From the NCBI RefSeq assembly GCF_000423365.1, contig NZ_AUHV01000004.1, forward strand, positions 186,001-250,000: a stretch of 64,000 bases of DNA, given 5' to 3'. This document shows positions 1-64,000 of the stretch, one piece after another. Every line of letters begins with the position of its first letter. Position 1 is the first letter of the stretch. The notes beneath the pieces are model-generated. The model was not told the origin of the DNA. It did no database searches and saw nothing but the letters and a program-made list of their open reading frames with translations. Both the position numbers and the translations under genes were made by a program. The DNA comes from Maritalea myrionectae DSM 19524 (GTDB lineage: Bacteria; Pseudomonadota; Alphaproteobacteria; Rhizobiales; Devosiaceae).

Positions 1-833
1 TTACCATTATTACGCCCGAAGGCACGGTAACGCCCTTTGGCACGGCGCCCCAAATCCGCACCTATCCGGTAGATGTGGTGTTTGAGTTGGGAATGGTCGA
101 ATTTGACAGCTATTTCGTCTATATGCCGCTGCAATTGGCGCAAAGCTATTTCAAGCTGTTTCGCGATGAGCTGAAAGAGGGACTGGAGCCGCTGCCGCTG
201 GACGCGACGGATGAGCAGATCGATGAATCCTACGAACGGATCTATTCGGTGACCGGTCTTGAGATTTTCCTCGACGATCCAGATTCCATCCACAATATGC
301 GCGAGCCTATTCAAGAAGCGGCAGGGCGGCCGATGATCCTTTCGGATTGGCAACGCCGGAACGAGACGTTTTTCTCGGCGCTTCAGGTTGAGCGCGTTGT
401 GATGTTCGTCATCTTGTCGATGATCATTTTGGTGGCCGTGTTCAACATCATTTCGTCACTAGTGATGCTGGTGAAAGAAAAGAACACGGACATCGCCATT
501 TTGCGGACCATGGGTGCGACACGCGCCTCTATTATGCGTATCTTTTGTATGACGGGGACCGCGATCGGGTTTGCGGGGACATTTTTGGGTTTGATTGCGG
601 GCTTGATCTTGTCGTCGAATGCGGAGGCTATTCGAGCTTGGGTATCTGAGACCATTGGCATCACGCTTTTCCCACCCGAGGTGTTTTTCCTTTCAACACT
701 GCCATCTAAAACCGATCCGTTTGAGGTGGCGTTTGTGGTGTCATTTGCATTGGTATTGAGTTTTGCTGCTTCGCTTTATCCTGCGTGGCGCGCGGCACAA
801 TATGATCCAGTTGAGGCGTTGCGCTATGGTTGA
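1..833 (+). CDS. lolC: LolC/LolE-family lipoprotein-releasing permease (5' end cut by window)
   Basis: Inner-membrane permease of the LolCDE ABC machine, which extracts mature lipoproteins from the inner membrane and hands them to the chaperone LolA. The open frame enters from the left edge (first full codon at base 3), so only the C-terminal part is present. Visible are the end of the periplasmic domain and then three membrane spans, starting near 'VVMFVILSMIILVAVFNIISS', with the FtsX-type motif 'LRTMGATRASIMRIF' between spans 1 and 2. The C-terminus '[18 protein letters not shown]' is the usual ending of MacB/LolC/FtsX permeases. The stop overlaps the lolD start, which supports joint translation. 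LolC and LolE cannot be told apart here; many alphaproteobacteria have a single permease. Confidence 0.93.
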   Translation, partial: TIITPEGTVTPFGTAPQIRTYPVDVVFELGMVEFDSYFVYMPLQLAQSYFKLFRDELKEGLEPLPLDATDEQIDESYERIYSVTGLEIFLDDPDSIHNMREPIQEAAGRPMILSDWQRRNETFFSALQVERVVMFVILSMIILVAVFNIISSLVMLVKEKNTDIAILRTMGATRASIMRIFCMTGTAIGFAGTFLGLIAGLILSSNAEAIRAWVSETIGITLFPPEVFFLSTLPSKTDPFEVAFVVSFALVLSFAASLYPAWRAAQYDPVEALRYG

Positions 834-1512
834 TTTGAAATTATCGCTTCATGGTGTGCATCACCATTATTTAGAGCGCGAGACGCGGCTCGATATTCTG
901 GTCGATGTTAATCTTGAGATTGCTGCGGGCGAGATTGTTGCGCTTGTGGCCCCGTCTGGGGCGGGGAAATCGACTTTATTGCACGTTTGTGGACTGTTGG
1001 AGCGACCCGCCCAAGGCGACGTCAACATTTGCCGCACGAGCGCACATACGCTGAACGACCGGTCGCGGACGTTGTTGCGCCGGCAAAATGTGGGATATAT
1101 CTACCAGTTCCACCATTTGTTGCCTGAATTTTCGGCTGATGAAAACATCATGATCCCGCAATTGATTGCTGGGGTGGATAAAGATGTGGCGAAGAAGCGT
1201 GCGCAAGATTTGCTGACCCATATGGGTTTGGTGGAGCGGGGCGATCATCGCCCGGCACAGCTTTCCGGCGGTGAGCAGCAGCGTGTGGCCATTGCCCGCG
1301 CGATGGCAAACAATCCGGGTTTGATCCTGGCCGATGAGCCAACGGGCAATCTGGACCCTGACACCAGTGGTATTGTTTTCGACTTGTTGGCCAATTCGAT
1401 TAAAGACCATGCAGCGGCCGGTCTGATTGCCACGCACAATCATGACATTGCACGGCGGGCAGATCGCATCGTCACCCTTGAGGGCGGGGCAGTGGTGCCC
1501 ACCACGCTTTAG
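826..1512 (+). CDS. lolD: LolD, ATPase of the lipoprotein-releasing ABC transporter
   Basis: Cytoplasmic ATPase driving LolC/E, 228 aa. All nucleotide-binding motifs are present: Walker A 'APSGAGKST' (about residues 42-50), signature '[14 protein letters not shown]' and Walker B '[12 protein letters not shown]', followed by the H-loop 'ATHNHD'. An Ala replaces the first Gly of Walker A, a variant I recall as common in alphaproteobacterial LolD. The ATG at 826 was chosen because it overlaps the lolC stop by 8 bp and gives the usual length; in-frame starts further upstream would lie inside lolC. Confidence 0.95.
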
Positions 1513-1548
1513 GCTTTGGCGGCAGCGCTGCCTGACGGCGCTGCTGGC

Positions 1549-1643
1549 TTTTCCACATTTGCCCACAGTTTATCCACACGCTTTCCACAACCTCTCCGCA
1601 AGTTGTCCCCATTAACCATAAACTCATCAACAGGCTATGCACA
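1549..1643 (+). promoter_or_regulatory. Cluster of DnaA-box-like sites upstream of dnaE
   Basis: Five same-orientation matches to the DnaA box TTWTNCACA occur in under 100 bp: TTTTCCACA (1549-1557), TTGCCCACA (1559-1567), TTATCCACA (1570-1578, perfect strong box), CTTTCCACA (1581-1589) and CTATGCACA (1635-1643). The first four start 10-11 bp apart, about one helical turn. A strongly A/T-rich stretch follows at about 1661-1700. This could be a DnaA-controlled promoter region for dnaE. An origin-like element is a less likely reading, since alphaproteobacterial chromosomal origins usually lie near hemE, which is not here. Confidence 0.5.
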
Positions 1644-1711
1644 CGTCCTGCACACTAGACGAGAACAAAAAGAGAATATATAAGAACAAATAAGAAACAT
1701 AGGAGGTTGCA

Positions 1712-1816
1712 ATGTTGGTTTTGATTAAAGATGTGATGGCTCTTTTCTCTTTGGCTGGGTTTAGTGCTGCAAGTCTCATGTGGATGGATGTGCTCACACG
1801 CATGGGTGGGTTTTAG
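1712..1816 (+). CDS. Possible 34-aa hydrophobic small protein
   Basis: A short ORF with a perfect Shine-Dalgarno AGGAGG at 1701-1706, five bases before the ATG. The product is 34 residues, begins MLVLIKDVMALFSLAGFS, is mostly hydrophobic with one likely membrane-associated helix and ends TRMGGF. It lies alone between lolD and dnaE. I do not recognise a family. The strength of the ribosome-binding site and the length-matched hydrophobic product argue for real translation. It could instead be a leader peptide for dnaE, whose own start has a weak ribosome-binding site 79 bp downstream. Confidence 0.5.
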   Translation: MLVLIKDVMALFSLAGFSAASLMWMDVLTRMGGF

Positions 1817-1894
1817 GCAAGAGGCGAAAACGCGCCTGTGTAAATCGCACAAGTTTGCTTGGCGAAAATAGGCGCGTTATGTCAAAGTCACCCC

Positions 1895-4800
1895 ATGAGC
1901 GCGACACCTGATTTTATCCACTTACATGCCCATTCGTCCTATTCATTGCTGGAAGGGGCGATACAGCTGAAAAAGCTGATCGATTTGGCCGTTGCCGACG
2001 GGCAGGTGGCGCTTGGTGTCGCGGACACGGGCAACCTATTTGGCGCGCTACAATTTTCTGAGATTTCAGCCGAAAAGGGATTGCAGCCGATTGTAGGTTG
2101 CGAGTTACCGATAGAGTTTGAGCCGCCGTCTGATATGCCGGGGCGTGAGCGCAAAAAATTCGCCAAGGAGACCTTGGTGTTGATCGCGCAAACCGAGCAG
2201 GGGTTTCAAAATCTGTCAGAACTGGTGTCGCGGGCCTATCTGCTGGGCGATGCAGCTGCGCTTAAAGCGCCGATTGCTTGGTTTGATGAGGGGTTGCACG
2301 AAGACCTTATCTGTTTGACAGGTGGAATGGAAGGCGGGATCGATCCGCTTTTTGCGCAAGGTTATGATCAGCAAGCGTTGTCGCGGCTGGACAATTTGCG
2401 CCGTATTTTTGGGGACCGGCTCTATATTGAGTTGCAACGGCACGGCAAAGACACCGAGGCGAAAACAGAACCGCAACTGCTCAATTATGCCTATGCGCAT
2501 GATGTGCCATTGGTTGCCACCAACGAGCCTTTTTTCCCAAAAAGTGACGATTTTGAGTCGCACGATGCGCTGATGGCGATTGCTGAAGGCAGTGTTTTGG
2601 CCCAGACAGAGCGGCGCAAGCTTTCGGATCAGCATTATTTTAAGTCGCGGGCGGAGATGTGTGCGCTGTTCTCGGACTTGCCCGAAGCAATCAACAACAC
2701 TCTTGAGATTGCCCAGCGCGTGACTTATCGGCCAATGAAGCGGGCGCCGATTTTGCCGAACTTTGCGGCGCCGGAAGGGATGAGCTCTGACGAGGCGGTG
2801 AAGGCCGAGGCCGAGGAGCTGACGCGGCAGGCGAAAGAGGGTCTTGAGCGCATTTTGGAGCGCGATGGTCCTGCACCTGGCATGACGGCAGATGAATATC
2901 GCGAACGACTCGATTTCGAGTTGAACGTGATCGAAAGCATGAAGTTTCCCGGTTACTTCCTGATCGTTGCCGACTTTATCAAATGGGCGAAAGAGCATGG
3001 CATTTCCGTGGGGCCGGGCCGGGGGTCTGGTGCGGGGTCATTGGTCGCCTATTCGCTGACGATCACCAACCTTGATCCTTTGCGCTATGCATTGCTGTTC
3101 GAACGGTTTTTGAACCCCGAACGTGTGTCCATGCCCGACTTTGATATCGACTTCTGCCAAGAAAGGCGGGAGGAGGTGATCCATTATGTTCAGCAGAAAT
3201 ATGGTGCGGAGCAGGTTGCGCAGATTATCACCTTCGGAACGCTACAAGCGCGGGCTGTGCTGCGTGACGTAGGGCGCGTGCTGCAAATGCCCTATCCGCA
3301 AGTGGACCGCATTTCCAAGTTGGTGCCCTCGAACCCCGCTAATCCGGTTACGCTGACCGAAGCGATTGATGGCGAGCCACGCTTGCAGGCCATGCGCGAT
3401 GAAGATGAGACCGTGGCGCAATTGCTGGAAATGGGCAAAAAGCTTGAAGGGCTTTATCGACATGCCTCGACCCACGCGGCAGGCATTGTGATTGGTGATA
3501 GGCCATTGCAGCAATTGGTGCCGCTTTATCGCGATCCGCGCTCTGATATGCCGGTGTCGCAATATAATATGAAAGTGGTGGAAGAGGCCGGGCTGGTTAA
3601 GTTCGACTTTTTGGGGCTAAAGACCCTAACGGTCATCGAATATGCGGAACGGCTGATCAACCGCGATGGCGGTGATTTTTCGATTGAGAACATCTCGATT
3701 GAAGATGAGAAAACCTACGATCTTTATGCCAAAGGCGAAACGGTTGGCGTGTTTCAGGTGGAAAGTCCAGGCATGCGGCGGGCGCTTCTCGACCTCAAGC
3801 CTGACCGTTTTGAGGATATTATCGCGATTGTGGCGCTTTATCGTCCGGGGCCGATGGATAATATCCCCACCTTCTGTGCGCGGAAGCACGGACGCGAGAC
3901 TCCGGACTATTTGCATGAGAGCCTGACCGATATTCTGAAAGAAACCTATGGGATTATCGTTTATCAGGAACAGGTGATGCAGATCGCGCAGGTCTTGTCT
4001 GGTTACTCATTGGGTGAGGCGGATTTGCTACGCCGTGCCATGGGTAAAAAGATTAAAGCCGAGATGGACAAGCAAAAGGTGCGCTTTGTGGAGGGGGCCG
4101 TTAAAAATGGCCTGATCAAGCAGCAAGCGGATAATATCTTTGAGCTTGTGGCGAAGTTTGCGAACTATGGCTTTAACAAATCCCACGCGGCGGCTTATGC
4201 CCTGGTGTCTTATCAGACCGGCTATTTGAAGGCGCACTATCCGAAAGAGTTTATTGCGGCCTCCATGACCTTGGATATGGGCAATACCGATAAACTTAAT
4301 GATTTCAAACGTGAAGCGCAAAGACTTAAGATTGAGGTTAATCCGCCGAGCGTCAATAAATCTGAGGTGATTTTCACTGTTGAAGGCAATGCTATTCATT
4401 ACAGCCTTTGTGCGGTTAAAGGCGTGGGTCGCAATGTTGCGGAGCATATTGTCGAGGTGCGCGGGGATCGTCCGTTTACTGATTTGGCGGATTTTGCCGA
4501 GCGGATCGACCCCAAAATTGTCAATCGACGGGCGTTTGAAACGCTAACCCATGCAGGCGCATTTGACGATCTTGGCTATCGGCGTGAGGAAGTTGCTTCA
4601 TTGACCGAAACGGTGTTGAGCACAGCCCAGCGCGCCACGAGCAATCGTAAAGAAGGCATCGTGGATATGTTCACCGCGGCGGCGCCCGAACCGATCAAGC
4701 CGGCCAAGAACGTAAAAAGCTGGACGCACTCGGAACGGCTGCAACGCGAGTTTTCCGCCATTGGCTTTTATCTGTCAGCGCACCCGCTGGACGAATATCA

Positions 4801-5359
4801 GTCGATCTATACCGAAGGGTATGCGCAGACCTGGCAGGCGTTTGAGAAAGCGGCGCGCAATGGCGCCAGTGCCGGGCGCATGGCCGGGACAATTGCGTCG
4901 CGGAATGATCGCAAGACCCGCAAGGGCTCCAATATGTCGATTCTGACATTGTCTGATCCAACCGGGACGTTTGAAATTTTGGTGTTTTCCGAACAGTTGG
5001 ACCGCTTTGACGATGTGCTGACTGTGGGCAATTCAATCGTAGTTGAGTTAGAAGCCGATGCGCAGCCGGACGGTGTGCGGTTGCGGCTCATTAATTTGCA
5101 TCCGATTGAACGCGCCATCGCCAAGATGGCCAACAAACTGGTGCTGCATTTGACCAGCAAAGAAAGCATTCCCCATCTCACCAAGCAATTGCAACGCGGT
5201 GGCGAGGGGCAGGTGGCCATTGTCGTGATGGATCAGGATCACAATTACGAGTTTGAGATTGAGCTGCCCGGAGGGTATCGCTTAACGCCGGAACTGGCCA
5301 ACTCACTCAAAGTGATGCCCGGTGTTGCTGATGCCCGTGTGAGCGCTGGGCCAAGCTAA
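1895..5359 (+). CDS. dnaE: DNA polymerase III alpha subunit
   Basis: Catalytic subunit of the replicative DNA polymerase, 1154 aa, the usual size for DnaE1. The N-terminal PHP domain starts with 'FIHLHAHSSYSLLEG'. The palm carries 'GPGRGSGAGSLVAYSL' and the catalytic aspartate motif 'PDFDIDF' (about residues 414-420). Helix-hairpin-helix and OB-fold regions follow near the C-terminus ('GRMAGTIASRNDRKTRKG'). The ATG at 1895 (MSATPDF) is preferred over the in-frame TTG at 1859 because homologues begin just before the PHP motif. The ribosome-binding site is weak. The 382 bp upstream hold DnaA-box-like sites and a small ORF, both annotated separately. Confidence 0.97.
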   Translation: MSATPDFIHLHAHSSYSLLEGAIQLKKLIDLAVADGQVALGVADTGNLFGALQFSEISAEKGLQPIVGCELPIEFEPPSDMPGRERKKFAKETLVLIAQTEQGFQNLSELVSRAYLLGDAAALKAPIAWFDEGLHEDLICLTGGMEGGIDPLFAQGYDQQALSRLDNLRRIFGDRLYIELQRHGKDTEAKTEPQLLNYAYAHDVPLVATNEPFFPKSDDFESHDALMAIAEGSVLAQTERRKLSDQHYFKSRAEMCALFSDLPEAINNTLEIAQRVTYRPMKRAPILPNFAAPEGMSSDEAVKAEAEELTRQAKEGLERILERDGPAPGMTADEYRERLDFELNVIESMKFPGYFLIVADFIKWAKEHGISVGPGRGSGAGSLVAYSLTITNLDPLRYALLFERFLNPERVSMPDFDIDFCQERREEVIHYVQQKYGAEQVAQIITFGTLQARAVLRDVGRVLQMPYPQVDRISKLVPSNPANPVTLTEAIDGEPRLQAMRDEDETVAQLLEMGKKLEGLYRHASTHAAGIVIGDRPLQQLVPLYRDPRSDMPVSQYNMKVVEEAGLVKFDFLGLKTLTVIEYAERLINRDGGDFSIENISIEDEKTYDLYAKGETVGVFQVESPGMRRALLDLKPDRFEDIIAIVALYRPGPMDNIPTFCARKHGRETPDYLHESLTDILKETYGIIVYQEQVMQIAQVLSGYSLGEADLLRRAMGKKIKAEMDKQKVRFVEGAVKNGLIKQQADNIFELVAKFANYGFNKSHAAAYALVSYQTGYLKAHYPKEFIAASMTLDMGNTDKLNDFKREAQRLKIEVNPPSVNKSEVIFTVEGNAIHYSLCAVKGVGRNVAEHIVEVRGDRPFTDLADFAERIDPKIVNRRAFETLTHAGAFDDLGYRREEVASLTETVLSTAQRATSNRKEGIVDMFTAAAPEPIKPAKNVKSWTHSERLQREFSAIGFYLSAHPLDEYQSIYTEGYAQTWQAFEKAARNGASAGRMAGTIASRNDRKTRKGSNMSILTLSDPTGTFEILVFSEQLDRFDDVLTVGNSIVVELEADAQPDGVRLRLINLHPIERAIAKMANKLVLHLTSKESIPHLTKQLQRGGEGQVAIVVMDQDHNYEFEIELPGGYRLTPELANSLKVMPGVADARVSAGPS

Positions 5360-5545
5360 ATCAGGCTTTTCGCCGCTTTCTTGATTTTACCGACAATTTG
5401 CTATTGCCAATGTGCGGGGATTGCTGTATCGACCGCTCATCAATTCGCACGCAAAGACGGCTGCCCGTAAGAGGCCGCCATCCGGTGACAAAATATGTTG
5501 CAGCTCTTTGCGGAGGTTATAACCGGTTAAAAGGAGAGAAGGCCG

Positions 5546-6610
5546 ATGGCACTTCCTGATTTTTCTATGCGCCAATTGCTCGAAGCTGGCGTACACTTCG
5601 GACACCAAAAACACCGCTGGAATCCAAAAATGGAACAATACATTTTTGGTGTACGGAACGATATTCACATTCTTGATTTGGCGCAAACTGTGCCTGCTTT
5701 GTATAAAGCCTTGCAAATGGTGTCTGACACTGTTGCAGAAGGTGGCCGCGTTTTGTTCGTTGGCACTAAGCGTCAAGCTGCGCCTGTTGTGGCTGAAGCT
5801 GCACGTCAATCTGCTCAGTATTATGTGAACTCACGTTGGTTGGGCGGCATGCTGACCAACTGGCAGACCATTTCAAAGTCAATTGCTCGTTTGCGTGAAC
5901 TTGAAGATCAAGAATCTGAAGGCATGCAAGGCTTGACCAAGAAAGAGCGTTTGCAGCGTTCGCGTGAGCGTGATCGTCTTGAGCGCGATTTGGGCGGCAT
6001 CAAAGACATGGGCAATGTGCCTAACCTTTTGTTCGTGATCGACACCAACAAAGAATCTTTGGCGCTGAACGAAGCACGTCGCTTGGGCATTCCAGTGATA
6101 GCGATTGCAGATACAAACTGCGACCCAGAAGCTGTTGATTTGCCAATTCCAGGCAATGATGATGCGGCCCGCGCGATTGAGCTTTACTGCTCATTGATTT
6201 CAAAAGCTGCTTTGGACGGTATTTCACGTTCATCTGTTTCATTCGGCGAAGATCTGGGTGAAGCTGTTGAAGTGAGCGAACCAGTTTTGGAAGAAACTGC
6301 ACCCGCCGCTGCTGCTGAAGCACCTGCCGAGGCACCTGCTGCTGAAGCCCCAAAAGCCGAAGAAGCTGCAGAAGCTGACGCGACACCATTGTTCGACAAG
6401 CCTGCTGGCGATGCGGACGATTTGAAAAAGATTTCAGGTGTTGGCCCGGTTCTTGAGCAAAAGTTGAATGATCTTGGCATCTACACCTTTGCGCAAATCG
6501 CTGCCTTTAGCGCAGAAGACATCGCGAATGTTGATGATCGTTTGAACTTTAAAGGCCGCATTGAGCGTGATGGTTGGATCGACCAAGCCAAAGAACTCGG
6601 CGCTCAGTAA
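5546..6610 (+). CDS. rpsB: Ribosomal protein uS2 with C-terminal helix-hairpin-helix-like extension
   Basis: Small-subunit ribosomal protein S2. Residues 1 to about 235 are the normal S2 core ('[18 protein letters not shown]', '[12 protein letters not shown]'). After it comes a low-complexity Ala/Glu/Pro linker (about 243-285), then a folded-looking tail (about 290-354) with '[20 protein letters not shown]', a helix-hairpin-helix-type pattern. Total length is 354 aa against about 240 in E. coli. Similar tails occur on some rhizobial proteins (from memory). A strong AGGAG site precedes the ATG. The 186-bp gap upstream presumably holds the promoter; I saw no certain -35/-10 pair there. Codon use favours GCT/GTT/TTG, unlike dnaE, as expected of a highly expressed gene. 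Confidence 0.97.
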
Positions 6611-6660
6611 GCTTCATAAAATCTGCGTGTTTACCCGCTAAACACAAGACTTTCGATTGG

Positions 6661-6682
6661 GCCAGCCCGCATAAGGGCTGGC
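6661..6682 (+). promoter_or_regulatory. Perfect hairpin in the rpsB-tsf spacer
   Basis: GCCAGCCC (6661-6668) and GGGCTGGC (6675-6682) form a perfect 8-bp stem with a 6-base loop. No T-run follows, so it is not a standard terminator. It ends six bases before the tsf ribosome-binding site (AGGAG), so it could set the rpsB:tsf ratio by attenuation, RNA processing or mRNA protection. Confidence 0.6.
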
Positions 6683-6699
6683 AACATAGGAGATTTAAA

Positions 6700-7623
6700 A
6701 TGGCGATCACAGCTGCACTTGTGAAAGAATTGCGCGAGCAGACCGGCGTTGGCATGATGGACTGCAAAAAAGCGCTGAACGAAACCAATGGTGATTTGGA
6801 AGCTGCCGTTGATTGGCTGCGCACCAAAGGTTTGGCCAAAGCGGCGAAGAAAGCTGGTCGTGTTGCTGCAGAAGGTTTGGTTGGCGTTGTCACTTCAGGT
6901 ACCAAAGGTGCCGTTGTTGAGGTTAACTCAGAAACTGACTTTGTTGCACGTAATGACGAATTCCAAGGTCTGGTTAAAGACATTGCGACTGTTGCTTTGG
7001 AAGAAGGCGAGAATGTTGAGAAGCTTGCCGCTGCATCTTACCCTGGCAAATCACACACAATCGCTGAAGAGGTGACCAATGCGGTTGCCAAAATCGGCGA
7101 GAACATGACATTGCGTCGTTCTGCAACTGTTTCAGTTGATGAAGGCATTGTTTGTAGCTACGTACACAACGCTGTTGTTGACGATCTTGGTGCCATTGGC
7201 ATTTTGGTTGGCTTGAAAACTTCAGGCAAAACAGATGGCTTGGAAAATGTTGGCCGTCAGTTGGCAATGCACATTGCTGCGACCAACCCATTGGCAATTG
7301 CGCCAGAAGGTTTGGACCAAGATGTTGTTGACCGTGAGCGCGCTGTGTTTGCGGAACAAGCTGCTGGTTCAGGCAAGCCTGCTGAAATCGTTGAGAAAAT
7401 GGTTGAAGGCCGCATGCGCAAATATTACGAAGAAGTTTGCTTGTTGTCACAAACCTTTGTGATTGACGGTGAAACCAAAATTGCTGATGTGCTGAAGAAC
7501 GCTGAAAAAGAAGCGGGCGCACCAATCGAGTTGGTTGAATTCGTACGTTTCGCAATTGGCGAAGGCATTGAAAAAGAAGAGAGCGATTTCGCCGCCGAGG
7601 TTGCAGCCGCGGCTGGTAACTAA
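6700..7623 (+). CDS. tsf: Translation elongation factor Ts
   Basis: Guanine-nucleotide exchange factor that regenerates EF-Tu-GTP in the cytoplasm, 307 aa. The N-terminal domain is diagnostic ('[16 protein letters not shown]', '[19 protein letters not shown]'), as is the core motif '[13 protein letters not shown]'. The start at 6700 was chosen over in-frame upstream starts because it follows AGGAG with normal spacing and matches the conserved N-terminus [12 protein letters not shown]. It lies downstream of rpsB across a hairpin-containing spacer, the usual pairing in bacteria. Codon bias is strong, as in rpsB. Confidence 0.97.
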
Positions 7624-7688
7624 TAACCTGATCTGGAACAAAGAATCTTTTTTTAAAGTTCCCAACTCTAGACTAGGTTAGGGCGGCA

Positions 7689-8402
7689 ATGGCCTCTCAA
7701 TCGCTTAAACGCATTCTGATTAAAGTCTCCGGCGAAGCGCTCGCCGGAGACGGCTCATTTGGGATCGAATCCCAATTTCTAGACGAAGTTGCTGCGCAAC
7801 TCGTCCATCTCACCCAAAATGGATTTGAAGTGGCCATCGTGGTCGGTGGCGGAAACATTTTCCGCGGCATGTCTGTTGCCGCTGGCGGTGCTGACCGTGT
7901 GGTGGGTGATCATATGGGTATGTTGGCCACTGTCATCAATTGCTTGGCATTGGGCGACGCGATTCGCCGACAAGGCGGCAAAGCACGGGTGTTTTCAAAC
8001 CTTGTTATGCCTGATGTGGCTGACCATTTTACCGCGCGTGACGCACGTCAGACGCTGGAAGAAGGTGGGATCGCCATTTGTTCCGGCGGCACCGGCAATC
8101 CCTATTTCACAACGGATACCGCTGCGGCTCTCAAGGCCGTTGAGCTGCAATGTGATGCCCTTTTCAAAGGGACGAAGGTTGACGGGGTATATGATGCTGA
8201 CCCTGCGAAAAATCCAGACGCCAAGCGATTTGACCAGATTTCTTATGATGAAGTGATCTCGCGTAACTTAAAAGTTATGGATATGGCTGCATTTGCTTTG
8301 GCGCGTGACAACAAATTGCCAATTTTTGTGTATGCTTTGGATGTCGCGGGCGGCGTCCAAGCCATTATTGAGGGGAAGGCCTTTTCCACGCGGGTTGGAT
8401 GA
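7689..8402 (+). CDS. pyrH: UMP kinase
   Basis: Phosphorylates UMP to UDP in pyrimidine nucleotide synthesis; member of the amino-acid-kinase fold, 237 aa. Motifs: 'RILIKVSGEALAG' at the N-terminus, 'VVGGGNIFRG' and the C-terminal 'KVDGVYDADPAKNPDA'. It lies 65 bp after tsf in the conserved tsf-pyrH-frr order. A GGGCGG-type site precedes the ATG. Confidence 0.96.
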   Translation: MASQSLKRILIKVSGEALAGDGSFGIESQFLDEVAAQLVHLTQNGFEVAIVVGGGNIFRGMSVAAGGADRVVGDHMGMLATVINCLALGDAIRRQGGKARVFSNLVMPDVADHFTARDARQTLEEGGIAICSGGTGNPYFTTDTAAALKAVELQCDALFKGTKVDGVYDADPAKNPDAKRFDQISYDEVISRNLKVMDMAAFALARDNKLPIFVYALDVAGGVQAIIEGKAFSTRVG

Positions 8403-8426
8403 GTGCCAAAATCGAAGGATTAGAAC

Positions 8427-8984
8427 ATGACAGATTTTTCTATGCCAAATTTAGACCAGCGTATGAAAAAGTCGCTGGCTGCACTCAAGGATGAGTTTGC
8501 TAGTTTGCGCACGGGCCGGGCGACAACAAGCCTTTTGGATCCCATCATGGTGGACGCATATGGTTCCAAGATGCCAATGAACCAGGTTGCGACTGTTTCT
8601 GTGCCTGAAGCGCGCATGTTGTCCGTGCAGGTTTGGGACAAGGGCATGACCCAGGCGGTCGAAAAAGCCATCCGCGAATCCTCATTGGGTCTGAACCCCA
8701 TGGCCGAAGGCACAGTTATTCGTGTGGCGCTGCCTGAATTGAATGAAGAGCGCCGTCGCGAGCTTTCGAAAGTGGCGCATCAATATGCTGAGCAGGCGAA
8801 AGTGGCCATCCGCCACATCCGTCGCGATGGCATGGATGCACTGAAAAAGATGGAAAAAGACGGCGACATCAGCAAAGATGAAATGCACCAGAAATCTGAC
8901 GAAGTGCAAAAGCTGACCGACAACACAGTGTCAGAAGTTGATAGCATGTTGGCGAAGAAAGAAGCCGACATCATGCAAGTGTAG
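8427..8984 (+). CDS. frr: Ribosome recycling factor
   Basis: With EF-G, splits the post-termination ribosome so the subunits can be reused. At 185 aa it has the family's normal length. Recognised from '[23 protein letters not shown]' split around residues 20-45, '[19 protein letters not shown]' and the coiled-coil arm '[20 protein letters not shown]'. It begins 24 bp after pyrH, so it is probably cotranscribed with it. Confidence 0.97.
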
Positions 8985-8995
8985 ATCGCACGTAA

Positions 8996-9745
8996 ATGTC
9001 CAACGAACCGGCCATCGCCCCAACTATTGCATCCGAGTTTGCGGTTTTACCGCAGCACATCGGTGTGATTATGGACGGCAATGGTCGGTGGGCAACTTCA
9101 CAGGGCAAGCCCCGCAATGATGGGCACCGTGCTGGTGTTGAAGCGTTGCGCCGTCTCGTGGCCTGTGCAGTTGAATTTGAGATTGATTATCTCACCATAT
9201 TTAGCTTTTCGTCGGAAAACTGGACGCGGCCAGCAGACGAGATCAATGCCATCTTGGGGCTGATGAAGCGTTTTGTGGCCTCAGATGTTTCAAAGTTTGT
9301 TGCCCACAATGTGCGGGTGCGTATTCTTGGGCGCCGTGAAGGGCTGTCCAAAGCCATTTTACAAATGATCGACCAAGCGGAAAGCCGCACAGCGCATTGC
9401 ACGGGCCTTCAGCTGAATGTGGCGTTCAATTATGGCGGGCGGCAAGAAATCACGGATGCGGTGCGGGCTTTGGTGCAGGATGCCGCTGCGGGTAAGATTA
9501 GCGCGGCTGACATTGATGAGGCTGCCATTGCCGAAAAGCTTTATACAGCAGGAATGCCAGACCCTGATTTGATTTTCAGGTCGAGTGGCGAAGAGCGGAT
9601 TTCGAACTTTTTGCTCTGGCAGGCTGCCTACGCTGAATTCGTGTTTTATGACGAGTTTTGGCCCGAATTTGATCGCGAAATTTTTGTGCGCATGTTGGAA
9701 GAGTTTGCCGGGCGCAAACGCCGTTTTGGAGGCGTGGGCGCATGA
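8996..9745 (+). CDS. uppS: Undecaprenyl diphosphate synthase (di-trans,poly-cis)
   Basis: Cis-prenyltransferase that builds the C55 lipid carrier for peptidoglycan and O-antigen from farnesyl-PP and isopentenyl-PP. Signature motifs: 'HIGVIMDGNGRWAT' with the catalytic Asp, 'FSSENWTRP' and the C-terminal 'LIFRSSGEERISNFLLWQ'. 249 aa with a short extra N-terminus. It starts 11 bp after frr and its stop overlaps the cdsA start by 4 bp (ATGA). Confidence 0.96.
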   Translation: MSNEPAIAPTIASEFAVLPQHIGVIMDGNGRWATSQGKPRNDGHRAGVEALRRLVACAVEFEIDYLTIFSFSSENWTRPADEINAILGLMKRFVASDVSKFVAHNVRVRILGRREGLSKAILQMIDQAESRTAHCTGLQLNVAFNYGGRQEITDAVRALVQDAAAGKISAADIDEAAIAEKLYTAGMPDPDLIFRSSGEERISNFLLWQAAYAEFVFYDEFWPEFDREIFVRMLEEFAGRKRRFGGVGA

Positions 9746-10593
9746 GCGAACACTCACCCCAAAAAACGGGCCCTAATTGGGGCGATTTGCGACAGCGCCT
9801 CATGTCCGCATTTTTGCTGATTCCAATTGTTGCCGCCGCCATCATTTATGGACAAATTGCTGTGGCGGTCTTGGTGGCGGCTGCTGTGGCGCTGGCCTAT
9901 CAAGAATGGTCGCGCATGGTGGGGCAGGGCAAGATGAACCGCTTCACCTATTTGATCATGGGGTTACTGGCTGTTGGGGCCGTGATCTATCCGATTGCCG
10001 GAATCACGGCGAGCTTATTGTTTTTCTTTGCTGGTGCCATCGTTGCCGCTTTATCGGTGGATTGGCGCCAGTGGCGGCTGCCCTATTATGCGGCGGGCGC
10101 AATCTTTTTTGGCGTATCCGCCATTTGTGTGCTGGCATTGCGCGGCGACACGGTGAATGGCATTTGGGCAACCGTATTTCTGGCGGTTGTTATTTGGCTA
10201 ACCGACAGTGGTGCGTTCTTTGTGGGGCGCTTGCTGGGCGGGGTGAAGCTTTCCCCTGAGATATCTCCATCGAAAACATGGTCAGGTGCTATTGGCGGGC
10301 TTTGTTTTGGCACGATTGGCGGGCTGATTGTATGGTTGATGGCGACGGACAGTCCTTTTTGGATCGGTATCCTCATTGCTGCGGTGTTGAGCGTTGTTGC
10401 TCAATTGGGTGACTTAGTAGAAAGTGCGCTTAAACGTCGCTTTCTAATCAAGGACAGTGGCGATATTATTCCTGGCCATGGCGGCATTTTGGACCGTATC
10501 GACAGTTTTACATTTGGCGGCATATTGCTTTTCCTTATTGGCGTCATTCATGCAGCTTCAGATCAGGTCGCGCAGGGCGTGTTGATTTGGTAG
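9742..10593 (+). CDS. cdsA: Phosphatidate cytidylyltransferase
   Basis: Integral membrane enzyme making CDP-diacylglycerol from phosphatidate and CTP, the branch point of phospholipid synthesis. Multi-span protein, 283 aa. The family signature is near the C-terminus ('LVESALKRRFLIKDSGDI' then 'PGHGGILDRIDSF'), with 'SPSKTWSGAIGG' before it. It is translationally coupled to uppS. In many proteobacteria dxr follows cdsA; here rseP follows after only 23 bp. Confidence 0.95.
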   Translation: MSEHSPQKTGPNWGDLRQRLMSAFLLIPIVAAAIIYGQIAVAVLVAAAVALAYQEWSRMVGQGKMNRFTYLIMGLLAVGAVIYPIAGITASLLFFFAGAIVAALSVDWRQWRLPYYAAGAIFFGVSAICVLALRGDTVNGIWATVFLAVVIWLTDSGAFFVGRLLGGVKLSPEISPSKTWSGAIGGLCFGTIGGLIVWLMATDSPFWIGILIAAVLSVVAQLGDLVESALKRRFLIKDSGDIIPGHGGILDRIDSFTFGGILLFLIGVIHAASDQVAQGVLIW

Positions 10594-10616
10594 TGCAGTT
10601 TTAGAAAAAGGCACTC

Positions 10617-11717
10617 ATGACAGGTTTAATCGGCATTCTTGTACCGTTTCTCATCGTATTGGTGGTGATCGTTTTTGTGCACGAGATGGGCCATTATTTG
10701 GTTGCGCGTTGGAATGATGTGGCCATTGAAAGCTTCTCAATCGGGTTTGGGCCTGAATTGATTGGTTGGCACGACAAACATGGTACACGCTGGAAGATTT
10801 CCGCAATTCCACTCGGCGGCTATGTGAAGTTCGTGGGTGACATGAATGCGGCAAGTGCGCCGGATGGCGAGGCACTGGATGATATTCCGCCGGAGCAGCG
10901 TGGGCGGTTGTTCTATTATAAGAATGTGTGGCAACGCATCGCGATTGTTGCGGCAGGGCCGGCGGCAAATATCCTTTTCACCTTTGTTATTCTTTACTGC
11001 ATGTTGCTGGGGCTTGGGCGCTACACGATTGAAGCGCGCATTGATGGCATCTCACCAGAATCACCCGCCGCACAGTCTGAATTGCTGGTTGATGATGTGG
11101 TTTTAGCGGTTGATGGTTATGCTGTGCGCAGTTTTTCCGACTTCCAAAAGATCATTGCCACCAGCCCGAATCGTGAAATTCCTTTTTTGATTGAGCGGAA
11201 TGGGCGCGAAATTGAAGTGCGCGTGACAACCGGATCACGCATGCAAGAGGATCGGCTGGGAAACAACACGGAAATCGGGTTTTTGGGTGTATCACGCGAT
11301 GCGACCCAAGAAGAAGTGCGCTTTGTGCGGCCTGGGCCGATTGAAGCGATCGGAATCACCATTGAAGAGATTGTCTTCATAATTGATCGCTCATTCAAAT
11401 TTTTAGGTGAGTTGCTTGTTGGCCGCGGTGATGTGGAGCAACTCGGTGGGCCGGTTAAAATAGCCAAGATTTCCGGTGAGGCCGCATCGATCGGCATCTT
11501 CTCACTGATCAGCCTGACCGCCTTATTGTCCCTAAATATCGGCATATTCAACCTGTTTCCCATCCCATTGTTAGATGGCGGGCACCTTGTTTACTATGCC
11601 ATTGAGGTTGTGCGGGGACGCCCACTGAGTCGTGAAATTCAGGAAATCGGGTTTCGGTTTGGGTTATTCGTGGTAATGTCTCTCATGGTCTTTACACTGA
11701 TCAACGATATCTTTTAA
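10617..11717 (+). CDS. rseP: RseP/MmpA-type site-2 intramembrane metalloprotease
   Basis: M50-family zinc protease that cleaves transmembrane anti-sigma factors or other membrane proteins within the bilayer. The zinc motif HEMGH is at residues 22-26 in the first membrane span. A single periplasmic PDZ-like domain lies near residues 125-200, and the second zinc-ligand motif is in 'FNLFPIPLLDGGHLVYYAIE'. 366 aa, shorter than E. coli RseP with its two PDZ domains and typical of alphaproteobacterial MmpA. It sits directly before bamA, as is usual. Confidence 0.95.
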   Translation: MTGLIGILVPFLIVLVVIVFVHEMGHYLVARWNDVAIESFSIGFGPELIGWHDKHGTRWKISAIPLGGYVKFVGDMNAASAPDGEALDDIPPEQRGRLFYYKNVWQRIAIVAAGPAANILFTFVILYCMLLGLGRYTIEARIDGISPESPAAQSELLVDDVVLAVDGYAVRSFSDFQKIIATSPNREIPFLIERNGREIEVRVTTGSRMQEDRLGNNTEIGFLGVSRDATQEEVRFVRPGPIEAIGITIEEIVFIIDRSFKFLGELLVGRGDVEQLGGPVKIAKISGEAASIGIFSLISLTALLSLNIGIFNLFPIPLLDGGHLVYYAIEVVRGRPLSREIQEIGFRFGLFVVMSLMVFTLINDIF

Positions 11718-11773
11718 GAGACCCATCAAGCGCGGGTGCATCCGCCAAAGCATATTTGGAATCAAATGATTAC

Positions 11774-11824
11774 AAAGTGTTGCAAATGGACACTTTCAAC
11801 AATCTTTTGGTAACTCAAAGTGTT
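11774..11824 (+). repeat. Three AAAGTGT copies upstream of bamA
   Basis: AAAGTGTT occurs at 11774-11781 and again at 11817-11824. Between them ACACTTT (11790-11796) is the inverted copy, giving a perfect 7-bp inverted repeat with a 9-base spacer plus a direct repeat 43 bp later. A GATAAT hexamer that could be a -10 box lies at 11843-11848. The arrangement suggests an operator for the bamA promoter; no known regulator motif was recognised. Confidence 0.35.
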
Positions 11825-11937
11825 ATTTGGGCTTGCGTTTGGGATAATAAATAGTAAAACGGATGATGGAGTTAGTGTCGCGAGGGGCGGGTGTTTTGCC
11901 GTGTCTGTTGCGCAAATGCAGAAAGGCTGCAAGAAAC

Positions 11938-14262
11938 ATGATCGTACGTGCAAAGCTTTTGCCGAGTTTCATTCTGGGACTTTTCTTGATATTTGGCGCA
12001 CCGTTGATGCCAAGTGCATTCAATGAGGTTGTGGGCGTTCAAGCCGCACAAGCCCAAACAGTTTCTCGTATTTCGGTGACTGGCAACCAACGGGTTGACG
12101 ACAGTACCGTTATTTCATTTTTGGCAGTGCGTCAGGGGCAACGCGCAACAAGCCAGTTAATCGATGAGTCGATCGACTCGCTTTACCAAAGCGGGCTGTT
12201 CTCATCTGTGAAGGTTTATATGTCCGGCAACACGTTGAATGTTGCTGTGTCTGAAAACCCAATTATTTCCAGTGTGCTGTTTGAGGGTAACCAGAAGTTT
12301 TCTGATGCCCAGCTTTCAGACATGGTGAACTTGTCTTCACGTGGCGTTTACACTGAAGCAGCGCTTGAGCAAGACATTCGCAGTATTGAATTGGCATACG
12401 ATCAGGCCGGTTTTGATAATGCGACTGTGACAGCGCGCTCTGATGTACAAGACAGTGCCCGTGTGAAAGTAACCTTTGTTATTAACGAGGGCGATCGGGC
12501 CGGCATTGCGGCGATCCGCTTCACAGGCAATAATTCTATCGGTGATGGTCAGCTTCGCGCCGCGATCAAAACACGTGAATCGCACTTGTTGAGCTTCTTG
12601 TTCCGTGATGACGTTTATGACGAAGACAAATTGAATGTCGATCGTGAGTTGATCCGTCTTTACTACGCCAACCGCGGCTACCCTGATGCGCAGGTGCTAT
12701 CTGCTGTTGCAGATTTTGATGCTGAGCGTAATGCTTACTTCATTAATTTCACCATTGATGAAGGCGAGCGTTATGAATTCGGTCAGATCAATATTGAAAC
12801 CAGCATTTCTGGCCTTAACCCAGATAGTCTTACTGGTGCCGTGCGCACGCAAGAAGGTCGTCGCTATTCATTGAGCAAGCTGCAAAAGAGCGCGGCTGAA
12901 ATGTCTAAAGATGCGGCCAATATGGGTTACAGCTTTGCTGAAGTACGTCCGCGCATTGATCGTAACATTGAGAATAAAACCTTCAACGTGACCTATTTGG
13001 TTGACGAAGGTGCGCGTCTTTATGTTGAGCGGATCAATGTTTATGGCAACACCCGCACGCGTGATTTCGTGATCCGTCGTGAGTTTGAGTTTGCTGAAGG
13101 CGATCCATTTAACCGCACATTCTTGGCGGCTGGCCGTGAGGCTTTGATGGGGCTTGGCTTCTTCTCCACGGTGAATGTGTCTGTGGATCAAGGCAGCGCT
13201 TCCGACAAGGTGATCGTGAACGTTGTGGTCGAAGAGAAATCCACTGGTAACTATGCTTTGGGCGCAAACTATTCGCCTGACGGCGGCGTAGGTGGCGAAT
13301 TGTCACTTACTGAACGCAACTTCTTGGGTCGTGGTCAGGATCTTCGGATTTCGATTGGCGCGACACAGGGTACGCGTACATATGATTTCTCCTTCACTGA
13401 GCCACGTTTCATGGGCTTGAAGATTTCTGCAGGTGTCGATGCGTATCAACGCCAGGTGGATGAAGGTAAATACTACAACTACGGTACTCAAAGCACAGGC
13501 TTCCAGCTTCGTGTTGGCGCGCCTATTGTTGATAATTTGCAGGCGAATGCCTTTGTTGGGGTGGATCAAACCACTTATCAAGATGGCACAGATGGAAACC
13601 CTGCTGACGCGCCAGCCTACATTACCGGATTTGGTGGTAGTGCGACGAAAGCCTTTGTCGGGTACAATTTGACTTATACTGATGTGGATAACGCACGCTC
13701 ACCGAGCGAAGGTTTCGCGATCAATGTAAGCCAGCAATATGTCGGTGTTGATTTCAACCTGCTTAAGTCAGAAGTCAAAGGCAGCTACTATATGCCAATT
13801 TTGCCTGATGCTGGTGTTATCGGTAGCTTGAAAGGGCAGGCAGGTATTATCAATGAGCTTGGCGGTGGGTATGTGAACCCAACTGAAACGTTCGTTGCAG
13901 GTCCAAGCCTGATCCGTGGTTTTGCCTCACGTGGACTTGGGCCACAAGGTGCAAACAACGCTTTGGGTATTACCGAGTATCTGGCGGTTTCTGCGGAGGT
14001 TGAGTTCCCAATTCCAGTGCTTCCTGAAAGCTATGGCCTAAAAGGCGCTGTTTGGGCCGATGCAGCATATCTTGGCCATAACAGCATTGACCCTGCTTTG
14101 ATTGTGGATGGCATTGGTGTTCAAACACGTACCTCAGTCGGTGCAAGTGTTATTTGGGATAGCCCATTCGGTCCGCTACGCGGTGACTTCGCCCACGTGA
14201 TCGATAAAGACACTGCTGACCAAACGCAGGTGTTTGCTTTGACGATTTCGACCTTGTTCTAG
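11938..14262 (+). CDS. bamA: Outer membrane assembly factor BamA
   Basis: Omp85-family protein that inserts beta-barrels into the outer membrane, 774 aa. From the ATG at 11938 it has a signal peptide ('LPSFILGLFLIFGAPLMP', with probable cleavage after the AQA that precedes QTVSRISV). About five POTRA domains follow, then a C-terminal 16-strand barrel beginning near 'TGNYALGANYSPDGGVGGEL'. The barrel carries the conserved loop motif 'LIRGFASRGLGPQG' and a terminal Phe ('LTISTLF'). An in-frame ATG at 11863 would add 25 residues before the signal peptide and is less likely. Strong GCT/GTT-type codon bias suggests high expression. A terminator follows. Confidence 0.96.
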   Translation: MIVRAKLLPSFILGLFLIFGAPLMPSAFNEVVGVQAAQAQTVSRISVTGNQRVDDSTVISFLAVRQGQRATSQLIDESIDSLYQSGLFSSVKVYMSGNTLNVAVSENPIISSVLFEGNQKFSDAQLSDMVNLSSRGVYTEAALEQDIRSIELAYDQAGFDNATVTARSDVQDSARVKVTFVINEGDRAGIAAIRFTGNNSIGDGQLRAAIKTRESHLLSFLFRDDVYDEDKLNVDRELIRLYYANRGYPDAQVLSAVADFDAERNAYFINFTIDEGERYEFGQINIETSISGLNPDSLTGAVRTQEGRRYSLSKLQKSAAEMSKDAANMGYSFAEVRPRIDRNIENKTFNVTYLVDEGARLYVERINVYGNTRTRDFVIRREFEFAEGDPFNRTFLAAGREALMGLGFFSTVNVSVDQGSASDKVIVNVVVEEKSTGNYALGANYSPDGGVGGELSLTERNFLGRGQDLRISIGATQGTRTYDFSFTEPRFMGLKISAGVDAYQRQVDEGKYYNYGTQSTGFQLRVGAPIVDNLQANAFVGVDQTTYQDGTDGNPADAPAYITGFGGSATKAFVGYNLTYTDVDNARSPSEGFAINVSQQYVGVDFNLLKSEVKGSYYMPILPDAGVIGSLKGQAGIINELGGGYVNPTETFVAGPSLIRGFASRGLGPQGANNALGITEYLAVSAEVEFPIPVLPESYGLKGAVWADAAYLGHNSIDPALIVDGIGVQTRTSVGASVIWDSPFGPLRGDFAHVIDKDTADQTQVFALTISTLF

Positions 14263-14289
14263 TCGAAGATTGTCAGATGAAATTTAGGG

Positions 14290-14323
14290 GATCGCGGCCA
14301 CTGTCCGCGATCCTTTTTGTTTA
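14290..14323 (+). terminator. Intrinsic terminator after bamA
   Basis: GGATCGCGG (14290-14298) pairs perfectly with CCGCGATCC (14306-14314) around a 7-base loop, followed directly by TTTTTGTTT. It separates bamA from lpxD by transcription, although the genes are only 74 bp apart, so lpxD either has its own promoter or depends on read-through. Confidence 0.85.
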
Positions 14324-14336
14324 AGGGGCTTAACTT

Positions 14337-15359
14337 ATGGTCGATCAGCGCTTTTATGCCATCAAGCAGAATGTATGCTTAGCGGATGCGCTTTCGGCAA
14401 TTGGTGAAGGGGCAATCGGGGCTCAACTCGACAAAAAAGATGCGCAGCGTGTTCTTACCGGTGCTGGCACCGTGCCTTTCCTACACGAAAATGAGTTAGG
14501 TTTTATCGCCGACTCCAAATATATGGAAGTGGCTGCAGACTGCGTGCATGGCGTGGTTTTAGTCGCAGAGGATGCTGAGCTGCCGGACGTCCAGGCTTCA
14601 GATGCTCTATATTTACGTTGTTCCGATCCCTATCGGACCTTTACTGGTCTTCTTGATTTGCTTTACGGCGACAGCCTGCGCCTATTGGGTTATTGCGCGG
14701 AAACATCACCAAAAGCGCTGGGCAATGGTGTGCACCTGGCACCTAATGTCTATTTTGGTGCAGATGTTGAAATCGGGGACAATGCGGTTATTGGTCCCAA
14801 TTGCAGCATTGGTCGTGGGGTCACGATTGGCCACAATGTGATGATTGGCGATAATGTTTCCATACAATGTGCTCACATTGGCGACAATGTCGTGATCCAT
14901 TCGGGCGCGCGCATTGGGGTTGAAGGTTTCGGCTTTTTGCCGCGCGCGGATGGGCCGCAAAAAATTCCTCAATTGGGGCGCGTTATCTTACAAAATGGTG
15001 TCGAAATTGGTGCCAATAGCTGCGTGGATCGCGGCACATTGGACGACACGATTGTGGGTGAAAACAGCAAAATCGACAATCTTGTGCAAATTGGTCACAA
15101 TACAAAAATTGGACGGAATTGTCAGATTGCTGCGAAATCTGGGTTTGCCGGATCTTCAGAAATCGGTGACAATGTGCTGTTTGGTGGGCGCGCCTCTATT
15201 GTCAATAAGGCAAAACTGGGGGATAGATGCGTGGTTATGGCCTGTTCGATTGTGTCCAAGTCGCAAAAATCGGATACTATTTTGGCGGGTAATCCTGCGG
15301 TTGAAGTCAAGCAATGGCGACGCATGCAGGCTAAGTTAAAAAAAATGGGGCGCGATTGA
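14337..15359 (+). CDS. lpxD: UDP-3-O-(3-hydroxyacyl)glucosamine N-acyltransferase
   Basis: Third step of lipid A synthesis: transfers a hydroxyacyl chain from ACP to the amino group of UDP-3-O-acyl-glucosamine. 340 aa. An N-terminal substrate-recognition domain is followed by a left-handed beta-helix of hexapeptide repeats ('[20 protein letters not shown]'), then 'GVEGFGF' and '[20 protein letters not shown]', typical of LpxD. First gene of the lpxD-fabZ-lpxA-lpxI-lpxB block. Confidence 0.96.
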
Positions 15360-15381
15360 CGCGTGGAGTTTGAGGTCGGGA

Positions 15382-15840
15382 ATGTCTGAAAAAGAATTGT
15401 CATCATTGGATATTAATCGTGTCTTGGAGTGCTTGCCGCATCGTTATCCGTTTTTGATGGTCGACAAAATTATCGAGATTGACGGGGATGATTCAGCGAT
15501 TGGTGTAAAAAACATCACGTTCAACGAACCCATGTTTCAAGGGCACTTTCCTGGCTCGCCTGTGTTTCCCGGCGTGCTGATTATTGAAGGTATGGCCCAA
15601 ACCGCGGGCGCCATCGTTATCGCCGAAGAGCAGAAATCTGGCCAGAAATACTCTGTATTCATGTTGACGATTGATAAAGCGAAATTCCGCAAACCCGCCG
15701 GACCAGGCGATGTTTTGGAATATCACATCAAAAAGTCTCATCGTCGGCGGACTGTCGGTCGCTATTATGCGAAAGCCATGGTGAATGGCGTCGTGGTGGC
15801 CGAAGCAGAGGTTGGCGCAATGATTGTGCGTGACGAATAG
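15382..15840 (+). CDS. fabZ: (3R)-hydroxyacyl-ACP dehydratase FabZ
   Basis: Hot-dog-fold dehydratase of type II fatty acid synthesis, 152 aa. Conserved '[13 protein letters not shown]', catalytic His in '[19 protein letters not shown]' and the following 'MAQTAGAI'. The ATG at 15382 is preferred over the TTG at 15370 because GAGGTCGGGA lies just ahead of it and homologues start near here. It balances hydroxyacyl-ACP between membrane lipids and lipid A. Confidence 0.96.
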
Positions 15841-15843
15841 AGC

Positions 15844-16650
15844 ATGAACGAAATCCACTCGACAGCTGTAGTATCGCCCGAGGTTGAACTTGGCGAAAAT
15901 GTAGTGATTGGTCCGTTTTGTGTTTTGGATGGTCCGATCAAGATTGGTGCAGAGTCTGTGCTGCATTCACACGTGGTTGTGCAGGGACGGACTGTTATCG
16001 GCCGTAATGCGGAGATTTTCCCTTTCGCTTCGGTGGGGCATCGACCACAAGATCTAAAATATTCTGGCGAAGAAAGCTGCCTGACTATTGGTGACTATTG
16101 CACCATTCGCGAACATGTAACGATCAACCCTGGCACATCTGGCGGCGGGTTGGAAACGCGCATTGGCGATCATGTGTTGTTGATGGCCGGCGCGCACGTT
16201 GCCCATGATTGCCATTTGGGCGACCATGTAATCATGGTCAATCAATCAACATTGGCTGGTCATTGCTTGGTGGACGATCATGCGATTGTTGGCGGGCTGA
16301 GCGGTGTGCATCAGTTTGTGCGGATTGGTGCGCATGCCTTTGTCGGGGCCATGAGTATGGTTGAAAATGATGTGATCCCTTATGGATCCGTTTTGGGCAA
16401 TCGGGCTTATCTCGGGGGTCTTAATCTGGTTGGCCTTAAACGCCGGAACTTTGACCGAGAAGAAATTCACACGCTTCGCGCGGCCTATCGTATGATTTTT
16501 TCGAATGAAGGCACGTTGCGTGAGCGCGTGGAAGACGCGGCAGAATTGTTTGAAAACCATCAGTTGGTTGAGGATGTGGTGGCGTTTGTGCGCAAACCAT
16601 CCGAACGGGCAATCTGTATGCCGAAAAACGGCGTCGACCTAGGCTCATGA
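15844..16650 (+). CDS. lpxA: UDP-N-acetylglucosamine O-acyltransferase
   Basis: First step of lipid A synthesis, 268 aa. Hexapeptide-repeat beta-helix starting 'IHSTAVVSPEVELGENVVIG', the LpxA-type 'GHRPQDLKYSGEES' and catalytic-His region 'AHVAHDCHLGDHVIM', then the helical C-terminus ('LKRRNFDREEIHTLRAAYR'). It starts 3 bp after fabZ, and its stop overlaps the lpxI start by 4 bp (ATGA). Confidence 0.97.
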   Translation: MNEIHSTAVVSPEVELGENVVIGPFCVLDGPIKIGAESVLHSHVVVQGRTVIGRNAEIFPFASVGHRPQDLKYSGEESCLTIGDYCTIREHVTINPGTSGGGLETRIGDHVLLMAGAHVAHDCHLGDHVIMVNQSTLAGHCLVDDHAIVGGLSGVHQFVRIGAHAFVGAMSMVENDVIPYGSVLGNRAYLGGLNLVGLKRRNFDREEIHTLRAAYRMIFSNEGTLRERVEDAAELFENHQLVEDVVAFVRKPSERAICMPKNGVDLGS

Positions 16651-17438
16651 CCAAACTTGCGCTGCTTTTGGGCGAGGGCGCGTTGGCGCGTGCCGCCTAT
16701 CAGGCGGCGCAAAAACACTTTGGTGCGGATGGTGTGATTGGGATGGCCTTGTCTCCCGTGCATTGGCCTGAGCTGCCAAAGTTTGATCTTGACGATCTCC
16801 CCCGCGCAATATCAGAAACCAAAGAATTTGGGCCCACCCATATTTGCGTGGCCGGGCGCGTTGAGCTGTCGCCCGCGCGTCGGCACCGGATGGCAGATGC
16901 CATGGGTTTGACTGAGGCTGATGCCACCAGCGACATTGGCGTGGAACAGGTCTTTGGACGGGTCGCGAAGGCCGTAGGTGCACAGCCAATTGGCGTGCAT
17001 CAATTTGCTCAAGATTTGCTGGCGGGTGAGGGACATTTGTATGGTCCTGTACGCGAGACTGTGCCGACCCACATTGCGCAACTTCTCAACGTCACGCGTC
17101 GATTTGGCGAAACGGACATTGGGCAGGCGGTTGTTTTTGCTGGGCAACAGCCGGTTGCAGGGGAAGATATTGGCGGCACCGATGGTCTGATGGATCGCGT
17201 TGCAGACCTGCGGCGGACATCCGATCTTCCAAAGGATTTGTGGCTTGTAAAGGCCAAAAAACCGCAGCAAAGCGGTGTGGGCGACCTGCCAACGATTGGC
17301 AGCAACTCGATTGAACGTGCAGCGAAGGCGGGCATATCCGTTATCCTTGTGGAAGCAGGTCAAACACTTCTTTTGGACCAGGACGCATTGGGTGCCCTTT
17401 GCGACCAGCATCGTGTAACCATTTTAGGTGGGGTGTGA
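16647..17438 (+). CDS. lpxI: UDP-2,3-diacylglucosamine pyrophosphatase LpxI
   Basis: Hydrolyses UDP-2,3-diacylglucosamine to lipid X; LpxI is the alphaproteobacterial replacement for LpxH. 263 aa. The conserved C-terminal region reads 'LVKAKKPQQSGVGDLPTIG', then 'SIERAAKAGISVILVEAGQT', matching this family (formerly DUF1009). It is coupled to both neighbours: ATGA overlap with lpxA and a one-base TGATG overlap with lpxB. Confidence 0.93.
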   Translation: MTKLALLLGEGALARAAYQAAQKHFGADGVIGMALSPVHWPELPKFDLDDLPRAISETKEFGPTHICVAGRVELSPARRHRMADAMGLTEADATSDIGVEQVFGRVAKAVGAQPIGVHQFAQDLLAGEGHLYGPVRETVPTHIAQLLNVTRRFGETDIGQAVVFAGQQPVAGEDIGGTDGLMDRVADLRRTSDLPKDLWLVKAKKPQQSGVGDLPTIGSNSIERAAKAGISVILVEAGQTLLLDQDALGALCDQHRVTILGGV

Positions 17439-18538
17439 TGCGGCTATTTGTTGTGGCAGGCGAAAGCTCGGGCGACAAGTTGGCGGCAAATCTGGTGGCA
17501 GGTTTGTCTCATCAGACACAGGTTGATCTGGTAGGTGTTGGCGGCCCGGCACTTGCGCGAGAGGGGCTGCAACCCCTTTTCCCGATGTCAGATCTGGCGG
17601 TGATGGGGTGGCGCGACGTTTATATGCGTTTGCCGCTCTTGCTGTGGCGTTTAAAGCAGACAATTGATGCAATTGTACGGGCCAAACCAGATGTGCTGCT
17701 TTTGGTGGACTCGCAAGAGTTTTCCCATCGGGTAGCCGCTGGGGTGCGCAAACGACTGCCTGACCTGCCCATTTTGCTCTATGTCGCGCCATCGGTTTGG
17801 GCGTGGCGACCAGAGCGTGCCGCAAAGATTAAGCCGCTCTATAATGAAATCCTGTCGGTTTTACCTTTTGAACCAAAGGTTTTTAAGGAGCTGGATGGTC
17901 CCAAATGCACTTATGTGGGGCATAGTGCCGAACATTTAGCGCCGCCCCACATCGAAACGGCTGGTGGTGAAAGGCACACCCTGCTGCTCTTACCCGGCTC
18001 GCGTCGGGGCGAAGTCAAACGTAATCTTGGCGCATTGCATACGGTGCGGGATGGATTAGAAGGATTTTCGCATACGGACTTGGTGACCGTTGAGCATTTG
18101 AGGGATGGGTTGCAGCGACAGTTGGCTGGCTCTGATATTCAAATTGAATCCGGGCGCGACGCTTTTGAGAGTGCACTTGCACAGGCCAGAATGGCGCTTG
18201 CTGTGAGTGGCACGGTGACACTTGAGCTTGCCTTTGCTGACGTGCCGCATGTTTTGTTCTATGTGGCCGATAAGAAGCTCGGTGCGCATTATGAGCAAGC
18301 CGGCCGGCCATTGGTTGGGTTACCAAACATATTGTTGGGCCGACAGTTGGTGCCAGAAATCGTGGGCACCTCGCCACGCGTGGACGATCTTTCTTCTGCG
18401 GCGCATGAGTTGGCGGAAAATGAAAAGGCGCGAAAAGCGCAGCAAGCGGGATTTGAAGAAATCCGGCATCTGATGCAAAAAGGGGCGCCAGAGGCGCCCC
18501 GTCAAGATCCTGTTGAACGGATATTATCCTATATTTAA
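17438..18538 (+). CDS. lpxB: Lipid-A-disaccharide synthase
   Basis: GT19 glycosyltransferase joining lipid X to UDP-diacylglucosamine, 366 aa. The N-terminus 'MRLFVVAGESSGDKLAANLV' and the motifs 'YVAPSVWAWRPERAAKI', 'LPGSRRGEVKRNL' and 'AVSGTVTLELAF' are characteristic. The start at 17438 overlaps the lpxI stop by one base. A perfect 8-bp inverted repeat (GGGGCGCC/GGCGCCCC, 18482-18500) lies inside the last codons without a T-run. The gene ends 6 bp from the convergent gltA stop. Confidence 0.96.
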   Translation: MRLFVVAGESSGDKLAANLVAGLSHQTQVDLVGVGGPALAREGLQPLFPMSDLAVMGWRDVYMRLPLLLWRLKQTIDAIVRAKPDVLLLVDSQEFSHRVAAGVRKRLPDLPILLYVAPSVWAWRPERAAKIKPLYNEILSVLPFEPKVFKELDGPKCTYVGHSAEHLAPPHIETAGGERHTLLLLPGSRRGEVKRNLGALHTVRDGLEGFSHTDLVTVEHLRDGLQRQLAGSDIQIESGRDAFESALAQARMALAVSGTVTLELAFADVPHVLFYVADKKLGAHYEQAGRPLVGLPNILLGRQLVPEIVGTSPRVDDLSSAAHELAENEKARKAQQAGFEEIRHLMQKGAPEAPRQDPVERILSYI

Positions 18539-18544
18539 ACCGGC

Positions 18545-19834
18545 CTAACGGTCTGAAATGTCGGTGTAATCCCGTGTCGTCGCGCCAGTATAGAGCTGAC
18601 GTGGACGGCCAATTTTTTGTTTTGGATCGTCGATCATTTCTTTCCACTGAGAAATCCAGCCTACAGTCCGCGCCATGGCGAAGATGGCTGTGAACATGGA
18701 GGTTGGGAAGCCGATTGCATCCAAAATGATGCCTGAATAAAAATCGACGTTCGGGTATAGCTTTTTCTCAATGAAGTAATCGTCTTCAAGGGCGATGCGC
18801 TCAAGCTCTTGTGCGACTTGCAAGGTTGGGTTGTTTTCAACACCGAGCTCGGACAACACTTCATGCGCTGTTTGCTGCATCACTTTGGCGCGTGGGTCAA
18901 AGTTTTTGTAAACGCGGTGACCAAAGCCCATCAGACGGAACGGGTCGTTCTTGTCTTTCGCGCGTGCAATAAATTCAGGAATGCGATCAACAGAGCCGAT
19001 TTCGCGCAACATGTTGAGGCAAGCTTCGTTGGCGCCACCGTGTGCCGGGCCCCAAAGAGAAGCCACGCCAGATGCGATACATGCAAATGGGTTGGCATGT
19101 GATGAACCAGCCAAGCGAACTGTTGAAGTTGACGCGTTCTGCTCGTGATCGGCATGCAAGGTGAAGATCCGGTCCATGGCGCGGGCCATGGTTGGGGACA
19201 CAACATATTCTTCAGCTGGCACAGCGAAACACATGCGCAAGAAGTTTGCGGCAAAGCCGAGATCGTTGCGCGGATAGATGAAGGGTTGGCCCACAGAATA
19301 TTTATATGCCCAAGCCGCAATTGTTGGCATTTTGGCGATCAAGCGGTGTGAGGCGATCACACGTTGCTTTGGGTCCGTAATGTCAGTTGAGTCATGATAG
19401 AACGCTGACATAGCGCCAACAGCGCCACAAATGATGGCCATTGGGTGCGCGTCGCGACGGAAACCTTCGAAGAATTTGACCATTTGCTCATGCAGCATGG
19501 TGTGGCGCGTGATCTTTTCTTCAAATTCTGCGAATTCGGCTTTGCTTGGCAATTCGCCATTGAGCAGAAGATAGGAGACTTCCAAGAAGCTCGACTTTTC
19601 GGCCAATTGTTCGATGGGGTAACCGCGATAAAGCAATGTGCCCTGATTGCCATCGATGTAGGTGATGGCTGACTCGGTTGAGCCTGTGGATGTGTAGCCT
19701 GGGTCAAAGGTGAAATGGCCAGTTTTGGCATACAATGTGCGGATGTCGATAACGTCTGGTCCTACAGATCCAGACAAGACGGGGAACTCATAGCTTTCGC
19801 CATCAATTTCTAATTTAGCAATCCGATCGGTCAT
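18545..19834 (-). CDS. gltA: Citrate synthase (type II)
   Basis: Condenses acetyl-CoA and oxaloacetate into citrate, the entry to the TCA cycle. 429 aa, the size of the hexameric NADH-sensitive Gram-negative type. Active-site features: '[15 protein letters not shown]', '[20 protein letters not shown]' and a C-terminal '[16 protein letters not shown]' with the catalytic Asp. A strong AAGGAGG site precedes the ATG. The 152-bp space back to gltX holds a long stem-loop, annotated separately. Confidence 0.97.
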
Positions 19835-19910
19835 GATTGGCCTCCTTCAAGATTCAGAAAATGACTAAAGTCCTACGTCCCCACTAACGCTAAACTCGTC
19901 GACCCAGAAT

Positions 19911-19963
19911 AGGGTTGGCTTTGGGGTAAAGGATTTGGTCCCAATACGCAAGTTGCCAACCCT
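19911..19963 (-). promoter_or_regulatory. Long two-part stem-loop between gltX and gltA
   Basis: AGGGTTGGC (19911-19919) and GCCAACCCT (19955-19963) form a perfect 9-bp stem enclosing 35 bases. Inside it TTGGG (19921-19925) can pair with CCCAA (19940-19944), giving a nested second stem. In the gltA direction no T-run follows, so it is not a standard terminator. It could be a 5'-UTR structure or operator of gltA. Confidence 0.45.
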
Positions 19964-19986
19964 GAAACTTTCAGAAGGCTAGGTAT

Positions 19987-21405
19987 TTATACGCCAGTTG
20001 TCTCCTTAAGGCGCGACAAGCTCTCATCTTTTCCGAACAATTCGAGCACATCAAAGCAGCCAGGCGATGCCGCTTTTGCGGTAAGCGCCGCACGCAATGG
20101 TTGCGCGACCTTGCCAAATTTCAGCTCTTTTGCGTCTGCGAATCCGCGCATCACGTCGTTAATTGTGTCGTGATCCCAATTTTCAATTGCAGCCAATTCC
20201 GGCTGAAGCGCACGCAGCATTTCTACTGAATCGTCATCAAGTGCCTTAAGGGCTTTTTCTTCGAACTGTAGCGGACGTTGGGCAAAAATGAACTCAGCAC
20301 CGGTAATCAGATCAAGAATTGTTTTGGCACGAGGTTTAAGCAAAGGCAGCGCCCGCAACACTGTTTCCTCATGGGCAAGCAGCCCAGCCTTTTGTACCTC
20401 AAAGCTCAATTCGTCCGTCAGGCCAACCATCAGATCAAACAAGCGTTTGTCATCAGCCTCTTTGATGTAGTGAGCATTGAGGTTTTCCAGCTTGGCAAAA
20501 TCCATGCGAGAACCGGCCTTGTTCAATCCTTCAAATGAGAACCATTCGATGAACTGTTCAGAGCTAAAGATTTCTTCATCGCCATGTGACCAGCCGAGGC
20601 GGGCAAAATAGTTGCGGATGGTCTCAGGCAAGTAGCCCATTTTGCGATATTCACCGACGCCGAGTGCGCCATGGCGTTTTGACAGTTTTGCGCCGTCTGG
20701 GCCGTGGATCAGCGGCGTGTGTGCCATTACCGGAACGTCCCAGCCCATGGCATTGTAAATGACGGTCTGACGCGCCGCATTTGTCAGGTGGTCGTCACCA
20801 CGCAAAATGTGGGTCACGCCCATATCGTGATCATCAACCACAACGGCCAATTGATAGATTGGCGAACCATCTGACCGCAAGATAATGAAATCATCCAGGT
20901 TTTCGGCTTTAAACGTCACTTTACCTTGCACTTTGTCGTCGATGACGATCTCGCCTTCAAGTGGCGCTTTAATGCGCACCACATAAGGTTGACCTGCCGG
21001 CGCGTCTGCGTCTGTTTTGTTGCGCCAACGGCGATCATAAAAAGCGTTGCGACCTTCCGCGCGGGCTTTTTCACGCATTTCGTTCAGCTCATCCGCAGTG
21101 CAATAGCATTTGTAGGCGTGGCCAGCGTCCAGCAATTGTTGGGCGACTTCCTTGTGACGGCCAATATTTTCCGATTGCATGATGGGTTCGCCATCATAAT
21201 CAAGGCCCATCCAATCCAAACCATCAATGATGGCGCGGATGGCCGGCTCAGTAGAGCGTTCCTTATCCGTATCTTCAATGCGCAACAGCATTTGGCCGCC
21301 CAAGGACTTGGCCAGCGCCCAGTTGAACAAGGCCGTGCGGGCATTGCCAATGTGCAAAAAGCCTGTGGGAGAGGGGGCAAAGCGGGTGATGATTTGTTTG
21401 CTCAT
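19987..21405 (-). CDS. gltX: Glutamyl-tRNA synthetase
   Basis: Class I aminoacyl-tRNA synthetase charging tRNA-Glu, 472 aa. N-terminal 'ITRFAPSPTGFLHIGNARTA' contains the HIGH-type motif; 'KLSKRHGALGV' is the KMSKS-type motif. The catalytic domain is followed by the anticodon-binding helical domain. The open frame extends 93 codons upstream, but homology begins at MSKQIITRF, so the ATG at 21405 was taken. Divergent from comEC. Whether it also charges tRNA-Gln (as in organisms with GatCAB) cannot be judged here. Confidence 0.97.
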   Translation of the reverse strand: MSKQIITRFAPSPTGFLHIGNARTALFNWALAKSLGGQMLLRIEDTDKERSTEPAIRAIIDGLDWMGLDYDGEPIMQSENIGRHKEVAQQLLDAGHAYKCYCTADELNEMREKARAEGRNAFYDRRWRNKTDADAPAGQPYVVRIKAPLEGEIVIDDKVQGKVTFKAENLDDFIILRSDGSPIYQLAVVVDDHDMGVTHILRGDDHLTNAARQTVIYNAMGWDVPVMAHTPLIHGPDGAKLSKRHGALGVGEYRKMGYLPETIRNYFARLGWSHGDEEIFSSEQFIEWFSFEGLNKAGSRMDFAKLENLNAHYIKEADDKRLFDLMVGLTDELSFEVQKAGLLAHEETVLRALPLLKPRAKTILDLITGAEFIFAQRPLQFEEKALKALDDDSVEMLRALQPELAAIENWDHDTINDVMRGFADAKELKFGKVAQPLRAALTAKAASPGCFDVLELFGKDESLSRLKETTGV

Positions 21406-21487
21406 GAAGCACTCATTTTGGAATAGTTGGAGAAAATTGCTTGCCTGTGTACCATAGGTGAAGAATTGCGCAAGATCGGGATGTTGC

Positions 21488-23632
21488 GTGTCACTTAAAG
21501 ATATTGATTTTGAGCCATATTCAACCCGCAACGCCGCCATAGACAAACTGTTCTGGCGGCAGGGTAAACAACCAAGATTTTCTTCGGATAACCACACGGT
21601 TTCCCGACCCCTTGTTGATGGCGTCGATTTTGCACGCCGCCGCATTGTGTTGCTGCCTTTTGCCTTGATCCTCGGCATTTGCATCTACACTCAGCTTTCC
21701 GTTGAGCCGCCATATTGGCTTTATGGACTATTATGCCTTGTGCTTTTTGGCGGGGCGGTGCTGACGCGGCGCAATATTGTTCTTCGCAATTGTCTCTTTC
21801 TGGCCGGGGCAGTCGCCTTTGGCATTACTTTTATCGCAGCCAGTGCTGTGATGCGTGGCACGCCGCTGTTGGCCTATCCCAGCGCAGGTGTGATCAATGG
21901 GGAAATTCGGCAGGTCGAATTGCGACCAGACGGCAATTTGCGCGCGGTGGTTGATTTGGGCTCAATACGTCCCGGCGCCTTGGATGATGTCCGGTTTGTT
22001 CGCCTAACAATTGCGCAAAAGCACTTTGAACCTGCCCGCCAACCTGCAATCGGCGATCAATTGGAGGTCAGAGCCCGATTTATTCCTGTGCCAAAACCGG
22101 TTTATCCGGGGGGATATGATCCTCAATTTCACAGCTTTTTTGATGGCATTGGGGCTTATGGCAGTACGTTGGATCCTGTTGTTTTGTCCGATGGTCAGCA
22201 AACGGCGTGGTCGCTGGTTCAGAACTTCATTTTCGATGTGAGGCAAGGGGTTGCGCAACGGTTCAGTTCCGGCATGAAGCCTCAAGATGCGGCGATTGCG
22301 CGGGCGCTTATTATTGGCGATCAATCTGCCATTGAGCCTGAACTGCGTGACGAAATCGCCGTGAGTGGGCTGGCGCATCTGCTGGCCATTTCTGGCTTGC
22401 ATCTAAGCCTGGTGGCGGGGGGCGCGTTTCTTGGCATAAGGTTCGTACTCGCCTTGCCGCTGTTCCCGCCGCAAATGCCCGCAAAATCAATTGCCGCCAT
22501 TGCGGCCATGGGCGCCGCAACGTTCTATCTTGGAATTTCCGGCGCGAATATTGCGACACAACGCGCGACCATCATGTTGATCGTGGCGTTTGTGGCGGTG
22601 CTTACGGGACGACGTGCCATCACACTGCGCAATGTGGCACTTGTGTGCATTGCGATGATTTTGCTCTATCCAAATGAGGTATTTAAGCCGGGCTTTCAGC
22701 TCTCATTTGCGGCCGTAGGGGCGTTGGTGGGGGTCTACGAATGGAGTAAAGGACAAGCTCATTCGCGCAAATGGCCCAAATGGGCCCAGTTTCTGGGCGG
22801 ACTCAGCCTTACGAGCTTGGTGGCTGGTATTGCGACCGCGCCAATTGCGGCGGTGCATTTCAGCCAGTTTGCGCCCTTTGGTTTGTTTGCCAATCTAGTT
22901 GCCGTGCCTTTGGTGGGGTTTTTCATCTTGCCCGCGCTGATTTTTGCCTGCGTTCTCATGCCATTCGGGTTGGAGTTGCCTGTGTTGGCATTGGCGGGAT
23001 TGGGGATCGATTATGTCATCATCATCGCACGGTTTTTCACCAATCTTGGGGGCGATTGGACCTATGTTGCGCCTTTGGCGGGGTGGGTGCTGCCGCTTTG
23101 TGGCGTTGCATTGATGATGTTTTTGATTGCCAAATCGGCTTGGCGTTTTGTGCCACCCTTTGTGGCCGGCATGGTGATTAGCCTATTCGGCACGGCGGCG
23201 ACGCCTGATATTTTGGTTTCGGGACAAACGCGCTCGGCATTTGTGAAAACAGATATGGGGCAGTGGGCGCAAATTGATCGGATTGGCAATAATTTCACGA
23301 CGCGGGTATGGGCGGAATGGTTGGGTGCTGATCTCGCGCAACAAGAGTTAGCCGGAAATTGCGATGAGCAGGGGTGCGTCGTTCATATGCCAGAAGGACA
23401 AACTGTTTTGTTTGCCCGACAAAAGGCTGCTGTTATCGAGGATTGCGGGTTGGTCGATTTGATCATCGAGCAAGACTATTTATATCAAGAGTGCAGCACA
23501 GGCAGCCATCTGGTGCGCAATTGGGATGTGCGCCGCCTTGGGAATGCGGCGCTATATTTTGGTGATGATGGTCACATTCACATCAAACACAGTGTGACAG
23601 ATGCCCATCGTCCATGGCGGGTGAAACATTAG
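21488..23632 (+). CDS. comEC: ComEC/Rec2-family DNA-uptake membrane protein
   Basis: Polytopic inner-membrane channel thought to carry single-stranded DNA into the cytoplasm. About 714 aa from the GTG at 21488; a GTG at 21458 is a possible alternative. Order of parts: N-terminal spans, a DUF4131-like periplasmic domain ('YPGGYDPQFHSFFDGIGAYG'), then the competence domain with 'VSGLAHLLAISGLHLSLVAG' and more spans. The C-terminal portion (about the last 150 residues) is soluble but shows no metallo-beta-lactamase zinc motif, so it is the short alphaproteobacterial form. It converges on lexA with 27 bp between stops. Natural competence cannot be inferred from this gene alone. Confidence 0.9.
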   Translation: MSLKDIDFEPYSTRNAAIDKLFWRQGKQPRFSSDNHTVSRPLVDGVDFARRRIVLLPFALILGICIYTQLSVEPPYWLYGLLCLVLFGGAVLTRRNIVLRNCLFLAGAVAFGITFIAASAVMRGTPLLAYPSAGVINGEIRQVELRPDGNLRAVVDLGSIRPGALDDVRFVRLTIAQKHFEPARQPAIGDQLEVRARFIPVPKPVYPGGYDPQFHSFFDGIGAYGSTLDPVVLSDGQQTAWSLVQNFIFDVRQGVAQRFSSGMKPQDAAIARALIIGDQSAIEPELRDEIAVSGLAHLLAISGLHLSLVAGGAFLGIRFVLALPLFPPQMPAKSIAAIAAMGAATFYLGISGANIATQRATIMLIVAFVAVLTGRRAITLRNVALVCIAMILLYPNEVFKPGFQLSFAAVGALVGVYEWSKGQAHSRKWPKWAQFLGGLSLTSLVAGIATAPIAAVHFSQFAPFGLFANLVAVPLVGFFILPALIFACVLMPFGLELPVLALAGLGIDYVIIIARFFTNLGGDWTYVAPLAGWVLPLCGVALMMFLIAKSAWRFVPPFVAGMVISLFGTAATPDILVSGQTRSAFVKTDMGQWAQIDRIGNNFTTRVWAEWLGADLAQQELAGNCDEQGCVVHMPEGQTVLFARQKAAVIEDCGLVDLIIEQDYLYQECSTGSHLVRNWDVRRLGNAALYFGDDGHIHIKHSVTDAHRPWRVKH

Positions 23633-23659
23633 CACCAACGCCTGGTCCAGCGACCTAGC

Positions 23660-24373
23660 TTAATATTTGCGGAACAGCCCCACTAGGCGACCTTGCACCG
23701 CTACCTGATCTGGTCCAAAGATCCGCGTTTCATAGGCTTCGTTTGCCGCTTCCAAGGCAACCGAATTGCCTTTTTTGCGTAGCCGCTTGAGGGTCGCTTC
23801 TTCACCATCCACCAATGCGACAACAATCTCGCCATTGGTGGCGGTTTGCTGCTTTTTGATCAAAACGGTGTCGCCATCGAAAATGCCTGCGTCAATCATC
23901 GAGTCGCCGCGCACTTCCAGCGCGTAATGCTCGCCACCAGCAAGCATTTCAGGCGGAACAGCGATCGTGTGTGATTGGGTTTGAATGGCCTCAATAGGCA
24001 CACCAGCAGCAATCCGCCCCATAACGGGCACATGCACAGGTGCTTGTGAATCCTCATGCACAGGTTGTGCGGGACGCGGCTCAGGCGATTTGCCAAGCGT
24101 GCCTTCAATGACGCTTGGTTCAAACTTAGACTTTTTGCCGCCAAGAGAGGGGTTCATGCTGTCCGGCAACCGCACCACTTCCATCGCGCGGGCACGATTG
24201 GGCAATCTGCGGATAAATCCGCGCTCTTCCAGGGCGGTAATCAATCGATGGATGCCCGATTTAGATTTCAAATCCAACGCATCTTTCATCTCGTCGAAAG
24301 AGGGAGGCACGCCGCTTTCTTTCATCCGTTCATGGATAAACATCAACAGCTCATGTTGCTTGCGGGTCAGCAT
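23660..24373 (-). CDS. lexA: LexA repressor, autoproteolytic
   Basis: SOS-response repressor, 237 aa. The N-terminal winged helix ('[16 protein letters not shown]', '[20 protein letters not shown]') binds DNA, and the C-terminal S24 protease domain follows a linker. Cleavage site Ala-Gly is at residues 123-124 ('GRIAAGVP'), catalytic Ser158 is in 'RGDSMI' and Lys196 in 'EATLKR'. The ATG at 24373 was chosen over an upstream in-frame start because AAGGAAG precedes it and homologues begin MLTRKQ. Two LexA boxes upstream indicate autoregulation. Confidence 0.97.
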
Positions 24374-24395
24374 TGGACTTCCTTTTTTAGAATCG

Positions 24396-24410
24396 GAACA
24401 AATGTTGAAC
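24396..24410 (-). promoter_or_regulatory. LexA (SOS) box, promoter-proximal
   Basis: On the minus strand this reads GTTC-N7-GTTC, the alphaproteobacterial LexA operator, 22 bp before the lexA start codon. All eight specified bases match. Confidence 0.8.
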
Positions 24411-24420
24411 AACAATAACC

Positions 24421-24435
24421 GTTCTTTGTATGTTC
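24421..24435 (+). promoter_or_regulatory. Second LexA (SOS) box, opposite orientation
   Basis: Plus-strand GTTC-N7-GTTC with all eight bases matching, 10 bp from the first box and facing the other way. Together the two could give tight autoregulation of lexA. The right-hand leader promoter is about 140 bp away and probably not controlled by it. Confidence 0.75.
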
Positions 24436-24522
24436 TGCAAGCCCCTTGGTTTTCACACTGATTTTCTTCATGATTACATGACCTTATTCTTGGGGCCGTA
24501 ATCCAGCGCGATGGTGCCTAAT

Positions 24523-24538
24523 GTTGCAATAATGCAAC
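24523..24538. promoter_or_regulatory. Palindrome GTTGCA-ATAA-TGCAAC, candidate operator
   Basis: Perfect 6-bp inverted repeat with a 4-base centre, 37 bp upstream of the predicted -35 of the DUF1127 leader. Size and symmetry fit a dimeric repressor or activator site. It shares the GCAAC/GTTGC half-site, in inverted order, with the palindrome at the sitA promoter. The regulator is not identified. Confidence 0.4.
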
Positions 24539-24575
24539 GGCGGTGGATTTGATGTACAAAGTGTCGCACCCTCTA

Positions 24576-24604
24576 TTGCCATTTTGAAAGCATCGGCGTA
24601 TGAG
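24576..24604 (+). promoter_or_regulatory. Predicted sigma-70 promoter for the leader/DUF1127 transcript
   Basis: TTGCCA (24576-24581), 17-bp spacer, TATGAG (24599-24604). The -35 matches five of six consensus bases and the -10 four of six. It would start RNA near 24611, giving a leader of about 300 nt before the DUF1127 gene. Confidence 0.45.
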
Positions 24605-24663
24605 CGATGCTGTAACTTCTAACTGAGGCGCCATCCCGGTGCCGCAACTGCAAAGGGGATATT

Positions 24664-24723
24664 ATGAGCCATAATCATACGCTAATCAGCACCCCGGCGC
24701 TAAATACGCCGGTTTCCAAGTAA
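24664..24723 (+). CDS. Putative 19-aa leader peptide
   Basis: A short ORF encoding MSHNHTLISTPALNTPVSK, with a purine-rich AGGGGA site (24654-24659) four bases before the ATG. Its 3' half overlaps a perfect 6-bp hairpin (CCGGCG 24694-24699 with CGCCGG 24707-24712), and its stop codon lies directly before a series of alternative hairpins. That placement is what is expected of an uORF whose translation controls downstream RNA folding. There is no run of one amino acid as in classical biosynthetic attenuators (three Thr, two His and two Asn are scattered). Not recognised as any described leader. Confidence 0.45.
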   Translation: MSHNHTLISTPALNTPVSK

Positions 24724-24726
24724 CCG

Positions 24727-24812
24727 ACGTCCTTTGAGGACGTTCAGACTGCGTCCTCGCTGTCATTCGATCAACACCAACCCTTCTTAGGCGCTTTTTT
24801 GCGTCCGAGGAC
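24727..24812 (+). ncRNA. Leader RNA with mutually exclusive hairpins (candidate attenuator/riboregulator)
   Basis: Four complementary segments occur in order. A, ACGTCCT (24727-24733), pairs with B, AGGACGT (24737-24743). B as GAGGACG (24736-24742) can instead pair with CGTCCTC (24752-24758). C, GTCCTCG (24753-24759), pairs with D, CGAGGAC (24806-24812). All are perfect 7-bp matches, and A-B plus C-D excludes B-C. Inside C-D there is a smaller hairpin with a T6 loop (24791-24805). A further stem (CGTGCG 24824-24829 with CGCACG 24846-24851) follows before the DUF1127 gene. No obvious T-run terminator follows C-D, so control could act on translation, Rho access or RNA stability. Confidence 0.5.
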
Positions 24813-24914
24813 TCATCTTTAATCGTGCGTTTTCGCGCGGGTTTCCGCACGCTTTCGCGCATCTTTTAACTCCAATTTTGGGGAACGAACGCGGCTGCGC
24901 GTTTGTCAGGAAAC

Positions 24915-25082
24915 ATGAAAAAACAACACGCTTTAACACTCAACTTTTTCGAGCGATTAGGATTGGCTTGGCGCCAAATCTTCAACCGGCGTCAAGTCGT
25001 CAGCCGTGCGGACGCAAAAAGGGTTCGCCGGTGCAATGTTGAAGATTTGAGCGCGCATATCCGAAAAGATATCGGGCTGTAA
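24915..25082 (+). CDS. DUF1127-type small protein
   Basis: 55-aa basic protein starting MKKQHALTLNFFERLG and ending 'LSAHIRKDIGL', the conserved C-terminal pattern of DUF1127 (YjiS-like) proteins. DUF1127 proteins are arginine-rich, often found in alphaproteobacteria; some have been linked to RNA binding and to phosphate or carbon metabolism (from memory). The ribosome-binding site CAGGAAA precedes the ATG. About 300 nt of structured leader lies upstream and a UUCG-loop terminator follows, so it appears to be a monocistronic, post-transcriptionally controlled gene. Confidence 0.75.
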   Translation: MKKQHALTLNFFERLGLAWRQIFNRRQVVSRADAKRVRRCNVEDLSAHIRKDIGL

Positions 25083-25087
25083 TCGTA

Positions 25088-25107
25088 AAGGGGGCTTCGG
25101 CCCCCTT
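25088..25107. terminator. Bidirectional terminator with UUCG tetraloop
   Basis: AAGGGGGC (25088-25095) and GCCCCCTT (25100-25107) form a perfect 8-bp stem closed by C(TTCG)G, an exceptionally stable RNA loop. It serves the DUF1127 gene on the plus strand and overlaps the sitD stop on the minus strand. The downstream T-tract is short (TTATT) on the plus strand; on the minus strand TTTACG follows. Confidence 0.75.
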
Positions 25108-25951
25108 ATTCGTTGGTGATCTGGCGCGCCCGTTGGGCTGATGGGGAGAAGAAAAAGGCCAAGATGAACAGGGCCGTCATGACCAGCACGATGGTGGGCG
25201 CAGGTGCGCTATCCAATTGGAAGCTTAAAAAGACCCCGAAGAAAGCGCTGAATATGGCAACCAAAGTGGCGATGATCAGCATCGGGCCGAGCTTGCGGGT
25301 GAGCAGATAGGCGATTGCGCCTGGCGCAATCAGAATTGCGATGGCCAGAATAATGCCGACAGCTTTTAGCGCGGCGACAACAATCAGCGAGATGGCAGCC
25401 AACAAGCCATAATGCAACCAGCGCACAGGCAGGCCGATCGCAGCCGCGTGCTGCGGATCAAACACATAGAGCTTTAGATCACGCCAACGTGCGATCACCA
25501 AGATGGTCAAGGTCAGCGCAATGATGCCGGTTTCCATCAGGTCAGCATTGCTGGTGCCCAACATGTTGCCGAACAGGATGTGGTCGAGATGCACATCCGT
25601 TTCTATTTTTGTGTATAGCACCAGGCCCAAGGCAAACATGCCGGAGAATACGACACCCATAACGGTATCTTCTTTTATGCGGCTGTTTTCCTTGAGATAA
25701 CCTGTGCCAAGCGCACAAATCATACCCGCCACAAAGGCGCCGATGGCCAATGGAATGGCCAAAATATAGGCCAAAACAATGCCCGGCAGGACGCCATGGG
25801 AAATGGCGTCACCCATCAATGACCAGCCCTTGAGCACCAAGAAGCAGGATAGCAACGCTGCGGGAATCGCCACCAAGATCGAGATGACAAAGGCGCGCTG
25901 CATAAACGGAAATTGGAAAGCCATCATGCTCGTGTCAAACCATTCCATCAT
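25106..25951 (-). CDS. sitD: Manganese/iron ABC transporter permease SitD
   Basis: Inner-membrane permease of a cluster 9 (ZnuB/SitC/MntB family) metal importer, 281 aa, about eight membrane spans. Conserved 'LKGWSLMGDAISHGVLPGI' near residues 40-60 is the family loop motif. Second permease of the operon. Its ATG overlaps the sitC stop by 4 bp. Two different permeases plus the residues seen in SitA favour a SitABCD manganese/iron system over ZnuABC zinc uptake. Confidence 0.88.
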   Translation of the reverse strand: MMEWFDTSMMAFQFPFMQRAFVISILVAIPAALLSCFLVLKGWSLMGDAISHGVLPGIVLAYILAIPLAIGAFVAGMICALGTGYLKENSRIKEDTVMGVVFSGMFALGLVLYTKIETDVHLDHILFGNMLGTSNADLMETGIIALTLTILVIARWRDLKLYVFDPQHAAAIGLPVRWLHYGLLAAISLIVVAALKAVGIILAIAILIAPGAIAYLLTRKLGPMLIIATLVAIFSAFFGVFLSFQLDSAPAPTIVLVMTALFILAFFFSPSAQRARQITNE

Positions 25952-26802
25952 GAGCTCACCTCGGCGTTGCGGCGGGCGCGTTGCGCGCGCAGGCCATGTT
26001 TCGGGGCGAAGACGAAGGCGGTAAGGAAACAGGAGGTTTGCAGCACGACGATGATGCCGCCTGTGGCTCCATCCAAGAAATAACTGCTATAGGCGCCGAT
26101 GATTGAGGTGAGGGCGCCAATGGCGATGCTCAGCCAGATTAAGGTGGGGAATTTGTCGGTCAACAAATAGGCAGTTGCCCCTGGAGTCACGACCATCGCG
26201 ATCACCAAAAACGCACCCACTGTTTGCAACGCGGCAACGGTGGCGGCGCTCAAAAGCGTGAAAAACACGATTTTGAGAAGGTTAGGTTTTAAGCCGATTG
26301 AACGGGCGTGGTCTTCATCGAAAAACACGACCATAAAGTCTTTCCACTTGGTGCCCATCACCAACAAAGTGACTCCGGAAATAATGGCCAGTTGCAGCGT
26401 GTCGGCCGGTGTAATGGCCAACACATTGCCCAGGACAATGGTTTGGATATTGACCGAGGTTGGCGACAACGACACCATAAACAGACCTAAGCCGAAAAAG
26501 GACGTGAAGATCAAGCCGATGATTGCATCTTCGCGCAATTTGGTGCGCTGATTGAGAAACAACATGGCTGCAGCCGCCAAACCGCCGGAAAAGAATGCGC
26601 CAACCGAAAATGGCAGGCCCAACATATAGGCGCCAGCTACCCCCGGCACGATGGAGTGAGACAGGGCATCGCCAATCAGCGACCAGCCCTTGAGCATAAG
26701 ATAGGCGCTGAGAAATGCGCAGACCGCGCCGACCAAGCCTGTGACCCAGATGGCGTTGCGCATATATCCGTAGGAAAAAGGCTCGAGCAACAGATCAATC
26801 AT
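25948..26802 (-). CDS. sitC: Manganese/iron ABC transporter permease SitC
   Basis: First permease of the pair, 284 aa and hydrophobic throughout. '[19 protein letters not shown]' matches the same loop as in SitD. The open frame runs 71 codons further upstream inside sitB, but the ATG at 26802 ([19 protein letters not shown]) matches homologues and overlaps the sitB stop by 8 bp. It presumably forms a heterodimer with SitD. Confidence 0.9.
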
Positions 26803-27688
26803 CTGATTTATCCGTGTTTTTGGTTTGGGTTTGCATCTTGTCCTCTTCGCCATAAAGGACCAAAGGCCGTTCATCATCGGTGATGACGGCAAACTGGCGC
26901 GTATCCTCATCATCGTGCAGATCGGAACCGCCCAACACAAAGTGACGCAACACACCGCCAAAGGTTTTTTCCAGATTGGATTGGGTGAAGATTTCGTCCG
27001 TTGGGCCATAATCAAGGACCGTGCCTTTGATCAGCACCGTTCGATCGCAGAATTCAGGCACCGAGCCTAGATTGTGGGTGGACACCAGCATCACTTTGCC
27101 TTCGGCCCGCAAGTCGCGCATCAGTTTAATGATGGTGTCTTCTGTTTTTACATCGACGCCAGTGAAAGGCTCGTCCAGCAGGATCACTTCGCCCTCTTGC
27201 GCCAATGCGCGCGCCAAAAAGACCCGTTTTTTCTGGCCGCCAGATAGTTCGCCAATCTGACGTTTGCGATATTGGGCCATATTGACCCGATCAAGCGCCA
27301 CATCAACCATTTCCTTATCCCGTTTGCTGGGAATGCGGAAAAAGCCCATTTTGCCGTAGCGGCCCATCATGACCACATCTTCGACGAGGACGGGGAAATC
27401 CCAGTCCACTTCCTCACTTTGCGGCACATAGGCAACGAGGTTTTCGCGCAAGGCTTCTTGCACGCTTTTACCAAGTAATTTGACCGAGCCTTCGGCAATT
27501 GGCACAAATCCCATGATCGCTTTGAACAATGTGGATTTGCCAGAGCCATTGACTCCCACAAGGGCGGTGATGGTGCCTTGTGGGATTTCAAAACTGGCGT
27601 CGGTTAGGGCCGTGTGGCCATTGCGATAGGTAACGGTGACATTTTTGACGTTTATGCCACCGTTGGCCAAAGCGCGCATATCATTCAT
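26795..27688 (-). CDS. sitB: Manganese/iron ABC transporter ATPase SitB
   Basis: Cytoplasmic ATPase of the importer, 297 aa. Walker A 'GVNGSGKST', signature '[16 protein letters not shown]' and Walker B '[12 protein letters not shown]' are intact. The family-typical '[20 protein letters not shown]' between Walker A and the signature marks metal-type cluster 9 ATPases. A longer acidic C-terminal tail (about the last 60 residues, with '[11 protein letters not shown]') extends past the usual end. It overlaps sitA and sitC by 4 and 8 bp. Confidence 0.92.
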
Positions 27689-28578
27689 TGGGTAAGGCCC
27701 TCAGCAATTGTGCTGGTGGTGACTTTTAAGAGATCAATATAGGTGGGCACGGCACCGCTGTCATCAGTTAACGAATCCACATAAAGAACGCCGCCATATT
27801 GCGCGTCGGTTTCGCGCACAACTTGCTTGGCTGGCGCGTCGGAGACTGTGCTTTCCGAAAAGACAGCGCGGATATTGTTGGCGCGGACTTGATCGATCAC
27901 CTCACGCACCTGTTGTGGGGTGCCTTGTTGGTCGGCGTTGATGGGCCACAAGAACAGTTCCTTCAAATCAAAATCGCGCGCCAGATAGCTGAATGCACCT
28001 TCAGAGGTGACCAACCAGCGCTCTTCATCCGGGATGCTTTTGAGCTTTTCGCGGATTGGAGCGACCACAGCTTTAATCTCTGCCTTGTAGTTTTCAGCGT
28101 TTTCGAGATATTGCGCGGCATTGTCCGGATCGTGCTCAGCAAATGCCTTGGCAATATTGTCGACATAGATCATGGCGTCGGACGGCGACATCCAGGCATG
28201 GGGGTTGGGTTTGCCTGAATATGGACCTGACGCAATCCCCATAGGCTCTATTCCATCAGTGACAACGACGCTTGGCACATCACTCAAATTCTCAAAGAAT
28301 TGTTCAAACCACAATTCGAGGTTGAGGCCATTCCAGATCACCAAATCGGCGTCTTGCGCTTTGATGATGTCTTTTGGTGTTGGTTGGTAGTTATGGATTT
28401 CCGCACCGGGCTTGGTGATGGACACCACTTCGGCGTGATCACCAGCAACATTTTCGGCCATATCTGCGATGACGGTGAAGGTGGTTACAGCTTTGAATTT
28501 ATCATCTGCATTCGCGGCGACCGTTGTGAGCGTTGTCGATAGGGCGAGGGCAGGCAACAGTTTTAGCAAGGTTCGCAT
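27685..28578 (-). CDS. sitA: Periplasmic manganese-binding protein SitA
   Basis: Cluster A-I solute-binding protein, 297 aa. The signal peptide ends near 'VAANA', with no lipobox Cys, so it is a soluble periplasmic protein. Predicted metal ligands His62 ('EIHNYQPTP'), His127 ('NPHAWMSP'), Glu193 ('TSEGAFSYL') and Asp268 ('YVDSLTDD') match the H-H-E-D set of manganese/iron binders such as PsaA and SitA. Zinc binders have a third His and usually a His-rich loop, absent here. The ATG at 28578 is preferred over the TTG at 28584. First gene of sitABCD. Confidence 0.92.
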
Positions 28579-28616
28579 TTGCAACTCTCTGAATATATTG
28601 GATTCGATTTATACAA

Positions 28617-28669
28617 GCTATAATGCAATTGAGAAGCGTTCGCAACAGTGTTGCGAATGATTTGCAAAT
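28617..28669 (-). promoter_or_regulatory. sitA promoter with overlapping palindromic operator
   Basis: On the minus strand: -35 TTGCGA (plus 28640-28645), 17-bp spacer, -10 TATAGC (plus 28617-28622). The -35 lies in a perfect inverted repeat, TTCGCAAC (28639-28646) and GTTGCGAA (28650-28657), and a second palindrome ATTTGCAAAT lies at 28660-28669. Overlap with the -35 fits repression. Rhizobial sit genes are known to be repressed by Mur (a Fur-family manganese regulator), so a Mur-like regulator is the first guess; the motif identity is not verified. Confidence 0.5.
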
Positions 28670-28868
28670 TTGTTTATTTGCGATTTTTTGCATGTGTATT
28701 GTCTGTTTCAAGAAGGTGAACACAGCTTGCGGTTGAAAAGCCCGGAAAGACAGGGGTTTGCGCAGTTTTATTTCATTAACCCTGAGTGCAACGATTAGGA
28801 GATGTTAATTCAAAAGCAAACTGATCAAGGCAAACTGGCCCTACATCAAATCCTGATTTGAGGCGAGC

Positions 28869-30338
28869 GTGAACAAACGATATCCAAGTAGAATCGTATT
28901 TTCAATCGGCGGTATCTTTGCCGCCTTTGTGTTGCTGGTGATTGCTTTTGTTATCTCAAGTTTATTTGTGCTGAATGTTTCAGGCAACGCAGCCAATGAT
29001 TTGAAATTGGCGGCAGAAAAACGCGCAGCCTTGAATATGATTGAGAGCGAAATTAGCGATGTGGCCCAGCGCCAGTCTGAAGTTTCGTGGTGGGACACCA
29101 CCATTGTTGCACTTAGTGAAGGTTTCGATCGCGTGTTCTTTGCCGATGCGATGTTGGGTTGGTTTCCAATAGAATATGGCATTGATCGCTCGATGTTGGT
29201 TTCACCGGACAGCAAGATGTTGCTTCATGCCAAAGGCGAGTTGTTCACCATGCGCGGCGAGGGGGAAGCATTTTTTGCGCAAGTTCAGGACCTTGTGACG
29301 CACGCACAAGACAAATATATGGAACGGCGAATTGAAGAGGCTGGCGCGTACCGTATTGAAGGTGACCCAGTTCGCGATGACCCGGTTCTTTATGCCCATG
29401 ATATTCGCAAAATTGATGGTGAGATCGGCATTGTGATTGCCCAAGCGATTATCCCGGATGGCGTGATGGTGTTATTGGACGAGACACCGCATGTTCTGGT
29501 TACTTTCCGTCCGTTCACTGCGCAACGGATCGCCGAATATGGGCGCGAGATTGAACTGAAAGAATTTCGCGTGTCATTGACACCACCCGCATCGGAGATG
29601 CATCTGGTGACGATAAATTCTGGCTATGCGAATAAGAATGTTTTTATCAGCTGGAATTCCGTGCCGCCGTCCAATGGCATTTGGGCCCGATCCATGCCCG
29701 CGCTTGGGGCCATGCTGTTTGTGATCACGTTGGTGATGCTCGGCGTGACAATCGCTTATGCCCGCCAGGTCTATCGCACCCGAAAAGCAGAGGCACGGAA
29801 CCGTTATCTGGCAGAGCATGATGGCTTAACCCAACTGCCAAACCGAAATCGCTTTGATAAAGCATTGCAAACCAAAATTGGTGAAGATCATTTGGGGACC
29901 TGTGCCGTGCTGTGCATCGATTTGGATCGATTTAAGCCCGTGAATGATACCTATGGGCACCATGCGGGTGATGAAGTGTTGCGGACTGTGGCGCGTCGCA
30001 TTGAGGAAGTTATTGGCGATCGTGGCATTGTGGCCCGTCTTGGGGGTGATGAGTTTATCGCGCTGCTTGATGATGCTGCAGACAAGGATGGCATCATGAT
30101 GCTTTGCGACAGCGTGATTGAGCGGATCAGCGACAAAATCTGTTTTGAGGATTTAGAGCTTTATGTGGGCGCCAGTGTTGGTGTGGCCTGGTGGCCTGAT
30201 GATGCGCAAACCGCTGATATGGTTATTCGCAGTGCCGACCAGGCGCTCTATCGGGCCAAGGAACTCGGCAGAGGACGGTCCATGCGCGCCGATCTTATGA
30301 ATAAGGATGCGGCCGATGATCTGGTCAAAATCTCATAA
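28869..30338 (+). CDS. Membrane diguanylate cyclase with CHASE4-type sensor
   Basis: Predicted to make cyclic-di-GMP. 489 aa from GTG at 28869: membrane span at about 10-36, an extracytoplasmic CHASE4-like domain (about 45-265, beginning 'DVAQRQSEVSWWDTT'), a second span ('MLFVITLVMLGVTIAYA') and a C-terminal GGDEF domain. The active-site motif GGDEF is intact (residues 392-396, 'RLGGDEFIALLD'), as is 'DLDRFKPVNDTYGHHAGD'. No RxxD inhibitory site lies five residues upstream, so product inhibition may be lacking. No EAL domain. Its last 6 bp overlap the convergent moeA. Divergent from sitA across 290 bp. Confidence 0.9.
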   Translation: MNKRYPSRIVFSIGGIFAAFVLLVIAFVISSLFVLNVSGNAANDLKLAAEKRAALNMIESEISDVAQRQSEVSWWDTTIVALSEGFDRVFFADAMLGWFPIEYGIDRSMLVSPDSKMLLHAKGELFTMRGEGEAFFAQVQDLVTHAQDKYMERRIEEAGAYRIEGDPVRDDPVLYAHDIRKIDGEIGIVIAQAIIPDGVMVLLDETPHVLVTFRPFTAQRIAEYGREIELKEFRVSLTPPASEMHLVTINSGYANKNVFISWNSVPPSNGIWARSMPALGAMLFVITLVMLGVTIAYARQVYRTRKAEARNRYLAEHDGLTQLPNRNRFDKALQTKIGEDHLGTCAVLCIDLDRFKPVNDTYGHHAGDEVLRTVARRIEEVIGDRGIVARLGGDEFIALLDDAADKDGIMMLCDSVIERISDKICFEDLELYVGASVGVAWWPDDAQTADMVIRSADQALYRAKELGRGRSMRADLMNKDAADDLVKIS

Positions 30339-31544
30339 TGCCCACGGTAGCATCATAAAATCGACCAAAGCGCCAGTTTGCTTGCCTTCGCAAAAGGGTG
30401 CCTGAACGATAAATCCATCACATTGTGACAATGAGGAGAGGTGGGCGCTGTCCATCTCAAGAATTGGATCAACTGCTAAGCCGCTCTTTTGTGTGGTCAG
30501 TCGTGCCCGGCGATAGAATTGTCGGGGGCCGTTTTTCGGCAATTGGTCAGCCAGCGGCAATTGCACGATCTTTGGGTCGGCAGCTTGTCCTGATAAAGCT
30601 GCGATTGCGGGACGCACAAAAACGGTTGCTGTAACCAAAGCTGAGACAGGATTGCCTGGCAGACCAAAAATTAGGGTTTTCCCTAAACGGCCGAACATAA
30701 GCGGCTTGCCGGGGCGCACAGCGATACGCCAGAAATCGATCTCGGCACCGATGGCCTGCAAGGCAGCCAACATATAGTCTTTATCGCCAACACTGGCGCC
30801 GCCCGTGGTGACCAAAATATCTGGTTCATCCTTTAATGCGGCTTGCAGTTTGGCTTCCAGTTTTGCCTGTTCATCGATCGCAACGCCAAAATCCTGGACG
30901 GTGGCGCCTGCCAACTCGAACAAAGGTGTGAGGCCAAAACCGTTGGACGCATAAATCTGCCCTTGTTCAAGCGGTTGGCCGGGCTGCACCAATTCGTCAC
31001 CCGTTGCGAGAATGTGCAGTTTTGGCTTTCGGGTGACATTGATTTGGCCGTGGCCCGCGGCTGCAATGAGCGAAATATCAAATGGATTGAGGCATTTTCC
31101 TGCCTGAGCAATGGTTTGATCTTTGGCAAAGTCATTGCCTTTCAAACGCACATTTTGGCCATCTGTCACATCATCTTGCAATGTGATCTGATCACCCTCA
31201 ATGGTGACCTTTTCCTGCATGATCACACTGTCCGCCCCTTGCGGCAGTTCGCCGCCCGTATAGATGCGGGCGCATTCGCCCTTGGCCAAGGGGCGATCAA
31301 ACGGTGTACCCGCTGCGGCCACGCCGATGTTTTTCAAAACGGTGCCTTTGGTGCCATCACTTGCCTTGAGTGCATAGCCATCCATGGCAGAACCATTAAA
31401 GGGTGGTTGGCTGGTTAGCGCCACAATTGGTTCGGCAAGCGTACGGTTGGACGCCTGCGTCAACTCAATCATTTCGTCCGAGATTGGTTTGGCGTGCGCC
31501 AGAATTTCACTTAGGGCTTCATCAACTGGTTTGAGTTGCGCCAT
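30333..31544 (-). CDS. moeA: Molybdopterin molybdenumtransferase
   Basis: Inserts molybdate into adenylylated molybdopterin, the last step of molybdenum cofactor formation. 403 aa. Motifs: 'QPPFNGSAMDGYALKASDG', 'RIYTGGELPQGADSVIMQE', 'TGDELVQPGQPLEQGQIYAS' and 'LPGNPVSALVTATVFV'. Last gene of the ppiD-trpEGDC-moaC-moeA run, one base after moaC. No terminator is visible before the convergent GGDEF gene, whose end it overlaps. Confidence 0.95.
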   Translation of the reverse strand: MAQLKPVDEALSEILAHAKPISDEMIELTQASNRTLAEPIVALTSQPPFNGSAMDGYALKASDGTKGTVLKNIGVAAAGTPFDRPLAKGECARIYTGGELPQGADSVIMQEKVTIEGDQITLQDDVTDGQNVRLKGNDFAKDQTIAQAGKCLNPFDISLIAAAGHGQINVTRKPKLHILATGDELVQPGQPLEQGQIYASNGFGLTPLFELAGATVQDFGVAIDEQAKLEAKLQAALKDEPDILVTTGGASVGDKDYMLAALQAIGAEIDFWRIAVRPGKPLMFGRLGKTLIFGLPGNPVSALVTATVFVRPAIAALSGQAADPKIVQLPLADQLPKNGPRQFYRRARLTTQKSGLAVDPILEMDSAHLSSLSQCDGFIVQAPFCEGKQTGALVDFMMLPWAL

Positions 31545-31545
31545 T

Positions 31546-32028
31546 TTAATCCCTTTTGAAATCGCCGGATTTGCCGCCGCTTTTTTCCATCAATTGTGTC
31601 GGCCCGATCACCATGCTCTTATCCAGCGCTTTGGCCATATCATAAAGGGTGAGGGCTGTGACGCTGGCGGCGGTGAGGGCTTCCATCTCGACCCCTGTTT
31701 TGCCTTCCACGGACACGGTGGCTGAAATATCAAACCGCGGTGCATCGTCGGCAGGTGTAATTTCCACCTCAACTTTGTTGAGCATGAGCGGATGGCAAAG
31801 CGGAATCAGGTCCGATGTTTTCTTTGCTGCCATAATGCCTGCCAAGCGCGCTGTGCCTAAGGCATCACCTTTTTTAAGGTCGCCCTTTTTGACAGCATCG
31901 ACCGCCGCCTGTGACATGGTGATGGATGATTGAGCCGTTGCGCGGCGCAATGTTGGCGCTTTGCCGCTCACGTCGACCATGTTGGCCTCGCCTTGCTCAT
32001 TGAGATGGGTAAGGCGATCCTTAGCCAT
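31546..32028 (-). CDS. moaC: Cyclic pyranopterin monophosphate synthase
   Basis: With MoaA converts GTP to cyclic pyranopterin monophosphate, the first step of molybdopterin synthesis. 160 aa, full length. Conserved '[17 protein letters not shown]', '[19 protein letters not shown]' and '[14 protein letters not shown]'. The start overlaps the trpC stop by one base. The trpC-moaC-moeA arrangement is usual in Hyphomicrobiales. Confidence 0.95.
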
Positions 32029-32831
32029 TAGTCCCCTCCGAACAAAAGCGCGCGGGTGGCGGCTTCCACATCGTCATGACGCATCAGGCTTTCACCGACC
32101 AAAAATGTGCTGACATCCGCTTTTTCACTCAGCATTTGCACATCATCGTGGGTGAAAATGCCGCTCTCGCTGACCAGCAGGCATTCGTCCGGCACATTTT
32201 TCGCCAACTCAATGGTAGTGTTCAATGTGGTTTCAAAGGTTCGCAAATTGCGGTTATTGATGCCGATGAATTTGGATGGCAGCTTGAGCGCGCGGTCCAG
32301 TTCTTCCGCATCATGCACTTCGATTAGGGCATCCATGCCCCAATCAAGGGCTGCCTCGGTGAGACGCAAGGCGTCATCGTCGGTGAGTGCGGCCATGATG
32401 ATCAAAATGCAATCTGCCCCCCACGCGCGCGCTTCGGCAATCTGGTAGGGCTCAAACATGAAGTCTTTACGCAGCACAGGCAGGTCAACCGCGGCACGGG
32501 CTTCGATCATAAAGTCCGGTGAGCCTTGAAAAGAGGGCGTGTCCGTTAAGATCGACAAGCACGCTGCGCCGCCAGCCTTGTAGGCTTTGGCGTGGGCTGG
32601 CGGGTTGAAATCTTCCCGGATCAAGCCTTTAGATGGGCTGGCTTTCTTGATCTCGGCGATCAAGCCGATTTTGCCTGCCTGTTTTTTGGCCTTGAGCGCT
32701 GATAAAAAACCGCGCGGTGCCGATTGATCCTTGGCAATGGCTTCAAGTTCGGCCATAGATTTCAGGTTTTGGGCGGCAGCAACTTCTTCGCGCTTATATA
32801 GTTCGATTTTTTTGAGAATATCTACGCTCAC
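32028..32831 (-). CDS. trpC: Indole-3-glycerol phosphate synthase
   Basis: Fourth step of tryptophan synthesis, a TIM-barrel enzyme of 267 aa not fused to TrpF. Motifs: '[15 protein letters not shown]' with the catalytic Lys, '[20 protein letters not shown]' and '[14 protein letters not shown]', then '[12 protein letters not shown]'. Overlaps trpD by 4 bp and moaC by 1 bp. Confidence 0.96.
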
Positions 32832-33850
32832 GATTGCGCCACTCCGTTTGAAACTTCGATCAATTGCGCCAGTTTTTCTTTCACCTTGCCACTATCCACC
32901 AATTGTGCCGCCAGTTTGACGCCGTCTTTAAGGTTATCGGCTTGGCCTGTGACAATGAAGGACGCAGCGGCGTTAAACAGCGCCACATCGCGATAGGCTG
33001 ACTTTTCACCGTCAAATAGTTTGCGCATCGCGGCAGCATTTTCCTCAGGTGTGCCGCCGAGCAATTCGTCAAGCTTGGCGATGGGAAGCCCGCCATCTTC
33101 CGGGTTCACTTCAAATTCGCGCACCTCACCATCCTTGATTTCGGCAACATATGAATGCCCTGTGGTGGTGAGTTCGTCCAGGCCATCGCTGCCGTGCACG
33201 ACCCAGGCGGAGGTGGCGCCATTTTTCAGCAATGCATCTGCAACCGGACGCACCCATTGCCGATCATAAACGCCGAGCAAATATTGTTTTACCCCGGCAG
33301 GGTTTGATTGTGGCCCGAGAATATTGAAAAGCGTTCTCACGCCCATTTCCTGCCGTGACGGGCCAACAAAGCGCATGGCTGCGTGGTGATTGGGGGCAAA
33401 CATGAAGCCAATGCCCGCTTTTTTGATGCACTGACCAATCTGGTCGGCCTTGAGGTCAAGCTCTACACCGAGCATTTGCAGCGCTTCTGAGCTGCCAGAA
33501 CGCGAGGAGAGGGCCTTGTTGCCGTGCTTTGCCACAGGTGTGCCGCTGGCGGCAACAATGATGCTGGCTGCGGTTGAAATATTGTAAGTGCCGACGCCAT
33601 CGCCGCCTGTCCCCACAATGTCGATGGCATTATCGGGGGCCTCAACGCGCGTCATTTTCTCGCGCAGGATTGAGACGGCGCCAGCGATTTCTTCCACCGT
33701 TTCGCCTTTAACGCGCAGGCCCATCAAGAAAGCGCCAATTTGCGAAGGGGTGGCTTCACCGGACATGATCACATTCATGGCGGCGCGCATTTCGTCCATG
33801 GTCAAATCTTGAGCGTCAGCAAGTTTATTCAAAATGGTCTTAATATTCAT
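32828..33850 (-). CDS. trpD: Anthranilate phosphoribosyltransferase
   Basis: Transfers phosphoribosyl from PRPP to anthranilate, second step of the pathway. 340 aa. Motifs: '[17 protein letters not shown]' (PRPP loop), '[17 protein letters not shown]' and '[20 protein letters not shown]'. A GAGGA site precedes the start, 17 bp after trpG. Single-domain TrpD, not fused to TrpG. Confidence 0.96.
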
Positions 33851-33867
33851 TTTTGCATCCTCGCTGA

Positions 33868-34473
33868 TTATGATTTTTTCGGACTATTGTTGAACTCGGC
33901 AGCAAGCTCCAAGAAATTGGCGATCATTTGTGTGCCGCTTTCCGAAGCAATGCTCTCCGGGTGGAACTGTACCGAATGGATCGGCAGCGTTTTGTGCGCC
34001 ACAGCCATAATCATGCCGTCGTCAGATTTGGCGGTGACATCGAGATTATCGCCAATGGTATCCGGGTCAAGTGTGAGCGAATGGTAGCGCGTGGATACGA
34101 TGCCATCGCTGTTCAAGCCTTTGAAGATGCCTTCGCCATTGTGGCGCACCTTGCTGGTCTTGCCGTGCATCAATCTTGATGCCCGCACGACCTTCGCGCC
34201 AAAGTTTTGGCCAATTGATTGGTGGCCGAGGCAAACACCGAAGATTGGGATTTCACCACCGAACCGTGCCACCACATCGAGGCAGATACCGGCCTCATCT
34301 GGCGTTTTGGGGCCCGGCGACAGGATAATCGCCTTTGGCATTTTTTCGGCAATTTCTTCGAGGGTGATCTTGTCGTTGCGGTGGACCTCAATATCGGGGT
34401 CGATTGAGCCGATCAGGTGCACCAGATTGTAGGTGAAGCTGTCGTAATTATCGATGACGAGAATGTTGCTCAT
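33868..34473 (-). CDS. trpG: Anthranilate synthase glutamine amidotransferase component
   Basis: Class I glutaminase supplying ammonia to TrpE, 201 aa. Catalytic Cys in 'FGVCLGHQSIGQNFG' and the His-x-Glu pair in 'VQFHPESIASESG'. Its start overlaps the trpE stop by 4 bp. It is a separate gene, unlike the fused trpEG of Rhizobium and Brucella. A dual role with PabB is possible but cannot be seen here. Confidence 0.95.
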   Translation of the reverse strand: MSNILVIDNYDSFTYNLVHLIGSIDPDIEVHRNDKITLEEIAEKMPKAIILSPGPKTPDEAGICLDVVARFGGEIPIFGVCLGHQSIGQNFGAKVVRASRLMHGKTSKVRHNGEGIFKGLNSDGIVSTRYHSLTLDPDTIGDNLDVTAKSDDGMIMAVAHKTLPIHSVQFHPESIASESGTQMIANFLELAAEFNNSPKKS

Positions 34474-35978
34474 TGGCCAATCTCCGCTTCATCGGCGTAG
34501 CGCAGGGCTTCATGTGCCGCGCTGACCAACGCACGCGCCTTGTTTTCGCACTCTAGTTGCTCGAGTTTCGGATCGCTATCCGCCACAATGCCTGCGCCTG
34601 CCTGCACATGGATTTTGCCATCTTTGATAACCGCAGTGCGCAAGACGATACAGGTATCCATCCAACCATCGGCACTAAAGTAACCCACACACCCGGCATA
34701 GATACCGCGGCGGTGTTTTTCCAACTCGTCGATGATTTCCATGGCACGAACCTTTGGTGCGCCGGAAACTGTGCCCGCCGGAAAGCCGCCAGCAAGTGCA
34801 TCGATATTGTCGAGGCCCTTTTTGAGCTTGCCTTCCACATTGGAGACGATGTGCATGACGTGGGAATAATATTCGAGAAAGAATTGGTCAGTGACCTCGA
34901 CTGAGCCGATTTCAGCAACGCGGCCAACATCGTTGCGGCCCAAATCCAACAGCATCAAATGTTCTGCCAACTCTTTTGGATCGCTGAGCAACTCGTCGGC
35001 CAATTCCCGATCCCGCTCTGGTGTGGCACCCCGCTTGCGGGTGCCGGCAATTGGACGGATCGAGACTTTTTCATCTTGTACCCGCACCAAGATTTCAGGA
35101 CTGGATCCAGCGATGGCAAAGCCCTCAAAATCCAAAAAGTACATATAGGGTGACGGATTGGTGCGGCGCAGGGCGCGATAGAAGGCAACCGGGGGCAGCG
35201 TAAAATCTGCGGTGAAGCGCTGCGACAGGACCACCTGAAAAACATCACCGGCGACAATGTAGTCTTTGGCCTTGGCGACCATGTCTTTGAATTCGTCTGG
35301 CGAGGTGTTGGATTGGAAATCGAGCGCCGTTGCCATGTCCTCTGGTGCGCCGCGCTGCACACGCTGGTTGAGGCGTTGTGTGGCGTCGTCCAACCGATCG
35401 TTGGCGGCTTCAAAAGCCATTTGTGCGGTCACATCATTCTGGGGGCGCACGGGCGTGGCGAAATAGAGCTCATCTTTGATCGTATCAAACACTGCCAGAA
35501 GCGAGGGGCGCATCAGCAACGCGTCAGGCGCGCCAATCGTGTCTTCGTTGGTGTCGGGAATGTCTTCCATTTCCCGCACCATGTCATAGCCCAGATAACC
35601 AAAAATACCCGCTGACATTGGCGGCAGATCAATGGGTAGCTCCAGGGCGGATTCTGCCAAAATTTCGCGCAATGCATCCAGCGGTGCACCGTTCATTTCA
35701 TCAAATGCGTCTGGTGCAAATTTGGGATTGCGGTTGACGGCGGCTTTGCCGTTCCGAATACGGAACATGAGATCAGGCTCAAGCCCGATCATTGAATATC
35801 GACCGCGGGTTGCACCGCCATGGACGGATTCGAGCAAAAAGGTGTTTTTGCGCCCCGCAGCCAACTTTAAATAGGTGCCAATCGGGGTTTCCAAATCCGC
35901 CACAATGCGACGCCACATAATCTGACTGCCGCCTTTTTCATAAATTGAAGCGAAGGCGGCATAGTCAGTATTTTGCAT
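34470..35978 (-). CDS. trpE: Anthranilate synthase component I
   Basis: Converts chorismate to anthranilate, the committed step of tryptophan synthesis. 502 aa. N-terminal 'TFLLESVHGGATRGRYSMIG' includes the LLES feedback (tryptophan) site; the C-terminal chorismate-binding domain has 'RPIAGTRKRGATPERDRELA', 'MLLDLGRNDVGRVAEIGSV' and 'TVSGAPKVRAMEIIDELE'. It starts only 14 bp after ppiD, leaving no room for a trp leader-peptide attenuator, so control must lie upstream of ppiD or be purely by feedback. Confidence 0.96.
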   Translation of the reverse strand: MQNTDYAAFASIYEKGGSQIMWRRIVADLETPIGTYLKLAAGRKNTFLLESVHGGATRGRYSMIGLEPDLMFRIRNGKAAVNRNPKFAPDAFDEMNGAPLDALREILAESALELPIDLPPMSAGIFGYLGYDMVREMEDIPDTNEDTIGAPDALLMRPSLLAVFDTIKDELYFATPVRPQNDVTAQMAFEAANDRLDDATQRLNQRVQRGAPEDMATALDFQSNTSPDEFKDMVAKAKDYIVAGDVFQVVLSQRFTADFTLPPVAFYRALRRTNPSPYMYFLDFEGFAIAGSSPEILVRVQDEKVSIRPIAGTRKRGATPERDRELADELLSDPKELAEHLMLLDLGRNDVGRVAEIGSVEVTDQFFLEYYSHVMHIVSNVEGKLKKGLDNIDALAGGFPAGTVSGAPKVRAMEIIDELEKHRRGIYAGCVGYFSADGWMDTCIVLRTAVIKDGKIHVQAGAGIVADSDPKLEQLECENKARALVSAAHEALRYADEAEIGQ

Positions 35979-35992
35979 TTTATTGCCCTATC

Positions 35993-37864
35993 TTATTGGT
36001 CGAGAGCCAGGATCTGATTAAGGGTGCCTTGGTTGATGCTTACGCCCAAATCATCCCGACGTGCGGTGATGAACTGTTGATAAAGGTCATCGGCAACACT
36101 GTCAGACAGTGAAATCAAATTCTGTTGCTCAATTTCGGCTGGTTCTGCAGCCGTGATGTTGGTCACCTGGAACACAATATAGGTGCCATCAGACATGCGT
36201 ACCGCATCGGCATAGCCTTCACCGCCAGAAAATGCAGCGGACGCTACATTGCCAGTGATGAATGAACCATCGCCCCGACGGGTCAGTGGCAAGGATGGCT
36301 GGGCGATTTGGCCCACATTTGACGCCACATCAAAGATTGGCGTGCCATCTTTGACTTCTTGCACAAGGTTGTCGGCTTTTTCGGCGAGCGCTTCGGCACG
36401 TTGATCTTCCAGCCAGGCGGTCTCAAGCTCATCACGCACTTCGTCCAACGCCAAATCACGGGCAGGGGTGGTTTCGAGCAAATCGAACCAAGCCATGGCG
36501 TTGCCACCAATGGTCACCGCCGGAAGCAATGCATCTTCCTCGGCGTTGTTCACAGCCGTGAGCAAACGTTGTTGGCCGTCGTCTGGCAGATCAGCAACAT
36601 CTGTAATGCCGACGCCGGACTGGGTGATCTCAACAGTTTGTGTGCTCAACCCCACATCCGCAGCGATTTCGCTGATGGGACGTAGAGTGGCGCGCTGTTC
36701 TTCGATCTCATCAATTTTGTCGAGGATTTGATCACGCGCCTTCTTGGCATTGACGCGGGCGACCAGTTCGTCGCGGGCTTCCTCGAATGACAATTGTGTT
36801 TCAGGCACAATATTGCGGACCATTACAGCCACTTTGCCACTCTCCGCATCAGCGATGGTGAGGCCCTTATCGCCATCGAACGCAGCAATTGCGATCGCTT
36901 CGTCGGCAATCTCATCACGAGTGACTTGCCCCAATGGGGTTGCGGTGATGCCGAAATTGTTTGCGGCCAAGATTTGGTCAAGTGACTGGCCTGCGGCAAC
37001 GCCTTGAACCAAGGTTTGCGCCTGCGCATCGTCTTTCAAGCGCCAAAGCGTGACATTGCGGGTTTCATCGCTGGTCAGTTGATCGCCTGATGCTTCATAT
37101 TCCGCGCGTAGCTCTTCGTCGGATGCTTCAAGCGAACGGGCCAGGCTTTCTGGTGTGAGCACCAAAATTTCGATCTGCTTTTGAGCTTCAGCGCGATATT
37201 GAGCCTGGTTTTCTTCCAGATAGGCAGCCAACTGCTCTTCAGTTGGCGCTTCGATTGGATCAAGCACATTGTTTGAAAGCGTGAAATAATCAATCGTGCG
37301 GGTGTCGTTTTGCACGCGATTGGTGATTTGCAGGATGGTTTTGGGTGCCATCGCGCCGCCCATCAGGCCGCGAATAACTTGGGAACGCTGAACCGATTCT
37401 GCTTGGGCAGTGATGTATTCGCTTTCGGTATAGCCATTTTGGCGCAGCATTTGCGTGAATTGCTGACGATCAAAAACGCCCAGAGTGGTGGCGAAGTTTG
37501 GATCTTGTGCAATCATTTCTGACACCATTTCGTCAGAAGCGCCGACACCAAAATCAGCCACCATTTGATCAAGCGCTGCGTTGCTGGCCAATTGATTGAG
37601 CACAGAACCGGGAATTCCAAACGCCACAGCCTCTTCGGGCGAGGGCTGGCGGCCGGTCTGGCGCGCAATATTGTTCAACTGGGTGCGGTAAGCGCGATCA
37701 AACTCAACAGCCGATATAGACTGATTGCCTACACGGGCCACAGAGCTGGAGCCTAGATTTGTGAAGACATTTGCGATACCGAACAAGCCAAAGCTTAAAA
37801 TAAGAAGGGCCATCAGAATCTTAGCCACCCATGTGTTCGAGTAGCGTTTAAAGGTATCAAGCAT
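35993..37864 (-). CDS. ppiD: PpiD-type periplasmic chaperone / peptidyl-prolyl isomerase
   Basis: Inner-membrane-anchored periplasmic folding factor, 623 aa. One N-terminal span ('ILMALLILSFGLFGIANVF', about residues 16-35) is followed by a SurA_N-like chaperone domain ('LDQMVADFGVGASDEMVSEM'), a central parvulin-like region with weak conservation and a C-terminal domain. The parvulin core looks degenerate, so isomerase activity is uncertain, as in other PpiD proteins. It heads the trp operon, an arrangement found in related genomes. Confidence 0.88.
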   Translation of the reverse strand: MLDTFKRYSNTWVAKILMALLILSFGLFGIANVFTNLGSSSVARVGNQSISAVEFDRAYRTQLNNIARQTGRQPSPEEAVAFGIPGSVLNQLASNAALDQMVADFGVGASDEMVSEMIAQDPNFATTLGVFDRQQFTQMLRQNGYTESEYITAQAESVQRSQVIRGLMGGAMAPKTILQITNRVQNDTRTIDYFTLSNNVLDPIEAPTEEQLAAYLEENQAQYRAEAQKQIEILVLTPESLARSLEASDEELRAEYEASGDQLTSDETRNVTLWRLKDDAQAQTLVQGVAAGQSLDQILAANNFGITATPLGQVTRDEIADEAIAIAAFDGDKGLTIADAESGKVAVMVRNIVPETQLSFEEARDELVARVNAKKARDQILDKIDEIEEQRATLRPISEIAADVGLSTQTVEITQSGVGITDVADLPDDGQQRLLTAVNNAEEDALLPAVTIGGNAMAWFDLLETTPARDLALDEVRDELETAWLEDQRAEALAEKADNLVQEVKDGTPIFDVASNVGQIAQPSLPLTRRGDGSFITGNVASAAFSGGEGYADAVRMSDGTYIVFQVTNITAAEPAEIEQQNLISLSDSVADDLYQQFITARRDDLGVSINQGTLNQILALDQ

Positions 37865-37890
37865 AGTCTATCCGTTTGTTGTTTGCAGTT

Positions 37891-37945
37891 TTGGACCCCT
37901 GGTCACCAGCGGCGCATAATAGACAGGGTGTACCAAAAATCGCAA
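37891..37945. promoter_or_regulatory. Divergent ppiD-trp / tpiA promoters sharing one -10 region
   Basis: Minus strand: TTGCGA (plus 37940-37945), 18-bp spacer, TATTAT (plus 37916-37921) reads toward ppiD-trp. Plus strand: TTGGAC (37891-37896), 18-bp spacer, CATAAT (37915-37920) reads toward tpiA. The two -10 hexamers overlap, so the promoters would compete for polymerase. Confidence 0.4.
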
Positions 37946-38003
37946 GACGTTGAATGGTTTGTATTTGGGGTTAAACTTAATTTTGGTTCTTGGAAAGGTT
38001 GTC

Positions 38004-38756
38004 ATGACAGAAAAAAACAAAAAACTTATCGCCGGCAATTGGAAAATGAATGGGTTGAGGGGCGCTTTGAGTGAAATTGAGCAGATCGCCAAACAGCTCG
38101 AGGCCTTTAAAGACAAGGGTACTTTTTTGATTTGTCCACCTGCAACATTGATTACGGGTGCGAAAGCGCTGGCGGGCGATAGCCTGCACATTGGCAGCCA
38201 GGACTGCCACAGCGAGCAAAAAGGGGCGTTCACAGGCGATATTAGCGCTGAGATGGTGGCGGACCTTGGTGGCACGTTTGTGATTGTGGGCCATTCAGAA
38301 CGACGCGAGGGCCACGCTGAAACCAACGCAACAGTTAAAGCCAAGGCAAATGCAGGTCTGGGGCAGGGGCTTAAGCCGATTGTGTGTTGTGGCGAAACGC
38401 TGGAGCAACGCGAGGCGGGCGAGGCGATTGGCTTTGTCACACAGCAAATTGCCGAATCGACACCGGATGAATTGAGCAAAGATGGCGAGATCGCCATCGC
38501 TTATGAACCAATCTGGGCCATTGGCACAGGCAAAACGGCTTCGACTGAGGACGTAAAGGAAATGCATGTGGCCTTGCGCAAAACGCTGGTGGAGAAATAT
38601 GGCGAACGCGGCAACAGCATTGAAATTCTTTATGGCGGCTCTGTGAAGCCCGAGAATGCCAACGCGCTGTTGAATACACAGGATGTGGACGGCGCTCTTG
38701 TGGGTGGTGCGAGCCTTAAAGCAGAGAGCTTTTTGGGCATCGTCGCCGCGCTCTAA
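38004..38756 (+). CDS. tpiA: Triosephosphate isomerase
   Basis: Interconverts dihydroxyacetone phosphate and glyceraldehyde-3-phosphate in glycolysis and gluconeogenesis. 250 aa. 'LIAGNWKMNG' with catalytic Lys, 'VGHSERRE' with catalytic His and 'AYEPIWAIGTGKTAS' with catalytic Glu are intact. The ATG at 38004 follows GAAAGG and matches homologues; the longer frame from 37950 is unlikely. Divergent from ppiD. Confidence 0.97.
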   Translation: MTEKNKKLIAGNWKMNGLRGALSEIEQIAKQLEAFKDKGTFLICPPATLITGAKALAGDSLHIGSQDCHSEQKGAFTGDISAEMVADLGGTFVIVGHSERREGHAETNATVKAKANAGLGQGLKPIVCCGETLEQREAGEAIGFVTQQIAESTPDELSKDGEIAIAYEPIWAIGTGKTASTEDVKEMHVALRKTLVEKYGERGNSIEILYGGSVKPENANALLNTQDVDGALVGGASLKAESFLGIVAAL

Positions 38757-38857
38757 ATTCGGACGGGTCAAAAAAACGCCAATTTTGTCTAGCCAATTGG
38801 CGCTATAGTGTGTAGAACGCACGCTGATTTTGTATTCAACAGATTACGGTTTTCCAA

Positions 38858-39271
38858 ATGGAAACAGTTTTGATTGTGGCGCACCTATTTATCGTGGTGG
38901 CGCTTATTGCAGTAATTTTGATGCAGCGCTCTGAAGGCGGCGGCCTTGGCATGGGCGGCGGTGGAGGCGGCGGAGGCGGCGGCTTCATGTCTGCACGTTC
39001 TTCTGCCAACCTTTTGACCCGCACCACAGGCATCTTGGCGGCACTTTTCTTTGCGACCTCGATTGGCCTGACTGTTTTGGGGCAGCTCGACAATCGTGCC
39101 GACAGCATTCTGGAACGGGCGACCGACCAAACTGAAGGCGACGTGACTGTGCTTGATGCGCTGAACAATTTGCAAGGTGATACACCAGCGGACGAGAACG
39201 AACTCGACCTGCCGGTGCCCACAGCAGAAGAGCCGGCGCCAGACGCGCCAACTGAGACACCTTCTCAGTAA
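38858..39271 (+). CDS. secG: Protein translocase subunit SecG
   Basis: Small subunit of the SecYEG channel, 137 aa. Two membrane spans ('TVLIVAHLFIVVALIAVIL' and 'TGILAALFFATSIGLTVLG') flank a cytoplasmic loop with an exceptional glycine run (ten consecutive Gly after GMG). The C-terminal tail of about 60 residues is acidic and Pro/Glu-rich, longer than in E. coli SecG (110 aa), as in other alphaproteobacteria. The loop's GGN codon run is a plausible slippage site. A strong terminator follows. Confidence 0.94.
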   Translation: METVLIVAHLFIVVALIAVILMQRSEGGGLGMGGGGGGGGGGFMSARSSANLLTRTTGILAALFFATSIGLTVLGQLDNRADSILERATDQTEGDVTVLDALNNLQGDTPADENELDLPVPTAEEPAPDAPTETPSQ

Positions 39272-39295
39272 GCTGTTGAAAAATTGGGAATGTTT

Positions 39296-41012
<1,717 letters not shown>

Positions 41013-41013
<1 letters not shown>

Positions 41014-41195
41014 TGGCTGAGGTGGTCAATCTTCGACAAGCGCGCAAAAACAAGAAGCGGGCTGAAAAGGAAGAATTGGCCGCCGCCAATCGCCATAAGC
41101 ATGGGCAAAAAAAGTCAGTCAAAAAGCTGCATGAAGCCCAAGATATGCTGTCGCAGAAAAAGCTGGATCAGCAAAAGTTAGACAAAGACAAATAG
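41013..41195 (+). CDS. DUF4169-family small basic protein
   Basis: 60-aa highly charged protein ('MAEVVNLRQARKNKKRAEKE', then Lys/Gln/Glu-rich helix). The N-terminus matches the DUF4169 family of alphaproteobacteria, whose function is unknown. It is translationally coupled to pyrG by a one-base overlap and closed by a terminator that begins in its stop codon. The sequence looks like one long helix, which would fit a nucleic-acid-binding or ribosome-associated protein; that is a guess. Confidence 0.8.
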
Positions 41196-41219
41196 GCCGC
41201 CTTGTGCGGCCTTTTTTTT
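41194..41219 (+). terminator. Intrinsic terminator of pyrG-DUF4169
   Basis: AGGCCGC (41194-41200) and GCGGCCT (41206-41212) form a 7-bp stem with a 5-base loop, followed by a run of eight T ending at 41219. Confidence 0.92.
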
Positions 41220-41241
41220 AGCGGTTTCTTGGGATTGAAAT

Positions 41242-41266
41242 GGAACTTTCGGTCCGTCATTTCGTT
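41242..41266 (+). promoter_or_regulatory. Candidate EcfG (general stress) promoter for the rhodanese gene
   Basis: GGAAC (41242-41246), 16-bp spacer, CGTT (41263-41266): an exact match to the alphaproteobacterial EcfG/RpoE2 consensus GGAAC-N16/17-CGTT. It faces the rhodanese gene with a leader of about 105 nt. The nine specified bases and the correct spacer make it better than a typical chance match, but it remains a prediction. Confidence 0.6.
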
Positions 41267-41376
41267 TTATTAAAATCACGCAAGTCCATTGTTCGCACAA
41301 TAACTTGATTTGGCGGCAATGGTTGCGCGGGATAAAACGCATTTGGCTTGTACACATTTAAACCAAAGGAAATTTC

Positions 41377-41751
41377 ATGAAAACCGCTCAGCATTTTTTG
41401 GAAGAAGCAAACAGTGTCGTGCCGCGCATTTCAGCGGAAGAGGCCAAGAACTTTCACGGCAAAAGCAATGCTGTTTTTGTAGATGTTCGCGATTCAGGCG
41501 ACATTGCAAAATCTGGCACTGTGAAGGATGCCGTGCGTATTCCACGTGGCTTTATCGAATTTGCAGCCGACGAAAACACGCCGCTTTATAACCCTGCACT
41601 GAAGCAGGATGCCGATATCTATCTTGTATGTGGCGCAGGCGGCCAAGCTGCACTGGCGGGGAAAACCCTAAAAGATATGGGATTTAACTCCGTGACCAAT
41701 ATTGGTGGTTTTGGCGACTGGAAAGAAGCGGGCGGTCCCGTCGAGATCTAG
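41377..41751 (+). CDS. Rhodanese-like sulfurtransferase
   Basis: Single-domain rhodanese, 124 aa. 'NAVFVDVRDSGDIAKSGTVK' and 'AVRIPRGFIEFAADE' are the usual first half. The active-site loop carries Cys85 ('LVCGAGGQAALAGKTL'), where the more common form is CxxGxRS, so Arg-Ser is replaced by Gln-Ala and substrate preference may differ. The end 'NIGGFGDWKEAGGPVE' is typical. Likely role: persulfide transfer or sulfide/cyanide handling in the cytoplasm (no signal peptide). An AAAGGAAA site precedes the ATG. The upstream EcfG-type promoter suggests stress induction. Convergent with the next gene (11 bp). Confidence 0.9.
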   Translation: MKTAQHFLEEANSVVPRISAEEAKNFHGKSNAVFVDVRDSGDIAKSGTVKDAVRIPRGFIEFAADENTPLYNPALKQDADIYLVCGAGGQAALAGKTLKDMGFNSVTNIGGFGDWKEAGGPVEI

Positions 41752-41762
41752 ACCTAGCTCTT

Positions 41763-42983
41763 CTAGTTCTCCGTTATATAGATTGGGGCGAAACCGCCAC
41801 CATTTGTGCGGAAGTTGGTGGTCTGCCCAGCGTAAAGCCGTGCGGCAGCGGCGAACGTTTCGCCGCGGTAGGTGTAAAACCGCAAATCAGATTTGAGGGG
41901 CGTTAGATCGCTTTCATTTTTGGTCAGGCGCAACGCTGGCTTAAAATTGCGCTGCGCGATATAGGGGGTAGACACTATATACGCCCAGCTTTTCTTGGTG
42001 ACCTTGTCGCCGCGGAACACCGCTTTGCCAGCGTGACCATCCAAAGGTTTGAAGAAATATTGTTTGCGCTTTGCCCACAATTCATCGGCATTGGCCGCTG
42101 TGACAAACTGCGCTTGGATCAAATCGATCAATAGTGATTGTTCGCCTGCCGAACAGTTTAGGCCTTCAAGAAAGTTTGTGTCCGCCAGATAGGCCAAGTT
42201 GGCCTTACTGGCGTAAAGGGCATGATGTTTCGGATTGGGGCTAAGCACAATCTGGTCGGCCATATATGCTTGTTTCAGCGCTTGGTGAGTGGGCGTTTCG
42301 AGATAAAAATCTGTCGAACGGTTGTACACCAGGTCGATGCGTTCACCGTCTACCAGCAACGATTGTCCATCCCAATGCAGATCAGCCGGATCTGCGATCA
42401 ACACTTTATAGCCAGCGTCTGCAAGCAGGTTGGCGGTTAGTTGAAACTCTTCATAAAGAAACTGCTCTTTCGGCATTTCATCGATGATGGCAATGGTCTT
42501 TAAGGGGCGGTTCTGGCCCGACAAGGTCCATTCGGTTTCGAACATGTTTTGCACAAATCCATCAAACCCTGGCCAATGAAGCGGCGTCTCTTTCCAGCAA
42601 CAGATGTCTTGCGCCTGCTGCAGCTTATCGACCAGCATCGCGCCACCGGCGTTGGTGTTGATCTCGATGAGGTTCAATTGATCTTCGGCCAAATGAAAGT
42701 CATAGCTCATAAACATGCCCGCATTTGTGACCGGGTGTTTGGCAATCTTGGGGGCTTTTTCGAGGATTTTGGCCTGAAAAGCCGGTTTATCGATTTGGGC
42801 CTGCACCACTGAAATGGCGTGTTCCGCACGCTCCAATTGTGCGCGGGACAGGAACAATGGGGTTGGGGCAAAGAAGTTTTGGGCGAATTCAGGCAGCTTT
42901 GCTGGCGCCAGCGATTGGCATGGGCAATGCTGGTTTAGCCAATTGGCGGTTTGCCGCTGATTGCAGTTTGAATTGTCCGTCAT
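41763..42983 (-). CDS. Uncharacterised ATP-grasp-like protein
   Basis: 406-aa soluble protein, family not named with confidence. The C-terminal half resembles ATP-grasp enzymes: 'YFFKPLDGHAGKAVFRG' looks like the phosphate-binding Lys and glycine loop, 'YIVSTPYIAQRNFKP' and 'DLRFYTYRGETFAAAARLY' look like the adenine and Mg-binding strands, and the end is 'TNFRTNGGGFAPI'. An N-terminal 'NLIEINTNAGGAML' could be a second acidic Mg site, as in circularly permuted or glutathionylspermidine-synthase-like members. That suggests ATP-dependent ligation of a carboxylate to an amine. It is a single gene with its own upstream region (181 bp to eno). It lies where kdsA is often found in relatives. Confidence 0.6.
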   Translation of the reverse strand: MTDNSNCNQRQTANWLNQHCPCQSLAPAKLPEFAQNFFAPTPLFLSRAQLERAEHAISVVQAQIDKPAFQAKILEKAPKIAKHPVTNAGMFMSYDFHLAEDQLNLIEINTNAGGAMLVDKLQQAQDICCWKETPLHWPGFDGFVQNMFETEWTLSGQNRPLKTIAIIDEMPKEQFLYEEFQLTANLLADAGYKVLIADPADLHWDGQSLLVDGERIDLVYNRSTDFYLETPTHQALKQAYMADQIVLSPNPKHHALYASKANLAYLADTNFLEGLNCSAGEQSLLIDLIQAQFVTAANADELWAKRKQYFFKPLDGHAGKAVFRGDKVTKKSWAYIVSTPYIAQRNFKPALRLTKNESDLTPLKSDLRFYTYRGETFAAAARLYAGQTTNFRTNGGGFAPIYITEN

Positions 42984-43125
42984 AAGTGCTCACCATCCTT
43001 TTATCGTAAAATAACGATGAAATAAAAAATTGCAACAGAACGGCGCGATAAATGTTCAAATATATCGGTTTCGCGTGCCGACTTTCACGAAGTGGACTTT
43101 GCAACCATTAATTTTGCAGTTATGA

Positions 43126-44439
<1,314 letters not shown>

Positions 44440-44469
44440 CAGCCGACCTTACGACTGAAACTGAATTTA

Positions 44470-44502
44470 GGGGTGTCACGAATGTGGCATCCCTTTATTT
44501 TT
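44470..44502 (+). terminator. Probable terminator after eno
   Basis: GGGGTGTCAC (44470-44479) can pair with GTGGCATCCC (44484-44493) through ten base pairs including two G-U wobbles, loop GAAT, followed by TTTATTTTT. Confidence 0.7.
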
Positions 44503-44570
44503 GAAAGAAGGTGTTAACGGCTTGTTTGGTATAGTCCAGCCAGTTTAGTTTTGCGTAATTATAGGTTGTT

Positions 44571-44888
44571 ATGCCCACCCGCCTCAAAAAACCTTCTTTG
44601 ACCAACAAGCTGCTGATTGCTGCGCTATTGCTCGGCTTTCAAGGCTATCTGGCGCATCATGCGCTAAACGGCCAATATGGCGTTAATTCTCAAAGAGAGC
44701 TGGTTCAACGCAAAGCCCAGCTAACGGTGCAAAACCAATTGTTGGATTATCGCATCGAAACGGCCAAGAATCGAAATTCTTTGTTGGTTGCTGATCGATT
44801 AGATCCTGATATGCTAAGTGAACGTGCGAGGGGACTTCTTGGATGGAGTAACCCGGATGACGTTTTGATTGCCATCGACCAAGAATAA
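44571..44888 (+). CDS. ftsB: Septum formation initiator FtsB/DivIC family
   Basis: Bitopic cell-division protein that with FtsL and FtsQ activates septal wall synthesis. 105 aa: short cytoplasmic N-terminus, one membrane span ('LLIAALLLGFQGYLAHHAL', about 14-32), periplasmic coiled coil ('RELVQRKAQLTVQNQLLDYR'), then a C-terminal 'DPDMLSERARGLLGWSNPDD', the conserved FtsB end. Position between eno and pdhA is standard in alphaproteobacteria. Confidence 0.9.
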   Translation: MPTRLKKPSLTNKLLIAALLLGFQGYLAHHALNGQYGVNSQRELVQRKAQLTVQNQLLDYRIETAKNRNSLLVADRLDPDMLSERARGLLGWSNPDDVLIAIDQE

Positions 44889-44891
44889 CTT

Positions 44892-44923
44892 AAATCCGGT
44901 TAATTATTGCATTTAACCGATTT
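44892..44923 (+). promoter_or_regulatory. Inverted repeat between ftsB and pdhA
   Basis: CGGTTAA (44897-44903) and TTAACCG (44913-44919) are a perfect 7-bp inverted repeat with a 9-base centre; AAAT and ATTT extend it by four pairs past one bulged C. It starts 4 bp after the ftsB stop. The tract that follows has only four T in a row (ATTTTCTT), so it may be a weak terminator or an operator for the pdh promoter. Confidence 0.4.
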
Positions 44924-45060
44924 CGAGTTAACTAGATTTTCTTCAATCAAAACAATGCACAAGCATGCATTTGGCGTGTTTTTGAGAGCTTTGTTTTGCG
45001 TTTCATCCAAACTAAACTGTGTCATAGATACGGAACAATCGGGTCCAGATGGAGATTTCA

Positions 45061-46074
45061 ATGCCTAAAAAGACCGATGCGGCGGCCAAAGCAAGCACAA
45101 AGGCCAATATGCCCGCGTTCACCAAGGAAGAAGAGCTACACGCCTATAAGGAAATGCTTTTGATCCGTCGCTTTGAAGAAAAAGCGGGACAAATGTACGG
45201 TATGGGCCTGATTGGCGGTTTTTGCCACCTTTACATCGGCCAAGAAGCCGTTGTCACCGGGATCACTATGGCCTCGAAAAAAGGCGATGCGTCTATCACA
45301 GGGTATCGTGACCATGGTCACATGCTTGTTGTTGGACTTGACCCCAAGGCTGTGATGGCTGAATTGACTGGGCGCAAAGGCGGCTTGTCGAAGGGCAAGG
45401 GCGGCTCCATGCACATGTTCTCTGAAGAAGAGCGCTTTTATGGCGGCAATGGCATTGTGGGCGCTCAAGTAAGCTTGGGCACAGGCTTGGCGTTTGCGGC
45501 GCAATATCGCGGTGAAGACACAGTGAGCCTCACATATTTTGGTGACGGTGCGTCCAACCAAGGCCAGGTATATGAAAGCTTCAATATGGCGAAGCTTTGG
45601 AATTTGCCCGTTGTCTACATCATTGAGAACAACAAATATGCCATGGGCACGAGCGTTGAGCGCTCTGCCGCGACCACCGATTTGTCGCAGCGTGGCGCGT
45701 CGTTCGATATTCCTGGCGAGCAGGTCGATGGGATGGATGTGCGCATGGTGCGTGACGCCGCTGAACGCGCGATCACCCATGCACGAGAAGGCAAAGGGCC
45801 TTACATCCTAGAGATGCTCACCTACCGTTATCGTGGCCACTCCATGTCTGACCCAGCGAAATATCGCTCGAAAGACGAAGTGCAATCCATGCGTTCAGAG
45901 CGTGATCCGATTGAACAGGTGAAGTCACGTTTGCTGGAAAATGATTGGGCGACGGAAGACGAGCTCAAGGATATCGACAAGGATGTTCGAGCCGTTGTTT
46001 CTGAAGCAGCCGATTTTGCCACCAATGATCCAGAGCCTGATCCAGAAGAGCTCTACACCGAGATCACCGTTTAA
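45061..46074 (+). CDS. pdhA: Pyruvate dehydrogenase E1 component, alpha subunit
   Basis: Thiamine-diphosphate-dependent decarboxylation of pyruvate, alpha chain of the heterotetrameric E1. 337 aa from ATG 45061; GGAG lies six bases upstream, favouring it over the in-frame ATG at 45049. ThDP/Mg motif 'YFGDGASNQGQVYESFNMAK' through 'IIENNKYAMGTS', and the phosphorylation-loop-like region 'YRYRGHSMSDPAKYRSK' are conserved. First gene of the pdhABC-lpd-lipA cluster. Confidence 0.97.
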   Translation: MPKKTDAAAKASTKANMPAFTKEEELHAYKEMLLIRRFEEKAGQMYGMGLIGGFCHLYIGQEAVVTGITMASKKGDASITGYRDHGHMLVVGLDPKAVMAELTGRKGGLSKGKGGSMHMFSEEERFYGGNGIVGAQVSLGTGLAFAAQYRGEDTVSLTYFGDGASNQGQVYESFNMAKLWNLPVVYIIENNKYAMGTSVERSAATTDLSQRGASFDIPGEQVDGMDVRMVRDAAERAITHAREGKGPYILEMLTYRYRGHSMSDPAKYRSKDEVQSMRSERDPIEQVKSRLLENDWATEDELKDIDKDVRAVVSEAADFATNDPEPDPEELYTEITV

Positions 46075-46098
46075 GTCAGCGAAATCAGGAGAATATAG

Positions 46099-47496
46099 AT
46101 GTCAGTAGAAATTTTGATGCCTGCATTGTCGCCGACGATGGAAGAGGGCAATTTGGCCAAGTGGCTCGTTAAAGAGGGCGACACCGTATCCGCAGGTGAC
46201 GTGATCGCCGAGATCGAAACCGACAAGGCCACCATGGAAGTCGAAGCCGTGGATGAGGGCACCATCGGCAAGATCGTTGTGGAAGAAGGCGCGCAGAATG
46301 TGAAGGTCAACAGCGTGATTGCGGTGTTGATTGAAGAAGGTGAGAGTGCCGACGACATTAAAGTCGACACATCAGAACCTGAAGCCAGCGAAGAGCCAAA
46401 GCAAAAAGATCCCGAAGAATCTGGGCCAAGCGAAGAAGAAAAGCCTTCAGTTCCCGCAGCGCCGGTTTTTGAAGCACAAGCTGATTCTGAAGTGCCTGAA
46501 GGCACCGAAATGGTTTCCACCACCGTGCGCGAAGCGTTGCGCGATGCGATGGCCGAAGAAATGCGCGCAGATGGCGATGTGTTTGTGATGGGTGAAGAAG
46601 TTGCCGAATATCAAGGCGCTTATAAGGTCACCCAAGGACTGTTGCAGGAATTTGGCGCTAAGCGCGTGATCGATACACCGATTACCGAGCATGGCTTTGC
46701 CGGGTTGGGCGTTGGCGCTGCATTTGCAGGGCTTAAACCTATTGTTGAGTTTATGACCTTCAACTTCGCCATGCAGGCGATTGACCAGATCATCAACTCT
46801 GCAGCGAAAACCCGCTACATGTCTGGCGGGCAAATGAGTTCACCGATTGTGTTCCGTGGCCCGAACGGCCCGGCGGCGCGTGTGGGTGCGCAACACAGCC
46901 AAGACTTTTCAGCTTGGTATGCGCATATTCCAGGGTTGATCGTTGTGTCACCTTATTCCGCGGCTGATGCAAAAGGCTTGCTGAAATCAGCGATCCGCAA
47001 TCCAAACCCGGTTGTGTTCCTTGAGAACGAGCTTTTGTACGGTCAATCATTTGATGTGCCAAAGCTTGACGATTGGACTGTGCCATTGGGCAAAGCCAAA
47101 GTGGTGCGCGAAGGGGCGGATGTCACCATCGTGTCGCACTCTATGGGTATGCGCTATGCAACGGAAGCGACGGAAAAGCTGGTTGAATCTGGCGTTGACG
47201 TCGAGTTGATCGATTTGCGGACACTGCGCCCATTGGATATGCCCACTGTGGTTGAATCAGTAAAGAAAACAGGTCGTTGTGTGACTGTTGAAGAAGGTTG
47301 GCCACAAGGATCAATCGGTTCTGAAATTGCCGCACGTTTGATGGATGAGGCATTTGATTATCTGGATGCGCCGGTTGTGCGGGTGACAGGCAAAGATGTA
47401 CCGATGCCATATGCTGCCAATCTTGAAAAACTGGCGCTGCCATCAACAAAAGAAGTGATTGAAGCGGTGAACACCGTAACTTATCGCCAAGTTTAG
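46099..47496 (+). CDS. pdhB: Pyruvate dehydrogenase E1 beta subunit with N-terminal lipoyl domain
   Basis: Beta chain of E1, 465 aa. Residues 1 to about 80 are a biotinyl/lipoyl domain with the lipoylated Lys in '[13 protein letters not shown]'; an acidic Pro/Glu linker follows, then the transketolase-like beta subunit from '[20 protein letters not shown]' on. E1-beta with its own lipoyl arm is a known alphaproteobacterial trait. The domain is almost identical to that of PdhC. Confidence 0.97.
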
Positions 47497-47509
47497 GGAG
47501 TAATGAGGG

Positions 47510-48856
47510 ATGACAATCAATATTACCATGCCCGCGCTTTCGCCCACCATGGAAGAAGGCAATTTGGCGAAATGGATGGTGAAAGAAGGCGATACTGTAT
47601 CGGCCGGTGATGTAATCGCCGAAATCGAGACAGACAAAGCCACCATGGAAGTCGAAAGCATTGACGAAGGCACTGTTGGCAAAATTCTCGTTGAGGAAGG
47701 CGCACAGGGCGTTAAAGTCAACAGCGTGATCGCCGTTTTGTTGGAAGAGGGCGAAAGCGCCGACGATATTCCTTCTGATGTAGGGGCAGGCTCTGCTGCG
47801 CCACAGGAGAAAAAGGAAGCGCCAAAATCTGAAGAGAAGTCTGAGGAAAAGCCTGCGGCTAAGGAAGAGGCCAAACCTGAGGCTAAAGCGGCTCCAGAGC
47901 CTGCGAATAAGGCTGCGCCAAAAAAAGACGGCAACCGTCAATTCGCGTCGCCTTTGGCCCGTCGGTTGGCAAAAGAAAACAGCATCGATATCAGTGCGTT
48001 GAGCGGATCCGGCCCAAAAGGCCGTGTGGTGAAACGCGATATTGAAAAGGCCTTGGAAGAAGGTGTGCCGCAAGCTGCACCTGCGGCTCAGCAAGGCACA
48101 CAATTGGCGACTGGCATGTCCGATGCGCAAGTTACTGCGCTTTATGAGGATGGCACATATGACGCCGTGCCAAACGATGGCATGCGCAAGACCATTGCTG
48201 CACGCTTGACCGAAGCCAAGCAAACTGTGCCGCACTTCTATCTGTCGATGGATTGCAAGCTGGACAATCTTTTGGAAGCCCGCGCCAATATCAACGCGCA
48301 AGCCAAAAAAGACGAAAATGGCAAGCCGGAATATAAGCTTTCAGTGAATGATTTCATTGTGAAGGCATGGGCCATTGCTTTGCAACAAATTCCAACAGCA
48401 AACGCCACATGGGCCGGCGAGAGCACTTTGCTGCATCACCATTCCGATGTGGCGGTTGCGGTTGCAGTGCCAGGCGGTTTGTTTACCCCGGTTGTGAAAA
48501 AGGCCGAAGCCAAGAGCCTTCGCGAGATTTCAGCCGAAGTGAAAGATTTTGCCAAGCGCGCCAAATCGAAAAAGCTCGCGCCGCATGAATACCAAGGCGG
48601 TTCAACAGCGGTTTCGAACTTGGGCATGTTCGGCATCAAAGATTTCTCTGCAGTCATCAACCCACCGCATGGCACTATTTTGGCCATCGGCGTGGGCGAA
48701 GAACGGGTGGTTGTGGAAGATGGCGAGATCACTGTTGGCAACTTTATGACAGTGACCTTGTCTTGTGACCACCGGTCAGTTGACGGGGCGCTGGGAGCTG
48801 AAGTGCTTGGCGTGTTCAAATCGTTGATTGAAAATCCGGTGATGATGTTGGCTTAG
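47510..48856 (+). CDS. pdhC: Dihydrolipoamide acetyltransferase (PDH E2)
   Basis: Core of the PDH complex; moves acetyl from lipoamide to CoA. 448 aa: one lipoyl domain (Lys in '[12 protein letters not shown]'), an Ala/Lys/Glu/Pro-rich hinge, the peripheral subunit-binding domain ('[20 protein letters not shown]'), a second hinge and the catalytic domain ending with the active-site '[20 protein letters not shown]'. Starts 13 bp after pdhB. A 386-codon open frame on the opposite strand is a shadow of this gene. Confidence 0.97.
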
Positions 48857-48873
48857 GGCCGCAAAAGGATCAA

Positions 48874-49515
48874 ATGAAAAACATTCTCGCTTTTGGCGAT
48901 TCATTGACATGGGGATATGACGCGGCGTCGGAGACGCGGCATCCTTTTGAGGTGCGTTGGCCCAATGTGTTGGCTGATGGCCTCGATTTCTCTGTGCACA
49001 TGATTGCCGAAGGCTTGAATGGTCGCACGACTGTATTTGACGATCATTCGGCAGCGTCCGAGCGTAATGGCGCTAAAATGCTGCCGAGTCTATTGGCCAC
49101 GCATGAGCCGCTTGATTTGGTTATCATCATGCTGGGCACCAACGATATGCGCGAGCATATCTGCGGCAACGCTGCTGGCTCCGCTGCGGGCATCGGGCGA
49201 TTGATCTCAATTATCAAAACATTTCCCTACAAGGCAAATCATGCGGTGCCGCAAATATTGGTGGTGTCGCCTCCGCTGGCAGAGCGTGGGGGCGATCGAT
49301 TTGCCAATCATGTGATGCAAGGGGCTTCCAGTTTATCGCGGCAATATGCGGACGCATACAAGCTGGTGGTTGAAGAGAATGATGTAGCGTTTTTCGACGC
49401 TGCAAAACATGTGATACCAGACCCAATGGATGGGTTTCATCTGGACCAAGAAAATACAAAAAAATTAGGCGAGGCACTTATCCCTGTGGTGGGTGACCTT
49501 TTGACCTCAAAATAG
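48874..49515 (+). CDS. SGNH/GDSL-family hydrolase
   Basis: Predicted esterase or lipase-like hydrolase, 213 aa, no signal peptide. Block I 'ILAFGDSLTWGYDA' with nucleophile Ser10, block III 'VIIMLGTNDMRE' with Gly and Asn, and block V 'DPMDGFHLDQENTKKLGEAL' with Asp and His are all present, so it should be active. Substrate unknown. It lies inside the PDH cluster, 17 bp after pdhC and 21 bp before lpd, so it is very probably cotranscribed. Confidence 0.9.
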   Translation: MKNILAFGDSLTWGYDAASETRHPFEVRWPNVLADGLDFSVHMIAEGLNGRTTVFDDHSAASERNGAKMLPSLLATHEPLDLVIIMLGTNDMREHICGNAAGSAAGIGRLISIIKTFPYKANHAVPQILVVSPPLAERGGDRFANHVMQGASSLSRQYADAYKLVVEENDVAFFDAAKHVIPDPMDGFHLDQENTKKLGEALIPVVGDLLTSK

Positions 49516-49536
49516 CTTTGATGAAAGGCAATTCCC

Positions 49537-50988
49537 ATGGCAAATGAGTCGGCAAATCAATATGATCTGATTGTAATCGGTGGTGGACCTGGCGGTTATG
49601 TTGCGGCCATTCGTGCGTCACAATTGGGCATGAAGGTGGGCGTTGTCGAACGCGAACATATGGCTGGCATCTGCTCCAATTGGGGCTGCATTCCCACCAA
49701 AGCTTTGCTGCGCAGTGCTGAGATTTATTCGCACATGGGGCACGCCAAGGATTACGGCTTGAAAGCGAGTGAATTCGGGTTCGAGATTTCTGACGTGGTG
49801 AAACGCTCGCGCCAAATCGCGGCCCGCATGAACAATGGCGTGTCGTTTTTGATGAAAAAGAACAAAATCGACATTATTTGGGGTGAGGCCAAGCTGAAAA
49901 AGGGCGGCGAAGTTGAGGTTGGCCCTTCATCCAAAAAGGCGATGGAGCCCAGTGTGCCTGCACCAAAAGGCGTGCTGCCTCACGGGACATACAAAGCCAA
50001 ACACATTATTGTGGCAACTGGCGCGCGGCCCCGCATTTTACCCGGCATTGAGCCGGACGGCAAAAACATCTGGACCTATTTTGAAGCGCTTGTGCCGGAA
50101 GAAATGCCAAAATCACTTTTGGTGATGGGCTCTGGCGCGATCGGCATTGAATTTGCAAGTTTCTATGCTTCAATGGGTGCTGAGGTAACTGTTGTTGAGT
50201 TGCTGCCGCAAATTATGCCTGTCGAAGACAAAGAGATTTCTGCCCATGCCCGCAAGCGCTTTGAAAAGCGCGGCATCAAGATTTTGACGGAAGCCAAAGT
50301 GGCCAAGGTTGAAAATGGCAAAGGTGGCGTGAAGGCGCATATCGAATTGAAAGATGGGCGCAAAGAAACCATTGAGGCGGAAAAGCTGATTTCTGCTGTT
50401 GGCGTGCAAGCCAATGTGGAGAATATCGGGCTTGAGGAACTGGGTGTCAAAACTGACAAAGGTTTCATTGTCGCTGATGGCTATTGCAAGACCAATGTTG
50501 ATGGCATCTATGCGATTGGTGATGTTGCCGGACCGCCAATGCTGGCGCATAAGGCTGAACATGAAGGTGTGCTTTGTGTTGAGAAAATTGCTGGCATGGA
50601 CGTGCACCCGATGGAGAAAAACCAGATTCCGGGCTGTACCTATTGCGAACCGCAAGTGGCGTCTGTTGGCTTAACGGAAGAAGCGGCGACCAAAACTGGC
50701 CGTGAGATCCGCGTGGGGCGCTTCCCCTTTGTGGGTAATGGCAAGGCGATTGCGCTTGGTGAGCCAGATGGTTTGGTTAAAACCATTTTTGATGCGAAAT
50801 CTGGCGAATTGCTCGGTGCGCACATGGTTGGCGCGGAAGTGACTGAACTCATTCAAGGCTTTGTGGTGGCGATGAACCTCGAAACCACTGAGGAAGAACT
50901 GATGCATACAATCTTCCCGCACCCCACATTGTCCGAAATGATGAAAGAGAGCGTACTTGACGCCTATGATCGCGCCCTCAATATATAG
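49537..50988 (+). CDS. lpd: Dihydrolipoamide dehydrogenase (E3)
   Basis: FAD flavoenzyme re-oxidising dihydrolipoamide with NAD+. 483 aa. FAD-binding 'DLIVIGGGPGGYVAAIRASQ', redox disulfide Cys46/Cys51 in 'GICSNWGCIPTKALL', NAD-binding 'LLVMGSGAIGIEFASFYASM', second FAD motif 'VDGIYAIGDVAG' and catalytic His-Glu in 'IFPHPTLSEMMKES'. An insertion near residues 125-155 ('SSKKAMEPSVPAPKGVLPHG') marks the PDH-type alphaproteobacterial Lpd. Confidence 0.97.
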   Translation: MANESANQYDLIVIGGGPGGYVAAIRASQLGMKVGVVEREHMAGICSNWGCIPTKALLRSAEIYSHMGHAKDYGLKASEFGFEISDVVKRSRQIAARMNNGVSFLMKKNKIDIIWGEAKLKKGGEVEVGPSSKKAMEPSVPAPKGVLPHGTYKAKHIIVATGARPRILPGIEPDGKNIWTYFEALVPEEMPKSLLVMGSGAIGIEFASFYASMGAEVTVVELLPQIMPVEDKEISAHARKRFEKRGIKILTEAKVAKVENGKGGVKAHIELKDGRKETIEAEKLISAVGVQANVENIGLEELGVKTDKGFIVADGYCKTNVDGIYAIGDVAGPPMLAHKAEHEGVLCVEKIAGMDVHPMEKNQIPGCTYCEPQVASVGLTEEAATKTGREIRVGRFPFVGNGKAIALGEPDGLVKTIFDAKSGELLGAHMVGAEVTELIQGFVVAMNLETTEEELMHTIFPHPTLSEMMKESVLDAYDRALNI

Positions 50989-51042
50989 GGCATGAACAAT
51001 TTTAGCCCCATTAAGAGGGCAAAACGGGTTTAAGGAATTATC

Positions 51043-51999
51043 ATGGTTACATTGCTGGACACGACAAAACAGGCCAAATCAGACGTGCGGCACCCGGAAA
51101 AGGCGCATAGACCAGACAATGAGGTGTTGCGCAAGCCAGATTGGATTCGGGTAAAAGCACCAGGGTCCAAAGGCTATAATGAAACCCGCAAAATCGTAAA
51201 AGACAATTCAATTGTTACGGTTTGTGAAGAAGCGGGATGTCCCAACATTGGCGAATGTTGGGACAAAAAGCACGCTACCATGATGATTATGGGTGAGATT
51301 TGCACCCGTGCTTGCGCCTTTTGCAATGTGCGCACAGGCCTGCCCACGGCGCTAGACACGAATGAACCTGCCAATGTGGCCAACACGGTAAAAACGCTTG
51401 AACTCAAGCACGTGGTGATCACCTCAGTGGACCGCGATGATTTGGCAGATGGTGGCGCGCAGCATTTTGCTGATGTCATCAAGGCCATCCGCGATACATC
51501 ACCCGAGACCACAATTGAAATTTTGACGCCGGACTTCTTGCGTAAAGAGGGGGCGTTGGAAACCGTGGTGGCGGCCAAGCCGGACGTGTTCAATCACAAT
51601 CTGGAAACTGTGCCTTCTAACTATCTGACCGTGCGTCCCGGTGCGCGTTATTTCCACTCCATTCGCTTGCTTCAAAAAGTGAAAGAGCTGGATCCGCAGA
51701 TGTTTACCAAATCCGGCATCATGGTTGGTTTGGGCGAAGAGCGGAACGAAGTTTTGCAGTTGATGGACGATTTGCGGGTTGCTGATGTGGACTTTTTGAC
51801 CATTGGGCAATATTTGCAGCCGAGCCGGAAGCACCACAAGGTTGACCGCTTTGTGACGCCAGACGAGTTTAAGGCTTTTGAGCGTATCGCATATACCAAA
51901 GGCTTTTTGATGGTGTCATCATCGCCGCTCACACGATCTTCGCACCATGCGGGTGATGATTTCGAGAAGCTGCGCAAGGCACGTGACGCCAAGAGATAG
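51043..51999 (+). CDS. lipA: Lipoyl synthase
   Basis: Radical-SAM enzyme that inserts two sulfurs into octanoyl groups on lipoyl domains, here presumably of PdhB and PdhC next door. 318 aa. Auxiliary-cluster Cys61, Cys66 and Cys72 ('[12 protein letters not shown]') and radical-SAM Cys87, Cys91 and Cys94 ('CTRACAFC') are all present, as is the C-terminal '[15 protein letters not shown]' that supplies the cluster-ligating Ser. AAGGAATT precedes the ATG. Confidence 0.97.
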
Positions 52000-52008
52000 G
52001 CCTTATTG

Positions 52009-52446
52009 ATGACCAAAATCGCCTTTGATCGGCATGTGCCCTACACCCCAGAGCAAATGTTTGATCTGGTCGCGGACTTGCGACGCTACCCCAGCTTTGT
52101 GCCCAATTGTTCAAACATGCAGGTGCGACCAGGCGGTAGCGATTATGATTGCTATGCGCGCATGGGCATTAGCTTTGGTCCAATTTCGCAGGACTATGAA
52201 AGTCGGGTGGAAATGGATCGGGGCAATCTGCGCATTGCCGCGACCGCGGTGGATGGGCCGTTTTCGCATCTCAGCTCTGTCTGGCAATTTTTGCCAGAGG
52301 GCGAGGGCACACATATCCAGTTTAAGGTCGACTTCAAGCTCTCAAATCGTCTGATTGCAGCGGTGGCGGAGCCATTGTTCGCCACCAAGCAGGAAGAGAT
52401 CATGGACGCGTTTGTGAAGCGCGCTGATGAGCTTTACGGCAAGTGA
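52009..52446 (+). CDS. Coq10/RatA-type START-domain protein
   Basis: 145-aa START/SRPBCC-fold protein. 'FDRHVPYTPEQMFDLVADLR' then 'YPSFVPNC' and the C-terminal 'LFATKQEEIMDAFVKRADEL' are typical of the Coq10/RatA family, which binds ubiquinone-like lipids. Some members are annotated as RatA toxins; next to lipA in alphaproteobacteria a quinone role is the better guess. The ATG at 52009 is preferred to the TTG at 52006. Its 3' end overlaps the convergent pncC by 13 bp. Confidence 0.88.
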   Translation: MTKIAFDRHVPYTPEQMFDLVADLRRYPSFVPNCSNMQVRPGGSDYDCYARMGISFGPISQDYESRVEMDRGNLRIAATAVDGPFSHLSSVWQFLPEGEGTHIQFKVDFKLSNRLIAAVAEPLFATKQEEIMDAFVKRADELYGK

Positions 52447-52937
52447 CGCTGATCCAAACGCGCCAAAACCAGCGTTAGGGCAACACGAACTGTTTCTTCA
52501 CGCACCTCGTCGCGTTCCATCTCTTTGAAATTACGCACGATATGGCATGAGCCATCTTCATCGGCGCAGGCGAAATGCACTAGGCCGACAGGCTTTTCAG
52601 GCGTCCCACCGCCGGGCCCCGCAATGCCAGTGACAGCAACGGAGATGGTTGCCCCGGAGATGCGCTGAGCGCCTTCTGCCATGGCACACGCAACTTCTTT
52701 TGAAACAGCGCCAACATCTTCCAACAAATGCAACGGCACGCCAAGCATTTGGATTTTGGCCTCGTTGGAATAAGTGACATAACCGCCAAACACCGCTTCT
52801 GATGACCCAGGCACTGCCGTGAGCGCGCCACTGATCAAACCGCCTGTGCAGCTTTCAGCTGTCGCAATCGTTGCTTGTTTGGAAATCAATTGCTCAATGG
52901 TGATTTGCGCAAGGTGCAGCACATCATCTTCAAGCAT
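52434..52937 (-). CDS. pncC: CinA C-terminal domain protein, nicotinamide-nucleotide amidohydrolase
   Basis: Stand-alone CinA C-terminal domain, 167 aa, which deamidates nicotinamide mononucleotide to nicotinate mononucleotide in NAD recycling. 'ATAESCTGGLISGALTAVPG' with the catalytic Ser and 'GYVTYSNEAKIQMLGV' are the family motifs, plus 'AVTGIAGPGGGTPEKPVGLV'. Starts 3 bp after the ispDF stop, so the two are probably cotranscribed. Confidence 0.92.
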   Translation of the reverse strand: MLEDDVLHLAQITIEQLISKQATIATAESCTGGLISGALTAVPGSSEAVFGGYVTYSNEAKIQMLGVPLHLLEDVGAVSKEVACAMAEGAQRISGATISVAVTGIAGPGGGTPEKPVGLVHFACADEDGSCHIVRNFKEMERDEVREETVRVALTLVLARLDQRHLP

Positions 52938-52940
52938 AGT

Positions 52941-54125
52941 CTAATCCTTTACTGGCACCTCAATGGTGACCGCCGCTTGTGCCGCAATGCCTTCCTTGCG
53001 GCCTGTAAATCCCAATTTCTCCGTTGTTGTGGCCTTTACGGAGACACGGGACATTGAAACATCAGCAATTTGCGCGATGCGCTGGCGCATCTTTTCACAA
53101 TGCGGGCCGATTTTGGGGGCTTCGCAGATCAGTGTCAAATCTAAATGTACAAGTCGACCGCCACGTTCGTGCAATCGCGAAGCGGCATGTTCTAAGAATT
53201 GGGCTGAATCTGCCTTATGCCATTCCATTTCCGATGGGGGGAAATGCTGGCCGATATCACCATCTGCCATGGCGCCGTAAAGCGCATCTGTGAGCGTGTG
53301 CAGCCCAACATCAGCGTCGGAATGGCCCTTTAGTTTTGCGGTGTGTGGAATTTGAATGCCGCCCAAAATGACATGATCACCCGCTTCAAAAGCGTGGACA
53401 TCAAAGCCCGTGCCCACACGTGTTTCCATTGGTGTTGCTAAACTCATTTCCGCACGGTCCAAATCTTGAGGGATGGTAATTTTAAAGTTGTTCGGCTCGC
53501 CGTCGACAATTTTGACATTCAAGCCGGCCCATTCAGCGATTGATGCATCATCAGTGAAAGTTGTATCCGCCGTCGCGGCCGACTGGTGTGCCTTTAAAAT
53601 GAGCTCATATTTGAACGCTTGGGGCGTTTGCGCCAAATAGTGGGCCGTACGGTCCAGCGTTTGTTCGACGGAACCGTCCTTGTTTGCCTTTTTCAACGTG
53701 TCGGTCACTTGCAGCGCGGGTAGGGCGCCGCCGAACGTCGCGGCGGTCTGGATGCATTTATCGATCAGCTCCTTGGAGACAAATGGGCGAGCGGCGTCAT
53801 GAATGAGGACAATGTCAGGGGCTTCATCCTTCAATGCGTTGAGGCCGTTAAAAACGGACGTCTGACGATCCGCACCGCCAAAGACCAGAGGCAGCAGCTT
53901 TGCATCGTTCAGCCCCAAATCGGCAAACATTGTTTCATGTTTATCATTGATCACTGGCAGCACCTTCTGCACGGCATTCGATTGAACAAATGCTTCGGTG
54001 GTGCGGGTGAGCACGGGCTTGCCAGCCAAGTTCTGATATTGCTTCGGCATTTCGGTGCTGCCCATTCGGCTGCCCGAACCTGCGGCAACAATGATAACGG
54101 CAACCTTAGGAGCTTGGGGTGTCAT
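52941..54125 (-). CDS. ispDF: Bifunctional IspD/IspF enzyme of the MEP isoprenoid pathway
   Basis: Fusion of two steps of isopentenyl-PP synthesis, 394 aa. Residues 1 to about 230 are the IspD cytidylyltransferase ('VAVIIVAAGSGSRMGSTEMP', then 'KQY'). From about 235 on is IspF, MECDP synthase ('RVGTGFDVHAFEAGDHVILG', with zinc ligands in 'DVHAF' and 'KGHSDADVGLHTLTDALYGA'), ending 'KATTTEKLGFTGRKEGIAAQ'. The fused form is a known alphaproteobacterial trait. Divergent from dusB across 201 bp. Confidence 0.96.
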   Translation of the reverse strand: MTPQAPKVAVIIVAAGSGSRMGSTEMPKQYQNLAGKPVLTRTTEAFVQSNAVQKVLPVINDKHETMFADLGLNDAKLLPLVFGGADRQTSVFNGLNALKDEAPDIVLIHDAARPFVSKELIDKCIQTAATFGGALPALQVTDTLKKANKDGSVEQTLDRTAHYLAQTPQAFKYELILKAHQSAATADTTFTDDASIAEWAGLNVKIVDGEPNNFKITIPQDLDRAEMSLATPMETRVGTGFDVHAFEAGDHVILGGIQIPHTAKLKGHSDADVGLHTLTDALYGAMADGDIGQHFPPSEMEWHKADSAQFLEHAASRLHERGGRLVHLDLTLICEAPKIGPHCEKMRQRIAQIADVSMSRVSVKATTTEKLGFTGRKEGIAAQAAVTIEVPVKD

Positions 54126-54288
54126 AATTCATCCTGAAAGTGGTCATCTTGGGTTTAACTGGCATTGAAATGAACTGCAAGAGGATGAAAGCGCCAACTA
54201 CTCGTGCGCCCGGTTTTGCCGCTTATTTGTAAGGAATGGTCGAAATTTCAGCAAATTGGTTGCAAAAACATCCGATTCTGTCTACAAA

Positions 54289-54313
54289 TTAAGCAGACTA
54301 CAAAACTGCTTAA
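54289..54313 (+). promoter_or_regulatory. Perfect inverted repeat just upstream of dusB
   Basis: TTAAGCAG (54289-54296) and CTGCTTAA (54306-54313) are perfect 8-bp arms with a 9-base centre, ending 13 bp before the dusB ATG. In RNA this would form a hairpin in the 5' UTR close to the ribosome-binding site; in DNA it would be a good dimer-binding operator. The regulator is unknown. Confidence 0.45.
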
Positions 54314-54326
54314 AAAATGAGCGAAT

Positions 54327-55328
54327 ATGCTTTCTCCCATTAAGATTGGCGACCATACGCTGCCCAATAACGCCTTCCTGGCGCCGCTCTCCGGCATAAC
54401 GGACAAAAGCTTTCGCACCATTTCCGCCCGGTTTGGTGCGGGCATGGTGGTGTCAGAAATGATTGCCAGCGCTGCTTTGACCAATGGACATAAGGATATG
54501 GCGCGACGTTTGGGGCGGCCAGAGAAATTGCCACATATCGTTCAATTGGCGGGCTGCGAACCGCATTGGTTGGCCGAAGGCGCCAAAATTGCTGAGGATG
54601 CTGGCGCGGACATTATCGACATCAATATGGGATGCCCCTCCAAGCGTGTAACGAATGGCTATGCCGGGTCTGCGCTTATGCGGGTGCCGGATAAGGCTGT
54701 TGAGATCATCGAAGCGGTGGTGGCGGCCACAACGCGGCCTGTGACGCTGAAAATGCGGCTTGGCTGGAACGATGAGAACCTCAATGCGCCACAATTGGCC
54801 AAAGACGCAGAAGCGTGCGGGGTGCAAATGGTGACGGTGCACGGGCGGACGCGCCAACAATTTTACAAAGGTAAGGCGCGCTGGGCGCCTATCCGCGAGG
54901 TTGTGGATGCCGTGAAGGTTCCGGTTGTGGTCAATGGCGACATTGTTGACTTGAACGCCGCGCGCGACGCGCTTGCGGCGTCTGGTGCGCAAGCGGTGAT
55001 GATCGGGCGCGGGGCGCAAGGCCAGCCCTGGCTGGTGGGGCAGGTGGGCGATGCCCTCGCGGGCCGCACACCGGAAGCTGCGCCAATAGGTCAGGCACGT
55101 CTCGCGCTGATCCTTGAGCATTACGCCATGATGATTGACGAATATGGCGAGCAATTGGGCGTGCGTTGTGCGCGCAAGCATTTGGGATGGTATTTAGAAG
55201 TGTTGGAGCATGAAGGCGCAGCAATTGATGGGGCAACGCGAAAGCAGCTTTTGACAGCCGACAAAAGCGCGGATGTACCTGACATTTTGGCAACGATCTT
55301 TGATCAAGTAGAGGCAACTGCCGCATGA
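54327..55328 (+). CDS. dusB: tRNA dihydrouridine synthase (NifR3 type)
   Basis: FMN enzyme reducing uridines in tRNA to dihydrouridine, 333 aa. 'FLAPLSGITDKSFRTISARF', catalytic Cys103 in 'INMGCPSKRVTNGYAGSALM' and FMN-phosphate binding 'VMIGRGAQGQPWLVGQV' are conserved. In Rhodobacter and relatives this gene, named nifR3, precedes ntrBC in one operon, as here (ATGA overlap with ntrB). Confidence 0.95.
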   Translation: MLSPIKIGDHTLPNNAFLAPLSGITDKSFRTISARFGAGMVVSEMIASAALTNGHKDMARRLGRPEKLPHIVQLAGCEPHWLAEGAKIAEDAGADIIDINMGCPSKRVTNGYAGSALMRVPDKAVEIIEAVVAATTRPVTLKMRLGWNDENLNAPQLAKDAEACGVQMVTVHGRTRQQFYKGKARWAPIREVVDAVKVPVVVNGDIVDLNAARDALAASGAQAVMIGRGAQGQPWLVGQVGDALAGRTPEAAPIGQARLALILEHYAMMIDEYGEQLGVRCARKHLGWYLEVLEHEGAAIDGATRKQLLTADKSADVPDILATIFDQVEATAA

Positions 55329-56440
55329 ACGCCACATCGATAGAACTGGCGCACTCCGCTTTTCAAGCCATCGCCCATCCCATTTTGATTTGTAACACAG
55401 ACAACAAGATCATCATGGCCAACTATGCGGCGCAGGATTTCTTTTCCACTTCGGAAAGTCGCTTGAAGCGTCAACAAGTAGATGATTTGGTGGCCCCATC
55501 TTCGCCGTTACTCAATCTTTTGGATCGGGTGCGGGGGCGCGACGCAGGGTCTCGGGAACATCGCATCCCTATCGCCAACATCAATATGCCAGAGGAACGG
55601 TTGGTGGACGCGCACGCCACGCCGATGGCGAATGATTCCAGCCTGACTGTTTTGACGCTGATTGAGCGCACGATGGCCGACAAGATCGACAAGCAGCTCA
55701 CATCGCGCGGCGCGGCAAGGTCTGTGATTGGCCTGGCGGCGATGCTGGCGCATGAAATCAAAAACCCGCTTTCGGGCATCAAAGGCGCGGCGCAACTGCT
55801 GGAGCAGTCGGCAGAAGAAAAAGATCGTCCGCTTGCACGATTGGTGCAGGAAGAAGTGGGGCGCATTGTGAAGCTGGTGGATCGGATGGAGGAGTTTGGC
55901 GACGAACGCCAGCCTGAATTCACCTCCGTCAATATTCATGAAGTGCTGAACCATGTGGAGTTGATTGCGCAAAATGGCTTTGCCAAAGGCATGACCATTT
56001 CAAAGCATTTTGACCCCTCTTTACCGCCTGTTTTGGGAAACTGGGATCAGCTGGTTCAAATCTATCTCAACCTGTTTAAGAACGCCGCTGAGGCCATTGT
56101 CGGACAGGATAAGGGGGAGATTGTGGTTAGCACGGCCTACCGCCCGGGTATTTCGATTGGCATTCCGGGCACAGGCAACCGCATGTCACTGCCGCTTGAG
56201 ATTTGCGTTGAAGATAATGGCGGCGGCATCGCCGAGGATATATTGCCGCATATTTTCGATCCATTTGTCACATCAAAACAAACTGGCGGTGGCTTGGGCC
56301 TTGCGCTGGTGGCGAAATTGGTGGGCGTGCATGGCGGCATTGTGGATGCGGATAGTGCAGGTGGCCGCACGAAAATGCGCACCCTCTTGCCAATTTCAAA
56401 GCCCAAAAGGGCGAAAAAGGGAGCAATGCGCAATGAGTGA
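55325..56440 (+). CDS. ntrB: Nitrogen regulation sensor kinase NtrB
   Basis: Cytoplasmic histidine kinase/phosphatase that, under control of PII proteins, sets the phosphorylation of NtrC. 371 aa: N-terminal PAS-like domain ('[20 protein letters not shown]'), HisKA with phospho-acceptor His143 in '[20 protein letters not shown]', and HATPase with N-box 'LFKNAAEAI', G1 'VEDNGGGI' and G2 '[10 protein letters not shown]'. No membrane span, as expected. Overlaps ntrC by 8 bp. Confidence 0.96.
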
Positions 56441-57887
56441 ACGCACAATATTGGTGGCGGACGATGATGCATCCATACGAATGGTGCTGAGCCAAGCGCT
56501 GACCCGCGCCGACTATGAAGTGTTCCCCATGAGCAATTTGTCCACCATGTGGAACCATATTGCTCGGGGCGATGGCGACCTGCTGATCACAGATGTGATG
56601 ATGCCTGATGGCAGTGCGTTTGACCTTTTGCCGCGCATCAAGAAGGCGCGTCCGGACTTGCCGATTATTGTGATGAGCGCGCAAAATACCTTTATGACAG
56701 CGGTACGCGCCAGTGAAGCGGGGGCGTTTGAATATTTGCCGAAGCCATTTGATTTGGGGGAACTCACGTCAACTGTCGCTAAAGCATTGGCCGAGCGAGA
56801 CAGCCAGAAGAAGAAAGACTTGGCCGCAGCGCCAAATGATGAAGAAATGCCGCTTGTGGGCCGATCTGGGCCGATGCAAGAGGTTTATCGGACCATGGCG
56901 CGGCTGATCCAAACAGACCTTACGGTGATGATTTCTGGCGAGAGCGGCACCGGCAAAGAAGTGGTGGCGCGGGCGCTGCATGATTTTGGCAAGCGCAAGG
57001 GCGGCCCCTTTAATGCCATCAATATGGCCGCCATCCCCCAAGATTTGATCGAATCTGAGCTGTTTGGCCACGAGAAAGGTGCGTTTACCGGCGCGCATGG
57101 GCGCTCCATTGGTCATTTTGAACGGGCCGCGGGGGGCACGTTGTTCCTGGATGAAATCGGCGACATGCCGATGGCGGCGCAAACACGGTTATTGCGTGTA
57201 TTGCAAGAGGGCGAGTTTACCCGCGTTGGCGGTCGGGATACGATTGAAACGGATGTGCGTATTGTTGCCGCGACACACCGAGATCTACATCAAATGATCC
57301 GACAAGGCCTGTTCCGCGAAGATTTGTTTTATCGCCTAAACGTGGTGCAATTGCACATGCCGGCGTTGCGCGAGCGGGCGGATGACGTGGCTGATTTGGC
57401 CCAGCATTTTGCGCAGAAATTTACGCCAGACGGCGAACCGGTCAAGGCGTTTGAAAAATCGGCACTGGACCTGTTGCGGCAACATAATTGGCCCGGCAAT
57501 GTGCGGGAACTTGAAAATCTGGTGCAGCGCTTTGTGGCCCTTTATCCAGATGAAGTCATTTCCGCAGAGACCGTTCGGCAAGAACTAAGTGTTGGCGAGG
57601 CGGCCCCACAACTCAATAATTCGCCTGCACAAAGTGATGATTTGGGTGAGATGGTCGAGCGCCATTTATTGTCGTTATTTGCCAAAGCGCAGCCTGAACT
57701 CCCCGCCAATGGGCTTTATCAGCGCATCATTGATGAAATTGAAGTTCCACTTTTAGAAATCACATTAAATAATTGTAATGGAAATCAAATTCGTGCTTCC
57801 GAATTACTGGGATTGAACCGGAATACCCTGCGGAAGAAGATCCAGGCCCACCATATACACGTCAATAAACAGGGCAACGGCCGATAG
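56433..57887 (+). CDS. ntrC: Nitrogen regulator NtrC, sigma-54 activator
   Basis: Response regulator driving sigma-54 promoters for nitrogen assimilation, 484 aa. Receiver with phospho-acceptor Asp54 ('[11 protein letters not shown]'), AAA+ domain with Walker A '[18 protein letters not shown]', sigma-54 contact '[12 protein letters not shown]', Walker B '[13 protein letters not shown]', and a C-terminal Fis-type helix-turn-helix ('[20 protein letters not shown]'). The open frame extends 141 codons upstream inside ntrB, but ATG 56433 ([14 protein letters not shown]) is the homologous start. Confidence 0.97.
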
Positions 57888-57956
57888 CGCTGTAACATTT
57901 TTGCCACAAACACCTTGCCACTGCTGCAGTTTTGCGCCAACCTGTTGATAAATATG

Positions 57957-58000
57957 TCACAGTTTTACCGCAATAGGGCGCTATTGCGTTAGGGCTGTGA
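57957..58000. promoter_or_regulatory. Concentric 44-bp dyad between ntrC and ntrY
   Basis: Outer arms TCACAG (57957-57962) and CTGTGA (57995-58000) and inner arms CGCAATAG (57969-57976) and CTATTGCG (57981-57988) share exactly one symmetry centre (57978.5), with six bases between outer and inner arms on both sides. It ends 32 bp before the ntrY start. No T-run follows. It could be a two-dimer operator for ntrYX or a terminator-like fold for ntrBC. Confidence 0.55.
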
Positions 58001-58032
58001 TGCCAATTTTGTAATATGCTTAGGCGAACTTT

Positions 58033-60339
58033 GTGAACGACACCATCCAACCCAAAATCAAACAATTGTCGTTGAGGCAAAACCGTGCGCTCCGGGTTTT
58101 TGGGGTTGTTTTGGTGCTCGCTTCGGTTGTGAGTGCGGTGGCCTCATTCCTGGTGCTCACCGGGGCAACAGCAATTGAACCAGAGCCCAGCGTTTGGGCC
58201 ATCATTTGGTTGATTAATGCGGTGCTGGTGGTGCTGGTGATTGCATTGCTGATCACCGAAGGTTTCCTTCTCGTGCGGGCCCGCATCTCCAAACAAGCAG
58301 GCTCTGGACTGCATGTTCGACTGGTCGGCATGTTTGCCGTAGCGGCGGCAGTGCCCGCGTTCATCGTTGCGTTGATTGCCACGTTCGCGCTGAACCAAGG
58401 TTTGGATCACTGGTTTTCTGAACGGTCGCGCGCCATGGTGGAAAGCTCAAACCAAGTTGCGCAGTCTTATTTGCAGGAACATGCCAATGTGTTGCGCAAT
58501 GACATTATTGGCATTTCTGGTGAGCTGGAACGCGTGTCTGATGTGTTCGAAGAGAACCGAGAGAACTATGTGCGCATTCTCACAACTTTGGCCCAAGTTC
58601 GGTCATTGCCCTATGTTTTCATTCTCAATGGTGACCGTGAGATTGTTGAGCGGGCGCAGATTAATGCTGCCGGAACACCGCCGCAATTGCCGGATGACCT
58701 GCTCACTGGAGTTGATGAGAATACCATTGAGCTTATCCGGCCCGGGCGCAAGTTCTCCTTTGTCGGCGGTGTTATAAAGCTTGATAATTATCCTGATCAC
58801 TATTTGTTTGTGGCGCGGGGCGTGGAGGCTGAAGTCCTCGAATATATGCGCCTGACCGAGCAAAATGTGAATGAATATCGCGAATATGAATCAAACCGAC
58901 TGGTGTTTCAGATCACCTTTGCGATCATGTATATCGGCTTGGCAATTGTTGTGTTGCTGGCCGCGGTCTGGGTGGGCATTTATCTCGCCAATCGGCTGGT
59001 CGCGCCAATTCGAAATCTGATGATTGCGTCAAACCGGGTGTCTACGGGTGACTTGAATGTTCGGGTGCCCACCAAAGGCACCACGGGCGATATGCGTGAC
59101 CTTTCCGCTCGGTTCAATCGCATGACCTCACAATTGTCCGAACAGCACGGGGCGCTAATCTCCGCCAACGAAACCATTGACCAGCGCCGGCAATTTACTG
59201 AAGCGGTGCTTGAAGGCGTGTCTGCTGGCATTATTGGCCTCGATCCCGACGGCCATGTGACCATTGTGAACGGCCGGGCGTCTTCCATATTTGAAATCGA
59301 CGAAAAAGATATGATTGGCGCGTCGTTGCACGAGATGGCCGTTGAATTGGGTAAAATCTTCGATCAGGCGCAAAGCAACAAGAGCGGGCAAATTCAAGAA
59401 CAGATCGTGTTGAATAACCGTCAGGGCGAAGAGCGTACTTACCAAGTGCGGATTACGCGTGAGGGGACGATTGATAGCTCCAAAGGCTACGTGATCACCT
59501 TGGATGATATTTCTGACCTGATTGCGGCGCAGCGCACAAGCGTTTGGGCGGATGTGGCACGACGCATTGCGCACGAAATTAAGAACCCTCTGACGCCAAT
59601 TCAACTCTCCGCCGAGCGGTTGCGCCGCCGCTATAAGGATAAGCTGGCTGACGATTATGAAGTGTTCGATAAGTGCACCAACACCATCGTTCGCCAAGTT
59701 GGTGATATTGGCCGGATGGTCGACGAATTTTCCACCTTTGCGCGTATGCCATCCGCGAGTTTTGAAAAATATGATTTAGGTGAAACAGTTCGCCAGGCTG
59801 TGTTCAGTGAAGGCGTTCGCCATCCTGACATTGCCCTGCATTCACAAATTCCCGATGGCGAAATGGTGGCCCAGTTTGACGATCGATTGATGTCGCAGGT
59901 TTTGACCAATTTGATCAAAAACGCGGCAGAATCGATTGAGTCGCAAGGCGGGAAAATACAGGATCCGACGATCTATGTCGGTGTTGAAGATGTAGGCGAT
60001 CACTATCAGGTCACAGTGAGTGACAATGGCAAAGGGTGGCCAAAGGAAAATCGCCTAAGATTGTTAGAACCCTATAACACCACACGCGACAAGGGTACGG
60101 GCCTGGGGCTCGCGATTGTATCGAAAATTGTGGAACAGCATAATGGTCGCGTCGACCTTTACGATGCGCCTGCTGATGCGCACGGACAGGTGGGGGCGGT
60201 GTTTGCTTTCACTTTGCCGAAAAAGCAAAAAGCTGAACAACTTGAACCGCCTGCCACAAACTCGCCAGAAAATAAGAACAAACCGCAAGTCATTGGTCAA
60301 ACCGAACCAACTGATCAGAAACTGAAGGGAACAGCCTGA
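58033..60339 (+). CDS. ntrY: Membrane sensor kinase NtrY
   Basis: Histidine kinase partner of NtrX, linked in alphaproteobacteria to nitrogen metabolism, redox sensing and envelope functions. 768 aa from GTG 58033. Membrane spans near the N-terminus ('VVLVLASVVSAVASFLVLTG', 'IIWLINAVLVVLVIALLI', 'LVGMFAVAAAVPAFIVALIA'), a periplasmic domain, another span ('MYIGLAIVVLLAAVWVGIYL'), HAMP, PAS ('AGIIGLDPDGHVTIVNGRAS'), HisKA with His514 in '[20 protein letters not shown]' and HATPase with 'VSDNGKGWP' and 'KGTGLGLAIV'. The last 40 residues are a charged, disordered-looking tail. Confidence 0.96.
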   Translation: MNDTIQPKIKQLSLRQNRALRVFGVVLVLASVVSAVASFLVLTGATAIEPEPSVWAIIWLINAVLVVLVIALLITEGFLLVRARISKQAGSGLHVRLVGMFAVAAAVPAFIVALIATFALNQGLDHWFSERSRAMVESSNQVAQSYLQEHANVLRNDIIGISGELERVSDVFEENRENYVRILTTLAQVRSLPYVFILNGDREIVERAQINAAGTPPQLPDDLLTGVDENTIELIRPGRKFSFVGGVIKLDNYPDHYLFVARGVEAEVLEYMRLTEQNVNEYREYESNRLVFQITFAIMYIGLAIVVLLAAVWVGIYLANRLVAPIRNLMIASNRVSTGDLNVRVPTKGTTGDMRDLSARFNRMTSQLSEQHGALISANETIDQRRQFTEAVLEGVSAGIIGLDPDGHVTIVNGRASSIFEIDEKDMIGASLHEMAVELGKIFDQAQSNKSGQIQEQIVLNNRQGEERTYQVRITREGTIDSSKGYVITLDDISDLIAAQRTSVWADVARRIAHEIKNPLTPIQLSAERLRRRYKDKLADDYEVFDKCTNTIVRQVGDIGRMVDEFSTFARMPSASFEKYDLGETVRQAVFSEGVRHPDIALHSQIPDGEMVAQFDDRLMSQVLTNLIKNAAESIESQGGKIQDPTIYVGVEDVGDHYQVTVSDNGKGWPKENRLRLLEPYNTTRDKGTGLGLAIVSKIVEQHNGRVDLYDAPADAHGQVGAVFAFTLPKKQKAEQLEPPATNSPENKNKPQVIGQTEPTDQKLKGTA

Positions 60340-61718
60340 TGGCATTGGACGTACTCATCGTGGATGATGAGGAGGATATTCGCGAGCTTATTGCGGGTAT
60401 CTTGGAGGATGAAGGATACGAAACACGCATTGCGCATGATGCAGATTCGGCGTTGGAGTCGATCGAGGGTCGTCGTCCCAACCTAGTCTTTTTGGACATT
60501 TGGATGCAGGGCTCGCGCCTTGATGGTTTGCAGCTGCTCGACGCGTTGATGGAACGGCACAGCGATTTGCCCGTGGTGATGATTTCTGGTCACGGCAATG
60601 TGGAAACGGCCGTGTCCGCCATTCGCCGCGGCGCTTACGACTATATTGAAAAACCTTTCAAAATGGATCGCTTGTTGCTGGTGGCCAAGCGCGCCATGGA
60701 GGCGGACCGCCTCAAGACAGAAGTGGAAGATTTGCGCCAACGCTCCGGTGTGCAGCATGCTCAATTGGTTGGTCAATCTTCAGCCTTGGCGAACATCCGT
60801 GCGCAGATCGAGCGTTGCGCCCCGACAAATTCGCGGGTGTTTTTTGCGGGTCCGTCCGGCACCGGCAAGGGCCTTTGTGCGCGACAATTGCATGATAGTT
60901 CGCACCGCGCGGCGGCGCCTTTTATCGAGGTGAAGCTGGCCATGCTGAACGTTGATGAGATGGCTGAGACCTTGTTTGGCAAAGAGGTGCTGAGCGAGGG
61001 TGGCAAAACCATTGTGAGCGGGGCGTTTGAACGCGCGCACGGCGGCACTTTGTTTTTGTCTGAGATTGAATTTTTGCCCCCGGAAATCCAAACCAATTTG
61101 CTGCGTGCGTTGGTGGAAAACAAATTTCAGCGGGTGAATGGCCAGCAAAATGTGGCTGTTGATGTGCGGGTGGTTTCGTCATGTTCGTCCAACATCAAGC
61201 AGATGGTCGACAATCAGCGTTTTAGAAGCGATCTGTTTCATCGTCTCGCGGTGATTCCGCTCAATGTGCCAGCCCTAAAAGAGCGTCGGGAAGACATTCC
61301 ACCGCTGGTGAGCCAACTGCTGCACATGATTGCGGAGAGCCATAACATCAAAAGCCTCACAGTTGCTGACGATGCGATGGCGGTGTTGCAGGCGCAGGAA
61401 TGGCCCGGCAACGCCAGGCAATTGCGCAACTCTTTAGAGCGTTTGATCATTTTGCACCGCGACAGTTTTCCCGAAAACGGGGAAATCACCGCGGCGATGT
61501 TGCCCAACGATATTGGCGAAGTATTGCCAACCGTGGGGGATGATGAAGGCAGCGCACATTTAATGTCCTTGCCGCTCAGAGAAGCGCGGGAAGTGTTTGA
61601 ACGGCAATATTTGACGGCGCAAATTGAACGGTTTGGCGGCAATATTTCCAAAACAGCCGAATTTGTTGGCATGGAACGTAGTGCGCTTCACCGGAAACTT
61701 AAATCGCTCGGTCTTTGA
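60339..61718 (+). CDS. ntrX: Response regulator NtrX with degenerate sigma-54 AAA domain
   Basis: NtrC-family regulator, 459 aa, overlapping ntrY by one base. Receiver with Asp53 ('NLVFLDIWMQG'), AAA+ domain with Walker A 'AGPSGTGKGLCARQLHDS', and Fis-type C-terminus ('NISKTAEFVGMERSALHRKL'). Unlike NtrC at 56433, it has no GAFTGA loop: the region reads 'FGKEVLSEGGKTIVSGAFER'. Walker B is 'LFLSEIEF' with Ser for the usual Asp. It therefore probably does not remodel sigma-54 and acts as a direct DNA-binding regulator, in line with reports on NtrX in other alphaproteobacteria (from memory). Confidence 0.94.
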   Translation: MALDVLIVDDEEDIRELIAGILEDEGYETRIAHDADSALESIEGRRPNLVFLDIWMQGSRLDGLQLLDALMERHSDLPVVMISGHGNVETAVSAIRRGAYDYIEKPFKMDRLLLVAKRAMEADRLKTEVEDLRQRSGVQHAQLVGQSSALANIRAQIERCAPTNSRVFFAGPSGTGKGLCARQLHDSSHRAAAPFIEVKLAMLNVDEMAETLFGKEVLSEGGKTIVSGAFERAHGGTLFLSEIEFLPPEIQTNLLRALVENKFQRVNGQQNVAVDVRVVSSCSSNIKQMVDNQRFRSDLFHRLAVIPLNVPALKERREDIPPLVSQLLHMIAESHNIKSLTVADDAMAVLQAQEWPGNARQLRNSLERLIILHRDSFPENGEITAAMLPNDIGEVLPTVGDDEGSAHLMSLPLREAREVFERQYLTAQIERFGGNISKTAEFVGMERSALHRKLKSLGL

Positions 61719-61810
61719 GCATTCGTCCGATATTGGTTACAGTCGGGGCTTGTAATTTTACGCACAGCGCGGCACACATAGACGAGCTGATTTAGCAAAA
61801 GGGCTATTCT

Positions 61811-63187
61811 ATGCGCGTGATTATTTCCGGTGCAGGACAAGTGGGCTACGGCATTGCCGAGCGTTTGTCGCAAGAAGGCATTGAAGTCACTGTGATCGAC
61901 AGCAATGCTGAACTGGTGCAGCGGGTGCGTGACACGCTAGATGCACGTGGCATTCATGGTCACGGTTCTCATCCTGAAATCTTGGCCCAAGCGGGCGCGC
62001 GCGAGGCTGATATGCTGATCGCGGTGACCCAGGTGGATGAAGTGAACATGACCGCCTGTCAGGTGGCGCATTCCATCTTTGATGTGCCTATTCGTATTGC
62101 CCGTATTCGTGCCCAGAACTATTTGCGGTCTGAATTCTCGAATCTGTTTGCCCGGGATCATTTGCCGATCGATGTGATCATTTCACCCGAAGTTGAGGTG
62201 GGTGAGTTGATCTTGCAGCGTATGGCCTATCCTGGCGCCAGTGATATTGTGTCATTTGATGATGACCAGGTACTGGTCTTGAGCGTGCCGGTGGCAGAAG
62301 ACTGCGCGATTATTGACACACCTTTGCATCAATTGACCGAATTGTTCCCCAACCTGCAAGCGATGGTGATGGGCGTTATCCGCGACGGTGAAATGCTGGC
62401 GCTGAAGTCTGATGATTTTATGATCGCAGGGGACGAGGCCATAGTGAGTGTGGCCAAGGATCAAGTGAACCGTGTGCTTTCCATGTTTGGCCGGAAAGAA
62501 GAATTGCCGGACAAGATTGTGATCGCGGGTGCGGGGAATGTGGGGCAATATGTGGCCCGTCGACTTGAAGAGAGCCGCGATGGCATCTCTGTTCGTTTGA
62601 TCGAAACCAACCGCGTTAAGGCGCAGCAAGCCGCCGAAAGGCTTGAAAAATCCATCGTTGTTTACGGTTCGACGCTGAACGATGAGATCATGCGTGAAGT
62701 GGGCATTGAGCAATGCCAGATGTTTTTGGGCCTCACCAATGATGACGAGACCAACATTTTGTCATGCGTGCTGGCCAGTGAGATGGGCGGTGCAACGACC
62801 ATCGCGTTGGTGAACCAAGCGCAATATCCGCGTTTTGCGCGCCGTCTCAATGTTGATGCCTTTTTGAACCCCCGTGCAGCCACCGTATCCAAAATCTTGC
62901 GTCACGTGCGGCGTGGGCGTATTCGTGGCGTCTATTCGCTTTATAATGGCGCAGCGGAACTGCTTGAGGCCGAGGCGCTCGAAACATCGCCATTGGTGGG
63001 CAAGCCACTAAAAGATTTCAAATTTGGTGAAGGCGTGCGCATTGGGGCGATTATTCGTGGTGGCGAAGTGCACATGCCAAATGGCGACACCCGCATCGAA
63101 GCGGGTGATTTGGTGATTGTGTTTGCGCTGGCCAAATCCGTTCGCAAAGTGGAGCAAATGTTCCGCGTCAGCATCGACTTCTTCTAA
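61811..63187 (+). CDS. trkA: Trk potassium uptake regulator TrkA
   Basis: Peripheral cytoplasmic RCK protein that gates the TrkH potassium channel by binding NAD(H) and ATP. 458 aa in two tandem halves, each with a Rossmann RCK_N ('RVIISGAGQVGYGIAERLSQ' and 'KIVIAGAGNVGQYVARRLEE') and an RCK_C. 36 bp before the trkH start. In many Hyphomicrobiales trkA follows ntrX and precedes hfq (from memory); here trkH follows trkA instead. Confidence 0.96.
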   Translation: MRVIISGAGQVGYGIAERLSQEGIEVTVIDSNAELVQRVRDTLDARGIHGHGSHPEILAQAGAREADMLIAVTQVDEVNMTACQVAHSIFDVPIRIARIRAQNYLRSEFSNLFARDHLPIDVIISPEVEVGELILQRMAYPGASDIVSFDDDQVLVLSVPVAEDCAIIDTPLHQLTELFPNLQAMVMGVIRDGEMLALKSDDFMIAGDEAIVSVAKDQVNRVLSMFGRKEELPDKIVIAGAGNVGQYVARRLEESRDGISVRLIETNRVKAQQAAERLEKSIVVYGSTLNDEIMREVGIEQCQMFLGLTNDDETNILSCVLASEMGGATTIALVNQAQYPRFARRLNVDAFLNPRAATVSKILRHVRRGRIRGVYSLYNGAAELLEAEALETSPLVGKPLKDFKFGEGVRIGAIIRGGEVHMPNGDTRIEAGDLVIVFALAKSVRKVEQMFRVSIDFF

Positions 63188-63223
63188 CCAACGGGAAGGG
63201 GCCGTTCGCGCCAACCAACATTC

Positions 63224-64000
63224 ATGCAAACCATCATTGTATTTGCTGCCATCATTGTCTTTGGCCTATCCGTTTGCCTTTTGGTGCCCCTTATCGTGGG
63301 CGTCATCGGCTCCGATTGGGCGGCGGTTGAAGGATTTGCGTTGATCAGCGTGGGGCTGTGCCTGTTGTCTGGCGGTTTAATCGTGGCGCTTTACAGCAAG
63401 ATCAAGCGATTGCGGCGTGGCGACATGTTTTTGCTATCGGTGTGCGTTTGGTTGGCCTTATGCCTGATTGGTGCCTTGCCCTTCATCGTTTTAGAGGGTC
63501 AGCCTTTTGTGCTGGCACTGGTCGAATCTGTATCCGCCGCCACAACGCTTGGGGTGACGCCACGGCCCGATCAAGCCATCACCAGCGCCATGGGTGCTTA
63601 TCGCGGTGTTTTGGGCTGGTATGGCGGTTTCCTGACCTTGTCGATCATTGTTTACATCCTAGCTCCGTTTCAGGTTGGCGGTTTGCCCAACCGGGATTTG
63701 CGCTTTGTGCTGCACGGATCGACCAGCGGTAGCCCAAAATTGCTCCGCACACTCGGTGAAGTCGCTGTGCCCTATGCCACGCTGACCCTTACCTGCTTTT
63801 TGCTTTTGTTGTTGCAGGGGGTGCGCCCGTTGACCGCGCTGCTCGCTTCATTTGCAAGCCTTTCGACAAATGGTTATTTGCCCACGCTTTCAGGCGGGTC
63901 CATTTTCAACAACTCCACAGCGGAAATCACGCTTATCGTGTTTATGCTGATCGGTGGCACGTCGATCATCTGGCACAAAATGATCGTTAATCGACGCTAC
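63224..64000 (+). CDS. trkH: TrkH-family potassium transporter subunit (3' end cut by window)
   Basis: First 259 codons of a polytopic membrane protein, open to the window edge. Starts MQTIIVFAAIIVFGLSVCLL, with several strong membrane spans. The first pore-loop region reads 'ESVSAATTLGVTP', where typical TrkH has a TTTGA-like filter; the second reads 'FASLSTNGYLPTLS'. 'FMLIGGTSIIWHKMIVN' matches the TrkH 'IGG.nf.lhy' segment. The location after trkA supports the call. The divergent filter leaves ion selectivity open. Confidence 0.82.
   Translation, partial: MQTIIVFAAIIVFGLSVCLLVPLIVGVIGSDWAAVEGFALISVGLCLLSGGLIVALYSKIKRLRRGDMFLLSVCVWLALCLIGALPFIVLEGQPFVLALVESVSAATTLGVTPRPDQAITSAMGAYRGVLGWYGGFLTLSIIVYILAPFQVGGLPNRDLRFVLHGSTSGSPKLLRTLGEVAVPYATLTLTCFLLLLLQGVRPLTALLASFASLSTNGYLPTLSGGSIFNNSTAEITLIVFMLIGGTSIIWHKMIVNRRY

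Follow-up and report, generated by a model that had tools for sequence, protein, structure and literature searches.

A uORF-containing leader of a DUF1127-like gene, probably a translation-dependent attenuator

The most tetracycline-induced gene of the soil bacterium Sinorhizobium meliloti is a DUF1127 gene, duf1127_1, which is also induced by chloramphenicol (Kothe et al. 2025, PMC12218461). It is preceded by a 279-nt leader carrying a 29-codon uORF (sORF26) that starts 249 nt before the gene, and the switch senses stalled protein synthesis. Translation of the uORF is required to keep the gene off, through uORF-dependent attenuation that is probably effected by Rho. Termination needs both the C-rich uORF codons 3–10 and a C-rich element of 45 nt that follows the uORF; codons 3–10 are masked when the Shine-Dalgarno sequence pairs with them. 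The necessary element behind the uORF contains 38% C and 18% G. Regulation was unaffected when the two gene-proximal regions were deleted, the RNA rather than the peptide sequence of the uORF was what mattered, and a uORF-containing small RNA was visible on Northern blots (PMC12218461). The leader analysed here had been put forward as a candidate undescribed one, a description that does not hold for its kind, since uORF-dependent attenuation of a DUF1127 gene is already published for S. meliloti.

The window (the whole stretch analysed, 64,000 nucleotides of Maritalea myrionectae DSM 19524) contains this leader region at 24576–24914, between lexA and a metal-ABC permease gene and directly before a small gene. 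The following features were located.

24576..24604, + strand: candidate promoter TTGCCA-N17-TATGAG, from sequence (TTGCCA 24576–24581, TATGAG 24599–24604)
24627..24643, + strand: 5′ hairpin GGCGCC/GGUGCC, whose end lies some 20 nt upstream of the uORF ATG
24652..24659, + strand: Shine-Dalgarno sequence AAAGGGGA of the uORF, conserved in the alignment
24664..24723, + strand: uORF of 19 codons, MSHNHTLISTPALNTPVSK and a stop codon, read from sequence; same length and ungapped in L002 and L003
24694..24712, + strand: hairpin CCGGCG/CGCCGG in the 3′ half of the uORF, with a 7-nt loop in all six leaders
24711..24725, + strand: alternative 4-bp hairpin GGUU/AACC containing the uORF stop codon (RNAalifold, three leaders)
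24726..24744, + strand: A-B stem GACGUCCU/AGGACGUU, directly past the uORF stop
24747..24764, + strand: self-contained hairpin at segment C; UCCU loop
24765..24788, + strand: candidate rut element, a mostly single-stranded stretch rich in C and poor in G
24784..24811, + strand: local hairpin UUCUUaGGCGC/GCGUCcGAGGA, which uses segment D
24870..24906, + strand: two hairpins (24870–24883; 24885–24893/24898–24906) directly before the gene start, pairing among three leaders
24915..25082, + strand: DUF1127-like gene P0001, 55 aa

The small gene was found in five other genomes of the genus, beside the same metal-ABC permease gene; lexA adjoins it where the contig reaches, and in one genome (G004) lexA was not seen beside it. 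With few genomes in the genus, the comparative set comprises six leaders: that of the window, L002, L003 and L008–L010. At the same locus, L002 and L003 align with the window leader throughout. Between the window and these two close congeners, coding DNA is 80–83% identical in lexA, 78–80% in the permease gene and 75–80% in the small gene, while the four-fold sites are 39–52% identical in lexA and the permease gene and 56–71% in the small gene, where such sites are few. Because the leader is 81–84% identical, against 39–52% at four-fold sites, it is on this comparison real and conserved as RNA. In L008–L010 the sequence of the leader has changed and its architecture is preserved, with a uORF preceded by a Shine-Dalgarno sequence, a Pro-Val end and a near-equal distance to the gene.

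The promoter predicted by the sequence-only reading is present, and its hexamer spacing is preserved (17–18 nt in five congeners), though the match to consensus is weak. The block GTCGCACCCT (24561–24575), directly upstream of the −35, does not vary among three congeners, occurs in part in L010 and may be a promoter element. Further upstream, the palindrome TTGCAATAATGCAA (24524–24537) recurs slightly altered at this position in L002 and L003, and partially in L008–L010; it is possibly a regulator site. Two SOS-box-like sites at 24396–24410 and 24421–24435 (GAAC-N7-GAAC, GTTC-N7-GTTC), upstream of lexA and about 150 nt from the leader promoter, probably belong to lexA itself. At the other end, a G+C-rich hairpin, AAGGGGGCTTCGGCCCCCTT (25086–25109), separates the small gene from the permease gene, which run towards each other, and is probably a terminator common to both; it weakly resembles the end of a Brucella sRNA.

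The small gene had been named a DUF1127 gene. Its resemblance to DUF1127, confined to the C-terminal stretch LSAHIRKDIGL, stands, while membership of the Pfam family (PF06568, cut-off 23.3 bits) does not: P0001 gave zero matches at E ≤ 1 and its nearest relative scored 15.9 bits. The best of the five congeners reached E = 0.0015.

Searches with the leader returned little beyond the genus. Rfam at gathering and relaxed thresholds gave chance matches only and no known family, in agreement with the earlier reading, which recognised in it neither a known riboswitch nor the speF leader. Among the loci read in a lexA-linked search, the small gene lay beside lexA only in this genus; a pattern search of 347 genomes of the order for the invariant block GTTTAACACTAGCGCAACC found it in only one congener, and a covariance model (R1) matched strongly only in three congeners. 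The best other R1 matches checked (L184–L187, one of them, in G140, with E = 8e-4) fall within long reading frames. Also rejected were a DNA match (L004) that is short, due to chance and located within a succinate dehydrogenase gene, and 11-codon frames upstream of some other DUF1127 genes, which run antisense within a divergent regulator gene. Some 100 further DUF1127 genes from the order were checked, and none showed a convincing uORF leader.

The 19-codon reading frame proposed earlier was found at 24664–24723, with its own ribosome-binding site closely upstream. Its start, stop and length are ungapped in the three aligned leaders, where the 5′ UTR has gaps of 15–18 nt, and it has 14–15 codons at the same locus in L008–L010. 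Thus every one of the six leaders contains a uORF of 14–19 codons with a good Shine-Dalgarno sequence and Pro-Val near the stop, and the distance from uORF start to small gene is 251–258 nt throughout (251 in the window). In the window, GGGG of the Shine-Dalgarno sequence (24655–24658) is complementary to CCCC within the uORF (24692–24695), a stem of only 4 bp that is outcompeted by the uORF hairpin in a short fold. The L008 counterpart pairs as GCCaAGGAG:CUCCUGGC (AGGAG with CUCCU), and L009 does the same with a G-U pair. As in the S. meliloti-type leaders described below, pairing between the Shine-Dalgarno sequence and the uORF is possible in all six leaders, over 4–8 bp; it exceeds most codon-order shuffles in each, alone with p of 0.05–0.15, values that, like all the shuffles used here, treat related sequences as independent.

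Several further structures are shared. The leader folds with a z of −2.9. The 5′ hairpin pairs in all six leaders, with four of its six pairs changed on both sides (hand-chosen arms). The perfect 6-bp hairpin noted earlier in the 3′ half of the uORF is present, with two pairs changed on both sides; its arms overlap both the CCCC partner of the Shine-Dalgarno sequence and the GGUU of the hairpin at 24711–24725, which is invariant among three leaders and therefore uninformative. Past the stop codon, the A-B stem keeps 8/8 pairs in three leaders, three of them varying by G-U exchange, and the segment C hairpin is invariant there except for one unpaired base, with counterparts built of different stems in L008–L010. 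The local hairpin at 24784–24811 keeps 10/10 pairs in three leaders, of which six vary consistently on one side only. Across the 5′, uORF and segment C hairpins of the six leaders, both sides changed at 10 of 17 pairs, a count inflated because the arms were hand-picked for pairing and joined with an artificial loop; the near-fixed distances of the hairpins from the uORF start are a stronger argument than such counts. Between these structures, the stretch at 24765–24788 is mostly unpaired in predicted folds. The first 60 nt after the uORF contain 37% C and 20% G in the window (30–37% C and 18–23% G in the six leaders), and the excess of C over G in the uORF plus these 60 nt ranks only among the highest 4% across the window, a moderate enrichment. 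An intrinsic terminator, a terminator-like 3′ end and a U-run were sought in the leader and none was found. The comparative evidence supports the general proposal of a uORF-coupled riboregulatory leader that has no intrinsic terminator and works through Rho or translational control.

A profile search with the small gene led to L212 and, from there, to a gene resembling S. meliloti duf1127_1 in 28 genomes that belong to another family, probably Rhizobiaceae. In 23 of these a uORF of 29–35 codons was found, most starting 225–262 nt upstream of the gene (L225–L246, L248). We take these leaders to be of the S. meliloti type from the length and spacing of their uORFs and from a segment that resembles the published GCGATTGTTCGCATTTTT. 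In 21 of the 23 the Shine-Dalgarno sequence pairs with the uORF when folded, and most have a conserved uORF stretch (Arg-Leu-Ser-Gly-Gly codons or similar) complementary to the Shine-Dalgarno sequence GGAGGCG; covariation in this stem gives no information, because its Shine-Dalgarno side is nearly constant. Comparison of the 23 leaders supports the published model in more than a single species.

How the window leader resembles this type was judged against the published description of the S. meliloti leader and a nucleotide profile built from the 23 related leaders. Because that profile (nhmmer) did not match the six leaders here, the likeness rests on architecture. Both leaders carry a uORF ahead of a DUF1127 gene (DUF1127-like in the window), are of similar size (279 nt and about 300 nt), start the uORF at almost the same distance from the gene (249 and 251 nt), lack an intrinsic terminator and follow the uORF with an element rich in C and poor in G. 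The S. meliloti pairing of the Shine-Dalgarno sequence with uORF codons has a possible counterpart in the window. They differ in uORF length (29 against 19 codons), in gene length (about 78 aa in the nearest S. meliloti-type relatives found, against 55) and in genomic neighbours, and the window's clade, unlike S. meliloti, has an extra hairpin before the Shine-Dalgarno sequence and extra hairpins after the uORF. The proteins of the two types align only over their C-terminal 20 residues. We therefore suggest that the window leader works like that of duf1127_1, a likeness proposed for its working and not for its descent.

Taken together, the data favour a model in which the window contains a uORF-controlled attenuator leader, with premature termination before the DUF1127-like gene probably depending on uORF translation and probably brought about by Rho. 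S. meliloti-type attenuation is the best model because likenesses that are moderate singly combine with the spacing and the kind of gene. With normal initiation and completion of the uORF by ribosomes, C-rich RNA within the uORF and beyond it would be free, Rho would load and transcription would stop before the gene. If uORF initiation or early elongation were impaired, a stalled ribosome would cover the C-rich RNA; with no ribosome on the uORF, the Shine-Dalgarno sequence would pair with its C-rich codons. In either case RNA polymerase would read on and the gene would be expressed, such that the leader would report translation stress or ribosome shortage and not one metabolite. While the leader, the uORF and several hairpins are conserved in the sequences compared, we infer the mechanism as a whole, its dependence on the uORF being the firmer part and Rho the weaker.

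The sequence-only reading had proposed an attenuator in which segments A (ACGTCCT, 24727–24733), B (GAGGACGT, 24736–24743), C (CGTCCTCG, 24752–24759) and D (CGAGGAC, 24806–24812) pair as A-B, B-C and C-D in mutually exclusive steps selected by ribosome progress. The segments are present, and while three perfect 7-mer pairs are ordinary (shuffle mean 1.5; 114/500 shuffles reach three), the chained set arose in 1/500 shuffles, and A-B and B-C are preserved in three leaders, A-B through one-sided rather than compensatory changes. C-D, however, is lost in L002 and L003: each has a G to A substitution that disrupts a different pair of the stem. In the local hairpin at 24784–24811, which all three leaders retain, both substitutions replace U-G by U-A and strengthen the pairing. 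Moreover, C makes its own hairpin in relatives and the U-run is absent. The four-step switch is thus quite unlikely; a reduced switch from A-B and B-C may operate. In the alignment, the failure of C-D is the clearest correction to that reading, which overlooked the features that look most functional, namely the Shine-Dalgarno/uORF pairing, the 5′ hairpin and the C-rich stretch after the uORF.

Control could instead act on translation, with the hairpins before the gene start governing ribosome entry and being remodelled by uORF stalling, as in E. coli toiL-topAI (PMC12121999), and Rho secondary. These hairpins are found in three leaders and 24871–24914 is the best conserved leader block (91–93% identity), yet AGGA at 24908–24911 lies beside and not within a predicted hairpin, no alternative pairing between them and the uORF region was found, and the S. 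meliloti deletions nearest the gene had no effect (PMC12218461); we consider such control unlikely. That the leader serves chiefly as precursor to a trans-acting small RNA, for example through the UCCU loop of segment C, would suit the near invariance of that segment, a conservation equal to that of neighbouring coding DNA and the small RNA detected in S. meliloti (PMC12218461). The lack of a Rfam match, of a terminator-like 3′ end and of any leader match outside the genus in the searches made renders it highly unlikely. Sensing of a specific ligand by the uORF peptide, with stalling near its Pro-Val end, is scarcely credible: Pro-Val is indeed near the stop in 6/6 uORFs, but its codons lie within a conserved hairpin arm, which explains them, the remaining peptide varies freely, and in S. 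meliloti the peptide sequence does not matter (PMC12218461).

If attenuation of the S. meliloti type does operate here, a mechanism so far described for a single gene in a single species extends to a second family with only the layout in common. The six leaders and the 23 of S. meliloti type form a comparative set for finding the essential parts of the switch, and uORF-controlled DUF1127 genes are set apart from the ordinary short ones, which are without such leaders. The findings suggest that DUF1127-like proteins are connected with translation stress. More tentatively, uORF-DUF1127 leaders might be a widespread sensor of translation status in many genera of Hyphomicrobiales, kept by architecture and not by sequence, with the longer DUF1127-like proteins as general effectors of translation stress.

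Among other known systems, speF and further Rfam leaders likewise have a uORF or structured leader, with no match at any useful score. The toiL-topAI system of E. coli (PMC12121999) resembles the proposed leader in having a uORF that reports translation stress and in involving Rho; it differs in acting on the topAI ribosome-binding site, in that Rho ends transcription inside topAI, and in its unrelated gene and sequence. In the E. coli tnaC leader and the Bordetella bp2923 copper uORF (per PMC12218461), a specific signal stalls the ribosome at the uORF end and the genes are unrelated, but there too translation of the uORF decides the access of Rho.
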